Shown here: positions 1-64,000 of the stretch, in pieces
How positions within the stretch are numbered: the first letter of the stretch is position 1
How the letters are laid out: each line of letters opens with the position of its first letter
Assembly (NCBI RefSeq): GCF_913773735.1
Contig: NZ_CAJYEB010000018.1
Location: forward strand, 62,001 to 126,000
Direction of reading: 5' to 3'
DNA length: 64,000 nt
Source: an uncultured Massilia sp.
Lineage (GTDB): Bacteria > Pseudomonadota > Gammaproteobacteria > Burkholderiales > Burkholderiaceae_D
Position numbers and translations under genes: made by a program
Notes under the pieces: generated by a model
What the model was told of the DNA's origin: nothing
The model's input: only the letters and a program-made list of their open reading frames with translations
Databases searched by the model: none

Positions 1-528
1 GTCCATGATGCGGGCCAGCAGCGCCTGGTCCAGGCTGCCCCAGTTGACGCCGATGCGCACCGGCTTGTCGTAGCGGATCGCGGTCTCGATCATCTGGGCG
101 AACTGGCTGTCGCGCTTGGCGCCCTTGCCCACGTTGCCGGGATTGATGCGGTACTTCGACAGCGCCTGCGCGCACTCGGGATAGTCGCGCAGCAGCAGGT
201 GGCCGTTGTAGTGGAAGTCGCCGACCAGCGGCACGTCCACGCCCATGCGGTCGAGCTGTTCGCGGATGGCCGGCACGGCGGCCGCCGCTTCCGGGGTGTT
301 GACCGTGATGCGCACGATCTCGGAGCCGGCGCGCGCCAGCTCCTTGACCTGGATGGCGGTGCCGATGGCGTCGGCCGTGTCGGTATTCGTCATCGACTGC
401 ACGACCACCGGCGCGTCGCCCCCGATCGTCACCGCGTGCGCGCCGTGGCGCACGACCACGCCGCGGCTCGGCCGGCGCGCCAGCGGGCCCGAGGCGATGG
501 GATCGACGGACATGTTCGAAAAAGTCAT
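1..528 (-). CDS. ispG: 4-hydroxy-3-methylbut-2-enyl diphosphate synthase, N-terminal part (cut by window edge)
   Basis: IspG/GcpE is a cytoplasmic iron-sulfur enzyme that makes HMBPP in the MEP isoprenoid pathway. Only about 176 N-terminal residues are visible and the gene continues beyond base 1. The translation shows the family start ([20 protein letters not shown], then [11 protein letters not shown]) and [12 protein letters not shown] at the window edge. ATG at 528 follows the rodZ-like gene by 27 bases, so the two are probably co-transcribed. The C-terminal [4Fe-4S] cysteines lie outside the window. Its precursors would also feed the carotenoid cluster at 41.8-48.3 kb. Confidence 0.93.
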
Positions 529-555
529 GGTGCCTTGTTTCCGTTCCGGTTCAGC

Positions 556-1605
556 TTATTGGAGATTCACGCGCGCCAGCGTCTTGCCCGGCACCGGCGG
601 CAGCGCCACGTTGGCGCCGCGCAGCGTGGCCGTCACGCCGGTCGGGTTGCCGACGACGACGCGCACCGGCTGGTCGACGTTGACGGTCTCGGTGCTGCCG
701 CCCTTGACCAGGCGCGAGATCAGCGCCGCGCCGCCCTTGGCCGGCCGTACTTCGATCCACGAATCCTCGCGCACGTTCAGCACCAGCGCGTTCGCGCCGG
801 ACGCCGGCACGGGGGCGGCCGCGGCCGGCGCGGCGGCGACCGGGGCGACCGGGGCATTACCCAGCGTCGCGGCCGGATTGGCCGGCGCGACCGGGGCCGT
901 CGCCGGCGGCGCGCCGGCGGCCGTGGTCGACGGCACGTTGACGACCGGACCCGGCGCCGCGGTGGCCGCCGTGCCCGCCGCCGCAGTCGTCGGGGCGGCC
1001 GCCGGCGCGGCGTCGGTCGCGGACGCGCCCGGCACCGAGATCAGCGGCACGGACGGGTTCTGCAGGGTTTCGACGGCGTGGCCATCGGGTACGCCGGTCG
1101 TGACGGCCGGGGTACCCGGCGCGGCCACGGTATTGCCGTCGGCATGCTGGCCGAGCGGCACCAGGCCGAACTGCCAGGCCGCCGCGGCGGCCGCGACGAC
1201 GACCACGGCGCCGGCGATCCAGCCCAGCGGCAGCGACGAGCGCTTGCCGTGGCTGGGGAATTTCGATTCGGAGAACGACGCCGGGGCCGGACGCCGTGCG
1301 GCCGTGGCCGCGCTGGTGTCGGCCGGGGCCGGCGATTCCATCTCGATCTGGGCCACCAGCGGGGCCGGATCCAGTTTCATCAGCTTGGCGTAGGCACGCA
1401 CGAAGCCGCGCGTTACCGCCGGGCTGGGCAGCGAAGCGTAGTCGCCCGCTTCCAGCGCCACCACCTGGCGCACCGCCAGCTTCAGCTGGTCGGCGACCTG
1501 CTCGACCGACCAGCCCATCGCTTCGCGCTGGGCGGCCAGGGTCTGGCCAGGAATCTTGTTCGGGTTGTCGGGCGTCGCCGGCTGATCTGCACGCTCGGAA
1601 CTCAT
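556..1605 (-). CDS. rodZ: RodZ-like cytoskeletal helix-turn-helix membrane protein
   Basis: 349 aa with the RodZ layout. An N-terminal HTH_25/XRE-type domain (about residues 20-90, with LAAQREAMGWSVEQVADQLK) is followed by a linker, one membrane helix (about 127-147, LGWIAGAVVVVAAAAAAWQF), an Ala/Pro/Thr-rich periplasmic spacer and a C-terminal DUF4115 domain (NVREDSWIEVRPAKGG). RodZ links MreB to the cell-wall elongation machinery. The long low-complexity spacer is typical of the family. The gene lies 18 bases after pilW and just before ispG, a neighbourhood conserved in betaproteobacteria. RodZ family membership is clear; a rod-shape role is inferred. Confidence 0.88.
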   Translation of the reverse strand: MSSERADQPATPDNPNKIPGQTLAAQREAMGWSVEQVADQLKLAVRQVVALEAGDYASLPSPAVTRGFVRAYAKLMKLDPAPLVAQIEMESPAPADTSAATAARRPAPASFSESKFPSHGKRSSLPLGWIAGAVVVVAAAAAAWQFGLVPLGQHADGNTVAAPGTPAVTTGVPDGHAVETLQNPSVPLISVPGASATDAAPAAAPTTAAAGTAATAAPGPVVNVPSTTAAGAPPATAPVAPANPAATLGNAPVAPVAAAPAAAAPVPASGANALVLNVREDSWIEVRPAKGGAALISRLVKGGSTETVNVDQPVRVVVGNPTGVTATLRGANVALPPVPGKTLARVNLQ

Positions 1606-1623
1606 TGTCGTTGTCTCACTCGC

Positions 1624-2420
1624 TTAAAATGCACCGCGCTCGAACGCCGCGTATTCGGGCGAGCCGGGGAAACGCTTGCGCAGCTGGGCGGCCATGGACG
1701 CTTCCATGGTGCGGTCTCCCAGCATGCGCTTGACCCGGATGGCCAGCCACAACACGTCGGCCGGCAGCGCATCGAGCTTCGCTGCCTCCGTCAGGCGGTT
1801 GATGAAAAACCCGGCGCGGGTATAGTCGCGCCGCTCGAAATACACCCGCGCCAGCCCGGCGCTGACGGCCGGCAGGTCGGGATCGTAACGCAGCGCATCG
1901 AGCAGGTAGCGCTCGGCCGCGTCGACGTTCCTGAGCTTCAGGGCACAGTTGCCCGCGTTGACCATGGCCTTGGACGGAGACGTGTACGCCGGATTCTGCA
2001 GCGCGCTCTCGAAATACGCCATGGCGTCCTGCGGCCGGTTGCCGGCATCGCACAGGAACAGCCCGTAGTTGTTGGCCAGGTCCGGATTGCGCGGCGCCAG
2101 GCGCAGCGCGTGCCGGAAGTTCTCGTCGGCCAGCGCGGTCTCGCCCATCGCGGAGTAGACCAGCGCGCGCACCCCGTAGGCGTCGGCATAGTCGGGGTCG
2201 GCGGCGATCGCCTGCTTGACCTCGTCCAGCGCGATGTCGTACTTGTGGTCCTGGAAGTAGCCGACGGCCAGCTCCAGGCGGATCCGGGCACGCTTTTCCG
2301 CGGCGGTCTGGTCGGACGCCGTCTTCAGTTCCCGCACGGGGCCCTCGCCGCTGCCGGCACAGGCCGACAGGAGGGCGAGCAGCAGCGCGCAGGGGGCGAG
2401 ACGTCCGGCCAGCCCCGTCA

Positions 2421-2421
<1 letters not shown>
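1624..2421 (-). CDS. pilW: Type IV pilus biogenesis/stability lipoprotein PilW (PilF)
   Basis: 265 aa. The N-terminus MTGLAGRLAPCALLLALLSAC ends in a lipobox, so this is an outer-membrane lipoprotein. TPR repeats follow (for example ALDEVKQAIAADPDYADAYG and ENFRHALRLAPRNPDLANNY), matching PilW/PilF, the pilotin-like protein for the PilQ secretin. The ATG at 2421 overlaps the rlmN TGA by one base (TGATG), indicating translational coupling. A longer upstream reading would run antisense-like through rlmN and is rejected. Confidence 0.92.
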
Positions 2422-3590
<1,169 letters not shown>

Positions 3591-3631
3591 AATGATTCCT
3601 GAACCTTCCAAAATAAATCCCGCCCGCCGGG

Positions 3632-3652
3632 GCCTGCCGCACAGCGGCAGGC
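3632..3652 (-). terminator. Stem-loop between ndk and rlmN
   Basis: A perfect 9-bp stem (GCCTGCCGC and GCGGCAGGC) with a 3-nt loop lies in the 125-base gap downstream of ndk. On the minus strand a T-rich stretch (GATTTATTTT) follows about 13 bases later, so it is at best an imperfect terminator or attenuator that could set the ndk to rlmN ratio. Confidence 0.45.
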
Positions 3653-3715
3653 AGACACGAGCGAGCGGGGATACGACGTATGTTAACGCAGCGTGAGCCG
3701 GGTCAACGAAAAAAA

Positions 3716-4141
3716 TTAACGCGAGTAGACGTTCAGCGCCGGGAAGTAGTAGGCGATTTCGACGGCGGCGGTTTCGGCAGCGTCCGAACCGTGCACGGCG
3801 TTGGCGTCGATCGAGTCGGCGAAGTCGGCGCGGATGGTGCCGGCGTCGGCCTTCTTCGGATCGGTCGCGCCCATCAGTTCGCGGTTCTTGGCAATCGCGC
3901 CTTCGCCTTCCAGCACCTGGATCATGACCGGGCCCGAGACCATGAAGTCGACCAGGGCGCCGAAGAACGGACGCTCCTTGTGGACCGCGTAGAAGCCTTC
4001 GGCTTCGGCGCGCGACAGCTGTGCCATGCGGGCAGCGACGATCTTCAGGCCGGCGCCTTCGAAGCGGCTGTAGATTTGGCCGATCACGTTCTTGGCGACG
4101 GCGTCAGGTTTGATGATCGACAGGGTGCGTTCGATTGCCAT
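3716..4141 (-). CDS. ndk: Nucleoside diphosphate kinase
   Basis: 141 aa, the standard Ndk length. Ndk transfers the gamma phosphate between NTPs and NDPs through a phosphohistidine. The signature [20 protein letters not shown] contains the active-site His, and the N-terminus [18 protein letters not shown] is typical. The ATG at 4141 has TTGGAG upstream on the minus strand. The gene heads the ndk-rlmN-pilW-rodZ-ispG run. Confidence 0.98.
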
Positions 4142-4402
4142 GTAAAACTCCAATAAAAAGAAAGGTTTAAATCGAGAAGTTGACTCAATCAACCCTCGAT
4201 TTTAGCACAGATCGACGCGTCCACCGATATTGCACCGCCGCCGGCCGAAGTGTTACAGTCATGATGTCAATATCCTGTCCGGCGCGCCCGCTTGCCACGT
4301 CCGCACCGCCTGCGCCGCCTGCGCCGCCAATGAGCGACCATGGGACGGAGCGACAGCTTGACGGCGCCGGCTTAGGCGATGCTTAAAAAGCCATGCCGAC
4401 TG

Positions 4403-4430
4403 TTGATTCAAAGGATTTTTCCCCTATATT
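4403..4430 (+). promoter_or_regulatory. Candidate sigma70 promoter for the YccA/BI-1 gene
   Basis: TTGATT (4403-4408) and TATATT (4425-4430) are 16 bp apart, and the ATG lies 38 bases after the -10 box with a GGAGGG ribosome site at 4458-4463. The rest of the 326-base divergent gap (4142-4467) has only a short GCCTGCGCC triplication near 4308-4330 and no convincing gene. Confidence 0.5.
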
Positions 4431-4467
4431 GGGGGTGAACGGCATTTTTCACACTACGGAGGGCACC

Positions 4468-5151
4468 ATGATCCCCAGCCTGCAGAAAACCTACGATACC
4501 TCGGCCATCCAGGCCTCGCGCAACCGCGTCATGCGCAACACCTACTGGCTGCTCGCGCTGTCGATGGTACCGACCGTGCTGGGCGCCTTCGTCGGCATCC
4601 AGTTCCACATGCCCGCCTTCACCGGCGCCATGGGCATGCTGCTGTTCTTCGCGATCGCGTTCGGTTTCATCTTCGCCATCGAGAAGACCAAGAACTCGGC
4701 GGCCGGCATCCCGGTGCTGCTCGGCTTCACGTTCTTCATGGGCCTGATGCTGACCCCGCTGCTGCGCCACACGCTGGGCTTTTCCAACGGCGGCACGCTG
4801 CTGATGGGCGCGTTCGGCGGCACCGCGGCCGTGTTCGCCGTCATGGCCACCATCGCCACCGTCTCCAAGCGCGACTTCTCGGGCATGGGCAGCTGGCTGT
4901 TCGCCGGTACCATCGTGGTGCTGCTGGCCATGGTGGCCAATATGTTCCTGCAGATCCCGGCCCTGCACCTGGCCCTGCTGGTGATGATCGTGGGTATCTT
5001 CTCGGCCTGGCTGCTGTTCGACGTGCAGCGCATCGTGCGCGGCGGCGAAACCAACTACATCAGCGCCACGCTGTCGATCTACCTGAACATCTACAACATC
5101 TTCACCGCCCTGCTGCAGCTGCTGGGCATCGGCTTCGGCAACCGCGACTGA
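4468..5151 (+). CDS. Bax inhibitor-1/YccA family inner membrane protein
   Basis: 227 aa with about seven hydrophobic segments, the UPF0005/BI-1 layout. The N-terminus MIPSLQKTYDTSAIQASRN and C-terminal region IYLNIYNIFTALLQLLGI are typical of the YccA subgroup. In E. coli YccA binds and modulates the FtsH protease; other members leak calcium. ATG at 4468 is chosen over an upstream ATG at 4393 because of its GGAGGG Shine-Dalgarno and the conserved N-terminus. A strong terminator follows, so it is probably monocistronic. Confidence 0.9.
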   Translation: MIPSLQKTYDTSAIQASRNRVMRNTYWLLALSMVPTVLGAFVGIQFHMPAFTGAMGMLLFFAIAFGFIFAIEKTKNSAAGIPVLLGFTFFMGLMLTPLLRHTLGFSNGGTLLMGAFGGTAAVFAVMATIATVSKRDFSGMGSWLFAGTIVVLLAMVANMFLQIPALHLALLVMIVGIFSAWLLFDVQRIVRGGETNYISATLSIYLNIYNIFTALLQLLGIGFGNRD

Positions 5152-5188
5152 GCCGGCGCCCCACCCTGCACTTCCGGAACGACAGGAG

Positions 5189-5212
5189 AGCCGGCCGAGC
5201 GCCGGCTTTTTT
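5189..5212 (+). terminator. Rho-independent terminator after the YccA/BI-1 gene
   Basis: Stem AGCCGGC/GCCGGCT with a 5-nt loop (CGAGC) is followed directly by a run of six T, 37 bases after the stop codon. Confidence 0.9.
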
Positions 5213-5314
5213 GCGGCCATGCCCGGCATGCATACCAAAGTGCCATTGTCAGATTCCCAGCGTCATGCGTAGAATACGCGCTTGCCCCCATCGGCGCTGC
5301 CCATCACCCGCTCC

Positions 5315-5662
5315 ATGCCCCGTAGCCTGATCCACGTATTGCTGTCGCTGCTGCTGCTCGTTTCGCAGCAGTTCTCGGTGGCGCACGGCTATACGCACTG
5401 GAACGAGGTCGGCGAGCGCATCGCCCAGGCGCAGCGCGCCGCGGCGTCCGACGACGGCGGCAAGCCCGCCAAGCCGGCATTGCACGACCTGTGCGGCCAG
5501 TGCCAGGCCAGCGCCCAGATCGCCTTCGCGCTGCCCGCCACCACGCGCCAGTTCGTCCCCATCGCGCTGGCCTACGCCGTCCCGTCCCTGCCGGCCACGC
5601 CGGGCATCTGCCTGCTGGCCGACTGCCCGTTCCAGCCGCGCGGCCCGCCCCGGGCCGGATAA
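5315..5662 (+). CDS. Small secreted Cys/His protein upstream of a TonB receptor
   Basis: 115 aa from ATG 5315; a TTG at 5282 in the same frame would add 11 residues. It has an N-terminal signal peptide (LIHVLLSLLLLVSQQFSVAHG), a pair HDLCGQC in mid-protein and CLLADC near the C-terminus. Size, signal and cysteines resemble DUF2946-type proteins that often precede copper- or zinc-related TonB receptors. I do not recognise a named function. The position 87 bases before the receptor, on the same strand, suggests co-transcription and periplasmic metal handling, which is inference. Confidence 0.65.
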   Translation: MPRSLIHVLLSLLLLVSQQFSVAHGYTHWNEVGERIAQAQRAAASDDGGKPAKPALHDLCGQCQASAQIAFALPATTRQFVPIALAYAVPSLPATPGICLLADCPFQPRGPPRAG

Positions 5663-5749
5663 CGCGTTTCACCCCTTTGCTGCATCCCGCCTGCCGCCGG
5701 CCCGCCCGCGGCGGCGCGGACCGTTATCCATTCGCCCGAGGTTTTACAC

Positions 5750-7756
5750 ATGATGAAGATTCAACGTACGCTGCTGTCCAGCGCGATCCTGCTCGCCTTC
5801 CACCCGGCCATCCACGCCCAGACGGCGTCCACCACCGCCGCCGCCGGCGCCCAGCCCCAGCAGGTCGTGGTCACCGCCTCGCCCTTTCGCAACAGCGAGA
5901 GCGACCAGATCCTGACCCCGGCCAAGGTGCTGGCCGGCGACGAGCTGCGCGACAAGGTCGGCAGCTCGATCGGCGAGACGCTGTCGCAGGAACTGGGCGT
6001 CTCGGCCTCGGCCTTCGGCGCCGGCGCCTCGCGCCCGATCATCCGCGGCATGGAAGGCTCGCGCGTGAAGATGCTGGAAAACGGCATGGCCACGTCCGAC
6101 GTGTCCGGCCTGTCGAACGACCACGCGGTGGCGTCCGAAGGCGCGGTCGCGCACCAGATCGAGATCCTGCGCGGCCCCGCCGCCCTGCTGTACGGCTCGG
6201 GCGCGATCGGCGGCCTCGTCAACGTCGTCAACGAACGCATCCCGACCGAGCTGGAAGCCAGGCCGACCGGCCAGGTCGAGACGCGCTACAGCACGGTCGA
6301 CAACGGCCGCAACGTGTCCGGTACCGCCGACACGTCGGTCGGCCAGCACGTCGCCCTGCACGTCGACGGCAACTGGCGCGAGACGAACGACTACAAGATC
6401 CCCGACACGCGCGTGCTGGGCGACGCCAGCACCGCGATGGACCGCCTGCCGCATTCCGACACCCGCGAGCGCAACGTCGGCATCGGCGGTTCCTGGATCG
6501 ACGACTGGGGCTATGCCGGCATCTCGGCCTCGCACCTGACGAACCTGTACGGCATCCCCAGCGACGAAGGTTCGCGCATCGACCAGAAGCAGGACCGCTA
6601 CGACTTCGACAGCCTGGTCAAGAAGCCCCTGACCGGCTTCGAGGCGTTCCGCTTCAAGGCCGGCTATACCGACTACCGGCACGCCGAACTGGGCGAGGAC
6701 GGCCCGGAAGTGCTGTTCAACAACCGCTCGCTGGAGACGCGCGCCGAGCTGACGCACGCGCCGGTCGCCGGCCTGCACGGCACCTTCGGCTTCCAGACCG
6801 AGAACACCCATTTCTCGGCGCTCAGCGCGGAAGGCGGCGCGGACACGGTGCCGCTGACGCATTCGAAGAGCGCGGCCGCGTTCCTGGTCGAGGAAGCGAA
6901 CGCCGGCCCGGTCAAGCTGTCCGGCGGCCTGCGCTACGAGTCGGTCGACCGCGAACCGGTCGGCAACAGGAAGCGCACCTTCGACCTGACCTCGGGCTCG
7001 TTCGGTGCGGCCTGGCCGTTCATGCCGGGCTACAGCGCCGGCGCCACCCTGTCGTACGCGCAGCGCGCCCCGGCCATCGAGGAACTGTATTCGGGCGGTC
7101 CGCACGACGCCACCGCCACCTTCGACATCGGCAATCCCGACTTCGCCAAGGAGACCTCGCGCAACATCGAGCTGTCGCTGCAGAAGACGACGGGCCTGCT
7201 GCGCTGGAAGGCGAACGTCTACCGCAACAACGTCGACAACTTCATCTACGGCCGCATCAGCGACGACCTGGTCGACGAGGAAGGCAACCCGGGCGGCGAA
7301 TTCCGCACCCGCACCTTCGAGCAGGCGGCGGCCCACATCCGCGGCGCCGAGGCCGAGCTGACCTGGAACCAGACCGGCGCCGGCTGGAACGGCCGCCTGT
7401 TCGCCGACAGTTCGCGCGGCAAGCTCGACGCCGGCGGCAACCTGCCGCTGCAGCCGGCCGACCGCGTCGGCGCCAGCGTCGGCTACCGCGAAGGCGCCTG
7501 GCGCGGCGGCCTGTCGCTGGTCCACGCGCGCGGCCAGGACCGCCTGGCCGCATCCGAGACGACGGCCACGCCGGGCTACAACCAGCTCGACGCCAACCTG
7601 TCGTACACGCAGCGCGTGGCCGGCACCGACGTCACCTGGTTCCTGCTGGCGAAGAACCTGTTGAACGAGGACATCCGCCTGTCGACCTCGGTGCTGAAGG
7701 ACATCGCCCCGCTGCCGGGCCGCAACATCGTGGTCGGCGTGCGCACGAAGTTCTGA
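5750..7756 (+). CDS. TonB-dependent outer-membrane receptor, ZnuD-like
   Basis: 668 aa. A signal peptide ends near AIHAQ (residue 24), a TonB-box-like segment QQVVVTASPF follows, then the plug domain (IIRGMEGSRVKMLENGM; LRGPAALLYGSGAIGGLVNV) and a beta-barrel ending in an aromatic residue (VGVRTKF). The plug motifs match the zinc receptor ZnuD of Neisseria and relatives more than siderophore receptors. The preceding small Cys/His protein supports a metal substrate. I could not see a convincing Zur box upstream, so the zinc assignment is by family resemblance only. Confidence 0.88.
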   Translation: MMKIQRTLLSSAILLAFHPAIHAQTASTTAAAGAQPQQVVVTASPFRNSESDQILTPAKVLAGDELRDKVGSSIGETLSQELGVSASAFGAGASRPIIRGMEGSRVKMLENGMATSDVSGLSNDHAVASEGAVAHQIEILRGPAALLYGSGAIGGLVNVVNERIPTELEARPTGQVETRYSTVDNGRNVSGTADTSVGQHVALHVDGNWRETNDYKIPDTRVLGDASTAMDRLPHSDTRERNVGIGGSWIDDWGYAGISASHLTNLYGIPSDEGSRIDQKQDRYDFDSLVKKPLTGFEAFRFKAGYTDYRHAELGEDGPEVLFNNRSLETRAELTHAPVAGLHGTFGFQTENTHFSALSAEGGADTVPLTHSKSAAAFLVEEANAGPVKLSGGLRYESVDREPVGNRKRTFDLTSGSFGAAWPFMPGYSAGATLSYAQRAPAIEELYSGGPHDATATFDIGNPDFAKETSRNIELSLQKTTGLLRWKANVYRNNVDNFIYGRISDDLVDEEGNPGGEFRTRTFEQAAAHIRGAEAELTWNQTGAGWNGRLFADSSRGKLDAGGNLPLQPADRVGASVGYREGAWRGGLSLVHARGQDRLAASETTATPGYNQLDANLSYTQRVAGTDVTWFLLAKNLLNEDIRLSTSVLKDIAPLPGRNIVVGVRTKF

Positions 7757-7759
7757 CGC

Positions 7760-7796
7760 CGCCGGCATGCCGGCGTCCCGTGCGCCGGCATGCCGG
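7760..7796. repeat. Twin GC-rich palindromes after the TonB receptor
   Basis: A 16-bp perfect palindrome (CGCCGGCATGCCGGCG, 7760-7775) is followed 9 bases later by a second, overlapping in sequence (CCGGCATGCCGG, 7785-7796). They lie directly after the receptor stop and could terminate or protect its mRNA. No T-run follows. Confidence 0.6.
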
Positions 7797-7983
7797 GGAG
7801 TTTGCTATCTTGGCATCGACGTCATGTTCATCATGCGTTTGATGCCAGGCGTTTGGATGAGCATCATCATTTTTCTCGCGCCAATCTACATGGCCGGCTG
7901 GAAAGTGTATTTTTTTTCATGCCCGTTCCTGGACCGGGGTTTGCGCATAAAATGGGAGCTTTCAGACCACGGAAGCCTCCACC

Positions 7984-10635
7984 ATGGAAGCAGCGGCCTG
8001 CGACTTTCAACTGCTCGACAGCGCCGGCGCCATCCGCGCCGGCTACCACGTCCATGACTGGTCCTCGTCCGTGCTCGGCGCGCCGGAACACTGGTGCGCG
8101 CCGCTGCGCCACGCGGCCAGCCTGATCCTCGAATCCGAATTCCCCATGTACCTGGCCTGGGGGCCGCGCCTGACCCTGCTCTACAACGCCGCCTTCGCCG
8201 CGTTGCTCGACGCGCGCCATCCGGGCGTGCTCGGCATGCCGCTGGCCGAGGTCTGGCCCGAGCTGTGGCCGGGCATGAAGCCACTGGTCGAGCGGGCGCT
8301 CGGCGGCCACGCCACCTACGGCGAGGACGTGCCGACGACGATGGCGCGCGACGGCCGCCAGGTCGAGGGCTGGTTCACGATCGCCTATTCCCCGCTGCGC
8401 GACGACGACGGCCGCGTGCGCGGCGTGCTGTGCGTCACCAGCGAGACCACCCAGCGCGTGCAGCTCGAGCGCCGCCATGCGGTGCAGCTGCAGGTGGTCG
8501 ACAGCCTGCGCCGCCTGCACCACCCGGCCGACATCGTCGAATGCGCCTGCACGCTGCTCGGCAAGCACCTCGACCTGTCCAGCACCTGCTACGTCGAGGC
8601 CGACGAGGGCGACGGCAGCTTCGAGGTCGTGCACGACTGGATCCACGACGCCGGCGTGGCGCTGGCCGGCCGGCGCGCGCGCCTGGACGACTTCGGCCCG
8701 CAGGCGCTGGCGCTGCTGCGCACCGGTTCGCCGCTGGCGGTGCGCGACGTCGTGCTCGACCGGCGCATGCAGGAACGCGGCGCGCGCTACGCCGCCGCCG
8801 GGGTGCGCGCCATCCTGGTGCTGCCCAAGGTGCGCCGCGGCCAGCTGCTGGGCGCCCTCGTCGGCCACGCGCCCGAGGCGCGCGACTGGGACGAGGAAAC
8901 CCAGCGCCTGGCCACCGACATCGCCGAACGCAGCTGGGAAGCGCTGGACCGCGTGCGCGCCGAGCAGGCGCTGCGCGACGCCGTGGCGCGCCAGACGACG
9001 CTGCTGGACATGAACGAGTTCCGGCTCGAGATGTCCGACATGCTGCGCCGCCTCGACTGCCCGGCGCAGATCTTCCTGCGCACGGCGGCCATGCTGGGGC
9101 GCTTCCTGCAGGTCAGCCGGGTGCTGTACGGCGACTACGACGCCGACAAGCAGCTCGTGACCTTCCATTCCAACTACACCGACGGCATGGTGGCCGAACT
9201 GAACGGCACCTTCCCCGCCGCGCTGTTCGGCGCCGCCAACTTCGCGTCGCTGGTCCAGGGCACTTGGGTGTCGAGCGACATGCAGCGCGATCCGCGCACG
9301 GGCGGGCCGGACACGTGGCCGCACTTCGCCGCGCTGCAGATCCGCTCCGGCGTGGCCGTGCCGCTGCACCGCAGCGGCGCCATCACGTCCTGCCTGTTCA
9401 TCAACGACAACCTGCCGCGCGTCTGGAGCGCCGACATCGTGCGCCTGATCGAGGACGTGGCCGAACGCGCGCTCAGCGCCGTCGAGCGCGTGCGCGCCGA
9501 GGACGCGCTGCGCCTGGCCGACCGCCGCAAGGACGAGTTCCTGGCGATGCTGGCGCACGAGCTGCGCAACCCGCTGGCGCCGATCGCCGCGGCGGCCCAG
9601 CTGCTCGGCATGGGCACGCCGGACGCCGGACGCGTGGAGCGCACCAGCGCCATCATCGCGCGCCAGGTCGAGCACATGACGGGCCTGATCGACGACCTGC
9701 TGGACGTCTCGCGCGTCACCCGCGGCCTGGTCGTGCTGGCGCGCGACGCCATCGACCTGCGCCGCGTGGTGGCCGACGCCGTCGAGCAGGTGCGCCCGCT
9801 GATCGAGGCGCGCCGCCACGTGCTCACGCTGCACCTGGACGAGTCGCCCGAGCCGGCCGTCGTGCAGGGCGACTACAAGCGCCTCGTGCAGGTGCTGGCC
9901 AACCTGCTCAACAACGCCGCCAAGTACACGCAGGAAGGCGGCCGCCTGGCGGTGACGATGAGCGTGGGCGCCGACCAGGTGCTGGCGAGCGTGTCCGACA
10001 ACGGCATCGGCATCGCGGCCGACCTGCTGCCGACGGTGTTCGACCTGTTCTCGCAGGCCGAGCGCACGCCGGACCGCGCCCAGGGCGGCCTGGGCCTCGG
10101 CCTGGCGCTGGTGAAGAGCCTGGTGGAGCTGCACGGCGGGATGGTGACGGCGGCCAGCGAGGGCCGCAACATGGGCAGCGAGTTCACGCTGCGCCTGCCG
10201 CGCCTGCGCACGGCCGCGGCGGCCGGCAACGGCGCCGCCTTGCCCGGCGCCGCGGCGCCAGGCGGCACGCGCCGCCTCGAACTGATGCTGGTGGACGACA
10301 ACGTCGATGCCGCCACCACGCTGGCGCTGCTACTGGAAGCGGCCGGCCACGCGGTGACGGTGCTGCACAACCCGTCCGACGCCCTGGCGCAGGCCGAGTC
10401 GCGCCGCTTCGACGTGTTCCTGCTCGACATCGGCCTGCCCGGCATGAGCGGCTACGAACTGGCGCGCCGCCTGCGCAAGCTGCCCGGCGCCATGCATGCG
10501 ACGCTGGCGGCGATCACCGGCTACGGCCAGCAGTCCGACCAGGCCAGCGCCATGTACGCGGGCTTCGACGCCTATTTCGTCAAGCCGGTGGACGCGGACA
10601 GGTTGTTCGCCCTGCTGGAGCGGGTGGCGGCGTAG
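7984..10635 (+). CDS. Hybrid sensor histidine kinase/response regulator (PAS-GAF-GAF-HisKA-HATPase-REC)
   Basis: 883 aa soluble hybrid kinase. An N-terminal PAS-like segment (about 20-160) is followed by two GAF-like regions (about 170-320 and 345-500), a HisKA domain with phospho-acceptor His525 (MLAHELRNPLAPI), an HATPase_c domain (N box LANLLNNAAKYT; G box DNGIGIA) and a C-terminal receiver whose likely phospho-acceptor is Asp815 (DVFLLDIGLPGMSGYELA). No membrane helix or output DNA-binding domain is visible, so it probably senses cytoplasmic or diffusible cues and relays phosphate through another protein. The stimulus is unknown, and no partner regulator is adjacent. Confidence 0.9.
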   Translation: MEAAACDFQLLDSAGAIRAGYHVHDWSSSVLGAPEHWCAPLRHAASLILESEFPMYLAWGPRLTLLYNAAFAALLDARHPGVLGMPLAEVWPELWPGMKPLVERALGGHATYGEDVPTTMARDGRQVEGWFTIAYSPLRDDDGRVRGVLCVTSETTQRVQLERRHAVQLQVVDSLRRLHHPADIVECACTLLGKHLDLSSTCYVEADEGDGSFEVVHDWIHDAGVALAGRRARLDDFGPQALALLRTGSPLAVRDVVLDRRMQERGARYAAAGVRAILVLPKVRRGQLLGALVGHAPEARDWDEETQRLATDIAERSWEALDRVRAEQALRDAVARQTTLLDMNEFRLEMSDMLRRLDCPAQIFLRTAAMLGRFLQVSRVLYGDYDADKQLVTFHSNYTDGMVAELNGTFPAALFGAANFASLVQGTWVSSDMQRDPRTGGPDTWPHFAALQIRSGVAVPLHRSGAITSCLFINDNLPRVWSADIVRLIEDVAERALSAVERVRAEDALRLADRRKDEFLAMLAHELRNPLAPIAAAAQLLGMGTPDAGRVERTSAIIARQVEHMTGLIDDLLDVSRVTRGLVVLARDAIDLRRVVADAVEQVRPLIEARRHVLTLHLDESPEPAVVQGDYKRLVQVLANLLNNAAKYTQEGGRLAVTMSVGADQVLASVSDNGIGIAADLLPTVFDLFSQAERTPDRAQGGLGLGLALVKSLVELHGGMVTAASEGRNMGSEFTLRLPRLRTAAAAGNGAALPGAAAPGGTRRLELMLVDDNVDAATTLALLLEAAGHAVTVLHNPSDALAQAESRRFDVFLLDIGLPGMSGYELARRLRKLPGAMHATLAAITGYGQQSDQASAMYAGFDAYFVKPVDADRLFALLERVAA

Positions 10636-10660
10636 CAGTAGTCATCGGGTGGTCGAACGC

Positions 10661-10732
10661 GTGGACGGGGAACCCGTCCACCCTGCGCGCGCGGTGTCGG
10701 TGGGGTGGACGGCGCTGCCGTCCACCCCACCG
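10661..10732. repeat. Paired GTGGACGG palindromes between convergent genes
   Basis: Two hairpins lie in the 106-base gap between the hybrid kinase and rlmD. The first has 9-bp arms (GTGGACGGG/CCCGTCCAC, 10661-10681). The second has 16-bp perfect arms (10698-10713 and 10717-10732) around GCT. The core GGGTGGACGGC recurs at 27120-27231. The position suits a bidirectional terminator. Confidence 0.8.
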
Positions 10733-10741
10733 GCGTATCGA

Positions 10742-12163
10742 TTACGCCGCGTCCGCCTGCGGCGCCTGTTCCACCGCCGCGAACTCGCGCGGCACGAAAT
10801 CGTCCAGCAGCTCGAACACGCCGATCGATTCCACGTGCGACGTGTGCGGGAACATGTTCGCCACGCCCGCCCTGGTCATCGCATAGCCGGCGCGGTGCGT
10901 CAGGATGCCGGCGTCGCGCGCCAGCGTCGACGGGCTGCACGAGACGTAGACGATGCGCCTGGGCATCAGTTCGGGATGCGTCTGGCGCAGCTCGGCCAGC
11001 GCCAGGGACAGCGCCACGGCGCCGTCGCGCGGCGGGTCGACCAGCATGCGGTCGAACTTGCCCAGCGCGACCAGGTCGTCCTTCGTCACCTCGAACAGGT
11101 TGCGGGTGTAGAACGTGGTCTTGTCCGACAGGCCGTTGGCGCGGGCGTTGTCCAGCGCGCGCGTGGTCAGCGCCGTGCTGCCCTCGATGCCGACCACTTC
11201 GCGCGCCTGCGTCGCCAGCGGCAGCGTGAAGTTGCCCAGGCCGCAGAACAGGTCGGCGACGCGGTCGGTCTTCTCCACCTCCAGCAGGCGCAGCGCCTTG
11301 GCCACCAGGATGCGGTTGATCTGGTGGTTCACCTGTGTGAAGTCGGTCGGCTTGAACGGCATCCGGATGCCGAATTCCGGCAGCGTGTAGTACAGCTCCC
11401 GGTAGCGGGGGTCCTGCGGCGCCGGGTAATACGGCGCCGCCGTGTCCGGCCCCTTCGGCTGCAGCCACCACTGGATGTTCCACCGGTCGGCGAAGGCCTT
11501 CACCAGCACCTCGTCGGCCGGGCTCAGCGGCGCCATGATGCGCAGCACCAGCACGGTCGCCTCCTCGCCGACGGCGACCTCGATCTGCGGCATCTGCTGG
11601 TAGATCGACAGCGCGCCGACCAGCTCGCGCAGCGGCACCAGCATCCTCGACAGGTGGTCCGGCAGGATCTCGCAGCTGGTCATGTCGGCCACGTAGGACG
11701 AATGGCGCTCGTGGAAGCCGACCAGCACGGTGCCCTTCTTGGCGACGTAGCGGACCGACAGGCGCGCGCGGTAGCGGTAGTCCCAGGTCGGGCCGTACAG
11801 CGGGCGCATGATGTTCTCGGCCCTGGTCTTGCCGATGTGCCACAGGTTATCTTCGAGCACGCGCTGCTTCATCGCGACCTGGGCCGACGGCTCCAGGTGC
11901 TGCATCGAGCAGCCGCCGCAGTGCCAGAAATGCGGACACTTCGGCTCGACGCGCATGCTGGACGCCTTTTGCAGCGTGACCATGCGGCCCGATTCCCAGT
12001 TCTTCTTCTTGCGCAGGGTCTCGAAGCTGACGCGCTCGCCCGGCAGCGCGCCTTCGACGAAGATCACCTTGCCCGGCGTGCCGTCCTCGTTCTCCAGGTG
12101 GCCGACGCCGCGCGCGTCCATGTCGAGGGATTTGATGTTGATGAAGGTTTCTTGCATGGTCAT
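10742..12163 (-). CDS. rlmD: 23S rRNA (uracil1939-C5)-methyltransferase RlmD
   Basis: 473 aa RNA m5U methyltransferase. An N-terminal TRAM-like region (INIKSLDMDARGVGHLENE) is followed by iron-sulfur cysteines (CPHFWHCGGCSMQHL plus an upstream Cys), the SAM motif DLFCGLGNFTLPLA and the catalytic YVSCSP near residue 400. This matches RlmD rather than TrmA because of the [4Fe-4S] cluster. ATG at 12163 (MTMQETF) or 12157 (MQETF) are both possible and neither has a strong Shine-Dalgarno. An in-frame extension to 12379 is rejected as non-conserved sequence. Confidence 0.93.
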   Translation of the reverse strand: MTMQETFINIKSLDMDARGVGHLENEDGTPGKVIFVEGALPGERVSFETLRKKKNWESGRMVTLQKASSMRVEPKCPHFWHCGGCSMQHLEPSAQVAMKQRVLEDNLWHIGKTRAENIMRPLYGPTWDYRYRARLSVRYVAKKGTVLVGFHERHSSYVADMTSCEILPDHLSRMLVPLRELVGALSIYQQMPQIEVAVGEEATVLVLRIMAPLSPADEVLVKAFADRWNIQWWLQPKGPDTAAPYYPAPQDPRYRELYYTLPEFGIRMPFKPTDFTQVNHQINRILVAKALRLLEVEKTDRVADLFCGLGNFTLPLATQAREVVGIEGSTALTTRALDNARANGLSDKTTFYTRNLFEVTKDDLVALGKFDRMLVDPPRDGAVALSLALAELRQTHPELMPRRIVYVSCSPSTLARDAGILTHRAGYAMTRAGVANMFPHTSHVESIGVFELLDDFVPREFAAVEQAPQADAA

Positions 12164-12387
12164 GAAGAAGGGAATCGGAGTCGATCGCAATCGGTGAGAC
12201 GGCCTGCGCCCCCGGCACGTCGCCGCCGTGCGGACGGGGCCCATGTCGTTCGACGAAGCCGGGAGGCGAACGCCGCGACTGCGAGGAGCGAATTGGGCCC
12301 CCGCCTGCGCGGAGGTCGCTTTCCGGCCATGCCGGGAAGTCGTTTCCGGCAATGCCGGCAACGACAGTGCATGGGCCACCAGGAATT

Positions 12388-12417
12388 CAAAAAGACAAAC
12401 GGGCCATTCGCGGCCCG
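12388..12417 (-). terminator. rpoS terminator
   Basis: On the minus strand, just after the rpoS stop, CGGGCC and GGCCCG form a 6-bp stem with a 6-nt loop followed by TTTGTCTTTTTG. This is a good rho-independent terminator separating rpoS from rlmD. Confidence 0.75.
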
Positions 12418-12424
12418 GCGGGCA

Positions 12425-13441
12425 TCATAGCAAGGAATCGCGCACGACGCCACGGGCAGCCATGGCACGCTTGAGCTTGACGAGGGCTTCCTGCTGGATC
12501 TGGCGCACCCGCTCGCGCGTCACGCCCATCTCCTCGGCCAGCGTCTCGAGCGTGGCCGGGTCGTCGTTGTCGAGGCCGAAGCGGCGCATCACCACCACGC
12601 GCTGCTTGTCCGGCAGCTTCTGCAGCCAGTCGCGCACCAGCAGCGCCATCTCGTGCTGCTCGGCGCGCGTGTCGGGGCTGACGTCGCCCTCGTCGGGCAG
12701 CATGTCCATCAGGCTGCTTTGCGGGTCGTTGTCGAGCGGGGCGTCGAGCGAGGTCGCGTGTTCGGACAGCGCCAGGATGTCCTGCACCTCCTCCACCGGG
12801 CGCCCGACCAGGCTGGCGATATCCTCGGCGCTGGCTTCCTTGCCGTCGTGGTGCTGGGCTTCCAGGTGGTACTTGGCGCGCAGCACCTGGTTCAGCTCGC
12901 GCACCATGTGCACCGGCAGGCGCACCGTGCGCGCCTGGTTCATGATCGCGCGCTCGATGCTCTGGCGGATCCACCAGGTCGCGTAGGTGGAGAAACGGAA
13001 GCCGCGTTCCGGCTCGAACTTGTCGATCGCGCGCATCAGGCCGATATTGCCTTCCTCGATCAGGTCGAGCAGCACGACGCCGCGGTTGATGTAGTGCTTG
13101 GCGATCGAGACGACCAGGCGCAGGTTGTGCTCGATCATCTTCTGGCGCGCCGCGAAGTCGCCGGACTTGGCCAGCGTGGCGTAGTGCACTTCCTGCTCCG
13201 GGCCCAGCAGCGGCTTGGCGCCGATGCGGTTCAGGTAATGCTGGGTCGTGTCGGTCGAGAGCTCGGCCTGCAGCACGTTGCGCAGCTCGTCGGCCGCGCC
13301 GCCGTCGCCATCGGCCCCGGGCAGCACGTCGGCGCGCCCGGCCCCGTCCGCGAAGTCGCCGCCCTCCAGCGCCTCGTCCGGGACGTCGTCCGGCAAGTTG
13401 TCCGGCGGGTCTGCATCGAGGGGATCGGGGGGAGGCGTCAT
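12425..13441 (-). CDS. rpoS: RNA polymerase sigma factor RpoS (sigma-38)
   Basis: 338 aa. After an acidic N-terminal tail (about 1-60) come sigma region 1.2 ([16 protein letters not shown]), region 2 ([34 protein letters not shown]), region 3 and region 4 with the helix-turn-helix [20 protein letters not shown]. RpoS controls the general stress and stationary-phase response. It follows nlpD by 9 bases, the classical arrangement in which a major rpoS promoter lies inside nlpD. The acidic Asp/Pro-rich extension is longer than in E. coli. Confidence 0.97.
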
Positions 13442-13450
13442 CGGGGTTCC

Positions 13451-14347
13451 CTAGCGGCTGGGCAGGAACCTGGCCGGGTCGACCGGCTTGCCCTGCTGGC
13501 GGATCTCGAAATGGAGTTTGACCGTGTCGGTGTCCGAACTGCCCATTTCGGCGATTACCTGGCCCTTGGTCACGTTCTGACCTTCCTTGACCACGATCGC
13601 GCGATTGTGCGCGTACGCCGACAGCAGGCTGTTGCTGTGCTTGACGATGACCAGATTACCATATCCGCGGATGCCGCTGCCCGCGTACATCACCTTGCCG
13701 GAACCGGCGGCCATCACTTGCTGGCCGAGCTTGCCCGCGATGTCGATGCCCTTGTTCTTGCCTTCGTCGAACGTGGCGACGATGCGGCCGTCCGACGGCC
13801 ACATCCAGCTCAGCTTCTCGTCGTCGTTGGCGGTGACCGTGCTGCCGGCCACGATGCCGCTGGCGGCCACCTTCTCGGCCTTCGGATTGTCTTCCTTCTG
13901 CGCGCTGGCCAGGTTCGACTCGCTGTACGGCTTCTTGTCGCCGCGCGGCTCGGTCTTCTTGGGCGGCGCGGCCGGGCGCTCGGCGCCCGGCATGGAGATC
14001 GGCGCCGTCACCACGGCGCTGGAGCCGCGTTCCGGCGGCGCCACCTTCAGCACCTGGCCGACCTTGATGTCGTCCGGATCGGCCAGGTTGTTCCACGCCA
14101 CCAGGTCGCGGTAGTTCTGGCCATGGTCGAGGGCGATGCGCAGCAGCGTGTCGCCACGGCGCACGGTATAGCTGCCGGCGGCGTCCTGGCGCTCCTCGGC
14201 CGGCGGCGGCGTGGCCGGACGCGGGCGCGAGAGGGGGATGGACGAGGTCGGACGGTCGATCACGGGAGCGACGCGAGTCTCGGTACTGCAGGCGGACAGC
14301 AGGCCGAAGCACATCAAGAACAGGGCTGAGCGGGACGTTGGTTTCAT
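13451..14347 (-). CDS. nlpD: NlpD-like lipoprotein, LysM plus degenerate M23 domain
   Basis: 298 aa. A lipobox signal (CFGLLSACS) is followed by a LysM domain (YTVRRGDTLLRIA to KVGQVLKVA, about 60-105) and a C-terminal LytM/M23 domain (about 180-298). The zinc-ligand motifs are degenerate: NKGID replaces HxxxD and the HxH motif reads AYAHN, so it should lack peptidase activity, as does E. coli NlpD. The known role is activating amidases (AmiC) during septal peptidoglycan splitting. It lies between pcm and rpoS. Confidence 0.94.
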   Translation of the reverse strand: MKPTSRSALFLMCFGLLSACSTETRVAPVIDRPTSSIPLSRPRPATPPPAEERQDAAGSYTVRRGDTLLRIALDHGQNYRDLVAWNNLADPDDIKVGQVLKVAPPERGSSAVVTAPISMPGAERPAAPPKKTEPRGDKKPYSESNLASAQKEDNPKAEKVAASGIVAGSTVTANDDEKLSWMWPSDGRIVATFDEGKNKGIDIAGKLGQQVMAAGSGKVMYAGSGIRGYGNLVIVKHSNSLLSAYAHNRAIVVKEGQNVTKGQVIAEMGSSDTDTVKLHFEIRQQGKPVDPARFLPSR

Positions 14348-14379
14348 TCTCTCTTAATTCTATTGCAACATTCTGGCAT

Positions 14380-15243
14380 TCAGACGATGCCTGGCCGCAG
14401 TGGCACGAAATGGCAGCTTTCCAGCGTTTCGCTGGTCCATTCCGACTTTCCTGTGCGAATAATACGCTGCAGGTGCTGGACCTGCGCGCCAACGGGCGCC
14501 ACCAGCCGGGCGCCGATGGCCATCTGCTCGAGCAGTGCGCGCGGCACGTCGAGTCCGGCCGCCGCGAGGATGATGCCGTCGAACGGTGCTGCCTGCGGGA
14601 GCCCTAGCATACCATCTCCGTACTGCAAGCGCAGATTGGCGATACGCAACGGTCTCAGGTTAGCCTTGGCCAGCTCGTGCAATGGCTTGATGCGCTCGAT
14701 CGAATACACCTCCTTCGCCACGCAGGCCAGTACCGCCGCCTGGTAGCCGCAGCCGGTGCCGATCTCGAGCACGCGCTGCAGCGGCTTGCCGCTACCCTTG
14801 AGCAGCTCGATCATGCGCGCCACGATGTACGGCTGGGAAATCGTCTGGTTGTGCCCGATCGGCAGCGACACGTCGGTGTACGCCTGGGCCGACAGCGCCT
14901 GTTCGATGAACAGGTGGCGCGGGATGGTTTCCAGCGCCGCCAGCACCTGCGGATCCTTGACGCCCTGGCGCGCCACGCGCGCGGCCATGGCGCGGCGCGG
15001 CGCCTCGGTCGCCATCAGGTCGGAGCGGGCCAGCGTCTGTTGCGGCTGGGACGGCCCGGCGGGCGCGGGCACCCCGTGGGCACCATGGGCGCCGCTGCGC
15101 GCCGCCGTGGCCTGGCTGTTGGAGCGGGCATTCTGGGTCGCGGTCTGCGGCGTCGCCACCGGAGCCGGCGCAGCGGGCTTTCGCGTGCCAGTGCCCGTGA
15201 CGGACGACAACGGCAGGGGGAAGTTGCTGCGCTTTTCGCTCAT
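14380..15243 (-). CDS. pcm: Protein-L-isoaspartate O-methyltransferase
   Basis: 287 aa. Residues from about 75 on form the PCMT domain: [20 protein letters not shown], the substrate loop [18 protein letters not shown] and the SAM motif [16 protein letters not shown]. It repairs isoaspartyl residues in aged proteins. The first 75 or so residues are a Pro/Ala/Thr-rich low-complexity extension absent from E. coli Pcm. Its ATG overlaps the surE stop (ATGA at 15240-15243), so the pair is translationally coupled. Confidence 0.95.
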
Positions 15244-15977
15244 CCCAGGCCTCGCCGCAGCAGGTCCAGCTGTTCGCGGTGGGTCAGGTCGACCTGCAGC
15301 GGCGTGATCGAGACCTGGCCGCTGGCAGTGGCGTGGAAATCGGTGCCCTCGCCGGCATCGCGGCAGGCGCCCGGGGCGCCGATCCAGAAGATCTCGCGGC
15401 CGCGCGGGTCCTTGCCGCGGATGACGGGCTCGGCATGGTGGCGGCGGCCCAGCCGCGTCGGCACCAGTGCGCCCATGCGCTCGTACGGCAGGTTCGGGAT
15501 ATTGACGTTCAACAGGAACGGGGCGTCGTCGAGGTCGAAACGGCGCAGCACGATGTCGCGCGCGACCCTGGCCGCCGACTCGACCTCGGCCCAGCCGGAA
15601 TGCACCTGGGAAAAGGCGATCGCCGGGATGCCGAACAGGTAGGCCTCGGTCGCGGCCGCCACCGTGCCCGAGTACAGGGTGTCGTCGCCCATGTTCTGGC
15701 CGTTGTTGATGCCCGAGACGACCAGGTCGGGGAGCGCGTCGAGCATCGCCGTCAGGGCGATGTGCACGCAGTCGGTCGGGGTGCCGTTGACGAAATAAAA
15801 ACCGTTGCCGGCCTTCGTCACCGACAGCGGGCGGTCCAGCGACAGCGAGTTGGACGCGCCCGAGCGGTTGCTGTCGGGCGCCACCACCGTGATGTCGGCG
15901 ACCGGCGCGAGCGCATCGGCCAGGGCCTGGATGCCGGGAGCGAGGTAGCCGTCGTCGTTACTGATAAGGATACGCAT
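15240..15977 (-). CDS. surE: 5'/3'-nucleotidase, stationary-phase survival protein SurE
   Basis: 245 aa. The metal-binding NDDG motif is at residues 7-10 ([16 protein letters not shown]), followed by [15 protein letters not shown] and [22 protein letters not shown], all SurE signatures. It dephosphorylates nucleoside monophosphates. ATG at 15977 starts the conserved [11 protein letters not shown] frame that stays open to 16229 reads through the 11-bp repeat and is not a credible extension. surE heads surE-pcm-nlpD-rpoS. Confidence 0.96.
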
Positions 15978-16086
15978 GCACGCGATTTTACCCGAAGCAA
16001 TGGCTAGATCGACCGATCCGGCTGCACATTTATTGTCCACGCGGCCCATGCGCCGGCCTCGTGCGCGCGTCGTGCCGGCGCCGGAC

Positions 16087-16249
16087 TTGCCGCGTTCCTG
16101 CTCCGTACTTGCCTCGTAATTGCCTCGTAATTGCCTCGCACTTGCCTCGCAATTGCCCGTACTCGCCACGGACTCGCCCGTACTTGCCCCGTCCTTGCCC
16201 CGTACCCGCCACGGACTTGCCTCGGACATGCCATGGACCCGCCCCCGTG
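16087..16249. repeat. Minisatellite of about 15 units, 10-11 bp each
   Basis: Degenerate tandem units (consensus TTGCCYCGTAC on the plus strand) start at 16087 and repeat every 11 bases, two units being 10. The clearest run is TTGCCTCGTAA twice, TTGCCTCGCAC and TTGCCTCGCAA from 16109 to 16152. The period is about one helical turn and not a multiple of three. It fills half of the 325-base gap (15978-16302) between the NTPase gene and surE, so transcripts from the NTPase side would cross it. The rest of the gap shows no gene. Confidence 0.85.
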
Positions 16250-16302
16250 CCCGCGCCGTGCCGGCCCCCGGCCGGCTCCCGCGCCTGGCCGCCGGGCCGC
16301 GT

Positions 16303-17874
16303 TCAGCCCGGCACCAGCGGCCGCCCCCCCGCCGCCCGGATCAGGGCGCCTTCGAGCGAATGCACCTCGTCCTGGGTGAAGGCCAGCAGCGCATCCTTGT
16401 CCCCTTCCTGCAGATAGACCTGCTTGATCATGGCGGCGCCGCGCCGCCGTAGCGGATCCGCGACACTCGGGCGCAGCACGCTGTTGCGCAGGCTGTCGGC
16501 CAGCGCGCGCGCCTCGCGCGGGCTGCGGCTGTCGATCAGCTCTTGCAAACGCGACAATTTATCATCGAGCACGTCGCCACCCTCCCCGCCCGGGCCATCC
16601 TCGCCCGAGCGGTCCCCGCCGTGCCGCTCGGACGGGTCGCCGCCGCCGCGGCGCGTGCCGGCGTGCCCGCGCTTTCCCTCTTCCATCGCGTGCAGGCCGG
16701 CCTCCAGGGCGATCACGTGCTGTTCGATGCGGCGCGCCGCTTCCAGCTCGCCCTGCTGCCCGAGATAGAGCTCGGCCAGCCGGGCCAGCTCGCGCACCAT
16801 GGCCGGGGCCGCCTGGTCGGCGGCGCGCCGGCGCAGCGCCTCGGCGGCCTGCACCAGCCGCACCTCGGCCAGGGGGCGCCAGGGGAATTGCCCCGGTTCC
16901 AGCCATTCGAGCAGCGCCTCGATGCCGCGCAGGGGGCCGAGGCGGTCGCCCTGGCCCGGCTGGGCGCGGCCGGCCGGCGGTGCCGCGCCGAGGATGGCCG
17001 ATTGCGGCAGTTGCACTTCGTCGAAATAGCTGTCGAGCGAGAGGCCGGCCAGGCCGTAGGCCTCGCCCAGCAGCTTTTCGAGGATCGCCTGGTAGCCGCG
17101 CAGGCCCTGGCGCACGTCGCCCAGGCGCCAGCGCCGCCGGCCCTCGGCGGCCGCGTCGACCGGGGCCGGCAGCGGATACACCAGCAGCGGACGCTGTTCG
17201 TCCTCGTGGCTGCAGCGGTAGTCGAGCGCGCGCGCGACCACGCCCTGCAGGCCGTCGAGGCTGCGCGGGTCGGGCGTGAACAGGCCGACCAGCCGGTCGG
17301 GCAGCAGCGCGGTGCAGACGCTGGTGGCCGCCGAGCGGCCGCTGCGGCAGTCGACCAGCACGTGGGCGAAGCGGCGCGCGAGGTGCGCGGCGAAGGCGCG
17401 GAACAGGGCCGGGCAGGCACAGAACAGGGCGTCCCAGTCGAAGCGGTCGACGCGCTCGCCGTAGCTGTCGTCGAAGCGGCCGGCGCGCATCAGGTACAGC
17501 GGCCGGCTGTCGTCGATGCGCTCGATGTGGTCGTCCCAGTCGAGGCTGCCGAGCACGCGCGCGGCCAGCGCCTCGGCGTCGGCGTCCGGCGCGCGGGCGG
17601 GCGCGCGCAGGCGCTCGCGGCAGGCCTCGAACAGCTCGAGCACGCCGGCGCGCCGCATCGCGGGCGGCTGGCCGGGGAAATAGTGGTGCAATCCTGGCGA
17701 TTCGAGGTCCCAGTCGATCATCAGGACCGGTGTCTGTGCGTGCTCGCGCCCGGCCAGCAACCAGGCGGCATGCGCCAGGGCCAGGCTGCGCACTGGGGCG
17801 CTGTCATAGGAATAGAACGTCGTCACCTCGCCGGCCGCTGCGGCCGGTCTTGCGGCGATGCGGTTGGTTTCCAT
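16303..17874 (-). CDS. ParA/MinD-like NTPase of the KGGVGR type with lost P-loop, partner of TIR protein
   Basis: 523 aa from ATG 17874, chosen for its AGGAG ribosome site; ATG 17886 overlaps the TIR stop and adds four residues. The N-terminal domain has the fold markers of ATPases that usually read FYSYKGGVGRSMAL: here [21 protein letters not shown] (residues 20-40), so Lys and all three Gly of the Walker A motif are gone. [13 protein letters not shown] (54-66) and a VDCRSGRS switch-like motif (about 172) remain. A helical middle region follows, then a Gly-rich linker (about 415-445) and a helical C-terminal segment. Relatives occur beside TIR proteins, for example FxsT/FxsC-type pairs in actinobacteria. 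It probably no longer binds ATP in the usual way and may act as a scaffold. Function unknown; a defence or signalling role is inference. Confidence 0.75.
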
Positions 17875-17882
17875 AGGGCTCC

Positions 17883-18491
17883 TCATTTTTTTGGAAAGTC
17901 AGGATCCTGCAGCTCACGCCACGGTGGTGGGACATCGGGGAGCACGAATTGGTTGCAGTCATGCCCGGGCGGCGTGCATTTTTTCAGGTACTGGTAATGG
18001 GCGACGATGCGCCTGACCATCTTGTCGATGTCCGGCAGGAAGTCCGGGTTCGACTTGAGGTCGGCCGTGGCCATCGTGAAGCGCGAGAAGTCGACGTAGA
18101 ACGAGGCGTCGCTGACCTGCGGCGGCAGCCGGTCCGGATGCTGCGTCATGATCACCGGTATGATCAGGCGGCTAGGCAACGGATACCAGGTGCCGCGCTC
18201 CGCCTCGAGCAGGCGCATGGCCGCGTATTCGCGGCGCGTGTAGGCGTGCGCTTCGTATTTCGGCGTGTAGATCAGGATCATGCAGACGCTTTCGCACATC
18301 GCGCGGGCGATCTTGCGGTCGAGGTCGTCTCCTCCTCCGAGCTGTTCGGTATCGACGAACAATTCGTCTTCGTTGTCGAAATAGGGTTCGAGGTAGCAGC
18401 GCAGCGCATCGGCCAGCGTGGTCTTGAACCGCTGCATGAGCTCGTGCCGGCCATGGGCATAGCTGAAGAAACAGCCGTAACGAATGGTCAT
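17883..18491 (-). CDS. TIR domain protein
   Basis: 202 aa. The N-terminal 120 or so residues fit a TIR/SEFIR fold: strand A CFFSYAHG (7-14), DTEQLGGGDDLDRKIARAM (48-65), then CMILIYTPKYEAHAYTRREYAAM (70-92), where Glu88 occupies the place of the catalytic Glu of NADase TIRs. The C-terminal 80 residues are unassigned. Bacterial TIR proteins often deplete NAD+ or make cyclic ADP-ribose signals in phage defence; whether this one is active is not known. The stop TGA overlaps the ATG at 17886 of the NTPase gene, so the pair is an operon. No other gene belongs to it within 200 bases upstream. Confidence 0.78.
   Translation of the reverse strand: MTIRYGCFFSYAHGRHELMQRFKTTLADALRCYLEPYFDNEDELFVDTEQLGGGDDLDRKIARAMCESVCMILIYTPKYEAHAYTRREYAAMRLLEAERGTWYPLPSRLIIPVIMTQHPDRLPPQVSDASFYVDFSRFTMATADLKSNPDFLPDIDKMVRRIVAHYQYLKKCTPPGHDCNQFVLPDVPPPWRELQDPDFPKK
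17886..17892 (-). other. Slippery heptamer A AAA AAA at the TIR/NTPase junction
   Basis: The last TIR codons read CCA AAA AAA TGA. The seven A form an X XXY YYZ heptamer in the correct phase. A -1 shift reads AAA AAA ATG AGG and enters the NTPase frame, which would yield a fusion of about 730 aa. An AGGAG sequence follows within 4 bases. Seen in sequence; frameshifting is inference. Confidence 0.55.
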
Positions 18492-18579
18492 CGCTCCCCC
18501 TTCTTGTCGTCGTGCCGCCGTAGGTTCCGGGACCTGGAGACTCTAACAAGCCACCCGCCCTGCATGTTGCGGGAGCGCA

Positions 18580-18624
18580 GGGGTCGGCACCCGCAGCCGG
18601 GGTCAAGAGGCGCCGACCCCGGCT
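18580..18624. repeat. GGGGTCGGC stem-loop in the divergent gap upstream of the TIR gene
   Basis: Two overlapping inverted repeats occur: GGGGTCGGC/GCCGACCCC (18580-18588 with 18612-18620) and AGCCGGGGTC/GACCCCGGCT (18595-18604 with 18615-18624), the latter followed by TTCTTG. The same GGGGTCGGCGCC core recurs at 25205-25249. Confidence 0.6.
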
Positions 18625-18689
18625 TTCTTGCCGCGACGCCAGCAACAGGCATAATCGAACATTTACGCGCAGAAATAACAGGAGGAGAC

Positions 18690-19664
18690 ATGAAAGCCAT
18701 CGTCTGCAAGGCATGGGGTCCGCCCGCCAGCCTGGTGCTGGAAGACTTGCCGGACCCGGTGCCCGGCCCCGGCCAGGTCGTGGTCGCGGTGCATGCCGCC
18801 GGCGTCAATTTTCCGGACGTACTGACCGTCCAGGGCAAGTACCAGGTCAGGCCACCCCTGCCCTTCACGCCCGGCATGGAATTCGCCGGCGTCGTGCGCG
18901 CGGTCGGTCCGGACGTCGCCGGGCACGCCCCCGGCGACCGGGTGATCGGCTTCACCCGCACCGGCGCCTTCGCCGACCTGGCGCTGGCGCCCGTCGACAC
19001 GCTGGTGCCGATGCCGGACGGCATGGACTTCGACGTCGCCGCCTCGGTCACGCTCACCTACGGCACCTCGCACCATGCGCTGGTCGACCGCGGCGCCCTG
19101 CGCGCGGGAGAGACGCTGCTGGTGCTGGGCGCGGCCGGCGGGGTCGGGCTGGCGGCGGTCGAGATCGGCAAGGCGCTGGGCGCGCGCGTGATCGCCGCGG
19201 CGTCCAGCGCCGACAAGCTGGCAGTCTGCCGCGCGCACGGCGCCGACGTCCTGATCGACTACGGCCGCGAGGACCTGCGCGAGGCGATCCGCGCCGCCAC
19301 CGGCGGCAAGGGACCGGACGTGATCTACGACCCGGTCGGCGGCATCTACAGCGAACCGGCGCTGCGCGCGATCGCCTGGCGCGGGCGCCACCTGGTGGTC
19401 GGCTTCGCCAACGGGGCGATCCCGCAGGTGCCGTGGAACGTGGCGCTGCTCAAGGGCGCGTCGATCGTCGGCGTGTTCTGGGGAGACTTCCAGCGCAAGG
19501 AGCCGCAGGCGAACGCGGCGGCGATGCGCACGATGCTGGACTGGATGATGGAAGGCCGGCTGCGACCGCTGGTGTCGAAGCGCTATGCGCTGGAAGACAC
19601 GGCGCGGGCGCTGGAAGACATGGCGGCGCGCAAGGTGACCGGCAAGGTCGTGATCGAACCCTAG
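18690..19664 (+). CDS. NADPH:quinone oxidoreductase family protein (zinc-free MDR)
   Basis: 324 aa medium-chain reductase. An N-terminal GroES-like domain (PPLPFTPGMEFAGVV; GDRVIGFTRTGAFADLA) is followed by a Rossmann domain with GAAGGVGLAAVEIGKALGA near residue 150, the NADPH-binding loop. Catalytic zinc cysteines are absent, as in quinone reductases of the QOR group. ATG at 18690 has a perfect AGGAGG. It probably reduces quinones or enones; the substrate is unknown. It is transcribed divergently from the TIR gene. Confidence 0.9.
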   Translation: MKAIVCKAWGPPASLVLEDLPDPVPGPGQVVVAVHAAGVNFPDVLTVQGKYQVRPPLPFTPGMEFAGVVRAVGPDVAGHAPGDRVIGFTRTGAFADLALAPVDTLVPMPDGMDFDVAASVTLTYGTSHHALVDRGALRAGETLLVLGAAGGVGLAAVEIGKALGARVIAAASSADKLAVCRAHGADVLIDYGREDLREAIRAATGGKGPDVIYDPVGGIYSEPALRAIAWRGRHLVVGFANGAIPQVPWNVALLKGASIVGVFWGDFQRKEPQANAAAMRTMLDWMMEGRLRPLVSKRYALEDTARALEDMAARKVTGKVVIEP

Positions 19665-19666
19665 AT

Positions 19667-19872
19667 GTAGGGTGGGCAGCTCCACCTGTGTGGCGAGCGC
19701 CGCCACGACGCCCGCGCTGCCCACGCGTGACGCCAGCATCATGTTGGCGCCATGCCCGCACGGGACAACCGCAGCGCTGAACAACCGCAGCGCCAACGGA
19801 ACGCGGACGTCACGCGTGGGCAGCTCAGGCGTAGCGTGACGGCGGCCCGTGGGGTGGAGCTGCCCACCCTAC
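19667..19872. repeat. REPIN-like nested inverted repeat, copy 1
   Basis: Outer arms GTAGGGTGGGCAGCTCCACC (19667-19686) and its perfect complement (19853-19872) are 20 bp long. Inner arms GCTGCCCACGCGTGACG (19716-19732) and complement (19808-19824) are 17 bp. The central part carries AACCGCAGCGC twice. A second copy with the same outer arms lies at 38137-38303. It fills the gap between two convergent genes. Confidence 0.88.
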
Positions 19873-19880
19873 GCCTACGC

Positions 19881-20774
19881 CTACGGCACGGCCCCGCCTT
19901 GCAGCCAGCGCCCCGCCACCGCCACGATCGCCTCGTTCAGCGCCCGCGTCAGCGGCGTGGTGATGTTCCAGTGCTGCCAGTACAGCGGCACGTCCAGCGC
20001 GGTGCCGGGCGCCACCTCGGCCAGCGTCCCGCCGGCGAGCTGGCCGCGCACCTGGATCTCGGGCGCCATGCCGTAGCCGTGGCCCGCGGCCAGGAAGACG
20101 ACGAAGCCCTCGGCGCTCGGGAACAGGTGGTGCGGGACGGCGTCCGGCAAGCCCAGCGCGCGCAGGTAGCGCTGGTGCAGCGTGTCGCCGCGGTCGTACA
20201 CCAGCGCGGGCGCGCGCAGCACGGCCTCGGCCGTCAGGCCGGCCGGGAACCAGCGCGCGAGGAAGGCCGGCGCCGCCACGCAGCGGTAGCGCATGACGCC
20301 CAGCGGCACCGCCGACGTCCCGGCGGCCGTCTCGGGCGCACTGGTGACGCAGCCGGCCACGCGTCCCTCGCGCAGGTGGCGCAGCGTGCGGTCCTGGTCG
20401 TCGATCAGCACGTCGACCAGGCAGGATGGCGCCGCCAGGATGCCCGCCAGCGCTTCCGGCAGCCAGGTGGCGGCGCTGTCGGCGTTCACCGCCAGCGCCA
20501 GCGCCGGCAGGCGCGCGCCGCGCGCTGCGTCCGGTTCCAGGCCCACCTCGAGCAAACGCACCTGGCGGTAATGGGCGACCAGGCGCTGGCCGCGCGGCGT
20601 CGCCCGCGGCGGCTGGGCGCGTACCAGCAGCAGTTCGCCGGCCTGCTCCTCGAGCGCGCGCAGGCGGTGCGAGACGGCCGGCTGGCTGATCGACAGCGCG
20701 GCCGCGGCCCGCTCGAAGCTGCCGTGCTCGATGACGGCGTCGAGCGCCGCCAGCGCCTTGTAGTCCAGTTCCAT
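19881..20774 (-). CDS. argP: ArgP/IciA-type LysR transcriptional regulator
   Basis: 297 aa. The N-terminal winged helix (LDYKALAALDAVIEHGSFER, SISQPAVSHRLRALEEQAGE) matches ArgP, which regulates lysine/arginine export genes and others in E. coli. The C-terminal LysR substrate domain is complete. It is divergent from an ACT-domain gene, not from a LysE/ArgO exporter, so the target here may be the ACT-hydrolase pair. The ATG at 20774 is 97 bases from the divergent ATG at 20872. Confidence 0.85.
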   Translation of the reverse strand: MELDYKALAALDAVIEHGSFERAAAALSISQPAVSHRLRALEEQAGELLLVRAQPPRATPRGQRLVAHYRQVRLLEVGLEPDAARGARLPALALAVNADSAATWLPEALAGILAAPSCLVDVLIDDQDRTLRHLREGRVAGCVTSAPETAAGTSAVPLGVMRYRCVAAPAFLARWFPAGLTAEAVLRAPALVYDRGDTLHQRYLRALGLPDAVPHHLFPSAEGFVVFLAAGHGYGMAPEIQVRGQLAGGTLAEVAPGTALDVPLYWQHWNITTPLTRALNEAIVAVAGRWLQGGAVP

Positions 20775-20789
20775 GCCATCAAATCCGCG

Positions 20790-20818
20790 AATGAATCATC
20801 AACAAGATTCATTATACT
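20790..20818 (+). promoter_or_regulatory. Divergent promoter with LysR-type inverted repeat
   Basis: AATGAATC (20790-20797) and GATTCATT (20806-20813) form a perfect 8-bp inverted repeat with an 8-base spacer. It touches a TATACT -10-like box (20813-20818) for the plus-strand gene. Position and form suit an ArgP-type operator. Confidence 0.55.
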
Positions 20819-20871
20819 TATCCGAACCGACGCTCTATGCTGGCAGCCTTGCACTGCCACATGAGAAAACC

Positions 20872-21276
20872 ATGACGCCACACAAGGAAATCCACCAGGT
20901 CACGCTGGAACTGGACGACGCCGCCTACACCATCAGCCGCCTCGATCCTGGCGCCCCGATGCCATCCTGGGCCGACGGCCCCGGCTTCGTGACGATCAGC
21001 CGCTCGGCGCACGAACTGTCGATCGTCTGCCGCGCCACACGGGTGCCGCCCGGCACGGCGCAGGAAGACGGCTGGTGCTGCCTGCGCTTCGTCGGCCCGT
21101 TCGCCTTCGGCGCCACCGGCATCGTGCTGTCCGTGGTGCGGCCGCTGTCCGAGGGCGGGCTGGGGGTGTTCGTCGTCTCCACGTTCGACGGCGACCACCT
21201 GCTGCTCAAGCAGGCCGACCTGCCCCGCGCCCGCGAATTGCTGGCCGGCGCCGGCCACGTGCTGGTCCCGGCATGA
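20872..21276 (+). CDS. ACT-domain amino-acid-sensing protein
   Basis: 134 aa. The sequence has two ACT-like halves: YTISRLDPGAPMPSWADG through VTISRSAHELSIVC, and FGATGIVLSVVRPLSEGGLGVFVVSTFDGDHLL, the pattern of small stand-alone ACT/CASTOR-like proteins that bind amino acids. The conserved N-terminal MTPHKEIHQ favours ATG 20872 over an upstream ATG near 20773. It overlaps the next gene by four bases (ATGA). A role in amino-acid sensing with ArgP is inference. Confidence 0.8.
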   Translation: MTPHKEIHQVTLELDDAAYTISRLDPGAPMPSWADGPGFVTISRSAHELSIVCRATRVPPGTAQEDGWCCLRFVGPFAFGATGIVLSVVRPLSEGGLGVFVVSTFDGDHLLLKQADLPRARELLAGAGHVLVPA

Positions 21277-21884
21277 GCCGTCCGTCGACGCTGTTGTTCC
21301 TGCCGGGCGCGCTCGGCCGGACCGAGGCCTGGCAGCCGGTGGCGGACGCGCTGGCCTTCACGGCGCAGCATGTCCACCTGTCCTGGCCGGGTTTCGGCGG
21401 GACGGCGCCGGATGCGTCCATCCGCGGCATCGACGACCTGGCCGGACGCGTGGCGGCCGCCATCGACCGCCCTAGCGCCCTGCTGGCCCAGTCGATGGGC
21501 GGCGTGGTCGCCGTGCTGGCGGCGCTGCAGCGGCCGGAACTGGTGACGCATCTGGTCTTGAGCGCCACCTCGGGCGGCATGGACCTGGCGCCGCTCGGCG
21601 CGCAGGACTGGCGTCCGATGGTGCGCGCCAGCCATCCGGACCTGCCGGACTGGTTCCTGCGCAGCACCGACGACCTGACGGCGCGCTTGCCGGCGCTGCG
21701 CATGCCGGTGCTGCTGCTGTGGGGCGATGCCGATCCGATCAGTCCGGTCGCGGCGGGCGAGCGGCTGCAGGCGCTGCTGCCGGATGCGCGGCTGCACGTG
21801 CTGGCCGGCGCCGGCCACGACCTGGTCGAGACCCGCGCGGCGGAGGTGGCGCGACTGGTCGACGCACACCTCGCGCCGGGGTGA
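21273..21884 (+). CDS. Alpha/beta-fold hydrolase
   Basis: 203 aa. Typical landmarks are the oxyanion region LLFLPGALGRTEAWQPV, the nucleophile elbow LAQSMGGVVA (Ser at about residue 73), the acid region LLLWGDADPISP and the terminal His in VLAGAGHDLVET. Substrate unknown. The start ATG at 21273 overlaps the stop of the ACT gene, so they are co-translated. Confidence 0.88.
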   Translation: MSRPSTLLFLPGALGRTEAWQPVADALAFTAQHVHLSWPGFGGTAPDASIRGIDDLAGRVAAAIDRPSALLAQSMGGVVAVLAALQRPELVTHLVLSATSGGMDLAPLGAQDWRPMVRASHPDLPDWFLRSTDDLTARLPALRMPVLLLWGDADPISPVAAGERLQALLPDARLHVLAGAGHDLVETRAAEVARLVDAHLAPG

Positions 21885-21905
21885 AGACGCGCGGGAGCGC
21901 GGGCG

Positions 21906-23960
21906 TCAGGCGGAATCCGGGCCGTTCTTGAAGAACGCGATCACGTCCGCCTGCACCCGCGTGCGCCGGAAGGGCGGCAGGCTCTGCCAGATGCGGCGGC
22001 CGTAGGACTTGCTGATCACGCGCGGGTCGCACAGCATCAGCACGCCGCGGTCGTCGACGTCGCGGATCAGGCGGCCGGCGCCCTGCTTCAGGTTGATGAT
22101 GGCTTCCGGCAGGGTGTGGTGGGCAAAGCCGTTCATGCCCTTCTTTTCCATCACCTCGATGCGCGCGGCCAGCACCGGGTCGTCGGGCGGCGCGAACGGC
22201 AGCTTGTCGATGATGACCAGCGACAGCGCCTCGCCGCGCACGTCCACGCCTTCCCAGAAGCTCTGGCTGCCGACCAGCACGGCGTTGCCGGCGTTGCGGA
22301 AGGAATCCAGCAGCTCGGTACGGCCGCGCTCGCCCTGCACGAACAGCGGGAATTCCAGGCCGCGCTCGGCGAATTCGGCGCGCAGGCGCTCGGCCACGCG
22401 GTTGACGGCGCGGATGGTGGTGCACAGGAAGAAGGTGCGTCCGCCGGCGGCCTCGATCACCGGCAGCGCCATGTCGACCACGGCGTCCGTGTAGCCCATC
22501 GTGTTCGGTTCCGGCAGGCCGGTCGGCACGTACAGGATGCCCTGCTCCTGGTAGTTGAAGGGGCTGGGCCAGGTGCGCGCCGGCTCGCCCGTCATGCCGA
22601 GCTGGGCCGAGAAATGCTTGAAGTCGTTCTTCACGGCCAGCGTGGCCGAGGTGAAGATCCAGCTGCGCGGCGTGCCGGCGCGCTGGCCGGCGAAGATCGG
22701 CGCGACCGACAGCGGCGTCTTGTGCAGTTGCAGCGAGGAGGCGAACGCCTCGACCCACAGCACGGCGTCGTCGCCCTCGATTTCCTTGCTCTTCTTCGGC
22801 TCGGATTTCCAGGCCTTGTACTGTTCCAGCAGCTCGACGGCGCGCACGCGGCACTGTTCCAGCGTCTCGGCGCGCTCGGCGTTGTCTTCCAGTACGTCGA
22901 TCAGGCCCTCGAGTTCTTCCTTCAGCTTGTCCAGCGCCGGGAAGAAACCGGAATCCGGCAGGATCTGCGGCAGCGACAGGCGCATGCTGTCCTGCGGGAA
23001 GGTCAGGCGCAGGTCGCGCGCGGCCTTCTCGACCACGGTGACGACCTTGGCCCAGTCGACGCCGGCGCGCGCATGTGCCAGGCCTTCGGCCAGCACGTCG
23101 CGGCACAGCTCCAGCACCTGCGAGGTCGAGACGGTGGTGCCGAAGAACAGCGTCGCCACTTCGGGCAGCTGGTGCGCCTCGTCGAAGATGATGGTGTTGG
23201 CGGACGGCAGCAGCTCGGCCATGCCGCCTTCCTTCAGCGCCACGTCGGCGAAGAACAGGTGGTGGTTGACGACCACCACGTCGGCCTGCTGGGCCTCGCG
23301 GCGCGCCTTCATCACGAAGCAGTCCTGGTAGTACTGGCATTCCTGGCCCACGCAGTTCTCGCGGGTGGACGTCACCAGGTTCCAGACCGACGCCGTTTCC
23401 GGCACCTTGGCCAGCTCGGCCTTGTCGCCGGAATTGCTCATCTTCACGAAACGCGAGATCTCGCGCAGGTGGCCGACGTCGTCGCGCGAGGTCAGGCGCC
23501 CGTTCTGCAGCGTGCGTTCCAGGTGGTAGTGGCAGACGTAGTTCGAGCGGCCCTTGAGCAGCGCCACCGAGACCGGCGCGCGCAGCGCGGCGCGCACGTT
23601 CGGGATGTCGCGCGAGAACAACTGGTCCTGCAGGTTCTTGGTGCCGGTGGAGACGATGGTCTTGCCGCCCCACAGCAGCGCCGGCACCAGGTAGGCGAAG
23701 GTCTTGCCCGTGCCGGTGCCGGCCTCGGCGATCAGGGTGCCCTGCTTGCCGATGGCGTCGGCGATCGCCTTGGCCATCTCGGTCTGCGACTGGCGCGGGC
23801 GGAAGCTGCCGACGGCGGGCGCGAGCGGGCCGCCCGCGCCGAAGATGCGGTCGACTTCGTCGTCGTATTTGCCGGGAGGCTGCGCCGGCGCGCCAGCGGT
23901 GGCGTCGGCCGGGAGGGACTCGTCGGCGGACGAGCCGGGTACGGGAAGATGATCGGTCAA
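21906..23960 (-). CDS. DinG/YoaA-family ATP-dependent DNA helicase
   Basis: 684 aa XPD/Rad3-type superfamily 2 helicase. Walker A is AEAGTGTGKTFAYL (near residue 80) and Walker B is IIFDEAHQL. Four Cys typical of the Fe-S domain are seen (NYVCHYH and ENCVGQECQYYQDC). The C-terminal motor ends LKQGAGRLIRD. YoaA and DinG help resolve damaged forks and R-loops. The N-terminal 40 residues are low complexity. A GTP/DnaQ domain is absent, so YoaA-like is more likely than the Gram-positive DinG. Confidence 0.9.
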   Translation of the reverse strand: MTDHLPVPGSSADESLPADATAGAPAQPPGKYDDEVDRIFGAGGPLAPAVGSFRPRQSQTEMAKAIADAIGKQGTLIAEAGTGTGKTFAYLVPALLWGGKTIVSTGTKNLQDQLFSRDIPNVRAALRAPVSVALLKGRSNYVCHYHLERTLQNGRLTSRDDVGHLREISRFVKMSNSGDKAELAKVPETASVWNLVTSTRENCVGQECQYYQDCFVMKARREAQQADVVVVNHHLFFADVALKEGGMAELLPSANTIIFDEAHQLPEVATLFFGTTVSTSQVLELCRDVLAEGLAHARAGVDWAKVVTVVEKAARDLRLTFPQDSMRLSLPQILPDSGFFPALDKLKEELEGLIDVLEDNAERAETLEQCRVRAVELLEQYKAWKSEPKKSKEIEGDDAVLWVEAFASSLQLHKTPLSVAPIFAGQRAGTPRSWIFTSATLAVKNDFKHFSAQLGMTGEPARTWPSPFNYQEQGILYVPTGLPEPNTMGYTDAVVDMALPVIEAAGGRTFFLCTTIRAVNRVAERLRAEFAERGLEFPLFVQGERGRTELLDSFRNAGNAVLVGSQSFWEGVDVRGEALSLVIIDKLPFAPPDDPVLAARIEVMEKKGMNGFAHHTLPEAIINLKQGAGRLIRDVDDRGVLMLCDPRVISKSYGRRIWQSLPPFRRTRVQADVIAFFKNGPDSA

Positions 23961-23979
23961 AATGGACTGCGCAATTCGG

Positions 23980-24180
23980 TCAGGCCGGAACGTCCGGCAC
24001 CAGCTGCATTTTCAGCAACGTGATGTGGTCCTTCAGCTGCAGCTTGCGCTTCTTGAGGCGGCGCAGCTGCAATTGGTCGGTGTGACCGTCGCGGGTCAGC
24101 ATGTCTATGACAGCGTCGAGGTCGCGATGTTCCACGTCGAGTTCAATAATGCGGCGCTGGATCTCCTGGACGTCGATCAT
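23980..24180 (-). CDS. DUF465/YdcH-family small coiled-coil protein
   Basis: 66 aa. The helical sequence ELDVEHRDLDAVIDML through LQLRRLKKRKLQLKDHI is the DUF465 (YdcH) signature. ATG at 24180 is chosen; an in-frame ATG at 24195 adds MFGKH. Function unknown. It lies just upstream of the helicase on the same strand. Confidence 0.85.
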   Translation of the reverse strand: MIDVQEIQRRIIELDVEHRDLDAVIDMLTRDGHTDQLQLRRLKKRKLQLKDHITLLKMQLVPDVPA

Positions 24181-24392
24181 GTGTTTTCCGAACAATGGCT
24201 AAAGGCTGGGATGGGAAGGATGCGGCCGCGGACTGGGCGGCGCGATTCGTTACGGCTTGCAACACAGGTGCAAGTCGGTGCATAGTTTAATCTACACTGC
24301 CCTTGCCGCCAACAAAGATCGGCAAGGCGGTTATCGGAAAGCCACGCTGATTGCCCCGCTATCGCCCCGCCGTCACACGCCGTTGATATTTT

Positions 24393-25154
24393 ATGAGCTC
24401 CTACAAGATCGAAGCGGGCACCGCGCAACACCTGGGCAACCGCCCGCAACAGAACGACCGGGTCGCGCTCATGACCGGCGCCCGCGCGCCCGGCTACGTG
24501 CTGGCCGTGCTGTCGGACGGCATCGCCGGCGCCGCCGCCTCCGAGCAGGTCCTGCACACGGCGCGCCAGGTCTTCGACGAATTCAAGCCGGGCGACCGCC
24601 CGAGCATCGAGCGCCTGCAGCAACTCTTGCGCGAGATCGTCGCCGAGACCCACCTCGTCATCCACATGAACGCGTTCACGACGAAGACGCAGGCCCAGGC
24701 CAGCTTCGTCGGCCTGGTATTGACGCCGCACGGCGAGGCCGTGTGGGCGCACGTGGGCGATTCGCGCCTGTACCATTTCCAGGATGGCAAATGCCTGGCG
24801 CGTACCAGCGATGCCGCCTACGTCGAGCACCTGGTGTCGAGCGACCGCCTGCCGCCGGATGCGGCCAAGAACCACCGCAAGTCCAAGCTCCTGCTCAATG
24901 TGCTGGGCAATAGCCGCAAGGATCCCTTCATCACGTTCGGCCAGCGCACCGACCTGGCGGCCGGTGCCGTGTTCCTGCTGTGCTCGGACGGCCTGTGGCA
25001 TTTCTTCACCGACGCCGAACTGGGCGCGGCCACCGCCAGGGCGACGCCGCGCCAGGCGGCGGAAATGCTGATCGGCAAGGCGGGAGAACGCTCGCAAGGC
25101 AAAGGGGGCAATTGCACGATGGCGATCGTCAAGCTGGTGAAGCCGGCGCTGTGA
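24393..25154 (+). CDS. PP2C-family protein serine/threonine phosphatase
   Basis: 253 aa. PP2C motifs are visible: GNRPQQNDRVAL near the N-terminus (normally GxRxxNED), LSDGIAGA for DGxGG, AHVGDSRLY and LLCSDGLWHF. Metal-binding Asp residues of DG and SDG motifs remain, so it should be active with Mn/Mg. Bacterial PP2C enzymes oppose Ser/Thr kinases, but no kinase gene is adjacent. ATG at 24393 is preceded by a weak ribosome site. Confidence 0.87.
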   Translation: MSSYKIEAGTAQHLGNRPQQNDRVALMTGARAPGYVLAVLSDGIAGAAASEQVLHTARQVFDEFKPGDRPSIERLQQLLREIVAETHLVIHMNAFTTKTQAQASFVGLVLTPHGEAVWAHVGDSRLYHFQDGKCLARTSDAAYVEHLVSSDRLPPDAAKNHRKSKLLLNVLGNSRKDPFITFGQRTDLAAGAVFLLCSDGLWHFFTDAELGAATARATPRQAAEMLIGKAGERSQGKGGNCTMAIVKLVKPAL

Positions 25155-25166
25155 TGGCGGTGGCCT

Positions 25167-25249
25167 GGTGCGCTCGGGGAGCGCACCCTACGCGCCGTTC
25201 AACACCGGGGTCGGCGCCCTGGAACATCGACACCGGGCGCCGACCCCGG
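25167..25249. repeat. Two palindromes between convergent genes
   Basis: GGTGCGCTC/GAGCGCACC (25167-25175 with 25179-25187) forms a 9-bp hairpin. CCGGGGTCGGCGCCC and its perfect complement (25205-25219 with 25235-25249) form a 15-bp hairpin. They fill the 99-base gap between the PP2C gene and the lipoprotein gene and probably serve as a bidirectional terminator. The second shares its core with 18580-18624. Confidence 0.75.
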
Positions 25250-25253
25250 CGCG

Positions 25254-25949
25254 TCATTTCCGCGCCGCCGCCGATTGCGCATCCTGCGCCGCCCTGGCCT
25301 TGGCTTCCTCGGCATCCTTGGCCGCCTTGGCGGCCCGTTCGGCCTTGCGCTCGGCCACGCGTTGCTGGCGCCGCGCGGATTCGGCCTGGCGCTCCGCGAG
25401 CGCGCGCACGTTGGCGGCGCGCTGGCCGGCTTCCTGCGCTTCCTTTTGCTGCTCCGCCTTCAGGCGCGCATCCCGTTCGGCGATGCGCGCCGGCACGGTC
25501 GACGTGCGCGGGGCCGGCGCCGGCTTGGCGGCCGGCGTTGGCTTCGGCGGTTCGGCGGCCAGCTTCGCTTCCTGTTCCTGGTAGCGCTTCTCGGCCTCGG
25601 CCAGCTGGCGGTCGCGCTCGTCGACGATGGCCTGGCGCTTGAAGCGCTGGGCCTGCACCTCGATCGCGCGCTGGGCCGCCAGCGCCGTGCGGCGGCGTTC
25701 CCTGGCGTCGTTCAGGCAGTCGTTCACGAAGAACTTGGCGTAGCAGACGCGTTCGCGTTCGGTGTAGCGGGCCTCGATCGCGGCGCGCTCGCGCGCGACC
25801 GCCGCGAGCTGCTGGTCGGCCTGGGCCACCGAGGTCACGGGCGGCGGCGGCGTCTCGCGCGGCACGACCTCGTTGCCGGCGCAGGCGGCCAGCAGGATGC
25901 ACAGCAGCGCGCCGGAGGCGCCGCGGCGGACAGCGGAATGGATGGTCAT
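25254..25949 (-). CDS. Coiled-coil lipoprotein of unknown function
   Basis: 231 aa. The lipobox CILLAACAGN ends the signal (Cys near 23). The mature protein is almost wholly charged helix rich in Ala, Glu, Arg and Gln, with conserved-looking CYAKFFVNDCLNDARERRR near residue 70 and a Pro/Ala linker near 140. This resembles periplasmic lipoproteins found next to zapE in Massilia-like genomes, but I know no function. ATG 25949 gives the best signal peptide. An in-frame ATG at 26021, overlapping the zapE stop, would add 24 residues including three MRLH repeats. Confidence 0.72.
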   Translation of the reverse strand: MTIHSAVRRGASGALLCILLAACAGNEVVPRETPPPPVTSVAQADQQLAAVARERAAIEARYTERERVCYAKFFVNDCLNDARERRRTALAAQRAIEVQAQRFKRQAIVDERDRQLAEAEKRYQEQEAKLAAEPPKPTPAAKPAPAPRTSTVPARIAERDARLKAEQQKEAQEAGQRAANVRALAERQAESARRQQRVAERKAERAAKAAKDAEEAKARAAQDAQSAAARK

Positions 25950-25982
25950 CGAATCCTCTTGGTGGGCTTTTGCCGGATGCTT

Positions 25983-26018
25983 CATGTGCAACCTCATGTG
26001 CAACCTCATGTGCAACCT
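25983..26018. repeat. Three tandem copies of a 12-bp unit
   Basis: CATGTGCAACCT is repeated exactly at 25983, 25995 and 26007, followed by CATG. On the minus strand each unit contains an ATG, and the last touches the zapE stop codon. Twelve bases is in frame, so the array reads MRLH repeated. Confidence 0.85.
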
Positions 26019-27115
26019 CATGCCAGCGACGCGGCGGCGCCGCGGCGCTCGGCCAGCATGTATTCGCGCGATTGCATCTCGATGATACGCGAGACGGTAC
26101 GGTGGAACTCGTTCGCCATCGCACCCTCGGTGTACAGCTGCTCCGGTTCGACCTCGGCCGACATGATCAGCTTGACCTTGTGGTCGTAGAACACGTCGAC
26201 CAGCCACGTGAAGCGGCGCGCCTCCGACGACATCGACGCCGACATGCGCGGCACGGCGGACAGGATCACCGTGTGGAACTGGCTGGCGATCTCGAGGTAG
26301 TCGTTCTGCGAGCGCGGCCCGCCGCACAGGGTGGCGAAGTCGAACCAGATCACGCCGCCCGCGCGCCGCAGCGCCCGGATCTCGCGCCGCTCGATGTGTA
26401 CGCGCGGATCCTGGTCGGCGGTGTCGGCGACCTTGGCGTAGGCGTCGCGCAGCGCCTTGTCGGCCGCGGCGTTCAGCGGCGTGTAGTAGGCCTGCACCTG
26501 TTCCAGCGCGCGGTGGCGGTAGTCGACGCCGGCGTCGACGTTCATCACGTCCAGCTTGTCCTTCAGCAGCGCGATGGTCGGCAGCATGCGGTCGCGGTGC
26601 AGGCCGTCGGGATAGAGCTTGTCCGGGTCGTAGTTCGACGTCATCACGAACGAGACGCCGTTCTCGAACAGCGCGGACAGCAGGTTGTACATGATCATCG
26701 CGTCGGCCACGTCGCTGACGTGGAATTCGTCGAAGCAGATCAGGCGGTATTTTTTGGCGATGCGCCTGGCGACCTCGATCAGCGGGTCCGCCACGCCCTT
26801 GAGCTCGTCGAGCTGGCGGTGCACGTCGCGCATGAATTCGTGGAAGTGCAGGCGCGTCTTGCGCACCACCGGCACCACCGAATAGAAGCTGTCCATGAGG
26901 AAGGACTTGCCGCGCCCGACGCCACCCCACATGTAGACGCCGCGCGGCACCTCGGGGCGGTTGAACAGGCGGCGGAGCGTGGACGAGCGCTGCGACTTGT
27001 ACTCGACCCAGTCGTCGTAGGCCGCCTGCAGGCGGTCGACGGCGCGCTGCTGCGCGGGGTCGGGCTTGAAACCGCGCTCGGTCAGCGCGTGCTGGTAGTA
27101 CTCTTGGACATTCAT
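26018..27115 (-). CDS. zapE: Cell division protein ZapE (AFG1-family ATPase)
   Basis: 365 aa. Walker A is [12 protein letters not shown] (near 64-75) and Walker [24 protein letters not shown]-like [10 protein letters not shown] and [17 protein letters not shown] are AFG1 signatures. ZapE is a membrane-associated ATPase that destabilises FtsZ filaments in E. coli. ATG at 27115 is the conserved MNVQEYY start. It follows lpdA after a 134-base gap that contains a palindromic element, so expression may be partly uncoupled. Confidence 0.95.
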
Positions 27116-27119
27116 GAAA

Positions 27120-27231
27120 GTAGGGTGGACGGCCATGCCGTCCACGCGGTGATTGTTGGCGGCCGAGGGAACGGGCACGACATCGGAGCCGTCACGTATC
27201 AACGCGTGGACGGCCGAGCCGTCCACCCTAC
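27120..27231. repeat. REPIN-like GTGGACGG element between lpdA and zapE
   Basis: Outer arms GTAGGGTGGACGGC (27120-27133) and complement (27218-27231) are 14 bp. Each end is itself a hairpin (GTGGACGGC, CAT or CGA, GCCGTCCAC at 27125-27145 and 27206-27226). Total 112 bp. Shares the GGGTGGACGGC core with the element at 10698-10732 and the architecture of those at 19667 and 38137. Confidence 0.85.
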
Positions 27232-27249
27232 CGGTCCTGCAATGACTGC

Positions 27250-28681
27250 TTAGAAGTTCAGCGAACGCTTGTCGACCGCGAGCGCGGCTTCCTTGGTCGC
27301 TTCCGACAGCGTCGGGTGCGCGTGGCAGATGCGCGCGATGTCCTCGGCGGAGGCCTTGAACTCCATCGCGACGACGGCTTCCGAGATCAGTTCCGAAGCG
27401 ACCGGGCCGACGATGTGCACGCCCAGGATCTCGTCGGTCGACGCGTCGGCGATCACCTTGACCATGCCGGTCGTGTCGCCCAGCGCGCGCGCGGCCGTTG
27501 GCCATGAACGGGAAGGTGCCGGCCTTGTAGGCGACGCCGTCCTTCTTGAGCTGCTCTTCGGTGCGGCCGACCCAGGCGATTTCCGGCGAGGTGTAGATGA
27601 CCCACGGGATCGTGTTGAAGTTGACGTGGCCGTGCTGGCCGGCGATGCGCTCGGCGACCGCGACGCCCTCTTCCTCCGCCTTGTGCGCCAGCATCGGGCC
27701 GCGCACGACGTCGCCCACCGCCCAGATGCCCGGGACCTTGGTGCGGCATTCGTCGTCGACGGCGATGAAGCCGCGCTCGTCCAGCTCCAGGCCGACCTTG
27801 TCGAAGCCCAGGCCGTTGGTGTTCGGCACGCGGCCGATCGAGACGATCAGGCGGTCGAAGGTCGCGGTCTGCGCGGCGCCGGTGCTGTCGGCGTATTCGA
27901 CGGTGACGTTGTTCTCGCCCTTGGTGATCGCGCCGATCTTCACGCCCAGGTTGATCGCCAGGCCCTGCTTGGCGAAGGCCTTCTGCGCTTCCTTGGCGAT
28001 CTGCTGGTCGACCGCGCCCAGGAACGCCGGCAGGCCTTCCAGCACGGTGACCTTGGCGCCCAGGCGGCGCCACACCGAACCCATTTCCAGGCCGATCACG
28101 CCGGCGCCGATCACGCCCAGCGAGGCCGGGACGGCGTCGATGGCCAGCGCGCCGGTGTTCGACAGCACGATCTTCTCGTCGAACGGCGCGCCCGGCAGTT
28201 CGCGCGGATTGGAGCCGGTGGCGACGATCACGTTCTTCGCGCTGATGGTGTCGGTGGTCGGGCCGGTCACGCTGATGGTGAAGCCCTCGCCTTCCTTGCC
28301 CGCGAACGTGCCGCGGCCGTGGAAGAAGGTGACCTTGTTCTTCTTGAACAGGTAGACGACGCCGTCGTTGTTGGCCTTGACGACGCCATCCTTGCGCTTG
28401 AGCATCTGCGCCAGGTCCAGCTCCAGGCCCGACACGTTGATGCCGTGTTCCTTGAACGCATGGCCGGCGTGCTCGAAGTGCTCCGACGACTGCAGCAGCG
28501 CCTTCGACGGGATGCAGCCGACGTTGGTGCAGGTGCCGCCCAGGGCCGGGCCGCCCTTGGCGTTGACGGCCTCGTCGATGCAGGCGGTCTTGAAGCCCAG
28601 CTGGGCCGCGCGGATGGCGGCCACGTAGCCGCCGGGACCGCCGCCGATCACGACGACGTCGAATTGTTTTTCAGTGCTCAT
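27250..28681 (-). pseudogene. lpdA: Dihydrolipoyl dehydrogenase with a frameshift at a GC run
   Basis: The first part encodes a normal E3 subunit: FAD motif [17 protein letters not shown], redox disulfide [16 protein letters not shown] motif [14 protein letters not shown] and the second FAD motif IWAVGDV. After [11 protein letters not shown] the frame is lost at the GC run 27483-27493. Restoring two bases gives [26 protein letters not shown], then the active-site [15 protein letters not shown] and the end SLNF, in total 477 aa. The visible length (1432) is not a multiple of three. Either a sequencing error in a (GC)n tract or a true mutation. It lies after the PspC gene in the sucA-sucB operon and would serve 2-oxoglutarate dehydrogenase. 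Confidence 0.85.
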
Positions 28682-28709
28682 CAATCGATTCCTTGTGTTC
28701 CCGATCGCC

Positions 28710-28738
28710 GCGGGGCGGGCACGGCGTGCCTGCCCCGC
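28710..28738 (-). other. Intercistronic hairpin between the PspC gene and lpdA
   Basis: GCGGGGCGGGCAC and GTGCCTGCCCCGC pair at 12 of 13 positions around a GGC loop. There is no T-run, so it is more likely an RNA-stability element than a terminator. Confidence 0.55.
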
Positions 28739-28750
28739 GCGGGTATTCAA

Positions 28751-29086
28751 TCATTCTTCTGGTACGAAGATCCACAACAACAGGTAAATCACCAGCCCGA
28801 AGCCGAACGTCAGCGTGAACAGCGTGAACACCAGCCGCCACACCCAGGCATCCACGCCCGACACCGGCGCCAGCCCGCCGCACACGCCGCCAAGCCAGCG
28901 GTCGGTGCGCGAGCGGCGCAGGTTGTTGAGCTCGGACGCGAAGCTGCCGTCGGACGCGGTGGCCTTGTTCAGGTTCACCGCGTTCGCCGACGCCAGGACC
29001 TTCGCCTTGGCCCGTTCGAATTCGGCGTCGCTGAGGGCGCCGGCTTGGTGCAGTTCGTGCAAACGCTTGATTTCATCGGAGATCAT
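28751..29086 (-). CDS. PspC-domain membrane protein with N-terminal SHOCT-like segment
   Basis: 111 aa. Residues 1-35 (IKRLHELHQAGALSDAEFER) look like a SHOCT oligomerisation motif. Residues 55-111 are a PspC domain: RSRTDRWLGGVCGGLA then two hydrophobic stretches (WRLVFTLFTLTFGFGLVIYL). PspC proteins help sense envelope stress. No other psp gene is near; its place inside the 2-oxoglutarate dehydrogenase operon is unusual. The ATG at 29086 has GGAGGAGTACC upstream on the minus strand. Confidence 0.85.
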   Translation of the reverse strand: MISDEIKRLHELHQAGALSDAEFERAKAKVLASANAVNLNKATASDGSFASELNNLRRSRTDRWLGGVCGGLAPVSGVDAWVWRLVFTLFTLTFGFGLVIYLLLWIFVPEE

Positions 29087-29145
29087 GGTACTCCTCCCAT
29101 CAGTCGAACAACAAACGCACCGGCCCGCGCCCCGCGGGCGGTGGA

Positions 29146-30414
29146 TTACAGGTCGAGCAGCAGGCGTGCCGGATCTTCCAGCGCATCCTTCATGGCCACC
29201 AGGCCCAGCACGGCTTCGCGGCCGTCGATGATGCGGTGGTCGTAGGACATCGCCAGGTAGTTCATCGGGCGGATGACGATCTGGCCGTTCTCGACGACGG
29301 CGCGGTCCTTGGTCGCGTGCACGCCCAGGATCGCCGACTGCGGCGGGTTGATGATCGGGGTCGACAGCATCGAGCCGAACACGCCGCCGTTCGAGATCGA
29401 GAAGGTACCGCCGGTCAGGTCTTCCAGCGTCAGCTTGCCGTCCTTGGCTTTCTGGCCGAATTCGCCGATCTTCTTCTCGATCTCGGCGATGGTCATCTGG
29501 TCGGCGTTGCGCAGGATCGGCACGACCAGGCCGCGCGGCGAGCCGACGGCGATGCCGATGTCGAAGTAGCCGTGGTAGATGATGTCGTTGCCGTCGACCG
29601 AGGCGTTCAGGATCGGGTACTTCTTCAGCGCGGCGACGGCGGCCTTGACGAAGAAGGACATGAAGCCCAGCTTGACGCCGTGTTCCTTCTCGAACTTGTC
29701 CTTGTACTTGTTACGCAGTTCCATGACCGGGGCCATGTTGACTTCGTTGAACGTGGTCAGGATCGCGTTGGTCGACTGCGACTGCAGCAGGCGCTCGGCG
29801 ATGCGGGCGCGCAGGCGGCTCATCGGCACGCGCTCTTCCGGACGGTCGCCCAGGTTCGGGGCCGGTGCGGCGACTTGCTGCAGGGCCGGCTTGGCGGCTT
29901 GCGGCGCCAGCGGGGCCGGGGCGGCCGGCGCAGGCGCTGCGCCCCTGCTGGCGACGGCGGCCAGGGCGTCGCCCTTGGTCACGCGGCCGTCGCGGCCGGT
30001 GCCGGTGGCATCCGCGGTGCTCATGTTGTTGTCGGCCAGGATCTTGGCGGCGGCCGGCATGGCGACGTCGGACTTGCTGCCGCCGGTGGCGCCGGCCTGC
30101 GGTGCCGGGGCGGCGGCCGGGGCGTTGTCGACCGGAGCGGCGGTGATGGCGATCGGGCTGGTCTGGGCCGAGGCTTCGGTATCGATGATGGCGATGACTT
30201 CGCCCGACACCACGGTGCCGCCGTCGCCCTTGATGATTTGCACGATCACGCCGGCGCTCGGCGCCGGCAGTTCCAGGACCACCTTGTCGGTCTCGATGTC
30301 GATCAGGTTCTCGTCGCGCGAGACGGACTCGCCGACCTTTTTATGCCACGACAGCAGGGTCGCTTCCGCGACCGATTCCGACAACTGGGGGACCTTGACT
30401 TCGATTTGTGCCAT
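29146..30414 (-). CDS. sucB: Dihydrolipoyllysine-residue succinyltransferase (E2 of 2-oxoglutarate dehydrogenase)
   Basis: 422 aa. One lipoyl domain (residues 2-76; lipoyl-Lys in [13 protein letters not shown]), an Ala/Pro linker, a peripheral-subunit-binding domain (about 110-150, [20 protein letters not shown]) and the catalytic acyltransferase domain with [13 protein letters not shown] (active His and Asp) near the C-terminus. It passes succinyl groups to CoA in the TCA cycle. The gap to sucA is 80 bases with a stable hairpin. Confidence 0.97.
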
Positions 30415-30456
30415 TTAAAAAACTCCAATATGGTGAACGACTTATTCTGTGCGAAA

Positions 30457-30480
30457 GCCCCGCGCCGGGCGGCGCGGGGC
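30457..30480 (-). other. Intercistronic hairpin between sucA and sucB
   Basis: GCCCCGCGCC and GGCGCGGGGC form a perfect 10-bp stem with a GGGC loop. With no T-run it is likely to adjust mRNA stability or ribosome loading rather than terminate. Confidence 0.6.
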
Positions 30481-30494
30481 GCTTCCAGCGCTGC

Positions 30495-33350
30495 TTACTT
30501 CGTGAGGACGAAACCCTTCAGCTTGGCGAACGCGGTGTCCAGCAGTTCCTTCTGCTGCGCCACGTGCTTGTCGCTGTAGCCGACGGCCGGGGCTGCCGAA
30601 GCCGGACGGCCGGCGTACGCCAGGCGCTGGCCCGCTTCCATGCTTTCGAAGATGTTGTGCTGGATCTGGAACCACGGACCCTGGTTCTGCGGCTCGTCCT
30701 GCGCCCACACGACTTCGGTGGCGTTCGGGAACTTCTTCAGTTCGGCGCCGAAGGCCTTGTGCGGGAACGGATACAGCTGCTCGATGCGGATGATCGCGAC
30801 GTCGCTCACGTTGCGCGTCTTGCGGGTGTTGACCAGGTCGTAGTAGACCTTGCCCGAGCAGACGATCACGCGCTTGACCTTGTTGGCGTCGATCTTGTCG
30901 TCCAGTTCCGGGATCACGGTCTGGAAGCCGCCCGACGCCAGGTCGGTCAGCGGCGAGCCCGCATCCTTGTTGCGCAGCAGCGACTTCGGCGTGAAGATGA
31001 TCAGCGGCTTGCGGAACTGGCGCACCATCTGGCGGCGCAGCAGGTGGAAGATCTGCGCGGCGGTGGTCGGCTGCACGACCTGCATGTTGTGGTCGGCCGA
31101 CAGTTGCAGGAAGCGCTCGATGCGGGCCGACGAGTGTTCCGGACCCTGGCCTTCGTAGCCGTGCGGCAGCATCATGACCAGGCCCGAGGCACGGCCCCAC
31201 TTCACTTCGCCCGAGGCGATGAACTGGTCGATGACGACCTGCGCGCCGTTGGCGAAGTCGCCGAACTGGCCTTCCCAGATAGTCAGCGTGTTCGGTTCGG
31301 CGGTCGAGTAGCCGTATTCGAAGCCCAGCACCGCTTCTTCCGACAGCACGGAGTCGATCACGGTGAACTGCGCCTGGTTGTCCTGGACGTTGGCCAGCGG
31401 CAGGTAGATGCCCTGGTCCCAGCGCTCGCGGTTCTGGTCGTGCAGCACGGCGTGGCGGTGCACGAAGGTGCCGCGGCCGGCATCCTGGCCCGACAGGCGG
31501 ATGGCGTAGCCGGAAGCGACCAGCGAGGCGTAGGCCAGGTGCTCGCCCATGCCCCAGTCGAGGTTCATCTCGCCGCGGCCCATGGTGGCGCGGTCGGCCA
31601 GGACCTTCTCGACCAGCGAGTGCAGCTTGAAGTTTTCCGGCACCGTGGTGATGCGCTGGGCCAGGCGTTTCAGCTCGGTCAGCGGCACGGCGGTATCGGC
31701 GGCGTCGGTCCACTTCTTGTTCAGGAACGGCGCCCAGTCGACGGCGTACTTGTTCTTGAAGTCGGTCAGGACCGGATCGGTGGTGGTCTTGCCTTCGTCC
31801 ATGGCGGCGCGGTAGGCCGCGACCAGCTGGTCGCCGCCGTCGGCGGCGATGGTGCCCTGGGCGGCCAGCTTGTCCGCGTACATCCTGCGGGTGCCCGGGT
31901 GCTTGGCGATCTTCTTGTACATCAGCGGCTGGGTCAGGGCCGGGGTGTCCTGCTCGTTGTGGCCCAGCTTGCGGTAGCAGATGATGTCGACGACGACGTC
32001 CTTGTGGAACTCGGTGCGGTAGTCCATCGCGATCTGCGTGGCCAGCACGACGGCTTCCGGATCGTCCGCGTTCACGTGCAGGACCGGGGCTTCGATCATC
32101 TTGACGACGTCGGTGCAGTACAGCGTGGAACGGGCGTCGCGCGGGTCGGAGGTGGTGAAGCCGATCTGGTTGTTGATGACCAGGTGGACGGTGCCGCCGG
32201 TGCCGTAGCCGCGGGTCTGGGCCAGGTTCAGGGTTTCCATGACCACGCCCTGGCCGGCGAACGCGGCGTCGCCGTGCACCAGGATCGGCAGGACTTCCTT
32301 GCCCTGGCGGTCGCCGCGGCGTTCCATGCGCGCCTTGACCGAACCCTCGACGACCGGGTTGACGATTTCCAGGTGCGACGGGTTGAACGCCAGCGACAGG
32401 TGGACCGGGCCGCCCGGGGTCGAGATGTCGCTCGAGAAGCCCTGGTGGTATTTCACGTCGCCCGACGGCAGGTCGTCGGCGTGCTTGCCTTCGAATTCCT
32501 CGAACAGGTCGGACGGGGCCTTGCCCAGCGTGTTGACCAGGACGTTCAGGCGGCCGCGGTGGGCCATGCCGATGACGATTTCCTGGACGCCCTGCTCGCC
32601 CGCGCGCTGGATGACTTCATCCATCGAGGCGATGAAGGACTCGCCGCCCTCCAGCGAGAAGCGCTTGGCGCCGACGTACTTGGTGTGGAGGTAGCGCTCG
32701 AGGCCTTCGGCCGCGGTCAGGCGCTCCAGGATGTGCTTTTTCTTTTCCGCGGTGAAGGTCGGGGTCGAGCGGATCGACTCCAGCTTCTCCTGCAGCCAGC
32801 GCTTCTCGGCCGGGTCGCCCACGTACATGAACTCGGCGCCGATCGAGCGGCAGTAGGTGTCGCGCAGCATGTTCAGCAGGTCGCGCAGCGATGCGGTCTC
32901 CTGGCCGAAGTAGGTGTTGCTGATGTTGAACTTGGTGTCAAGGTCGGCTTCCGAGAAACCGTAGAAAGACGGGTCCAGCTCCGGGATCGGCGGACGTTCC
33001 TGGCGCTGCAGCGGGTCCAGGTTGGCCCAGCGCGAACCGAGGAAGCGGTAGGCGGCGATCAGCTGGGTGACGGCGACGCGCTTGCGGCCGAGTTCGGCGT
33101 CCGGCGAGGCGATCACGGTGCGCATCGGGCCCTGCTTGGCGCGCTCGGCGAAGGAGGCGATCACGGAGGAGTGGACGACGTCCGGCTTTTCGGTACCGTC
33201 GACGGCCGGCATGTGCTGCATGGCGTCGAAGTAAGCGCGCCAGTTGTCCGGCACGGAGCCCGGATTGTTCAGGTACGCTTCGTACAACTCTTCCACGTAC
33301 GGCGCGTTACCGCCGAACAAGTAGGAGTTGGCGTTATATTGTTGCATCAT
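30495..33350 (-). CDS. sucA: 2-oxoglutarate dehydrogenase E1 component
   Basis: 951 aa, family length. The N-terminus MMQQYNANSYLFGGNAPYVE and motifs GMAHRGRLNVLVN, HGDAAFAGQG (TPP site) and NNQIGFTTSDPRDARST are diagnostic. It decarboxylates 2-oxoglutarate on thiamine diphosphate and hands the acyl group to SucB. ATG at 33350 has GGTGAG upstream. The operon reads sucA-sucB-pspC-lpdA-zapE. The 286 bases upstream (33351-33636) show no convincing gene; a 73-aa minus frame there overlaps the Fur site and lacks family resemblance. Confidence 0.98.
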   Translation of the reverse strand: MMQQYNANSYLFGGNAPYVEELYEAYLNNPGSVPDNWRAYFDAMQHMPAVDGTEKPDVVHSSVIASFAERAKQGPMRTVIASPDAELGRKRVAVTQLIAAYRFLGSRWANLDPLQRQERPPIPELDPSFYGFSEADLDTKFNISNTYFGQETASLRDLLNMLRDTYCRSIGAEFMYVGDPAEKRWLQEKLESIRSTPTFTAEKKKHILERLTAAEGLERYLHTKYVGAKRFSLEGGESFIASMDEVIQRAGEQGVQEIVIGMAHRGRLNVLVNTLGKAPSDLFEEFEGKHADDLPSGDVKYHQGFSSDISTPGGPVHLSLAFNPSHLEIVNPVVEGSVKARMERRGDRQGKEVLPILVHGDAAFAGQGVVMETLNLAQTRGYGTGGTVHLVINNQIGFTTSDPRDARSTLYCTDVVKMIEAPVLHVNADDPEAVVLATQIAMDYRTEFHKDVVVDIICYRKLGHNEQDTPALTQPLMYKKIAKHPGTRRMYADKLAAQGTIAADGGDQLVAAYRAAMDEGKTTTDPVLTDFKNKYAVDWAPFLNKKWTDAADTAVPLTELKRLAQRITTVPENFKLHSLVEKVLADRATMGRGEMNLDWGMGEHLAYASLVASGYAIRLSGQDAGRGTFVHRHAVLHDQNRERWDQGIYLPLANVQDNQAQFTVIDSVLSEEAVLGFEYGYSTAEPNTLTIWEGQFGDFANGAQVVIDQFIASGEVKWGRASGLVMMLPHGYEGQGPEHSSARIERFLQLSADHNMQVVQPTTAAQIFHLLRRQMVRQFRKPLIIFTPKSLLRNKDAGSPLTDLASGGFQTVIPELDDKIDANKVKRVIVCSGKVYYDLVNTRKTRNVSDVAIIRIEQLYPFPHKAFGAELKKFPNATEVVWAQDEPQNQGPWFQIQHNIFESMEAGQRLAYAGRPASAAPAVGYSDKHVAQQKELLDTAFAKLKGFVLTK

Positions 33351-33636
33351 TCTTGCTCACCTTTCTTCGCGTTTCGCGAGGTTGGGGCGGGTTAATCTAA
33401 CCTTCCGCGACACGGCCTGACCGGTTAGCGGATCGCACTTACTTCACATCAAGTTGTGGGGGAAGGACTCTTCGAGACATTCGAGGCACATCAATGCAGC
33501 GGACTGCCAATTTGCGCACGGTATTGTAACGCAAGGATCAAAAACCGGCAGACCCGGCAAGCGATATTTTATTTGGCGTGCATCCCTTTCTTTACATAAA
33601 TTTACACCTTGTAACAGCCACTCGGACAATGTCGAG

Positions 33637-33667
33637 TTGACCCCGTAAATGATAATCGTTATCATTT
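33637..33667 (+). promoter_or_regulatory. Fur box overlapping a sigma70 promoter
   Basis: AAATGATAA and TTATCATTT (33647-33655 and 33659-33667) form a perfect palindrome around TCG, matching the Fur consensus. TTGACC (33637-33642) and TATCAT (33660-33665), 17 bp apart, form the promoter that it covers. The predicted transcript start is at or next to the PepSY ATG (33669), so the first message may be leaderless. Iron-replete repression is expected. Confidence 0.88.
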
Positions 33668-33668
33668 A

Positions 33669-34352
33669 ATGATGCACCCGACCGGATCCTCCCCTTCTGC
33701 CGCGCCGTCCGGCGCCCAGGCCGCGCCCGCCCTGCCCGGCGCGCGCCGCGCCCTGTTCCTGCGCCAGCTGCACCAGTGGCACTGGATCAGTTCGGCCATC
33801 TGCCTGATGGCCATGCTGCTGTTCAGCTTTACCGGATTCACGTTGAACCACGCGTCCCAGATCGAGGCCAGGCCCGAGGTCGTGCGCCTGAAGGCGCAGC
33901 TGCCGGCGGACCTGGCGGCGCAGCTGGCCGGCTATGCCGCCGGCCACGCCGACGCCAGGGTGCCGCTGCCGGCGCCGCTGGCCGACTGGGCGGAGCGCAC
34001 GTTTCCCGTGCAGGTGCGCGGCGTGCGCGCCGAATGGAGCGAGGACGACGCCTACGTGCCCCTGCCGCGCCCGGGCGGCGACGCCTGGCTGCGCATCGGC
34101 GCCGACGGCCAGGCCGAATACGAAAGGACCGACCGCGGCTGGATCTCGTGGCTGAACGACATGCACAAGGGCCGCAACGCCGGGACCGTGTGGAGCTGGT
34201 TCATCGACCTCTTCGCGATCGCCTGCCTGGTCTTTTGCCTCACCGGCTTCCTGATCATGAAATACCACGCCGCCAACCGTCCCTCGACCTGGCCGGTGAT
34301 CGGCCTGGGGATCGTGCTGCCGGCCGTGATCGCCCTGCTATTCGTCCACTGA
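33669..34352 (+). CDS. PepSY-associated transmembrane protein of an iron-regulated operon
   Basis: 227 aa. After a 35-residue Pro/Ala N-terminus a membrane helix (ISSAICLMAMLLFSFTGFTL, about 38-57) leads to a periplasmic PepSY-like region with RGWISWLNDMHKGRNAGTVW, then two more helices (WFIDLFAIACLVFCLTGFLI and VIGLGIVLPAVIALLF). His residues near the helices (LHQWHW, HKG) are like those of PepSY reductases that bind heme. Starts 33669 and 33672 (ATGATG) lie directly at the Fur box with no ribosome site. Likely a transmembrane electron carrier serving siderophore or iron reduction; inferred from family and Fur control. Confidence 0.85.
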   Translation: MMHPTGSSPSAAPSGAQAAPALPGARRALFLRQLHQWHWISSAICLMAMLLFSFTGFTLNHASQIEARPEVVRLKAQLPADLAAQLAGYAAGHADARVPLPAPLADWAERTFPVQVRGVRAEWSEDDAYVPLPRPGGDAWLRIGADGQAEYERTDRGWISWLNDMHKGRNAGTVWSWFIDLFAIACLVFCLTGFLIMKYHAANRPSTWPVIGLGIVLPAVIALLFVH

Positions 34353-34391
34353 ATATCCGTCATTCGCCAACCCATTGTCCCGAAAGGCCTT

Positions 34392-34904
34392 ATGAAACTG
34401 TCCCACTCGCTCGCCCTGACCCTGCCGCTCGCATCCGGCTGGGCGGTCGCCGCCGACCTGTCCGTCAAGTTCGAGCTGCCGCAACTGAACGTGGCCGAGT
34501 ACCACAAGCCCTACGTCGCGATCTGGATCGAGCGTCCGGACCAGACTGTGGCTTCCACCCTTTCCGTGCTGTACGACGTCAAGAAGAACAACCATGCCGG
34601 CGAAAAGTGGGTCAAGGACCTGCGCACCTGGTGGCGCAAGGCCGGCCGCGACGCCAAGCTGCCGATCGACGGCGTCAGCGGCGCCACCCGCGCCGCCGGC
34701 ACCCACACGCTGAACTTCGGGCCGGCCATCACGGGCCTGGACAAGCTGCCGGCCGGCGACTACAAGCTGGTCGTCGAAGCCGCGCGCGAAGGCGGCGGCC
34801 GCGAGCTGGTGCGCGTGCCGTTCGCCTGGAACGGCAAGGGCAAGGCCAGCGGCGAAGCCGCCGGCAAGGAAGAACTGGGCAAGGTCGCGATCGCGATCCA
34901 ATAA
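34392..34904 (+). CDS. DUF2271 periplasmic protein with flavinylation motif
   Basis: 170 aa. A signal peptide (about 1-21, ending AVAA) precedes a beta-rich DUF2271 domain (LSVKFELPQLNVAEYHKPYVA). Residues 93-99 are DGVSGAT, the D-x-x-S/T-G-A-S/T form that ApbE uses to attach FMN to Thr, here Thr99. An apbE gene follows two genes later, which supports covalent flavinylation in the periplasm. DUF2271 proteins with this motif have been noted in surveys of flavinylated systems. The gene follows the PepSY gene by 39 bases. Confidence 0.85.
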   Translation: MKLSHSLALTLPLASGWAVAADLSVKFELPQLNVAEYHKPYVAIWIERPDQTVASTLSVLYDVKKNNHAGEKWVKDLRTWWRKAGRDAKLPIDGVSGATRAAGTHTLNFGPAITGLDKLPAGDYKLVVEAAREGGGRELVRVPFAWNGKGKASGEAAGKEELGKVAIAIQ

Positions 34905-34914
34905 GGAGACAGGC

Positions 34915-35727
34915 ATGCGCAATCACAAGACGATCCAGCGGCTGGCCATCGCCGTGGCCCTGGCAGGCGCCGCCTGCGCCGCCCAGGCCCACCGCCCGTG
35001 GATGATCCCGAACACCAGCATCATCGAGACCGACCGCGAAGCCTGGGTCACGATCGACGGCGCCATCTCGGAAGGCCTGTTCGAGAACGACTTCGTGCCG
35101 CTCAGGATGGACGGCCTGACGGTCACGGGCCCGGACGGCAATACCGCGCCGGCCCCGGCCGCCGTCACCGGCAAGCACCGGGCCTCGGTCGACATCCTGC
35201 TGCCCGTCGACGGCACCTACCGCATCACGCTGGGCGCGACCAACGTCATGGGGTCGTACAAGCTGAACGGCGAAACCAAGCGCTTCCGCGGCGGCGACGG
35301 CCCGCCGGCCGGCGCCACCGACGTCAAGACGACCACGATGGTCCAGCGCCAGGACACGTTCGTCACCCGCAACAAGTCGAGCGACGGCGCCCTCAAGCCG
35401 ACCAATGCCGGCCTGGAGATGGTCGCGCTGACCAACCCGACCGAGCTGCGCGCCGGCGAGCGGGCGACGTTCCGCTTCCAGCTGGACGGCAAGCCGCTGG
35501 CCAACTTCCCGTTCTCGCTCATCCCGGGCGGCGTCAAGTACCGCGGCACGCTGAACGAGGTACGCCTCGCCACCGACGCCAACGGCGAAGCCAGCTTCAC
35601 GCTGCCGGCGCCGAACATGTACTGGCTCAGCGCCGCCTACCCGGCCAATGCCCCGCGCGGCCCGGGCGTGGAACAGCCGGCCAGGCGCTACAGCTATTCG
35701 GCGACCTTCGAGATCCTGCCGGAGTAA
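34915..35727 (+). CDS. DUF4198 periplasmic protein
   Basis: 270 aa. A signal peptide (about 1-22, AACAAQAHRPWM) puts the His of the mature N-terminus HRPWMIPNTS first, as is common in DUF4198 proteins. The rest is predicted beta-sandwich (Ig-like), ending YSYSATFEILPE. DUF4198 proteins occur in nickel, cobalt and iron uptake loci. Ten bases separate it from the DUF2271 gene, with AAGGAG as ribosome site. Binding of a metal through the N-terminal His is inference. Confidence 0.85.
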   Translation: MRNHKTIQRLAIAVALAGAACAAQAHRPWMIPNTSIIETDREAWVTIDGAISEGLFENDFVPLRMDGLTVTGPDGNTAPAPAAVTGKHRASVDILLPVDGTYRITLGATNVMGSYKLNGETKRFRGGDGPPAGATDVKTTTMVQRQDTFVTRNKSSDGALKPTNAGLEMVALTNPTELRAGERATFRFQLDGKPLANFPFSLIPGGVKYRGTLNEVRLATDANGEASFTLPAPNMYWLSAAYPANAPRGPGVEQPARRYSYSATFEILPE

Positions 35728-35730
35728 GCG

Positions 35731-36762
35731 TTGGCAGAGCGCGCCGTCCTGGTCCCCCTCGACATCGACCCCGCCCTGCCCGGCCCGGGCAGCCGCGCGT
35801 GCGCGCTCGCCGGCACGGCGATGGGCACCGCCTGGTCGGCCCGCTTCCTGGTCCCCCCGCACGCCCCGGCGGGACTGGAGGGCGGCCTGCGCGCGCTGCT
35901 GCAGGCCGAACTCGACCTGGTCGTGGCCCAGATGAGCCACTGGAAGCCGGATTCGCTGCTGGCGCGCTTCAACGCGGCGCCGGCCGGCAGCTGGCACGAT
36001 CTGCCGCCCGAATTCTTCGCCGTGATCGACTACGCGCTGCAGGTGCGCGATGCCAGCGGCGGCGCCTACGATCCGGCCGCTGGCGCCCTGGTCAACCTGT
36101 GGGGCTTCGGTCCCGTCCGGCGCTACGACGCGGCGGGCTTCTACGCGCCCGCGGCCGACGCGGTCGCCGCCATCGTGGCGCGCCGCGGCGCCGCCAGCGT
36201 CGAACTGGACCGCGCGGGGCGCCGCCTGTTCCAGCCCGGCGGCGCGCTGCTCGACCTGTCGTCGGTGGCCAAGGGCTTTGCCGTCGACCGCCTCGCCCTG
36301 TGCCTGGAACGGCACGGCCTGCGCCACTACCTGGTGGAGGCCGGCGGCGAACTGCGCGGCGCGGGCGCCCGCAACGACGGCCAGCCCTGGTGGGTCGAGG
36401 TCGAGGGCGTGCCCGATGCCGACGGCAGCACGGTGGCGCAGGCGGTGGTCGCGCTGCATGGCCTGGCGATCGCCACCTCGGGCGACTACCGCCAGTACTT
36501 TCACCAGCCCCAGGGCCGGCGCGTCGCGCACACGCTCGATCCGCGCAGCGGCTGGCCGGTCGACAACGGCGTCGCCTCGGTGACGGTGCTGGCGCCCACC
36601 TGCATGGCCGCCGACGCGCTGTCCACCACCCTCGCCGTGCTGGGGCCGCAGGCCGGCATCGCCTTCGCCGACGCGCGCGGCCTGGCCGCGCGCTACCTGG
36701 TGCGCGAGGCCGGCGGCCTGCGCGAGACCGTGTCCGGCGCCTGGACGGCATTACTGGAATGA
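35731..36762 (+). CDS. apbE: FAD:protein FMN transferase (ApbE family)
   Basis: 343 aa from TTG 35731, with GGAG just upstream; no ATG lies before the conserved GTAMGTAWSARF (about 28-39). Motifs: VAQMSHWKPDSLLARFN, GAYDPAAGALVNLWGFGP, LSSVAKGFAVDRLA, EAGGELRGAG and ATSGDYRQYF. The enzyme cuts FAD and attaches FMN to Thr of S/T-G-A-S/T motifs, most likely in the DUF2271 protein two genes upstream. No signal peptide or lipobox is visible, whereas most ApbE proteins are periplasmic; either the start is misread or flavin is added before export. Confidence 0.92.
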   Translation: MAERAVLVPLDIDPALPGPGSRACALAGTAMGTAWSARFLVPPHAPAGLEGGLRALLQAELDLVVAQMSHWKPDSLLARFNAAPAGSWHDLPPEFFAVIDYALQVRDASGGAYDPAAGALVNLWGFGPVRRYDAAGFYAPAADAVAAIVARRGAASVELDRAGRRLFQPGGALLDLSSVAKGFAVDRLALCLERHGLRHYLVEAGGELRGAGARNDGQPWWVEVEGVPDADGSTVAQAVVALHGLAIATSGDYRQYFHQPQGRRVAHTLDPRSGWPVDNGVASVTVLAPTCMAADALSTTLAVLGPQAGIAFADARGLAARYLVREAGGLRETVSGAWTALLE

Positions 36763-36769
36763 TAGCGGC

Positions 36770-38113
36770 ATGAGTGTCACGATCGAACCCCTGCGCTGGG
36801 GCGGCGCCCTGGCCCTGAGCGGCGGCTGGCTGGCCATGTGCGCCGGCATCTGGCGTGCCGAGCGCGCCCGGCGCCGCGCGTCGGCCGCGCCGGCCGACTG
36901 GCTGGTGGTGTATGCCAGCCAGACCGGCAACGCCGAATTCCTGGCCCGGCGCAGCGCCGAGCTGCTCGCCACCGGCGGCCTGGCGGCGCGCGCCGCCTGC
37001 ATCTCGACGCTGGACGCGGCCGCGCTGGCCGGCGCGACGCGGGTGCTGTTCATCGCCAGCACCTACGGCGAAGGCGACGCCCCCGACACCGCGGCGCCGT
37101 TCGCCGGCCGCCTGATGGCGGCAAACGCCGACTTGCGCCACCTGCACTACGCGGTGCTGGCGCTGGGCGACACCAGCTACGCCAACTACTGCGGCTTCGG
37201 CCGCGCCCTCGACGCCTGGCTCGCGGCCCAGGGCGCGACGCGCCTGTTCGAACGCATCGACGTCGACCGCGGCGACGCGCACGCGCTGGCCGACTGGCAG
37301 CACCACGTGGGCCGCCTGGCCGGCACCGCCGACGCCCCCGACTGGGAAGCGCCGGCCTACCGCGACTGGCGCATCGGCGAACGCACCCTGCTCAACCCGG
37401 GCAGCGCCGGCGCCCCGTTGTTCCGGCTGGCGCTGCTGCCGGCCGACGGCGCGCTGCCGGGCTGGGAAGCGGGCGACCTGGCGCAGGTCGGCGCGCCGGC
37501 CGACCCCGACCATCCGCGCGAATACTCGATCGCCTCGCTGCCTTCCGAGGGCCGGCTGGAATTGCTGGTGCGCCTGCAGCGGCGCGCGGACGGTACCCCG
37601 GGCGTGGCCTCGGGCTGGCTGTGCGAGGGCGCCGGCGGCGCCGACGTCGTCCGCCTGCGCATCCGCGCGCACGAGCGCTTCCGCCTCGGCGCCAATGCGC
37701 GCCGGCCCCTGATCGCGATCGGCAACGGCAGCGGCCTGGCCGGCCTGCGCGCGCTGGTCAAGGCGCGCATCAACGCGGGCATGCACGACAACTGGCTGCT
37801 GTTCGGCGAACGCAACGCGGCGCACGACTTCCTGCTGCGCGAGGAATTGCAGGGCTGGGCCGGCTCGGGCTGGCTCGCGCGCCTGGACCTGGCGTTCTCG
37901 CGCGACCGGCCGGAACGGCCCTACGTGCAGGACGTGCTGCGCGAGCGGGCCGCGCTGGTGGCCGACTGGATCGCGCGCGGCGCCGCCGTCTACGTGTGCG
38001 GCAGCCTGCAGGGCATGGCGGGCGGGGTGCACGAGGCGCTCGCGGCGATCCTGGGCGCGGATGTGCTGGATGGGCTGGCGGCCGAAGGGCGTTACCGGCG
38101 CGACGTCTACTGA
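36770..38113 (+). CDS. Membrane-anchored flavodoxin/FAD reductase (sulfite reductase alpha/CPR-like)
   Basis: 447 aa. One N-terminal membrane helix (WGGALALSGGWLAMCAGIW, about 10-28) precedes a flavodoxin domain (VVYASQTGNAEFLA near 45; STYGEGDAPDTA; LALGDTSYANYCGFG) and a ferredoxin-NADP reductase domain (REYSIAS for FAD, GNGSGLAGLRALV and AVYVCGSLQGMAGGV for NADPH). It should pass electrons from NADPH to the membrane, presumably to the PepSY protein and the flavinylated DUF2271 protein. The gene is last in the Fur operon. Confidence 0.88.
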   Translation: MSVTIEPLRWGGALALSGGWLAMCAGIWRAERARRRASAAPADWLVVYASQTGNAEFLARRSAELLATGGLAARAACISTLDAAALAGATRVLFIASTYGEGDAPDTAAPFAGRLMAANADLRHLHYAVLALGDTSYANYCGFGRALDAWLAAQGATRLFERIDVDRGDAHALADWQHHVGRLAGTADAPDWEAPAYRDWRIGERTLLNPGSAGAPLFRLALLPADGALPGWEAGDLAQVGAPADPDHPREYSIASLPSEGRLELLVRLQRRADGTPGVASGWLCEGAGGADVVRLRIRAHERFRLGANARRPLIAIGNGSGLAGLRALVKARINAGMHDNWLLFGERNAAHDFLLREELQGWAGSGWLARLDLAFSRDRPERPYVQDVLRERAALVADWIARGAAVYVCGSLQGMAGGVHEALAAILGADVLDGLAAEGRYRRDVY

Positions 38114-38136
38114 CCGGGTCCGTCGAGGCGCACTAT

Positions 38137-38303
38137 CGTAGGGTGGGCAGCTCCACCCACGGACTGCGACCACGCTGCTGTAATGCTGCCCACGCGTAAC
38201 GCCTGCATGACACGCGGCCGGGCCAACGCGATGCAGGCGTCACGCGTGGGCAGCGCTGGCGCAGCGTGGTTGCAGATGGCGCGGTGGAGCTGCCCACCCT
38301 ACG
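38137..38303. repeat. REPIN-like nested inverted repeat, copy 2
   Basis: Outer 21-bp arms at 38137-38157 and 38283-38303 share 20 bases with the 19667 element. Inner arms of 23 bp at 38185-38207 and 38232-38254 differ at one base. Total 167 bp, between convergent genes. Smaller hairpin ACCACGCTGC/GCAGCGTGGT is nested too. Confidence 0.9.
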
Positions 38304-38333
38304 CACCTACGAACCGTCATGTAGCGGCGAGGG

Positions 38334-39785
38334 TCACTTACCGGCTGCCGCCTGCTGCGTCGCGCGCAGCGCCTGCGCCGCGTCGATCTCGGCGCCCCAC
38401 GGATCCTTCTGCGCCAGCGCCTTGCCGTCGGCGCCGAAGTCCATGATCGCATCCCTGGCGGCGTCGTAGCGCGGCCACGACGGCAGGCGGCGGCCGTTCG
38501 GGTCGCCCTGCCTGGCGAAGTTCACCAGGTAGGCGCTCATCGTCTTGCCCATGCGGATGTCGCGGCGCGTGGCCTTGTCGGCGTACTTGACGTCGGCGGT
38601 GGCGAAGAAGAACGGGATGTCGGTGGCGTGGCGCGCGCCCGGTTCGCCGACCGACTCGGCCACGTAGGAGAAGCGGTAGGCGTACACCGGCACGCCCTGG
38701 CGCGCCAGCGTCGCCGCCAGGCTGCGCGCGCCGGCCACCATGAAGCCGGTCTTGCCGCCGATGTCGGCGCTGGTGGCGCCGATCAGCACCGGCACTTTCG
38801 CGAACCGGCCCGCGCGGAAGGCGGCGGCGGAATCGACGGCGACCTGGCCGTCGACGAAGGCGCCGATATAGGTCGGCGCGCCCATCACGTTGCGGCTGGC
38901 CAGGTTCAGGCCGTCGACGACGGCGTCGGCCGGCAGCGCGCGCAGCTTCTCGAGCGCCTGCGGGTCGTCGGCCGCGATGCCCTTGGCCGCGGCGAAGGCC
39001 GTGCCGGTCTGCTCGGCCGCGGCCAGGCCCGGATCCTTGGTCGCGCCGTCGCCGCCGGACAGGATCGCCGCCTTGGCGAACAGGCCCTGCGCCTGCGGCG
39101 ACGTGAGCAGCGTGTTGACCGACATGCCGCCGGCCGACTCGCCGATGATGGTGACGTTGGCCGCGTCGCCGCCGAACGCGCCGGCGTTGCGCTGCACCCA
39201 TTTCAGGCCCGCGACCTGGTCCATGAAGCCGTAGTTGCCGAGCGGCTCCTGGCCGGCCTCCCGGGTCAGCTGCGGATGGGCGAAGAAGCCGAAGCGTCCC
39301 AGCCGGTAGTTGAAGCTGACCACGACCGCGCCCTGCTTCGCCAGCGCCGCGCCGGAATAGGTCGGCGGCGAGGAACCGCCGTTGACGAAGCCGCCGCCGT
39401 AGATCCAGACGATCACGGGCAGCTTGCCGCCCGCCCTGGCCCTGGCCGGCTTCCAGACGTTCACGAACAGGCAGTCCTCGGCGGGCGCCGTGCCCAGCGG
39501 CGCGGCGTCGCTGGGGAACGGCAGCTGCATGCAGTCGGCGCCGTAGGCGGAGGCGTCGCGCACCCCGTCCCAGGGCGCGGCCGGCTGCGGCGCGCGCCAG
39601 CGCAGCGCGCCGACCGGCGGCGCCGCGAACGGCATCCCCTTCCAGCTCGCCACGCCGCCCGCGACGCGGCCCGCCACCTGGCCGGAATCGATGGCGACCA
39701 CCGGGCCGTCGGCGGCGCCCGCATGGGCGGCGAACAGCAGGGCGAGCGCGGGAAGCGCGGACAGCGGCGAAGGGGATCGGTGCAT
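38334..39785 (-). CDS. Secreted carboxylesterase type B
   Basis: 483 aa. A signal peptide ends near AHAGA (about 24). The carboxylesterase signature EDCLFVNVWKP, the oxyanion hole WIYGGGFVNGG and the nucleophile GESAGGMSVNTLL are intact, with the acid and His expected in the later half (ARHATDIPFF). Substrate unknown. ATG at 39785 has AGGAG 9 bases upstream. A long reading beyond 39785 covers the divergent gap and is rejected. Confidence 0.92.
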   Translation of the reverse strand: MHRSPSPLSALPALALLFAAHAGAADGPVVAIDSGQVAGRVAGGVASWKGMPFAAPPVGALRWRAPQPAAPWDGVRDASAYGADCMQLPFPSDAAPLGTAPAEDCLFVNVWKPARARAGGKLPVIVWIYGGGFVNGGSSPPTYSGAALAKQGAVVVSFNYRLGRFGFFAHPQLTREAGQEPLGNYGFMDQVAGLKWVQRNAGAFGGDAANVTIIGESAGGMSVNTLLTSPQAQGLFAKAAILSGGDGATKDPGLAAAEQTGTAFAAAKGIAADDPQALEKLRALPADAVVDGLNLASRNVMGAPTYIGAFVDGQVAVDSAAAFRAGRFAKVPVLIGATSADIGGKTGFMVAGARSLAATLARQGVPVYAYRFSYVAESVGEPGARHATDIPFFFATADVKYADKATRRDIRMGKTMSAYLVNFARQGDPNGRRLPSWPRYDAARDAIMDFGADGKALAQKDPWGAEIDAAQALRATQQAAAGK

Positions 39786-39983
39786 GGAAAAGTCTCCTGT
39801 TAGCGGTATCGGTATCGGAACACCGATGCTATGCAAGGCTTGGCAAACCGTCAATGGGCATCCAGCGCGGATACATTCCGTAATAAAACGGTCGTGCGGA
39901 AAAATGCTATGCTTCGACCCCGCCGCCTCGGCCATGCAGACCGGGGGGCTCACGACACACGTCAATACAACAGGAGTGAGACA

Positions 39984-41399
39984 ATGCATCCGAAGTACCT
40001 TTCCCTGATCGTCGCCCTCGCGCTGGGCGCGGCATCGCTGGACGCGGCCGCCTCCGGCTACCGTTTCGGCTCGCAGAGCGTGTCGGCGCAGGGCAGCGCC
40101 GAATCGAACGGCGCCGAAGCGGCCGACGCCTCGACCATCTTCGCCAACCCGGCCGGCCTGTCGCGCCTCGAGGGCCGCCAGTTCATGGGCGGCATCACCG
40201 CCCTGGTGCCGCACTCGACCTACCAGGACAGCGGCTCGACCCGCTTCACCCGCACCCCGACCGGCGGCAAGGCCTCGCAGGACGACTACGCGCCCAGCGC
40301 CGTCGCCGCGCCGTCGCTGTACTACAGCCAGAAGATCGACGAGCGCTGGAGCGCCGGCGTCGGCGTGTTCGTGCCCTACGGCACCAAGCTGGACTACGAC
40401 TGGGACTGGTCGGGCCGCTACGCCCTCACCAACATCAAGCTGGAAGCCGTGACCATCAACCCGTCGGTGTCGTTCAAGGTCGACGAGCACCACGCGTTCG
40501 GCTTCGGCGTCGACGCCGAATTCATGAAGGCGCGCCTGGGCCAGGGCGTGGACGTGCCGGGCACCATCGCCGCCGCCCAGGCCACCGGCACCGGCGCCAT
40601 GCTGGCGCGCCAGATCGCCGCGCTGGGCGGCAACCCGGCCCTGCTGGCGCGCGCCGGCGACGCGCATGCCGGCGTCGAGGGCAAGGACTGGGGCTACGGC
40701 TTCAACCTGGGCTACCTGTACTCGCCGAACGAGAGCACGCGCTTCGGCATCGCCTACCGCTCGTCGATCAAGCACGAGCTCAAGGGCGGCGCCGTGTGGG
40801 ACTTCTCGACCGTCACCACCGACCCGGTGGTGAACCAGGTGCTGCAGGCCGCCGCGCACCGCAGCAACTCGGCCGCCCGCGTCGAGCTGCGCACGCCGGA
40901 GACCCTGTCGATCAACGCCTTCCACCAGTTCGACGCGAAGTGGGCCGGCATGGCCGACGTGACCTGGTCGCGCACCTCGCGCATGGAAAACATCGACATC
41001 CAGTTCATCGGCACCACCGAGGGCGACGAGACCATCCGCCAGCAGTGGAAGAACACGGTGCGCGTGTCCCTGGGCGCGAACTACAAGCTCAACGAGAACG
41101 TGACCCTGCGCGGCGGCATCGCCCACGACGACGCCCCGGTGCGCAGCGACACCCTGCGCCACGCCGCGCTGCCGGACGCCGACCGCATGCAGCTGTCCTT
41201 CGGCGCCAACTGGAAGCTGACCCCGAACTCCTCGCTGGACCTGGCCTACAGCTACCTGGACTTCAAGGACGCCAACGGCAACTACACCAACAACTGCAAC
41301 CCGACGGCGACGAGCTGCACCGGCAACGGCGAGACGACCCGCGGGACCTGGAAGACGCATATGCAGCTGCTGGGACTGGCCTACAACTACAAGTTCTGA
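39984..41399 (+). CDS. OmpP1/FadL-family outer-membrane transporter
   Basis: 471 aa. The signal peptide (about 1-25) is followed by SGYRFGSQSVSAQGSAESNGAEAADASTIFANPAGLSRL, written in parts SGYRFGSQS and STIFANPAGLSRL, the FadL hatch region with the NPA motif. The 14-strand barrel ends LLGLAYNYKF with terminal Phe. FadL proteins import long-chain fatty acids or other hydrophobic molecules. ATG 39984 has AGGAGTGAG upstream. It is transcribed away from the carboxylesterase, which could release its substrate. Confidence 0.92.
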   Translation: MHPKYLSLIVALALGAASLDAAASGYRFGSQSVSAQGSAESNGAEAADASTIFANPAGLSRLEGRQFMGGITALVPHSTYQDSGSTRFTRTPTGGKASQDDYAPSAVAAPSLYYSQKIDERWSAGVGVFVPYGTKLDYDWDWSGRYALTNIKLEAVTINPSVSFKVDEHHAFGFGVDAEFMKARLGQGVDVPGTIAAAQATGTGAMLARQIAALGGNPALLARAGDAHAGVEGKDWGYGFNLGYLYSPNESTRFGIAYRSSIKHELKGGAVWDFSTVTTDPVVNQVLQAAAHRSNSAARVELRTPETLSINAFHQFDAKWAGMADVTWSRTSRMENIDIQFIGTTEGDETIRQQWKNTVRVSLGANYKLNENVTLRGGIAHDDAPVRSDTLRHAALPDADRMQLSFGANWKLTPNSSLDLAYSYLDFKDANGNYTNNCNPTATSCTGNGETTRGTWKTHMQLLGLAYNYKF

Positions 41400-41415
41400 G
41401 CAGTCGGCGCAGCAC

Positions 41416-41484
41416 GGTGGGCGCGTTGCATTCGAGGCCCCGGCCTCGAATGCCCACCCTGCGCCCACGATACGCAGGGTGGGC
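41416..41484. repeat. Palindromic element upstream of the carotenoid cluster
   Basis: GCATTCGAGGCC and complement (41428-41439 with 41442-41453) make a 12-bp hairpin flanked by GGTGGGC and GCCCACC. GCCCACCCTGCG and complement (41452-41463 with 41473-41484) make another. Same GGGTGGGC core as the elements at 19667 and 38137. The rest of the 437-base gap 41400-41836 holds the crtE leader and no clear gene. Confidence 0.75.
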
Positions 41485-41836
41485 ACCCCGTGCCTACCCT
41501 CGCCGCGCGCATGCCGCCGCCCCGCTCTCCGCCGGGCCATTGACCCGCCTTTGACCCGCCGACCACGCATCCCCCTCCTGCACTACCCGCCTTGATCCCC
41601 TCCCGCTTTCGCACGCGGATTTGATCCATTCGTTCCCTCATCCCCCGGCGCAACGCCAGACTGCAAGCCGGTTCCGCCCATTTTCGTCATCCGGCGCGAC
41701 AAATATTTCCATGAATAAATGACCCGCCAACCAGGGCCGCACGGTTGAATGTGCTTGATCATTGTTTAACTTTGGTTCCGGTTATCATGAGCTTCGATTT
41801 CATCAAATTCATTACCGTCCTGGGGAGGAATGGCGC

Positions 41837-42820
41837 ATGATTGATCAGACTTGGCGGTTCGACGGGCGCGTCCTCGGTCACGAAGACGCCCACGACGACG
41901 ACCTGGACACGCTGCGCCAGGACATCGAGGTGCGCCTCGCCCAGCTGCTGGATGGCGGCCGCGCCGACCTGCCCAGCCTGGCCATGCGCGCCGGCACCCT
42001 CGGCGCCGGCAAGCGCATGCGGCCGCTGCTGCTAATGCTGGTGGCGCGCGACCTCGGCTGCGACGCGCCGGGCCTGGTCGACGTCGCCTGCGCCGTCGAG
42101 ATGGTCCACGCCGCCTCCCTGATCCTGGACGACATGCCGTGCATGGACGATGCCCGCCTGCGCCGCGGCCGGCCCGCCATCCACGTCGAGTACGGCGAGG
42201 ACGTCGCGATCCTGGCCGCGGTGGCCCTGCTCAGCCGCGCCTTCTGCATCCTCGGCTCGGCGCACGGCATCCCGGCCGACGTGCGTTCGCGCCTCGTCTG
42301 CACGCTGGGCGAGACGGTCGGCGCCCAGGGCCTGGTGCGCGGCCAGTTCCTCGACCTGCACGGCGGTGCGCGTTCGGCCGGCGACATCGCCGTCACCAAC
42401 GAGCTCAAGACCGGCGTGCTGCTCGGCGCGGCCGTCGACATGGCGGCCACCGTGGCCCAGGCCGGCGAGGCCACCGCGCAGTCGCTGCGCGCCTTCGCGC
42501 TGGCCGCCGGCCAGGCGTTCCAGATCCGCGACGACTTCCAGGACGGCCCCGGCAACGACAGCGCCGTCACCGGCAAGGACACCGGCAAGGACGTCGGCAA
42601 GGCCACCTTCGTCAACACCCTGGGCGCCGACGAGGCGCGCCGGCGCCTGCTGGCGCACCTGCTGGAGGCCGAGCGCCACCTGCAGGACGCCGTCGGCGCG
42701 CGCCAGGGCACGCGGCGCTTCGTGCGCGCGCTGTTCGGCAAGGCGCTGGCGCCGGCGCCCGCGCTGGAGCTGGGCGCGCGTCCCCGTGCCGACGCCGCCG
42801 GCGTCCACGCGCGCGCCTGA
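41837..42820 (+). CDS. crtE: Geranylgeranyl diphosphate synthase
   Basis: 327 aa polyprenyl synthase. The first Asp-rich motif is DDMPCMDD (DDxxxxD form, near residue 94-101) and the second is RDDFQDG. It condenses FPP and IPP to GGPP, the first carotenoid step. ATG 41837 has GGGGAGG upstream; a frame open to 41762 is not conserved. Although family alternatives exist (FPP synthase), the position before crtX-Y-I-B supports CrtE. Confidence 0.93.
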   Translation: MIDQTWRFDGRVLGHEDAHDDDLDTLRQDIEVRLAQLLDGGRADLPSLAMRAGTLGAGKRMRPLLLMLVARDLGCDAPGLVDVACAVEMVHAASLILDDMPCMDDARLRRGRPAIHVEYGEDVAILAAVALLSRAFCILGSAHGIPADVRSRLVCTLGETVGAQGLVRGQFLDLHGGARSAGDIAVTNELKTGVLLGAAVDMAATVAQAGEATAQSLRAFALAAGQAFQIRDDFQDGPGNDSAVTGKDTGKDVGKATFVNTLGADEARRRLLAHLLEAERHLQDAVGARQGTRRFVRALFGKALAPAPALELGARPRADAAGVHARA

Positions 42821-42857
42821 CGCGGCCACGCGGCGCACGGCGACAGGAGACCCGGCA

Positions 42858-44195
42858 ATGGCGCACTTCGGTGTCGTGGCCCCCGCCTTCTACAGCCACT
42901 ACAAGGCCATGCAGGCGCTGGCCGGCGCGCTGGCCGCGCGCGGGCACCGCGTCACCTTCCTGCACCGGCCGGATGCCGCCGCCTACCTCGACGATGCGCG
43001 CCTCGGCTTTCATGCCGTCGGCGCCGCCACCCATCCGCCCGGCTCGCTGGACGCCGTCGCGCGCCGCGCCGCCAATCCCGGCGGCCCGCTGCGCCTGCGC
43101 CGCGTGATCGCCGACATGGCCGACGGCACCGACATGCTGTGCCGCGCGCTGCCGCCCGCCATCGAGGCGCTCGGCATCGACGCCATCCTGGCCGACCAGA
43201 TGGAGGCGGCCGGCGGCCTGGTGGCGGCCGGCATGGGCTTGCCATTCGTGTCGGTGGCCAACGCGCTACCGGTCAACCGCGAACCGGGCATCCCGCTGCC
43301 CGTGATGCCGTTCGCCTGGGAAGACAGCGAACGCGCGCGCCGCATCGTCGACGGCAGCACCCGCGTGTACGACTGGATGATGGGACCGCACGGCCGCGTC
43401 GTCGCCGCCCATGCGCGCCGCTTCGGCCTGGCCGCGCCCGGCCGCGCCGCCATGGGCCTGCACGACTGCCTGTCGCCGCTGGCCCAGGTCAGCCAGACCG
43501 TGCGCGAATTCGACTTCCCGCGCCGCGAACTGCCCGCCCACTTCCACCACGTCGGCCCGCTGCGTCCGCTCGCGGCCGCCGGCAGCGCCGAGGGCGCCGA
43601 TCCCTACGCCGCCGCGATGCCCGACATCGCGCCCGGCCGGCCCTTCGTGTTCGCCTCGCTCGGCACCATGCAGGGCGGCCGCTACGCCGTGTTCGAGCGC
43701 ATCGCGCGCGCCTGCCGGCGCCTCGACGCGCAGCTGCTGGTGGCCCACTGCGGCGGCCTGGACGCGCGCCAGGAACAGGCGCTGCGCCGCGCCGGCGCCA
43801 CCTGGGTATGCGCGTTCGCGCCCCAGCGCGCCGTGCTGGAGCGGGCCGACGCCGTGGTCTCGCACGCCGGCGTCAACACGGTGCTGGACGCCATCGCCGC
43901 GCAAACGCCGATCCTCGCCCTGCCGATCGCCTTCGACCATCCGGGCATGGCGGCGCGCATGCTGCACGCGGGCGTCGGCCTGCACGCCTCCTACCGCTTC
44001 GCCGGCAGCGGCACCATCGCGCGCCTGCTGCGCCGCCTGCTCGACGATCCCGGCTTCGCGCCGCGCCTGCAGGCCCTGTCCGGCGCCGTCGCGCGCGCCG
44101 GGGGCACGGCGCGCGCGGCCGACATCGTCGAGCAGGCGCTCGGCCTGCGCCCCGCCGCCGCGCCCGCGCACGCCATCCCCGCAGGCGCCGCATGA
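42858..44195 (+). CDS. crtX: Zeaxanthin glucosyltransferase
   Basis: 445 aa GT1 family glycosyltransferase. The C-terminal donor domain has SHAGVNTVLDAIAAQTPILA and LPIAFDHPGMAARM, the UGT signature. In carotenoid clusters CrtX glucosylates the hydroxyl groups of zeaxanthin. It starts at ATG 42858 (AGGAGA upstream) and overlaps crtY by four bases. Confidence 0.93.
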   Translation: MAHFGVVAPAFYSHYKAMQALAGALAARGHRVTFLHRPDAAAYLDDARLGFHAVGAATHPPGSLDAVARRAANPGGPLRLRRVIADMADGTDMLCRALPPAIEALGIDAILADQMEAAGGLVAAGMGLPFVSVANALPVNREPGIPLPVMPFAWEDSERARRIVDGSTRVYDWMMGPHGRVVAAHARRFGLAAPGRAAMGLHDCLSPLAQVSQTVREFDFPRRELPAHFHHVGPLRPLAAAGSAEGADPYAAAMPDIAPGRPFVFASLGTMQGGRYAVFERIARACRRLDAQLLVAHCGGLDARQEQALRRAGATWVCAFAPQRAVLERADAVVSHAGVNTVLDAIAAQTPILALPIAFDHPGMAARMLHAGVGLHASYRFAGSGTIARLLRRLLDDPGFAPRLQALSGAVARAGGTARAADIVEQALGLRPAAAPAHAIPAGAA

Positions 44196-45363
44196 ACGCG
44201 CCCGCGCACGACCTGATCCTGGCCGGCGGCGGCCTGGCCAATGCGCTGATCGCCTGGCGCCTGCGCCAGCGCCGCCCCGGCCTGCGCGTCCTGCTACTGG
44301 AACAGGACGAACACGTCGGCGGCAACCATACCTGGTCCTTCCACGACAGCGACCTCGGCGACGCCGAGCGCGCCTGGACCGCCCCGCTGGTGTCGCACCG
44401 CTGGCCGCGCTACGACGTCGCGTTCCCGCAGCTGCGGCGCACGCTCGACGGCGGCTATGCCAGCATCGCCTCGCAGGATTTCGCGCGCGTCGTCGAACCG
44501 GCCCTGGGCGCGGCGCTGCGGACCGGGGCGCGCGTGCGCGACGTCGGCCCGACGGCGGTGACGCTGGAGGACGGCTCGCGGCTGACCGCGCGCGCCGTGA
44601 TCGACGGGCGCGGCATGCGCGCCAGCAGCGCGCTGGCGCTCGGCTGGCAGACCTTCCTGGGCCAGGAGCTGGAACTGGCCGCGCCGCACGGGCTGGACGC
44701 CCCGGTCATCATGGACGCCGCGGTCGCCCAGCAGGGCGGCTACCGCTTCGTCTACCTGCTGCCGTTCGACACGCACCGCATCCTGGTCGAGGACACGCAC
44801 TACGTCGACCGCGCCGCCATCGATGCCGGCACGCTGCGCGCCAACATCGCCGCCTATGCGGATGCGCGCGGCTGGCGCATCGCGTCCGTGCTGCGCGAGG
44901 AACGGGGCGCGCTGCCGATCGTGCTGGCGGGCGACTTCGAACGCTACTGGGACGGCATCGCCGGCCAGCCCTGCGCCGGCCTGCGCGCCGGCCTGTTCCA
45001 CGCGACGACCGGCTACTCGCTGCCGCACGCGGTGCGCCTGGCCGACGCCGTCTGCGCGCTGCCGGACCTGGACGCGCCCGCGCTGTTCGCCGCGATCCGC
45101 GCCGTGGCGCGGGGCGAGTGGCGGCGCCAGCGCTTCTTCCGGCTGCTCAACCGCATGCTGTTCCTGGCCGGCAGCCCCGACCTGCGCTGGCGCGTGATGC
45201 AGCGCTTCTACCGCCTGCCCGCGCCCTTGATCGCGAACTTCTACGCCGGCCGCCTGGGCCTCGCCGACAAGGCGCGCCTGTTGTCCGGCAAGCCACCCGT
45301 GCCGGTGGGCCAGGCCCTGGCCGCCGCATGCAAGATCCACCCCCACCAGATCAGGAATCACGA

Positions 45364-45367
<4 letters not shown>
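44192..45367 (+). CDS. crtY: Lycopene beta-cyclase
   Basis: 391 aa. The N-terminal dinucleotide motif LILAGGGLANALIAWRL and the CrtY-type motifs EQDEHVGGNHTWSFHD and GYRFVYLLPFDTHRILVEDTHY are diagnostic. It forms both beta rings on lycopene to give beta-carotene. The ATGA overlaps with crtX and crtI indicate one transcript. Confidence 0.95.
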
Positions 45368-46850
<1,483 letters not shown>

Positions 46851-46854
<4 letters not shown>

Positions 46855-47852
46855 GCGCCGCGGCCGACGCCTCCCTGCTCGACCACGCGACGCAGACCAT
46901 CGCGGTGGGCTCCAAGAGCTTCGCCGCCGCGGCGCGCCTGTTCGACCCGGCCACGCGGCGCAGCGTGCTGATGCTGTATGCCTGGTGCCGCCACTGCGAC
47001 GACGTCGTCGACGGCCAGGAACTGGGGTTCAACGCAGCCCCGTCGCCCACGCACGACGCGGCGCGCCAGCTGGCCCTGCTCGACGAATGGACGCGGCGCG
47101 CCTACGCGGGCGAAGCGATGACGGATCCCGCCTTCGCGGCATTCCAGGAAGTGGCGACGCGCCACGCGATCGCCCCCGAGCACGCCTTCGACCACCTGGC
47201 CGGCTTCGGCATGGACGTGCAGGAAACGCATTACGAGACCATCGAGGACACGCTGCGCTACTGCTACCACGTGGCCGGCGTGGTCGGCCTGATGATGGCG
47301 ACGATCATGGGCGCGCGCGATCCGCGCGTGCTGGACCGCGCCTGCGACCTGGGCATCGCGTTCCAGCTGACGAACATCGCGCGCGACATCGTCGAGGATG
47401 CGCGCGTGGGCCGCTGCTACGTGCCGGCCGCGTGGCTGCGCGAGGCCGGCATCCCGCGCGCCGAGCTCGCGCTGCCGCGCCACCGCGAGGCGCTGGCGCG
47501 GGTGGCCGCGCGCCTGGTCGACCATGCCGAGCCCTACTACGCATCCGCCGCGCACGGCATCGCCGCCCTGCCGCTGCGCTCGGCGTGGGCGATCGCCACG
47601 GCGCGCAACGTCTACCGCCAGATCGGCATCGAGGTCAAGCGGCGCGGCGCGCGCGCCTGGGACGAGCGCGCCGGCACCACGCGCGCCGCCAAGTTGCGTC
47701 TGCTGGCCAAAGGCGGCGTGCAGGCGCTGGGTTCGCGGATCCGGACGACGCCGCCGCCGCCGCGCGCTAGCCTGTGGCAGCGTCCCCGGCATCCCCGGCG
47801 CCCGGATGACGGCGCGGCGCCCCCCCGTGCAGCGCATGCAGCTGGCGCTTGA
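46851..47852 (+). CDS. crtB: Phytoene synthase
   Basis: 333 aa. The two Asp motifs are visible: YAWCRHCDDVVDG (near 43-55) and LTNIARDIVEDA (near 178-189), with RCYVPAAWL. It joins two GGPP into phytoene. The C-terminal 40 residues (rich in Arg, Pro, Ala) are not conserved and overlap crtZ on the other strand by 86 bp; translation could also end differently if the tail is unconstrained. Confidence 0.95.
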
Positions 47853-48282
47853 GCTTGTCGACGGGCGGCGCGTACAGGAAGCCGAACGACACCGTGCCCT
47901 CCTTGCCGTGGACGGCATGGTGCATGCGGTGCGCCTGGTACAGGCGCTTCAGGTAGCCGCTTTTGGGCACGTAGCGGAACGGCCAGCGCTGGTGCACCAG
48001 GCCGTCGTGGGCGACGAAGTACAGCAGGCCGTAGGCCGTCATGCCGGCGCCGATCCATTCGAGCGGGTGGCGGCCCTCGGTGCCCAGCCAGATGAGCAGG
48101 ATGGCGATGCCGGCGAACACGACGGCGTACAGGTCGTTCTTCTCGAACCACCCGGTGCGCGGCTCGTGGTGCGAGCGATGCCAGCCCCAGCCGAAGCCGT
48201 GCATGACGTACTTGTGCGCGACGATGGAAAACACTTCCATCAGCACGACGGTGACGACGACGATGAGCGCATTGGACAACAT
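47767..48282 (-). CDS. crtZ: Beta-carotene 3-hydroxylase
   Basis: 171 aa membrane di-iron hydroxylase. Histidine clusters: HKYVMHGFGWGWHRSHH (near 23-39), HDGLVHQRW and HRMHHAVHGKEG. It hydroxylates beta-carotene at C3 and C3' to zeaxanthin. ATG at 48282 starts the hydrophobic N-terminus MLSNALIVVVTVVLMEVF. Convergent with crtB and overlapping it. The same order and opposite crtZ occur in Pantoea clusters. Confidence 0.95.
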   Translation of the reverse strand: MLSNALIVVVTVVLMEVFSIVAHKYVMHGFGWGWHRSHHEPRTGWFEKNDLYAVVFAGIAILLIWLGTEGRHPLEWIGAGMTAYGLLYFVAHDGLVHQRWPFRYVPKSGYLKRLYQAHRMHHAVHGKEGTVSFGFLYAPPVDKLKRQLHALHGGAPRRHPGAGDAGDAATG

Positions 48283-48382
48283 GGGCGGCCGGTTCCGGTA
48301 GCAATCGAGATGGTTCCAGCCTACCACACGCACCCGGCCGCACGGCTGGGGCAACCCCACGATCGATGAGAAAGGACACTTC

Positions 48383-48811
48383 ATGCAAGCTTCTACCAGG
48401 CCGTTCCTGCGCGCCCTCCTGCCCTTGACCCTGCTGGCCGCCGCGGCCGGCGCGGCCGCCGCGACCGTCGAGGTGCACGTGACCGGCGTCATGGCCGGCA
48501 AGGGCAAGGTGAACGTCGCCGTATGCGACCGCGAACGCTTCCTCAAGCAGTGCGCCTACAGCGCCTCGGCCCCGGCGCGCGAGGGCGACAACGTGGTCCG
48601 GATCGCGGACGTGCCGGCCGGCAACTGGGCCGTGCTGGCCTACCAGGACGAGAACGCCAACGACGAGCTCGACCGCAACATCGTCGGCATTCCCAAGGAA
48701 AACTACGGTTTCAGCCGCGACGCCCGCGGCCGCTTCGGCCCGCCGGGCTTCGACGACGCGGCCATCGAGGTGCGCGGCGAGGTGACGCAGGCGGCGGTGA
48801 AGCTGCGCTGA
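48383..48811 (+). CDS. DUF2141 secreted protein
   Basis: 142 aa. A signal peptide (about 1-27) precedes a DUF2141 domain: VEVHVTGVMAGKGKVNVAVC, then WAVLAYQDENANDELDRNIV and GFSRDARGRFGPPGFDDA. DUF2141 proteins are small periplasmic or extracellular proteins of unknown function often placed by carotenoid and terpenoid genes. It is transcribed divergently from crtZ with about 100 bases between, so shared regulation is plausible. Confidence 0.88.
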   Translation: MQASTRPFLRALLPLTLLAAAAGAAAATVEVHVTGVMAGKGKVNVAVCDRERFLKQCAYSASAPAREGDNVVRIADVPAGNWAVLAYQDENANDELDRNIVGIPKENYGFSRDARGRFGPPGFDDAAIEVRGEVTQAAVKLR

Positions 48812-48820
48812 ACGCCCGGC

Positions 48821-49018
48821 TCAGGACGTGCCGCGCCTGAACTGGGCGGCCGGCAACGGATGCCGCCGCTCTTCCGGCCGGGTCAGCACGCGGATCGCCA
48901 CCTCGAACGGCACGCCCATGGCGGCCAGCTCGCGCGCCGCCGGGCGGCCGCGGGCGATCGCCTCGTGGATCGTGGCATCGATCAGCAGGGCCATCTTGTA
49001 GTCGGTTCGTCGTTCCAT
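48821..49018 (-). CDS. Small hypothetical protein
   Basis: 65 aa, MERRTDYKMALLIDATIHEA onwards, mostly helical with a charged tail. The codon positions look like its neighbours and the frame fills the gap between DUF2141 and GNAT genes on the minus strand. I do not recognise a family. The ribosome site is weak. It may be a chance frame. Confidence 0.4.
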   Translation of the reverse strand: MERRTDYKMALLIDATIHEAIARGRPAARELAAMGVPFEVAIRVLTRPEERRHPLPAAQFRRGTS

Positions 49019-49059
49019 CCCGCGATTCTACCGGATGCCCGTCGGGCGGCCGGCGGGGC

Positions 49060-49503
49060 TCAGCACGCCGGCGTGCGGCGGCGCTGCGGCCCGAGTTCCT
49101 TCTTGAGGAAGCCGGCGACGTGCGGGTCGGCGCTGAAGCTGAGCTTCTCGTAGAAGCCCGCGCTGCCGCCGGTGGGCTGCAGCAGCACGCGCGGGATGCC
49201 CATGTCCATGCAGTGGCGCTCGATCTGCTGCATGAACCAGCCGCCCAGGCCGCGGCCGCGGTGCGGCTTCAGGAGGATGAGGTCGGACACGTAGCAAAAC
49301 TGCGGCGGCGCCAGTTCCAGGCGCGCGATGCCGATCGTGCGCGACCCGGTCTGGACGACGGCCCAGCGTACCAGGCCGCCAGGCTGGGCCGGACGGCCGG
49401 CATCCTGCCCGTCGACGTTCCATCCGGCATCGCGGCGGAACGCTTTCAGGGTCTTGGGCGCAATCGTGTCCGGCAACAGGCGAAACGAGATCGAAGCGTG
49501 CAT
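49060..49503 (-). CDS. GNAT-family N-acetyltransferase
   Basis: 147 aa. The acetyl-CoA loop is LKPHRGRGLGGWFMQQIERH (Q/RxxGxG/A form) near 80-98, followed by the beta-strand ILLQPTGG region and FYEKLSF. The N-terminal half is short and variable, as is usual. Substrate unknown. The frame to 49549 lacks conservation; ATG 49503 (MHASISF) is used. Confidence 0.82.
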   Translation of the reverse strand: MHASISFRLLPDTIAPKTLKAFRRDAGWNVDGQDAGRPAQPGGLVRWAVVQTGSRTIGIARLELAPPQFCYVSDLILLKPHRGRGLGGWFMQQIERHCMDMGIPRVLLQPTGGSAGFYEKLSFSADPHVAGFLKKELGPQRRRTPAC

Positions 49504-49678
49504 GGCATTCCTTGGTCCGGCGTGCCAGCTTAAGACAGCGGCCCCGCACCGGCCAGCACCGGCATGTAACGTTTCAAGTCACAATGTAAATGCATGTATC
49601 GGCAGGCGCCGCGCCCGGCGTTCCGGCCGGTCAGGCAATGTGCTTTCCGCCTTGCCGGCCGTGCATTAGAATCGGCGC

Positions 49679-50359
49679 ATGCTTACCCAGATCGCTCCCA
49701 ATTTGTGGCACATGCAATCCGGCATGAAGGCGGCCGGGCTGTCCTTCACCTCGCGCATGACGGTGATCCGCTTCGCCGACGGCCGCCTGTGGATCCACTC
49801 GCCGGTGCGCTTCGACGAGACCGTCCGTGCCCAGCTGGCGCAGCTCGGCACGGTCGCCTGGATCGTGGCGCCGAACCGGGCGCACCACCTGTACGTCAAG
49901 CACTGCAAGCGCATGTTCCCGGACGCCGCCGTCTACGGCGCGCCGGGCCTGGCCGCCAAGCGCCCCGACATCGCGGGCCTGCGCACGCTGGGCGACAGCG
50001 TCGAGCCGGAATGGGCCGACGAGCTCGAACAGGCCTGGTTCCACGGCCAGCCCTTCGTCAACGAAGTGCTGTGGTTCCACAAGGCCTCCGGCACGCTGGT
50101 CGCCTGCGACATCCTGCAGTGCTGGAGCGGGCCGCTGGACTGGCGGGTGGCCCTGTATGCGCGCCTGACCGGCGTGCGCAAGCGCTTCGACGTGCCGCGC
50201 ACGGTACGCCTGGTCACGCGCGACAAGGGCGCCGCCGCCGCCAGCGCGCGCGCCGTGCTGCGCTGGCCGTTCACGCGCGTGATCGTGGCGCACGACGCCA
50301 TCGTCGAGCACGACGCCCACGCCCTGGTGGCGCGCGCCTTCGCCCGCTTCGGGGCCTGA
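49679..50359 (+). CDS. DUF4336 metallo-beta-lactamase-like protein
   Basis: 226 aa. The N-terminus ANLWHMQSG-like APNLWHMQSGMKAAGLSFTS and RMTVIRFADGRLWIHSPVRF match DUF4336, a family that resembles the metallo-beta-lactamase fold but keeps few of the zinc ligands (RAHHLYVKHCKRMF remains). Function unknown. The gene ends 23 bases before a sensor kinase on the same strand; a functional link is unproved. Confidence 0.8.
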   Translation: MLTQIAPNLWHMQSGMKAAGLSFTSRMTVIRFADGRLWIHSPVRFDETVRAQLAQLGTVAWIVAPNRAHHLYVKHCKRMFPDAAVYGAPGLAAKRPDIAGLRTLGDSVEPEWADELEQAWFHGQPFVNEVLWFHKASGTLVACDILQCWSGPLDWRVALYARLTGVRKRFDVPRTVRLVTRDKGAAAASARAVLRWPFTRVIVAHDAIVEHDAHALVARAFARFGA

Positions 50360-50382
50360 CCCGCCGTCGCCGGAGACCTCTC

Positions 50383-52122
50383 TTGCGCTTCTCGATCGGC
50401 CACCGCCTGTTCGCCTCGGTCCTGCTGGCGATCCTCGCGGTGGCGGCCGGCGCCGTGTTCCTGCTGCGCCAGAACGTGCTGGCCGGCTTCGGCGACTATG
50501 CCGCGGCCATCGAACTCGACCGCCTGGAAGAACTGTCGGCGGCGCTCGCGACGCGCTACCGCGCCACGCGTGGCTGGACCTTCATCCCCGCCGACGGCCG
50601 GCGCGACTGGATCGCGGGCGAGCTGGAACGCCTGCAGCAGGCGCGCGACCAGGTGGCGCCGGTATCGCCGGTGGCGGCGGTGGCGCCCGTAGCGCCGGTC
50701 GCGCCGGTCGCGCCGGCGGCACCGGCGGCGGAGGTGGCGGCGGTAGCGCCGGTGGCGCCGGTGGCGCCGGTGGCGCCGGTGGCGCCGGCGGCTCCGGCGG
50801 CTCCGGCAGCGCCGGCGGCGCCCGTCGTCCCCGCCGCCCCGGCGCGCGCCGCCGGCTGGACGGCCCTCCTCGCGCCACCGGCCCCACCGGCCCCGCCCGC
50901 GGCGCCGCTGCCGCCGCTGCCGCCGCCGCGCCTGCCGCCGTCGCACCCGCCGTCGCCCTCGCCGTCCGGCGGCGCCCCCGCGCCGCCCCTCCCGGACGAC
51001 GCGCTGCCGCTGGCGCGCCGCATCACCCTCTTCGATGCCGACGGCGCCTGGCTGGCCGGCCGCCGCGCCGCCGCGGCGGCCATGCCGGCGCCGGCGCGCC
51101 GCGCCATCGAGGTCGACGGCCGCACCGTCGGCTGGCTGGCGGTGGCGCGCAGCCCCCGCCCCGACGACGCCATGGCCTACGCCTTCCTGGAGCAGCTGGG
51201 CAAGAGCCTGTGGCTGATCGTGGCCGGCGCCGTGGCGCTGTCCGCGCTTGCCGCGATGCTGCTGGCGCGCCATTTCCGCCGTCCGATCCTCGCGCTCGAG
51301 CATGGCGCGCGCCGCCTGGCCGACGGCCGCTTCGACGTGCGCCTGGCGGCCGGGCGCAGCGACGAACTGGGCAACCTGGCGCGCCACTTCAATGCGCTGG
51401 CGCAGCGCCTGGCCGGCGCCGAGGAAGCGCGCCGCCAGTGGGTGGCCGACACCTCGCACGAACTGCGCACGCCGCTGGCCGTGCTGCGCGCCCAGCTCGA
51501 GGCGCTGCAGGACGGCGTGCGCGCCGCCACCCCGGCCAATGTCGACGCCATGCTGCGCCAGGTGCTGGCCCTGAACAAGCTGATCGACGAGCTGTATGCG
51601 CTGGCGCGCGCCGACGTCGGCGCCCTCGACTGCGCGCTGGTCCCGCTCGACCTGTGGACGCTGGCCACGGAGCGCGCCGCGGCCTTCGGCGAGCGCCTGC
51701 GCGGCGCCGGCCTGGCGCTGGAGATCGGCCCCGCGCCGTCCGACGCCGTGGTGCTGGCCGACCCGGACCGCATGCGCCAGGTGCTCGACAACCTGTTCGA
51801 GAACAGCCTGCGCTACACGGCCGCGGGCGGGCGCGTGCACCTGCATGCGCACGTGGCGGCAGCCGAGCAGGCCCTGCAGGTGCATCTCGACGACAGCGCC
51901 CCGGGCGTGCCGGACGGCGCGCTGGAACGCCTGGCCGACCGCTTCTACCGGGTCGACGCCTCGCGCAGCCGCGCCCACGGCGGCGCCGGCCTGGGCCTGG
52001 CGCTGTGCCGGCGCCTGCTCGATGCGCAGGGTGCCGGCCTGCGCTTCGCGCATTCGCCGCTGCGCGGCCTGCGCGCCACCATCGTCATGCCGCTGGCACG
52101 CCGGATCGAGGAGTCCGCATGA
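50383..52122 (+). CDS. BaeS-like sensor histidine kinase with Val-Ala-Pro expanded sensor domain
   Basis: 579 aa from TTG 50383 with GGAGA upstream; no ATG fits before the membrane helix ([19 protein letters not shown], 10-28). The periplasmic part begins normally (to about 90), then about 115 residues are low complexity: (VAP)n and (AAP)n at 91-155 and Pro-rich 164-205. A short ordered segment ([19 protein letters not shown]) precedes the second helix ([18 protein letters not shown]), HAMP, HisKA ([16 protein letters not shown]) and HATPase ([26 protein letters not shown]). Catalytic parts are intact and BaeS-like. The expansion is unlike usual BaeS sensors. Confidence 0.88.
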
Positions 52123-52796
52123 GCGCCACCCCGCCACGCATCGCCATCGTCGAGGACGAGCCGGAACTCGCCGGCCTGGTGGCCGACTACGCGCGCGCCG
52201 CCGGCTACCTGCCGCAGCCGTTCGACGACGGCGCCGTGGCGCTGGAAGCGATCCGGTCCGATCCGCCGGCGCTGGTGGTGCTGGACCTGATGCTGCCGGG
52301 CCTGGACGGGCTGGCCGTGTGCGGCGCGCTGCGCGCCGGGTCGGACATCCCGGTGATCATGACGACGGCGCGGGTGGAAGAGATCGACCGCCTGCTCGGC
52401 CTGGAAGCGGGCGCCGACGACTACCTGTGCAAGCCGTTCAGTCCGCGCGAGCTGATGGCGCGCATCAAGGCGATCCTGCGCCGCAGCGGCCACGCGCCGG
52501 CGGCGCCGCTGCTGGCGGTCGACGCGGCGGCGCGCCGCATCGCCGTCCAGGGCCGCGCGCTCGACCTGACGCCGACCGAGTACGGCATCCTGGCAGCGCT
52601 GGCGCGCCGTCCCGGGCAGGTGTTCTCGCGCGCCCAGCTGCTCGACCTGGCGCGCGCCGGCGGCGCCGGCATGGACGTGGCGGACCGCACGATCGACAGC
52701 CACGTGAAGAACCTGCGGCGCAAGCTGGACGCGGCGCTGCCGGGGGTGGAGGCGATCCGCTCGATCTACGGCGTCGGGTACCGGTTCGAGCTGTGA
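52119..52796 (+). CDS. BaeR-like OmpR-family response regulator
   Basis: 225 aa. Receiver domain with EDEPELAG acid pocket, phospho-acceptor Asp near 57 in ALVVLDLMLPGLDG, and Lys in DDYLCKPFSPREL; the C-terminal winged helix holds LDLTPTEYGILAALARRPGQ and IRSIYGVGYRFEL. It pairs with the sensor kinase just upstream (ATGA overlap). Targets are probably envelope or efflux genes, by analogy with BaeR. Confidence 0.93.
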   Translation: MSATPPRIAIVEDEPELAGLVADYARAAGYLPQPFDDGAVALEAIRSDPPALVVLDLMLPGLDGLAVCGALRAGSDIPVIMTTARVEEIDRLLGLEAGADDYLCKPFSPRELMARIKAILRRSGHAPAAPLLAVDAAARRIAVQGRALDLTPTEYGILAALARRPGQVFSRAQLLDLARAGGAGMDVADRTIDSHVKNLRRKLDAALPGVEAIRSIYGVGYRFEL

Positions 52797-52896
52797 ACCG
52801 CGGCCCGCCGCCGCCTTCATTTTTCCTCCACATTCCGCATGCACGATGTCTCCATGGCGCGCCGCACCGCGCGCGCCGCGCAACGAGGAGAATCCG

Positions 52897-53397
52897 ATGA
52901 AACGCCCTGTCACGATCCTGGCGGCCCTGGCCGCCGCCCTGCCCCTGCTGTCGGCCGCCGCCGGCGCCGACGACCACGTCCACGTGCGCATCCATTGCAC
53001 GGGCAAGAGCGACAAGTGCCCCGCCCCGCCGCCACCACCGCCGGCGCCGGCCGCACCGCCGGCTCCGGCCGCACCGCCGGCGCCCGGCGTGGCCCCGTTC
53101 GGCCCGCCGGCGCCTCCGGCCCCGCCCGCGCCGCCGCCCGTTCCACCGGTACCCGGCGTGGCATCCATCGCCCCGCCCGTCCCGCCGGCGCGGCCGCCGG
53201 TGCCACCGGTGCCGCCCGTGCCGCCGGCGCCCCGCATTCCCGCCGTGCCCGCCGCCGCGCATGCCGCCTGCGCCACCAAGGCGGCCGGCAGCGCGCTCGT
53301 CTGGCAGCTGGGCAAGGGCGAAACGATGCGCGGCGAGTGCGTGCGACAGGACGGCAGGATGGTCTTCCGGCTGCGCAGCTACGCGCTCGACGCCTGA
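52897..53397 (+). CDS. Secreted proline-rich protein
   Basis: 166 aa. Signal peptide (about 1-24, LLSAAAGADDHVHV) is followed by HCTGKSDKCPAP and then about 85 residues of Pro/Ala/Val repeats (PPAPAAPPAP, PPVPPVPPVPP). The C-terminal 50 residues are ordered (CATKAAGSALVWQLGKGETMRGECVRQDGR), with a Cys pair. No family recognised. It follows the two-component genes by 100 bases on the same strand and shares their Pro-Ala-Val bias. An upstream ATG at 52846 is rejected because ATG 52897 has GAGGAG and opens the signal. Confidence 0.68.
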   Translation: MKRPVTILAALAAALPLLSAAAGADDHVHVRIHCTGKSDKCPAPPPPPPAPAAPPAPAAPPAPGVAPFGPPAPPAPPAPPPVPPVPGVASIAPPVPPARPPVPPVPPVPPAPRIPAVPAAAHAACATKAAGSALVWQLGKGETMRGECVRQDGRMVFRLRSYALDA

Positions 53398-53433
53398 CTC
53401 GACGCGGCCGGCGCCAGGCGGTATGCTGGCCGC

Positions 53434-53634
53434 ATGCAGCCATCCCCCGTCATCGATCCGCGCCCCGTCCCGCCCCGCGAACCGCAGCTGGAAGACTGCT
53501 GCGGCACCGGCTGCGTGCACTGCGTGTTCGACATGTACCAGCTCGCGCTGGACAACTACGCGCTGGCGCTCGCGGCGTGGGAGGCGCGGCATCCGGCGCA
53601 GGCCGGCGCGCGGGACGCGGGCGACTCCGGCTGA
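53434..53634 (+). CDS. Oxidoreductase-like domain small protein
   Basis: 66 aa. The motif EDCCGTGCVHCVFDMYQLAL, CCGxGCxxCV, is the oxidoreductase-like (PF09791) signature also found at the N-terminus of some eukaryotic proteins. Four Cys could bind a metal or cluster. Function unknown. It is 36 bases downstream of the Pro-rich gene. Confidence 0.8.
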   Translation: MQPSPVIDPRPVPPREPQLEDCCGTGCVHCVFDMYQLALDNYALALAAWEARHPAQAGARDAGDSG

Positions 53635-53688
53635 AACGCTGGCGTTGGCAGCCAGACCGTCGCCCGGCCCGGCCGGCTACCGGCGCGG

Positions 53689-54441
53689 CTAGTGTGCGGC
53701 GCGCTTCACGACGAGGTTCTCGATCCTGGTGGATGCCGGGTTGCCATACAGCGTGGCCAGCACGTCCCAGACATTATCCGGCGCGGTCGTATTGCCGAAC
53801 ACGTCGAAGTGGATCGCCAGGCCCAGGGCGTGGCCGAACTCGTGATTGACGATCTCCTGCGTCACATTGCAGTGGTGGTTACCCAGGTTCATGAACACGG
53901 GATTCGTGATGGCGTTCCGGCTGTCCGGGACGATCGTGCTGCCGAACCCGGCGGCGTTCGACACGTTCGCGCAATAGCTGTTGTAGTCGGTGCTGCCGGG
54001 TGGGACCCAGGCATTGTTGTAGCCGACCTGGATCACGTTGGCGGCGGCGGGAAGCACGCTGGTCGCCTCGAGCACGAGATAGGCGCCCAGCCTGGCATTG
54101 TAGGTCTTGATGGCCGCATTGACCTTGTCGGCCAGGTCCTGTTCCACTGCGTTGCCCGGCGCGGGGATATGGACGAGCAGGGGCTGGGCCGGCGTGTTCG
54201 GCCATCGCCAGGTGCCCGCCGGGCGCTGGTTGGAGACGGGACGGCCGTCGGGACCGATGTCGAAGCCGGCATTGCTGAAATTGATATCGGCGACGATCCG
54301 GGCGTCGGTCAAGGTGGCCGGCGCGGTCTGGCCGGCCGGCGCGCCGGGAGCGGCGCCGCTGCCGTCGCCCCCGCCACCGCAAGCCGACAGCACGGCGGCG
54401 GCAAACACGGCATGACCAAGGCGTTTCAAGGATGTATTCAT
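53689..54441 (-). CDS. Lipoprotein zinc metalloprotease-like protein
   Basis: 250 aa. The lipobox AVLSACGGGG gives a lipoprotein. Near residue 208 HEFGHALGLAIHF resembles a metzincin zinc site, but the third His is one place further on than in HExxHxxGxxH. TSVLPAAANVIQVGYNNAWV and the Cys pair (YCAN, HHCN) precede it. Probably a secreted protease of matrixin-like type. ATG 54441 (MNTSLKRLG) or 54447 (MVMNTS) both fit; neither has a clear ribosome site. Confidence 0.75.
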   Translation of the reverse strand: MNTSLKRLGHAVFAAAVLSACGGGGDGSGAAPGAPAGQTAPATLTDARIVADINFSNAGFDIGPDGRPVSNQRPAGTWRWPNTPAQPLLVHIPAPGNAVEQDLADKVNAAIKTYNARLGAYLVLEATSVLPAAANVIQVGYNNAWVPPGSTDYNSYCANVSNAAGFGSTIVPDSRNAITNPVFMNLGNHHCNVTQEIVNHEFGHALGLAIHFDVFGNTTAPDNVWDVLATLYGNPASTRIENLVVKRAAH

Positions 54442-54468
54442 GACCATTCGTTCATAGGTTGGATAAAC

Positions 54469-54531
54469 CGGGGAGGATCGCCTCCCCGTCCACGCAGGCA
54501 TGCCGGACGGCTGCCCGGGTGTCCCGGGCAG
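54469..54531 (-). other. Hairpins upstream of the metalloprotease gene
   Basis: CGGGGAGG/CCTCCCCG (54469-54476 with 54481-54488) and CTGCCCGGG/CCCGGGCAG (54511-54519 with 54523-54531) are perfect stems of 8 and 9 bp. They sit in the likely leader of the metalloprotease gene or act as a terminator for the gene upstream on the minus strand. Confidence 0.5.
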
Positions 54532-54613
54532 TGCCGTGCGGCGCCTTCGCCCTCCCATAACGGTGGCCGGCGGATTTTTCGAGGTTTTTTTGCGCCGGGT
54601 GCCGGGCGCAGTC

Positions 54614-54663
54614 GAGCTGAGCTGAGCTGAGCTGAGCTGAGTTGAGTTGCGCTGCGCTGCGCT
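54614..54663. repeat. Pentanucleotide tandem repeat at a stop codon
   Basis: Ten units of 5 bp: GAGCT five times, GAGTT twice, GCGCT three times. The last unit touches the stop codon of the next gene (54663-54665, minus strand). Length change here would not alter that protein but could change its 3' end and the downstream leader. Confidence 0.9.
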
Positions 54664-55364
54664 CAGCGCAGCACCGGCGCCGCCACGGTCAGCCCCAGCG
54701 TCGCGTAGCGCTCCGGACCGCCGCGCCCCAGGCGCCGGCCGACGCCCGCGTCCAGCGCCAGCCGGTCCGGGATGACATCCAGGTGCAGCCCGGCCTGGGC
54801 ATGGCTGTGCGCGCGCTGCGCGCCGTATGCTTCCAGCGTCAGGGTCAACGGTCCCGCCGCAGCCCATTCCGTGCCCACCGCCCACAGCGCGCCGCCGCGG
54901 CGCGTGGCCTGCGGACGCGACCAGCCGGCATTCAGGTGCACCAGCACGCGGTCGTCCAGCAGCGACAGCGACAGCGGCGCCAGTACCGCCAGGTCGCCGG
55001 ACAGGCCGTGGCCCTGGCGGTACTGGTCGGCGATGGTCAGGCCGAGGCCCCAGCCGTTCTTTTCCAGCGGCCGCAGGATGGTCTTGGCCTGCAGCATGTG
55101 CGAGCGGTAGGCGCCGGCGCCGTCCGGGCCGATCCGGCCCGCGCCCACGCCCAGTTCCCAGCCACCGACGCGGCAGGCCGGCATCGCCCAGTATTCGGTC
55201 TGGTCCTGCGGGCGTTGCGTCCACGCTTCAAGCTGGCAATTGCCCGGATCGGCGATGGTCGCATCGTCGGTGACCATGGGACGGCCGGCGTATGCGGCCT
55301 GGCAGGCGCACAGGGCGGCAGCGGCGGCGGCGGCGAACGCGCGCAGGAAGAGAACTGGTGTCAT
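54663..55364 (-). CDS. Outer-membrane beta-barrel-like protein of unknown function
   Basis: 233 aa. Signal peptide (about 1-26, CACQAAYAGRP) then MVTDDATIADPGNCQLEAWT and GWELGVGAGRIGPDGAG, with alternating hydrophobic pattern and end GLTVAAPVLR. This looks like a small outer-membrane barrel of the type annotated as hypothetical or transporter. CQAAYAGRPMVTDDA could be the mature N-terminus. No name assigned. Transcribed towards the metalloprotease gene. Confidence 0.68.
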   Translation of the reverse strand: MTPVLFLRAFAAAAAAALCACQAAYAGRPMVTDDATIADPGNCQLEAWTQRPQDQTEYWAMPACRVGGWELGVGAGRIGPDGAGAYRSHMLQAKTILRPLEKNGWGLGLTIADQYRQGHGLSGDLAVLAPLSLSLLDDRVLVHLNAGWSRPQATRRGGALWAVGTEWAAAGPLTLTLEAYGAQRAHSHAQAGLHLDVIPDRLALDAGVGRRLGRGGPERYATLGLTVAAPVLR

Positions 55365-55583
55365 CGCTGGTTCCTGGAAATCGGGGGGCCGGAAGCGCGG
55401 GCGGGACGCCCTGCGGACAGCGCGTGCGACCGCCGGGCACGCAAAAGTGGCGCAAGAATAAGGGCGCGCGTCGACGGGTGTCAAGACACTCCCCCGGCGC
55501 ATGCCTGCTGTGTTCCATGGCGAACGATCCGGGCCAGCGTCTTTCCTTAGAATCGGCCTATCGGCGTAGGCTTCCTGGAGACG

Positions 55584-56072
55584 ATGATGTTCGACATGGA
55601 TCTTCCTTGGTGGGAATTTATCGCGCGCGGCGCGCTGGTCTACCTGGCCCTGCTGGTGATGGTGCGGCTGTCCGGGCGGCGCACGATCAGCCAGCTGACG
55701 CCCTTCGACCTGCTGGTGGTGATGCTGCTGTCGGAAGCGGTGTCGAACGGCATGTCCGGCGGCGACAATTCCGTCGGCGGCGGCCTGATCATCGCCGCGA
55801 CACTGATCGTGCTCAATGCCGGCATCGGCATGCTGTCGGCCTGCAGCCGCACGATGGAATCGGTGTTCGACGGCGACGCCGTCCTGATCGGTCGCGACGG
55901 CGTATTTTTCGACAACGTGTGCAAGCGCAACCGCGTCGGCGGCTCGGACATCGAGCAGTCGTTGCGCCAGGCCGACTGCGCGCGCCACGAAATGCAATGC
56001 GCCTTCCTCGAAGCGGACGGCAGCATCACGATCCTGAAGCGGCCCCTGTCCGGCGCGCCCTCGCGCACCTGA
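55584..56072 (+). CDS. DUF421/YetF-family membrane protein
   Basis: 162 aa. Two to three membrane helices (ARGALVYLALLVMVRLSGRR; LTPFDLLVVMLLSEAVSNG; GGLIIAATLIVLNAGIGML) lead to a short soluble domain (VGGSDIEQSLRQADCARHEM). RLSGRRTISQLTPFDLLV is the DUF421 signature. Length is shorter than Bacillus YetF but typical of proteobacterial members. Function unknown. ATG 55584 (MMFDMDL) is preceded by GGAGACG. Confidence 0.88.
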   Translation: MMFDMDLPWWEFIARGALVYLALLVMVRLSGRRTISQLTPFDLLVVMLLSEAVSNGMSGGDNSVGGGLIIAATLIVLNAGIGMLSACSRTMESVFDGDAVLIGRDGVFFDNVCKRNRVGGSDIEQSLRQADCARHEMQCAFLEADGSITILKRPLSGAPSRT

Positions 56073-56209
56073 ACGATTATCTCGAGCACTCTCCAGCAGG
56101 CATTATCTCAGCCGTATGGTGTGCGCCTCCCCCGACGCCCGGTGCTAGCGTGTCGGCAGCATCCCAGGACGGGGTGCTGCGCAGGGTCATGTTCAACAGG
56201 AGGTCATCC

Positions 56210-56851
56210 ATGAAACGTGTTCTACCCATCCTTGCCCTGGCGGGGGCGGCGGCGCTGGCCGCGCCGGCATCCGCCCGGCCCGACGACGCGACGTACCGGG
56301 CCGTCAGCAGCGGGGCACTGGAAGTCCCGCCCAACGCCTCGCCGGGCACCAGCCTCGTCACCATCGAGATTCCCGGCCGGCAGTTGCTGGTCGACATGCC
56401 GTTCCGCGACCTGCTCGGCACCACGAGCGCCGCCCACCTCCACTGCTGCACCCCGGATGCGTTCGGCGGCGTGGCCCCGGCGGCGCTGCCGTTCGCCGGC
56501 TTCCCGACGGGCGTGCAGGCGGGCGAGTATGCCGCCGCCTTCAACCTGGGCGATACCGCCACCTACGCGCCGGCCTTCCTGGCGGCCAACGGCGGCACCG
56601 CGCAGGGTGCCTCCTCGGCCCTCCTCGCGGCCATCGACGGCAACCGGGCCTACGTCAACATCCATACCGACGCCTATCCGGACGGCGAGATCCGCGGCTT
56701 CCTGGTGGCGGCGCCGGTACCCGAGCCGGCCGAGTGGACGATGCTGGGTGCCGGCGTGGCGGGGCTGCTGTTGCTGGGGCGCGGGCGCCGGCGCCGGCGG
56801 CAGTGGCAGTGTCAGTGTCAGTGTCAGGACGAGCGGAACGTGCCGGGCTAG
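56210..56851 (+). CDS. CHRD-domain PEP-CTERM protein
   Basis: 213 aa. Signal peptide (about 1-22), a CHRD domain (ALEVPPNASPGTSLVTIEI; AHLHCCTPDAF; AYVNIHTDAYPDGEIRGFL) and a PEP-CTERM sorting tail: VPEPAEWTMLGAGVAGLLLL then an Arg cluster. Such proteins are processed by exosortase and go to the cell surface or matrix. Beyond the Arg cluster it has an odd tail QWQCQCQCQDERNVPG from a CAGTGT hexamer repeat (56807-56827). ATG 56210 has AGGAGG. Its end overlaps gluQ by four bases on the other strand. Confidence 0.88.
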   Translation: MKRVLPILALAGAAALAAPASARPDDATYRAVSSGALEVPPNASPGTSLVTIEIPGRQLLVDMPFRDLLGTTSAAHLHCCTPDAFGGVAPAALPFAGFPTGVQAGEYAAAFNLGDTATYAPAFLAANGGTAQGASSALLAAIDGNRAYVNIHTDAYPDGEIRGFLVAAPVPEPAEWTMLGAGVAGLLLLGRGRRRRRQWQCQCQCQDERNVPG

Positions 56852-57783
56852 CCCGGCAGCGCCGCGCCCGGGCGCGCGGCAAGCAGGCTGGCCCAGGCCG
56901 GGACCGCCGCTTGCCAGAACGCGGCCAGCGACCCGGCCCGGATGTCTCCCAGGCCAAGGAAGCCGGCCGCCTGCGCCAGCGCCGCCACCGCGTCCGCCGC
57001 GCCGCCCGTGGTCGGCACGGCGGGCGCCCCGGTCTGCTTGGACAGCTTCTCGCCGTCGGCATTGCGCACCACCGGCACGTGCAGGTAGCGCGGCGTCGGC
57101 ACGCCGAGCAGCGTCTGCAGCCAGATCTGGCGCGGCGTCGAATCGAGCAGGTCGGCGCCGCGCACGACGTCGGTCACGCCCTGGTCGGCATCGTCGACCA
57201 CGACGGCGAGCTGGTAGGCCCAGAAGCCGTCGGCGCGCAGCAGCACGAAGTCGCCGGACTCGCGCGCCAGGTGTTGCGTGACCGGGCCGGCGAAGCGGTC
57301 GACGAAGGCGATGGCGTCCGCGCCCGGCTCCGGCACGCGCAGGCGCAGGCTGCGCGCGCTGCGTCCCGGCGCGAGGCCGTCGCGGCAAGTGCCGGGATAG
57401 ATCGCCGCGCCGTCGGGCGCGACGCCCAGGCGCGAATCGGCGATCTCGCGGCGGTTGCAGCCGCAGCCATACACGTGCCGCCCCAGGCGCTCGCTGGCGG
57501 CCCGGTACAGGTGCTTGCGCCGGCTCTGCCAGACGACCTCGCCGTCCGGATGCATGCCCAGCCAGGCCAGCTGCGCCAGGATCCGTTCGGCCGCGCCGGG
57601 CACGGCGCGCCCTTCGTCGACGTCTTCGATGCGCACCAGCCAGGTGCCGCGGTAGACGCGCGCGTCGAGGTAGCTGGCCAGTGCCGCCACCAGCGAGCCG
57701 GCATGCAGCACGCCGGTGGGAGATGGCGCGAACCGGCCGACGTAGCCGGAAGACGGTGCGAAAGGACGGACGGTGTCGCTCAC
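56848..57783 (-). CDS. gluQ: Glutamyl-Q tRNA(Asp) synthetase
   Basis: 311 aa from GTG 57783, with an alternative GTG at 57828 that adds 15 residues. Class I synthetase motifs: VGRFAPSPTGVLHAGSLVAAL (HIGH-like), zinc Cys in VYGCGCNRREI and YPGTCRDG, and GEKLSKQTGAPA (KMSKS-like). It lacks an anticodon-binding domain. It attaches Glu to queuosine of tRNA(Asp). The neighbour on the plus strand converges. Confidence 0.93.
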   Translation of the reverse strand: MSDTVRPFAPSSGYVGRFAPSPTGVLHAGSLVAALASYLDARVYRGTWLVRIEDVDEGRAVPGAAERILAQLAWLGMHPDGEVVWQSRRKHLYRAASERLGRHVYGCGCNRREIADSRLGVAPDGAAIYPGTCRDGLAPGRSARSLRLRVPEPGADAIAFVDRFAGPVTQHLARESGDFVLLRADGFWAYQLAVVVDDADQGVTDVVRGADLLDSTPRQIWLQTLLGVPTPRYLHVPVVRNADGEKLSKQTGAPAVPTTGGAADAVAALAQAAGFLGLGDIRAGSLAAFWQAAVPAWASLLAARPGAALPG

Positions 57784-57908
57784 TGCGGTGGCGCGCTGCT
57801 GCGCGTAGGGTCGTGGGAAAGGCGCCACCTTAGCATATCGGGATGGCCTGCGCGTGCCGGCGGCGGCGCTGCTATCATGGGGCCTGACCGTTCACCCGTG
57901 CGTCCACC

Positions 57909-58604
57909 ATGTGCGTCAATTACCGCCCTCCGCTGCCCGAGCAACTCGACATGGTGCTCGGCGTCCTCGTCGACCTGTACCGCGACTGGGACTGGCCGAC
58001 GGAAACCTGGAAGGACTACCCCGCCCCGATCCTGCGCGCCGGCGCCGGCGGCGCACGCGAACTGTGCCTGGCCAGCTACGGCATGGTGCCGCGCCGTCAC
58101 ATCCCGCCCGGCGTGAAGGTGTTCGACACGATGAATGCGCGCGCCGAGTCGCTGGCCGAGAAGCGTTCCTACGCGCCGGCCTGGCGCCGCGCCCAGCTGT
58201 GCGCCGTGCCGATGCAATGCTTCTACGAGCCGAACTACGAAAGCGGCCGCGCCGAGCGCTTCGGCATCGGCATGCGCGACGACGCGCTGTTCTACGTGGC
58301 GGGACTGTGGCGCGCATGGGCCGAGGCCGACGGCCAGGTGGCGGCCTCGTTCACGCAGATCACGATCAATGCGGACGAGCATCCGCTGATGCGCCGCTTC
58401 CACAAGCCGGGCGAGGAAAAGCGCTCGCTGGTGGTGCTGCCGCCGCACGAGGTCGACGACTGGCTGCATTGCCGCAACCCGGAGGAGGCGCGCAGCTTCC
58501 TGCGCCCCTTCCCGGCCGAGTCGATGAAGGCATGGCCGGCGCCGAAGGCACCGAAGACGCCCAGGGTGGAAGAACGGGGGCCGGTGACGGGATCGCTGTT
58601 CTGA
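57909..58604 (+). CDS. yedK: HMCES/YedK-family SOS response-associated protein
   Basis: 231 aa. Cys2 follows the initiator Met and is the residue that forms the thiazolidine link to abasic sites in ssDNA. Other markers are PMQCFYEPNYESGRAERFGI with the catalytic Glu region and TQITINADEHPLMRRFH (His). Function: protects abasic sites in single-stranded DNA. It starts MCVNYRPPLPEQLD, ending with the Met-Cys required. Confidence 0.93.
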   Translation: MCVNYRPPLPEQLDMVLGVLVDLYRDWDWPTETWKDYPAPILRAGAGGARELCLASYGMVPRRHIPPGVKVFDTMNARAESLAEKRSYAPAWRRAQLCAVPMQCFYEPNYESGRAERFGIGMRDDALFYVAGLWRAWAEADGQVAASFTQITINADEHPLMRRFHKPGEEKRSLVVLPPHEVDDWLHCRNPEEARSFLRPFPAESMKAWPAPKAPKTPRVEERGPVTGSLF

Positions 58605-58662
58605 TCGGGCCAGCGCCTGGTGGGAACGGGGTCCCCGTCGAGCGGCACCGCAAGCATCGTCG

Positions 58663-58699
58663 GGTGGGCATGCGAGGCCGTAGGCCCCGCATGCCCACC
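58663..58699. repeat. GGTGGGC hairpin between convergent genes
   Basis: Arms of 17 bp (58663-58679 and 58683-58699) pair at 16 positions around GTA. Contains the GGTGGGC core found in the elements at 19667, 38137 and 41416. Likely a shared terminator. Confidence 0.75.
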
Positions 58700-58715
58700 A
58701 CGTACACTGCCGGCC

Positions 58716-59231
58716 TTACTTGGCCCCGGCCGCTCCCGCCTCGGCCGCCTTCACGAGGCCGGTGACCTGGTTCGCGATCTCGTTCGGCACGGCGATCGAC
58801 AGCTGGTAATGCACGATCTCGAAGCCCTTGGCGGTCTTGCGGATCACGCCGCTGGCCATGCAGTGGCCGAGGTTCTCGGTGTCGAGCAATTCGTCGAACC
58901 AGATCACCTTGCCGTCCGGGCTGGCGTACACATTGCGCTGCGTCGCGCGGAAGGTCCACGCCGATGTCTTGCCCTGGAAATAGCCTTTCGCCCATTCCTT
59001 GAACGCATCGCGCTTCCACAGCTCGCTGCGGTCGGTGCCGATGTAGACGCCGTCGGCGGCGATCTTGTCGAAGTAATCCATGCGCGCATGGGCGGCGTCG
59101 TCGTGCCAGGCGTCGACGAAGGCGTTGACCTGCTTGGCCAGCGCCGGATCGACCGACGCGGCCGGCGCGGCCTGGGCCGTCGGGAACATGGAAGCCAGCA
59201 ACAGGCAACAGGCAAGGAAGAACGATTTCAT
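58716..59231 (-). CDS. Secreted SnoaL/NTF2-like protein
   Basis: 171 aa. Signal peptide (about 1-21, LASMFPTAQAAPA). Then VDPALAKQVNAFVDAWHDDA, YIGTDRSELWKRDAFKEW and RNVYASPDGKVIWFDELLDTE match SnoaL-like/NTF2 domain proteins (DUF4440 type). Function unknown; such small folds may bind hydrophobic ligands. ATG 59231 has ACCC and a weak ribosome site. Confidence 0.83.
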   Translation of the reverse strand: MKSFFLACCLLLASMFPTAQAAPAASVDPALAKQVNAFVDAWHDDAAHARMDYFDKIAADGVYIGTDRSELWKRDAFKEWAKGYFQGKTSAWTFRATQRNVYASPDGKVIWFDELLDTENLGHCMASGVIRKTAKGFEIVHYQLSIAVPNEIANQVTGLVKAAEAGAAGAK

Positions 59232-59359
59232 GGTGGGTCCTTTCTGTGAGGGGACGTGTCATGCGAATTGCATGAGCGAAATGTAACGAAATGTGCAATC
59301 GGCGATCTCGCGCTGCCGCTAGTGTACATTTGTTAACTCCGTCATGACATGCGCCGCTC

Positions 59360-59725
59360 ATGAAAATTGCCGCCTTCACAAGCCTGCTGATGTTGGGCGC
59401 CGCCTCCGCCGCCGAGCCGGTGCCGGGAACCGCGTCCGGCGCGATGCGGCTGCGCCTGTCCGACGACGCCATCCGCACGGCGGTGCGCGAGACGCTGGCG
59501 GATAGCCCGGCGCCCGCGCCCGCAGGCAAGGAGTCGGCGCTGCGCGGCGAAACCGCGCGCTACGGCGCATTCGCGCGCCAGGTCGGGGAGGCGCGCACGC
59601 CGTCCTGCTGGACCCCGGACGGCCTGAAGCACCAGCCGCCGCGCATCGGCCCGGTGGCACTGGGCGGCGTGCTGGCCCTGCCCTTCCTCGGCGCGGCCAT
59701 CCTGCGCGGCAAATGCACGCCATGA
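59360..59725 (+). CDS. Exported protein, tandem paralogue A
   Basis: 121 aa with a signal peptide (about 1-18, LLMLGAASAAEP). It shares a pattern with the next gene: DAIRTAVRETLAD, RYGAFARQVGEARTPSCWTPDGLKHQPP, then a hydrophobic C-terminal helix (GGVLALPFLGAAILRGKC). Two Cys are conserved, one before DGLK and one at the C-terminus. The family is unknown to me. It overlaps paralogue B by four bases (ATGA). Confidence 0.7.
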   Translation: MKIAAFTSLLMLGAASAAEPVPGTASGAMRLRLSDDAIRTAVRETLADSPAPAPAGKESALRGETARYGAFARQVGEARTPSCWTPDGLKHQPPRIGPVALGGVLALPFLGAAILRGKCTP

Positions 59726-60162
59726 AGCACGCGCAACGGGAAGCATTGCGGCGCCTGCTGGCGGCCGCGCTGGCGGCAAGCGTGTGCGCGCAGGCCGGCG
59801 CGGGCGACTGGGTGGCCCCTTTGGCGCCGGCGGGGCAGCCGCAGCCGCCGCAGTCGCCCCAGCAGCAGGAGCAGGAGCAGGAGCAGCAGCGGCAGGACCG
59901 GACAAGCGCCCGTCCCGGCGCCGACGCCATCCGCGCGGCCGTGCGCGCCACGCTGGCCGAGCAGCCCGGCAATCCGCGCCTGCACGAGGCCGACACCTTG
60001 CGCGCCAACCGCTACGATGCGTTCGCGCGCCAGGTCGAGGACGCCACCGTGCCGGACTGCCTGCATGCGGACGGGCTGAAGCGCCAGCCGACGTTCTTCC
60101 TCAGCGGCGTGCTGGCCCTGTCCTTCATTCCCATCGCCTGGCTCCGCGGCAAGTGCCAGTGA
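59722..60162 (+). CDS. Exported protein, tandem paralogue B
   Basis: 146 aa from ATG 59722; another ATG at 59713 adds three residues. Signal peptide (about 1-25, LAASVCAQAGAGDW), a Gln/Pro-rich linker (QPQPPQSPQQQEQEQEQQRQ), then DAIRAAVRATLAEQP, RYDAFARQVEDATVPDCLHADGLKRQPTF and the hydrophobic tail GVLALSFIPIAWLRGKCQ. Pairs with paralogue A, about 40% identical by eye over 80 residues. The linker is specific to this copy. Confidence 0.72.
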   Translation: MKHAQREALRRLLAAALAASVCAQAGAGDWVAPLAPAGQPQPPQSPQQQEQEQEQQRQDRTSARPGADAIRAAVRATLAEQPGNPRLHEADTLRANRYDAFARQVEDATVPDCLHADGLKRQPTFFLSGVLALSFIPIAWLRGKCQ

Positions 60163-60169
60163 ACGTGGT

Positions 60170-60736
60170 TCAGTCCCGCGCCAGCGCGGCCAGCAGCGCG
60201 TCCGTGCTGCGCACGCGTCCCATCAGCGGGAACAGGTGCTCGACGGCGAACCGGTGCACGCCATCGCCGATCGACGACATCGCATCCTCGACGAACACCA
60301 GGTCGTAGCCGAGGTCGTGCGCGACGCGGGCCGTCGACTCGACGCCGATGTTCGTGGCGATGCCGGTCAACACGATGTCCTTGATGCCGCGGCGGCGCAG
60401 GATCTGGTCCAGTTCGGTCGCATGGAAGGCGCCCCACTGGCGCTTGGTGACGAGGAAATCGCCCGGCTGCATGCCGGCTTCCGGCACGATGTCGCTCGGG
60501 TTGGGGGAAACGACCTTCAGGCCCGGCAGGGCGCGGTCGGCCGCGTGCGGCTGCAGTTCGCCGACGCTGACGCGCACGTAGACGATGGTGGCGCCGGCCG
60601 CGCGCCAAGCATCGGCCAGGCGCGCGGAATTGGCGACGACCTGGGTCGCGGGATACGGCGCCAGTTCGCGCGCCGTGTTGCCATGCTGGAGGTCGATCAG
60701 GACCAGGGCGGTGGTGTGGGGATGCAGGTTGGTCAT
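60170..60736 (-). CDS. Isochorismatase-family hydrolase lacking the catalytic Cys
   Basis: 188 aa. Asp15 (ALVLIDLQHG) and Lys98 (LVTKRQWGAF) of the family triad are present, but the Cys position is Gly131 in GIATNIGVESTARVAH. Some family members, including true isochorismatase EntB, also have Gly here, so it could act on isochorismate-like or other ethers rather than on amides. The promoter carries TetR operators, and the TetR gene is divergent. Confidence 0.85.
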   Translation of the reverse strand: MTNLHPHTTALVLIDLQHGNTARELAPYPATQVVANSARLADAWRAAGATIVYVRVSVGELQPHAADRALPGLKVVSPNPSDIVPEAGMQPGDFLVTKRQWGAFHATELDQILRRRGIKDIVLTGIATNIGVESTARVAHDLGYDLVFVEDAMSSIGDGVHRFAVEHLFPLMGRVRSTDALLAALARD

Positions 60737-60760
60737 GGGAATAAGAGAAGGCAGGGTCAG

Positions 60761-60817
60761 TTATGCGAGACTATCCTCGCATAAAAAGATAGTAGAGGAC
60801 GGTCTCGCATAAGTCAA
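60761..60817 (-). promoter_or_regulatory. Divergent promoter with two TetR-type operators
   Basis: O1 is a perfect palindrome, arms TTATGCGAG and CTCGCATAA around six bases (60761-60784). O2 repeats TTATGCGAG and CCTC on the minus strand (60795-60812) with poor second arm. On the minus strand TTGACT (60812-60817) and TACTAT (60789-60794), 17 bp apart, form the hydrolase promoter. O2 fills its spacer and O1 covers the start site, which indicates repression by the TetR protein. Confidence 0.82.
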
Positions 60818-60868
60818 CGCCACGACGGGCTGGCCTATAATGCAAGTCCCATCTAACCACCCTGCTCC

Positions 60869-61468
60869 ATGACGGCATCGTCTTCCGAACCGGCCCGCGG
60901 CGCGGCGCCCAAGCGCCAGCGCGGCCATGCGCGCGTGGCCGCGATCCTGCAGGCGGCGGCCGCCCTGTTCCTCGACAAGGGCTACGATGCGGTGACGATG
61001 ACGGAGATCGGCGCCGCATCGAGCACGGCGGTCGGCTCGCTGTACCGCTTCTTCCCCTCCAAGGAAGCCGTGGCCGACGCGCTGCTGCGCAGCTATGCGG
61101 ACGGCCTGGCCGACGGGCTGGCGGCGCTGCGCGGCCGCGCGCACGGGCTTGCGCCGGCCGCCCTGGGCGATGCGCTGGTCGACGTCATGCTGGAACTGCG
61201 CGCGCAGCGCAGCGTGGCGCTGGCGCTGGTCGACGCGCGCCGGCTGGAGGCGAGCCGGCAGCAATTGCGCGCAGCGATGCTGGCCGACCTGGGCAGCCTG
61301 CTGGCCGTGGCCCTGCCGGCCCTGCCCGCCGCCCGGCGTGCGCCGATGGCGCTGGCGCTGCTGCACCTGCTCAAGGGCGTGGGCCAGGTGCCGCCGGGCG
61401 CCGCCATGGAAGCGCCGCTGCTGGACGAATACCGGCGGCTGGTGCGGGCTTACCTGGCGGCGGCCTGA
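60869..61468 (+). CDS. TetR/AcrR-family transcriptional repressor
   Basis: 199 aa. The N-terminal HTH is clear: RVAAILQAAAALFLDKGYDA then VTMTEIGAASSTAVGSLYRF and FPSKEAVADALL. The C-terminal ligand domain is variable. It is divergent from the isochorismatase-family hydrolase. TATAAT at 60836-60841 lies 28 bases before the ATG, so the promoter for this gene lies next to O2. It most likely represses both genes and is released by an unknown small molecule. Confidence 0.9.
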   Translation: MTASSSEPARGAAPKRQRGHARVAAILQAAAALFLDKGYDAVTMTEIGAASSTAVGSLYRFFPSKEAVADALLRSYADGLADGLAALRGRAHGLAPAALGDALVDVMLELRAQRSVALALVDARRLEASRQQLRAAMLADLGSLLAVALPALPAARRAPMALALLHLLKGVGQVPPGAAMEAPLLDEYRRLVRAYLAAA

Positions 61469-61500
61469 ATCACCCCTGCATGCCGTCAAGCGCAGGGCCG

Positions 61501-61584
61501 TCGCCCCGGCGCAGGCCGGGGGTCCCATGTTCGGGCGCTGCCGCAATGCCTGCACGATCGGGTCCCGGCCCTGCGCCGGGACGA
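61501..61584. repeat. GTCCCGGCGCAGG inverted repeat between convergent genes
   Basis: The left arm (61501-61526) and the complement of the right arm (61560-61584) share CCCGGCGCAGGSCGGG with a few mismatches. The 33-base centre is unrelated. This belongs to a different intergenic repeat family from the GGGTGGGC elements. Together with GCGCAGGG at 61490 it fills the gap between the TetR and RidA genes. Confidence 0.65.
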
Positions 61585-61613
61585 GGGTCTTGTGGCCAAC
61601 CAGAGGATGCGGG

Positions 61614-62006
61614 TCAATCCGGCAGCTTCGCGATCACCTTGATCTCGAACTGGAAGCCGTACAGCCAGGTCACGCCGATCCCCGTCAGCGCCGGATGCGG
61701 GGCCGCGCCCCAGTGCGCCATCACGATCGGCCAGGCCGCCTCGAAGTTCGTCTCCGGGTCGACCATGAAGATGGTAACGTCGACCACGTCGTCGAAGCTG
61801 CAGCCGGCGCTGGCCAGGATGGCGTTCAGGTTGGCGAAGGCGCGGCGCACCTGCGCTTCCAGTCCCGGCTCGGGCGAACCATCCTCGCGGCTGCCGACCT
61901 GTCCGGAGACGAACAGGAAGCCGTTCGACCGGATCGCCGGCGAATAGCGGTTCTTTTCATACAGTGCCTGGCGTCCAGGCGGAAAGACGGCGTCGCGCTT
62001 GCTCAT
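61614..62006 (-). CDS. RidA-family protein
   Basis: 130 aa. The YjgF/RidA fold is shown by YSPAIRSNGFLFVSGQVGSR, QVRRAFANLNAILASAGCSF and VVDVTIFMVDPETNFEAAWP. Arg-containing end of the family (usually near residue 105) is not obvious here (PALTGIGVTWLYGFQFEI), so it may be of a subgroup with different activity than enamine deaminase. ATG 62006 has GAGGAG upstream. It is divergent from a LysR gene. Confidence 0.85.
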   Translation of the reverse strand: MSKRDAVFPPGRQALYEKNRYSPAIRSNGFLFVSGQVGSREDGSPEPGLEAQVRRAFANLNAILASAGCSFDDVVDVTIFMVDPETNFEAAWPIVMAHWGAAPHPALTGIGVTWLYGFQFEIKVIAKLPD

Positions 62007-62086
62007 GCATTGCTCCTCGATGGGTGGACATGCCTGCACTGTAATCTTTCGCATTTCGAAGATAAACGAGCAAATCCATCCTTCAC

Positions 62087-62105
62087 TGTTTGTATAATCC
62101 AAACA
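62087..62105 (+). promoter_or_regulatory. Promoter and likely operator of the LysR gene
   Basis: TGTTTG (62087-62092) and CAAACA (62100-62105) flank seven bases that contain TATAAT (62093-62098). The palindrome covers the -10 box, suiting autorepression, and lies between the divergent RidA and LysR genes. Confidence 0.6.
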
Positions 62106-62121
62106 ATCTAGGAGACGGGCA

Positions 62122-63060
62122 ATGGATCGATTCGATGCGATGCGCGCGTTCGCGCGCGTGGTGGAAACCGGCAGCTTCACCCAGGCCGCGCGCACGCTGG
62201 ACATGAGCAAGACCAGCGTCACGCAGCTGGTGCAGCAGCTGGAGGCGCGGCTGCGCGTGAAGCTGCTGCACCGCACGACGCGCAAGGTCAACGTCACGCC
62301 CGACGGCGCCGTCTACTACGAGCGCGTGCTGCGTATCCTGGCCGACATGAGCGATGCCGAGACCAACCTGCCCAGCGCCTCGACGCTGCCGCGCGGCCGG
62401 CTGCGCGTGGACGTGCCCAGTCCGCTGGCCAGCATGCTGCTGGTGCCGGCGCTGCCCGGTTTCCATGCGCAATACCCCGACATCCAGCTCGAGCTGGGCG
62501 TGAGCGACCGGCCCGTCGACGTCATCGGGGAAAACGTCGATTGCGTGCTGCGCGGCGGCGTGCTGGCCGACCAGTCGCTGGTGGCGCGCCACGTCGGCGA
62601 CCTGCAACTGGGCGTGTATGCCGCACCTAGCTACCTGGCACGCGCGGGCCTGCCCGCCCATCCGCGCGACCTGGAGGCGGCGCCGCACCAGGTGGTGGGG
62701 TTTCGCTGGTCGAGCACGGGCCGCAACGTGCCGGTCACGATGACGCGCGGCGACGAGACGGTGCGCGTCGCGGGGCGCTACGTGCTCGGGATCGACGAAG
62801 GCAATGCGTACCTGGCGGCCGGGGTGGCGGGACTGGGCGTGCTGTGGCTGCCCGACTACATGGCGCAGGCCCATGCGGCGCGTGGCGACCTGGTGCGGCT
62901 GTTCGCCGACTGGCGCCTGGCGCCGATGCCGATGCACCTCGCCTGGCCGCCGAGCCGCCACGTCAGCCCGAGGCTGCGCGTCTTCGCCGACTGGGTCGCC
63001 GCGCTGATGGCGCGGCATGCGCCCGTGATGGACGAGGTCAGGCGCGCCGCGCGGCCCTGA
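62122..63060 (+). CDS. LysR-family transcriptional regulator
   Basis: 312 aa. The N-terminal winged helix is MDRFDAMRAFARVVETGSFT then MSKTSVTQLVQQLEARLRVK and LHRTTRKVNVTPDG, followed by a periplasmic-binding-like effector domain (RLRVDVPSPLASMLLVPALP; GFRWSSTGRNVPV). Resembles regulators next to RidA-like genes, which it probably controls. ATG 62122 has GGAGACGGG upstream. Ends 23 bases inside the next convergent gene. Confidence 0.92.
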   Translation: MDRFDAMRAFARVVETGSFTQAARTLDMSKTSVTQLVQQLEARLRVKLLHRTTRKVNVTPDGAVYYERVLRILADMSDAETNLPSASTLPRGRLRVDVPSPLASMLLVPALPGFHAQYPDIQLELGVSDRPVDVIGENVDCVLRGGVLADQSLVARHVGDLQLGVYAAPSYLARAGLPAHPRDLEAAPHQVVGFRWSSTGRNVPVTMTRGDETVRVAGRYVLGIDEGNAYLAAGVAGLGVLWLPDYMAQAHAARGDLVRLFADWRLAPMPMHLAWPPSRHVSPRLRVFADWVAALMARHAPVMDEVRRAARP

Positions 63061-64000
63061 GGTCGCGCACGTCGGGATGCTCCCGCTCGCCGCGCGGCAG
63101 GCCGACGGCGACGGCGAACGGCACCAGGAACGGATACAGGCTCCAGACGATCCTGCCCTCGACGCGCACGCTGAGCGCGGCGTACAGCGGCGGCAGCGCC
63201 ATCAGCACGAGCAGGCTCTTCAGGGGCCGCAGGCGCGCCGGCGCGCGCCGCATGCCGGCCAGCGCCAGCGGCAGCACGAGGCCCGCGCAGCCGGCCAGCG
63301 ACAGCAGGCCGCGCCAGTCCTCGAGCAGGTTCATCAATGTGCCCAGGTTCGGCACCCAGCCGTAGTGCGGCAGGCCCGGCACCAGCCACCAGCGCACGGC
63401 CAGCAGCCAGGCAAGCGCGCCGGCGAGCGCGGCCAGGCCCTGGCGGCGGTCGACCTGGCGCAGCGCGACCAGCCAGCCGAGCAGCAGGATGTTTTCCTCG
63501 CGGATGGCGGTCGCGGCCAGCGCGGCGGCCAGCGCGAGCCGCGGCTTGGCCAGCAGGACGGCGAACACGAACAGGGCGCGCATGCAGATCGCGCCCGGGT
63601 CGACCAGCAGGTAGGGCGCGTACCAGAAGGTCGGCAGCGAGACGAGCACCAGCAGGCCGGCGGCCAGCGCGCGCTGGGTGCCGAAGCCCAGGCGACGCAC
63701 GGTGGCCGCCGCCAGGCAGGCGGTGGCGGTGGTGAAGATCCAGTTCAGGAAGGCGAAGGTCTGGCGCACGTCGCCGGGCAGGAGCGCGGCCAGGGCCGGC
63801 ACGGCGATGCGATACGGGAAAGGGGCACGCAGCTCGGTGGCGGGAATCTCGCCGCGCAGCCAGCGCGCGGTATCGAAATAGGCCAGCGAATCCTCGACCG
63901 TGCCGCCCCAGCGCCACATCATGAGCATCAGCGCGACGAAGGCGAAGCCGCCGATGACGAAAACCCAGTTGAAGCGGCGCGGGATCCGGTAGATGTTGCC
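63038..64000 (-). CDS. Polytopic membrane protein (cut by window edge)
   Basis: At least 320 aa visible, continuing past base 64000 upstream (GNIYRIPRRFNWVFVIGGFA). It has about eight hydrophobic segments, for example AGLLVLVSLPTFWYAPYLLVD and LVVLLAKPRLALAAALAATA-like FVFAVLLAKPRLALAAALA. TVEDSLAYFDTARWLRGEIP and IREENILLLGWLVALRQ resemble loops of membrane-bound glycosyltransferases or mannosyltransferases of the GT-C class, but I cannot assign it. The end overlaps the LysR gene by 23 bp. Confidence 0.7.
   Translation of the reverse strand, partial: GNIYRIPRRFNWVFVIGGFAFVALMLMMWRWGGTVEDSLAYFDTARWLRGEIPATELRAPFPYRIAVPALAALLPGDVRQTFAFLNWIFTTATACLAAATVRRLGFGTQRALAAGLLVLVSLPTFWYAPYLLVDPGAICMRALFVFAVLLAKPRLALAAALAATAIREENILLLGWLVALRQVDRRQGLAALAGALAWLLAVRWWLVPGLPHYGWVPNLGTLMNLLEDWRGLLSLAGCAGLVLPLALAGMRRAPARLRPLKSLLVLMALPPLYAALSVRVEGRIVWSLYPFLVPFAVAVGLPRGEREHPDVRDLRAARRA

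Follow-up and report, generated by a model that had tools for sequence, protein, structure and literature searches.

What is a TIR protein doing beside an NTPase that has lost its P-loop? The question is raised by two overlapping genes in the window, a 64,000-nucleotide stretch of DNA from an uncultured Massilia sp. Bacterial TIR genes have mostly been studied as accessory defence genes, and a sequence-only reading of this DNA had set the pair among phage-defence candidates, with a partner that would no longer use ATP as a switch. Here we follow both genes through their homologues, with a focus on how the nucleotide site was lost, whether the partner is still under selection, and where the pair resides.

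The TIR gene and its partner

The TIR-domain protein (17883-18491, minus strand; 202 aa) was taken from the ORF listing and matches Pfam TIR_2 (PF13676) at 39.7 bits, above the gathering cut-off of 28. Its AlphaFold model (pLDDT 86.9, pTM 0.85) shows the flavodoxin-like strand and helix order of a TIR domain, and 49 of the 50 PDB fold matches listed are TIR-domain proteins—SPARTA, plant NLRs, and SARM1 among them. Glu88 is placed close to the beginning of helix C (residues 83-99), and the residue four positions before it is Tyr or Phe in 125 of 127 distinct rows. The sequence-only reading had put this Glu in the catalytic place, and had named a missing strand order or Glu as grounds against itself; both are present, the first in the model and the second as an invariant residue in 127/127 rows. 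The NADase chemistry of TIR domains is known. Judged by its position, Glu88 is the predicted catalytic residue, and the protein is a putative NADase.

The partner (16303-17886, minus strand; 527 aa) is encoded by an ORF that overlaps the TIR gene by 4 bp on the same strand, and both ORFs lie where they had been reported. A Pfam scan of the partner returned no match and no TPR. The NCBIfam model AAA_KGGVGR (NF047398) aligns with residues 20-218 at 76.8 bits, under its curated cut-off of 90. The top PDB fold matches of the AlphaFold model (pLDDT 78.7, pTM 0.67) are ParA/MinD-type ATPases, namely 3ea0 (a ParA-family ATPase) and 1hyq (MinD). The predicted structure thus has the ParA/MinD (SIMIBI) fold, and we refer to the protein as a pseudo-NTPase on the basis of its ORF, its NCBIfam and fold matches, and the state of its nucleotide site.

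That site is eroded. The KGGxGR[ST] P-loop is absent; a degenerate loop stands there instead (17785-17817, minus strand; residues 24-34), which includes DSAPVRS and carries Asp28 at the position of the signature Lys, with Arg33 kept. The signature Lys has a role in ParA/MinD dimers. The Walker B/switch II segment (17311-17352, minus strand; residues 179-192) has Ala186 for the switch-II Asp and Ser189 for Gly. Two motifs that had been singled out as remaining were both found in the window partner: VDCRSG, and the A-prime motif DWDLESPGL (17689-17715, minus strand; residues 58-66), whose Asp58 and Asp60 occur in 127/127 homologues.

A single, clade-wide loss of the P-loop

Site 28 divides the 127 distinct homologues into 52 with Lys, 54 with Glu, and 21 with Asp. 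The Lys set consists of sister genera and one distant relative, and the acidic set (n = 75, counted from rows selected for a length of at least 330 aa) of the window's genus and two others. All 55 loci of the window's genus with a readable motif are acidic (Glu in 35, Asp in 20), as are 20/20 loci of genera g4 and g12, sampled as 20 loci from 22 genomes with a TIR match. The earlier suspicion that the loss is consistent was correct—the change is real and old, every one of the 75 clade homologues has an acid at the Lys site, and none of the clade loci with a readable motif has it restored. The motif given as usual needs one amendment: the sister genera do have a P-loop, but mostly as KGGTGRT (47/52) rather than KGGVGRS.

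The loss has one origin on the tree. With the P-loop and switch-II columns removed, the partner tree needs one change at site 28 (SH-aLRT 99), as does a 112-row tree with the motif columns included (support 98), and a surE+rpoS+YoaA marker tree of 73 rows likewise splits Lys from Glu/Asp (support 98). Two changes are required on the TIR tree, a short one with weak resolution. Given a single change on the tree and an acid in all 75 distinct clade homologues, the loss is not due to chance. The KGG of the sister genera reads as ancestral because it is found both in a distant Desulfobulbaceae relative (L080, KGGTGRS) and in the family's own motif.

Other parts of the site changed as well. Gly32 is gone and site 189 is Ser or Ala rather than Gly in 75/75 clade members; the switch-II Asp186 is present in 52/52 P-loop homologues vs 1/75 clade members; and the Walker B Asp179 is missing in 21/75. 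Two further sites hold Arg in all or almost all P-loop homologues; within the clade, Arg is found at site 207 in 4/75 members and at site 242 in none of 75. The profile scores follow the same division—P-loop homologues L027, L024, and L033 reach 119.7, 130.7, and 126.4 bits with AAA_KGGVGR (119.7 to 131.6 with L080 included), over the cut-off, and the P-loop-less L018 and L076 reach 69.2 and 62.2 bits. Taken together, the loss of ATP switching in the partner is well supported, and the data suggest that it now works without ATP as a switch; ATP binding itself has probably been lost too.

What was kept is equally consistent. Arg33 is found in 127/127 homologues, Asp58, Asp60, Gly183, and Arg184 in 75/75 clade members, and site 34 is Ser or Asn in 75/75. 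This pattern could be read as a site that still holds a nucleotide, or some other phosphate ligand, by non-canonical contacts with Arg33, Ser34, and the two retained Asp residues, and the invariance of Arg33, Asp58, and Asp60 speaks for it. We consider it very improbable, however, given that an acid has replaced the signature Lys and Gly32 has been lost throughout the clade, with the switch-II Asp lost in 74/75 members and the Walker B Asp in the 21 mentioned above.

Glu is one base change from Lys, so selection on the first step is not required. Within the clade, site 28 has changed twice, between Glu and Asp only, vs a median of 8 changes per site; such a low count is not rare, since 89/327 sites show two or fewer. 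Sites 29-32 changed 7, 4, 15, and 8 times, and Arg33 never.

A wide NF047398 search placed 37/398 genomes over the cut-off, but it ranks KGG proteins first and so cannot tell whether other lineages have lost the P-loop too; a TIR profile run on 30 loci from this search found no neighbouring TIR within ~1.5 kb. Separate NTPase genes with intact motifs were also encountered. One genome of the window's genus (G012, contig C3; L155) has a KGGVGRT NTPase gene on another contig than the pair, and in L169 and L170 a KGGVGRS NTPase domain forms part of a fusion protein that also has Mrr-type restriction endonuclease and NACHT domains.

The partner also varies in length. TPR arrays are present in 5/6 relatives scanned (L080 being the one without), and also in L078. 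The window's subclade, defined by DS-type motifs (n = 20), has partners of 406-544 aa, vs a median of 655.5 aa in the KGG..RT group. A TPR scan of 8 of those 20 members found none, and four short subclade partners examined closely show no TPR homology beyond the stop.

Selection on the partner

A partner that has lost its P-loop may simply be on its way out. On this reading, the TIR is independent of the NTPase, and the partner is eroding under weak selection and survives through linkage or folding constraints. We treat slow decay as the main rival of the reading developed below, and a serious one, although on balance we think it the less likely of the two.

Rates of change bear on it from both sides. 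The NTPase domain has a median dN/dS of 0.264 in the P-loop-less clade (0.10-0.65, maximum 0.652; 32 disjoint pairs) vs 0.067 in the P-loop clade (0.018-0.566; 22 pairs), values that are comparative only because Nei-Gojobori estimates were used on GC-rich genes whose synonymous sites saturate. A ratio four times that of the P-loop clade speaks for decay; however, none of the 32 pairs exceeds the maximum above, and the P-loop-less partner is under purifying selection, though relaxed. The TIR medians are also higher in the P-loop-less clade (0.107 vs 0.041), so the relaxation is partly common to both genes. The ratio dN(NTPase)/dN(TIR) is 2.36 in the P-loop-less clade and 1.09 in the P-loop clade.

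Interrupted partners point in the same two directions. Homology continues past a stop in 4/72 distinct clade members with room to check, vs 0/50 P-loop homologues: an in-frame stop at codon 71 in L131 (= L073; genome G050), homology that resumes in another frame in L108 (genome G038) and L079, and homology that extends past an in-frame stop in L125 (genome G034). Beside three of these partners the TIR has its full length, and in L079 it is 175 aa; where a full-length TIR accompanies an interrupted partner, either the TIR does not strictly depend on an intact partner or the interruptions are sequencing errors. The sequence of losses—first the P-loop, then Asp179 in part of the clade and TPRs in another part—also looks like progressive erosion.

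Against decay, 68 of the 72 members checked carry no interruption, and 34/327 sites are invariant across the clade (Arg33, Asp58, Asp60, Pro64, Leu66, Gly183, and Arg184 among them). The acid at site 28 and Arg33 stand in all 75 rows, these having been chosen for a length of at least 330 aa, and the 4-bp overlap with the TIR gene is present in 43/75. The partner is still selected in most lineages. A pseudogene reading was considered for the clade as a whole and is not supported by dN/dS, though four members are interrupted.

Locus and inheritance

The pair adjoins a co-directional surE-pcm-nlpD-rpoS block (12425-15977, minus strand), recognized by its NCBIfam names and conserved order; SurE, L-isoaspartate methyltransferase, and RpoS score over their cut-offs and NlpD below. 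NCBIfam named seven neighbours in all, the further ones being a PIG3-type quinone oxidoreductase (below cut-off), an ArgP-type regulator, and the dinG-like helicase YoaA (21906-23960; NF053712, 873.5 bits). Between the partner and surE lies an 11-bp minisatellite of 13.6 copies (16085-16232, also delimited as 16085-16245). The partner-surE gap is 325 bp in the window vs 118 bp in the nearest relative (L002), and the minisatellite looks like a recent local expansion.

Several other small features were recorded in the window. A pair of inverted 9-mers, GGGGTCGGC ... GCCGACCCC, with starts 32 bases apart, occurs as a REP-like hairpin at 18580-18620 and at 25207-25247; one copy lies within the divergent region between the quinone reductase and the TIR gene. 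A 9-bp repeat is present in 19 copies at 50652-50822, and the pentanucleotide GAGCT in 10.8 copies at 54614-54667. The promoter and terminator scan lists sites on the plus strand only.

The same arrangement recurs across relatives. A contig scan found 119, of which the best 80 were kept; these amount to 79 distinct loci, 78 from the Massilia/Duganella/Janthinobacterium group and one (L080) from Desulfobulbaceae. Of the best 80 of 119, 79 carry the TIR, and the remaining one sits on a contig whose start falls within the partner gene. In 76 of the 80, surE lies in the locus; the four without it are L080, two loci at contig ends, and a short excerpt of the window genome. Within the genus of the window, 57/62 genomes have the TIR and 56/62 the partner, and the one difference (G049) is a contig that ends within the TIR gene. 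Across a drawn sample of 392 genomes of the family, the TIR occurs in 163 genomes and 5/44 genera, with one match per genome and two in a single genome.

The five genomes of the window's genus without the pair still have the site. The quinone reductase adjoins surE in G014, YoaA adjoins surE in G008, G009, and G039, and in G040 what lies between surE and the quinone reductase is a leftover TPR segment of the partner, a locus in which neither the TIR nor the NTPase domain gives a match. The TIR and the NTPase domain were thus lost jointly in all five, by at least three kinds of deletion. That the two genes co-occur is clear, then, from loci, genomes, and losses alike. Joint loss fits functional coupling, but it also fits plain linkage, and linkage alone could explain both the joint presence and the joint loss.

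The pair is vertically inherited at one fixed site and is near-core in Massilia. The placement between the quinone reductase and the surE-rpoS block, with a minisatellite at its flank, is as originally described; the term island is not appropriate for a site that is fixed across the clade. A near-core, slowly evolving TIR gene beside the stationary-phase surE-pcm-nlpD-rpoS block points to a standing role in cell physiology.

One published observation offered a regulatory lead. In PMC5080296, a 'TIR domain containing protein', Jab_2c19720, is core except in one strain, is lowered in a JAI-1 synthase mutant of strain HH01, and carries a JAI-1 motif. Jab_2c19720 may be the TIR gene of the pair, which appears to be the sole TIR_2 gene in 16/16 sampled genomes of two P-loop genera (by the TIR_2 model, with the place matched to the family search for 15/16, G208 excepted). 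The quorum-sensing lead is nonetheless not supported by a search for the motif—the published sequence, TTGA-N6/7-TCAA, is absent within 350 bp upstream of the TIR in 52/52 P-loop rows, and is present in 3/75 others.

Is the pair a defence system?

TIR proteins are common in defence, and an anti-phage or cell-suicide module is another reading of this pair, with the inactive NTPase as the receptor (e.g., for nucleic acid). In L080 (153-3427), the gene after a related TIR gene encodes a KGGTGRS NTPase joined to TIR_2, NB-ARC, and APAF1_C domains, an immune-receptor-like layout, and in PADLOC the P-loop homologues hit the candidate family PDC-M28B with scores of up to 55.2 bits (L024). Precedents are also available: inactive STAND NTPases have been proposed as receptors in PMC8195603 (eLife 2021), and MinD/ParA-like domains predicted to be inactive are described in conflict systems in PMC7159879.

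The evidence from the window and its genus nevertheless makes an immune sensor doubtful. The locus is fixed, vertically inherited, and near-core, the TIR evolves slowly, and searches of a plasmid collection and a phage collection gave no match to the pair, although records very near the window genome may be left out of these. Carriage by phage or plasmid is accordingly rejected for the collections searched, and nothing in the location is variable, mobile, or island-like. PADLOC assigns no established defence family to the window proteins; its sole match under E 1e-3 is PDC-M28B on the partner (27.8 bits), and the best match of the TIR has E 0.002. The phage-defence claim of the sequence-only reading is not supported, given the fixed site, the presence in 57/62 genomes, the lack of copies in the plasmid and phage collections searched, and the weak PADLOC matches of the window proteins, though P-loop homologues match PDC-M28B more strongly.

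A proposed scaffold in place of a switch

The explanation we prefer, tentatively and at somewhat less than an even chance, is that the partner has become a scaffold or regulator that serves a core TIR enzyme independently of nucleotide, after a single loss of the nucleotide site. The ancestral partner, still found in Janthinobacterium, Duganella, and Rugamonas, would have been a ParA/MinD NTPase of the KGGTGR type that carried a TPR array and acted as a sensor or switch, its nucleotide state controlling the TIR. The site was then lost once, in the ancestor shared by Massilia and two sister genera: Lys28 became Glu or Asp, a larger residue took the place of Gly32, and the switch-II Asp disappeared. 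The partner would have been retained for binding the TIR—probably locked in a single state in which the new acid faces Arg33, the residue that never changes—and the window's subclade would subsequently have lost the TPR array too. A scaffolding or regulatory role is inferred from the gene overlap and from the way in which both genes are present or lost together; direct contact with the TIR and the locked state are likewise predictions.

A more specific version holds that a core, non-mobile TIR is run by a once-converted partner, from ATP switch to permanently set scaffold, through a fixed charge swap from Lys to Glu/Asp, with an invariant Arg across from it substituting for the nucleotide contact. 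This fuller proposal we regard as rather unlikely. The intact P-loop version lives on in the sister genera, and if the proposal is true, one operon can be seen before and after the conversion. In any case, a P-loop NTPase whose nucleotide site was lost once, at a point that can be placed on the tree, has been kept through a whole species radiation. The intact-motif sisters are culturable, so the role of the ATP switch in TIR/KGGVGR pairs can be tested by comparison.

Comparison with known systems

SPARTA, plant NLR, SARM1, and bacterial NADase TIRs are the best fold matches of the window TIR and share its helix-C Glu with an aromatic residue at -4. In contrast to those proteins, the activity of the window TIR is a predicted one, and identity is just 8-22% in the 50 fold matches listed. 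In SPARTA/NLR/SARM1-type systems the control partners are Ago, NB-ARC, and ARM; Pfam and NCBIfam gave no match to any of these in the window pair. The TIR-like FxsC (NF040588) provides, through its N-terminal TIR-like domain, the top NCBIfam match of the window TIR, but at 37.7 bits this is far under the cut-off of 130, and no radical SAM protein is present among the seven named neighbours. For the partner, the closest described family is AAA_KGGVGR (NF047398)—the window protein has its ParA/MinD-type domain, and P-loop homologues of the pair pass the cut-off, but the window protein itself is without the defining motif and falls short at the score given above.

The literature searched contains no account of this pair, of its core status, or of a single loss set against intact-motif sisters. 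Inactive ParA/MinD domains have been described in conflict-type settings before, however. PMC7159879 (eLife 2020) gives the MinD/ParA-like domains among the effectors of its conflict systems as predicted to be inactive, and reports an inactive domain of this type in standalone peptide-processing systems. The VMAP-ternary and FxSxx-type peptide systems treated there resemble the window pair in their predicted-inactive MinD/ParA-like domain and in their use of TIR and TPRs. The window pair differs in three respects: it consists of two separate genes at a fixed housekeeping site, it has no MoxR or vWA gene among its seven named neighbours, and its P-loop loss has a definable position on a tree that includes relatives with the motif intact.
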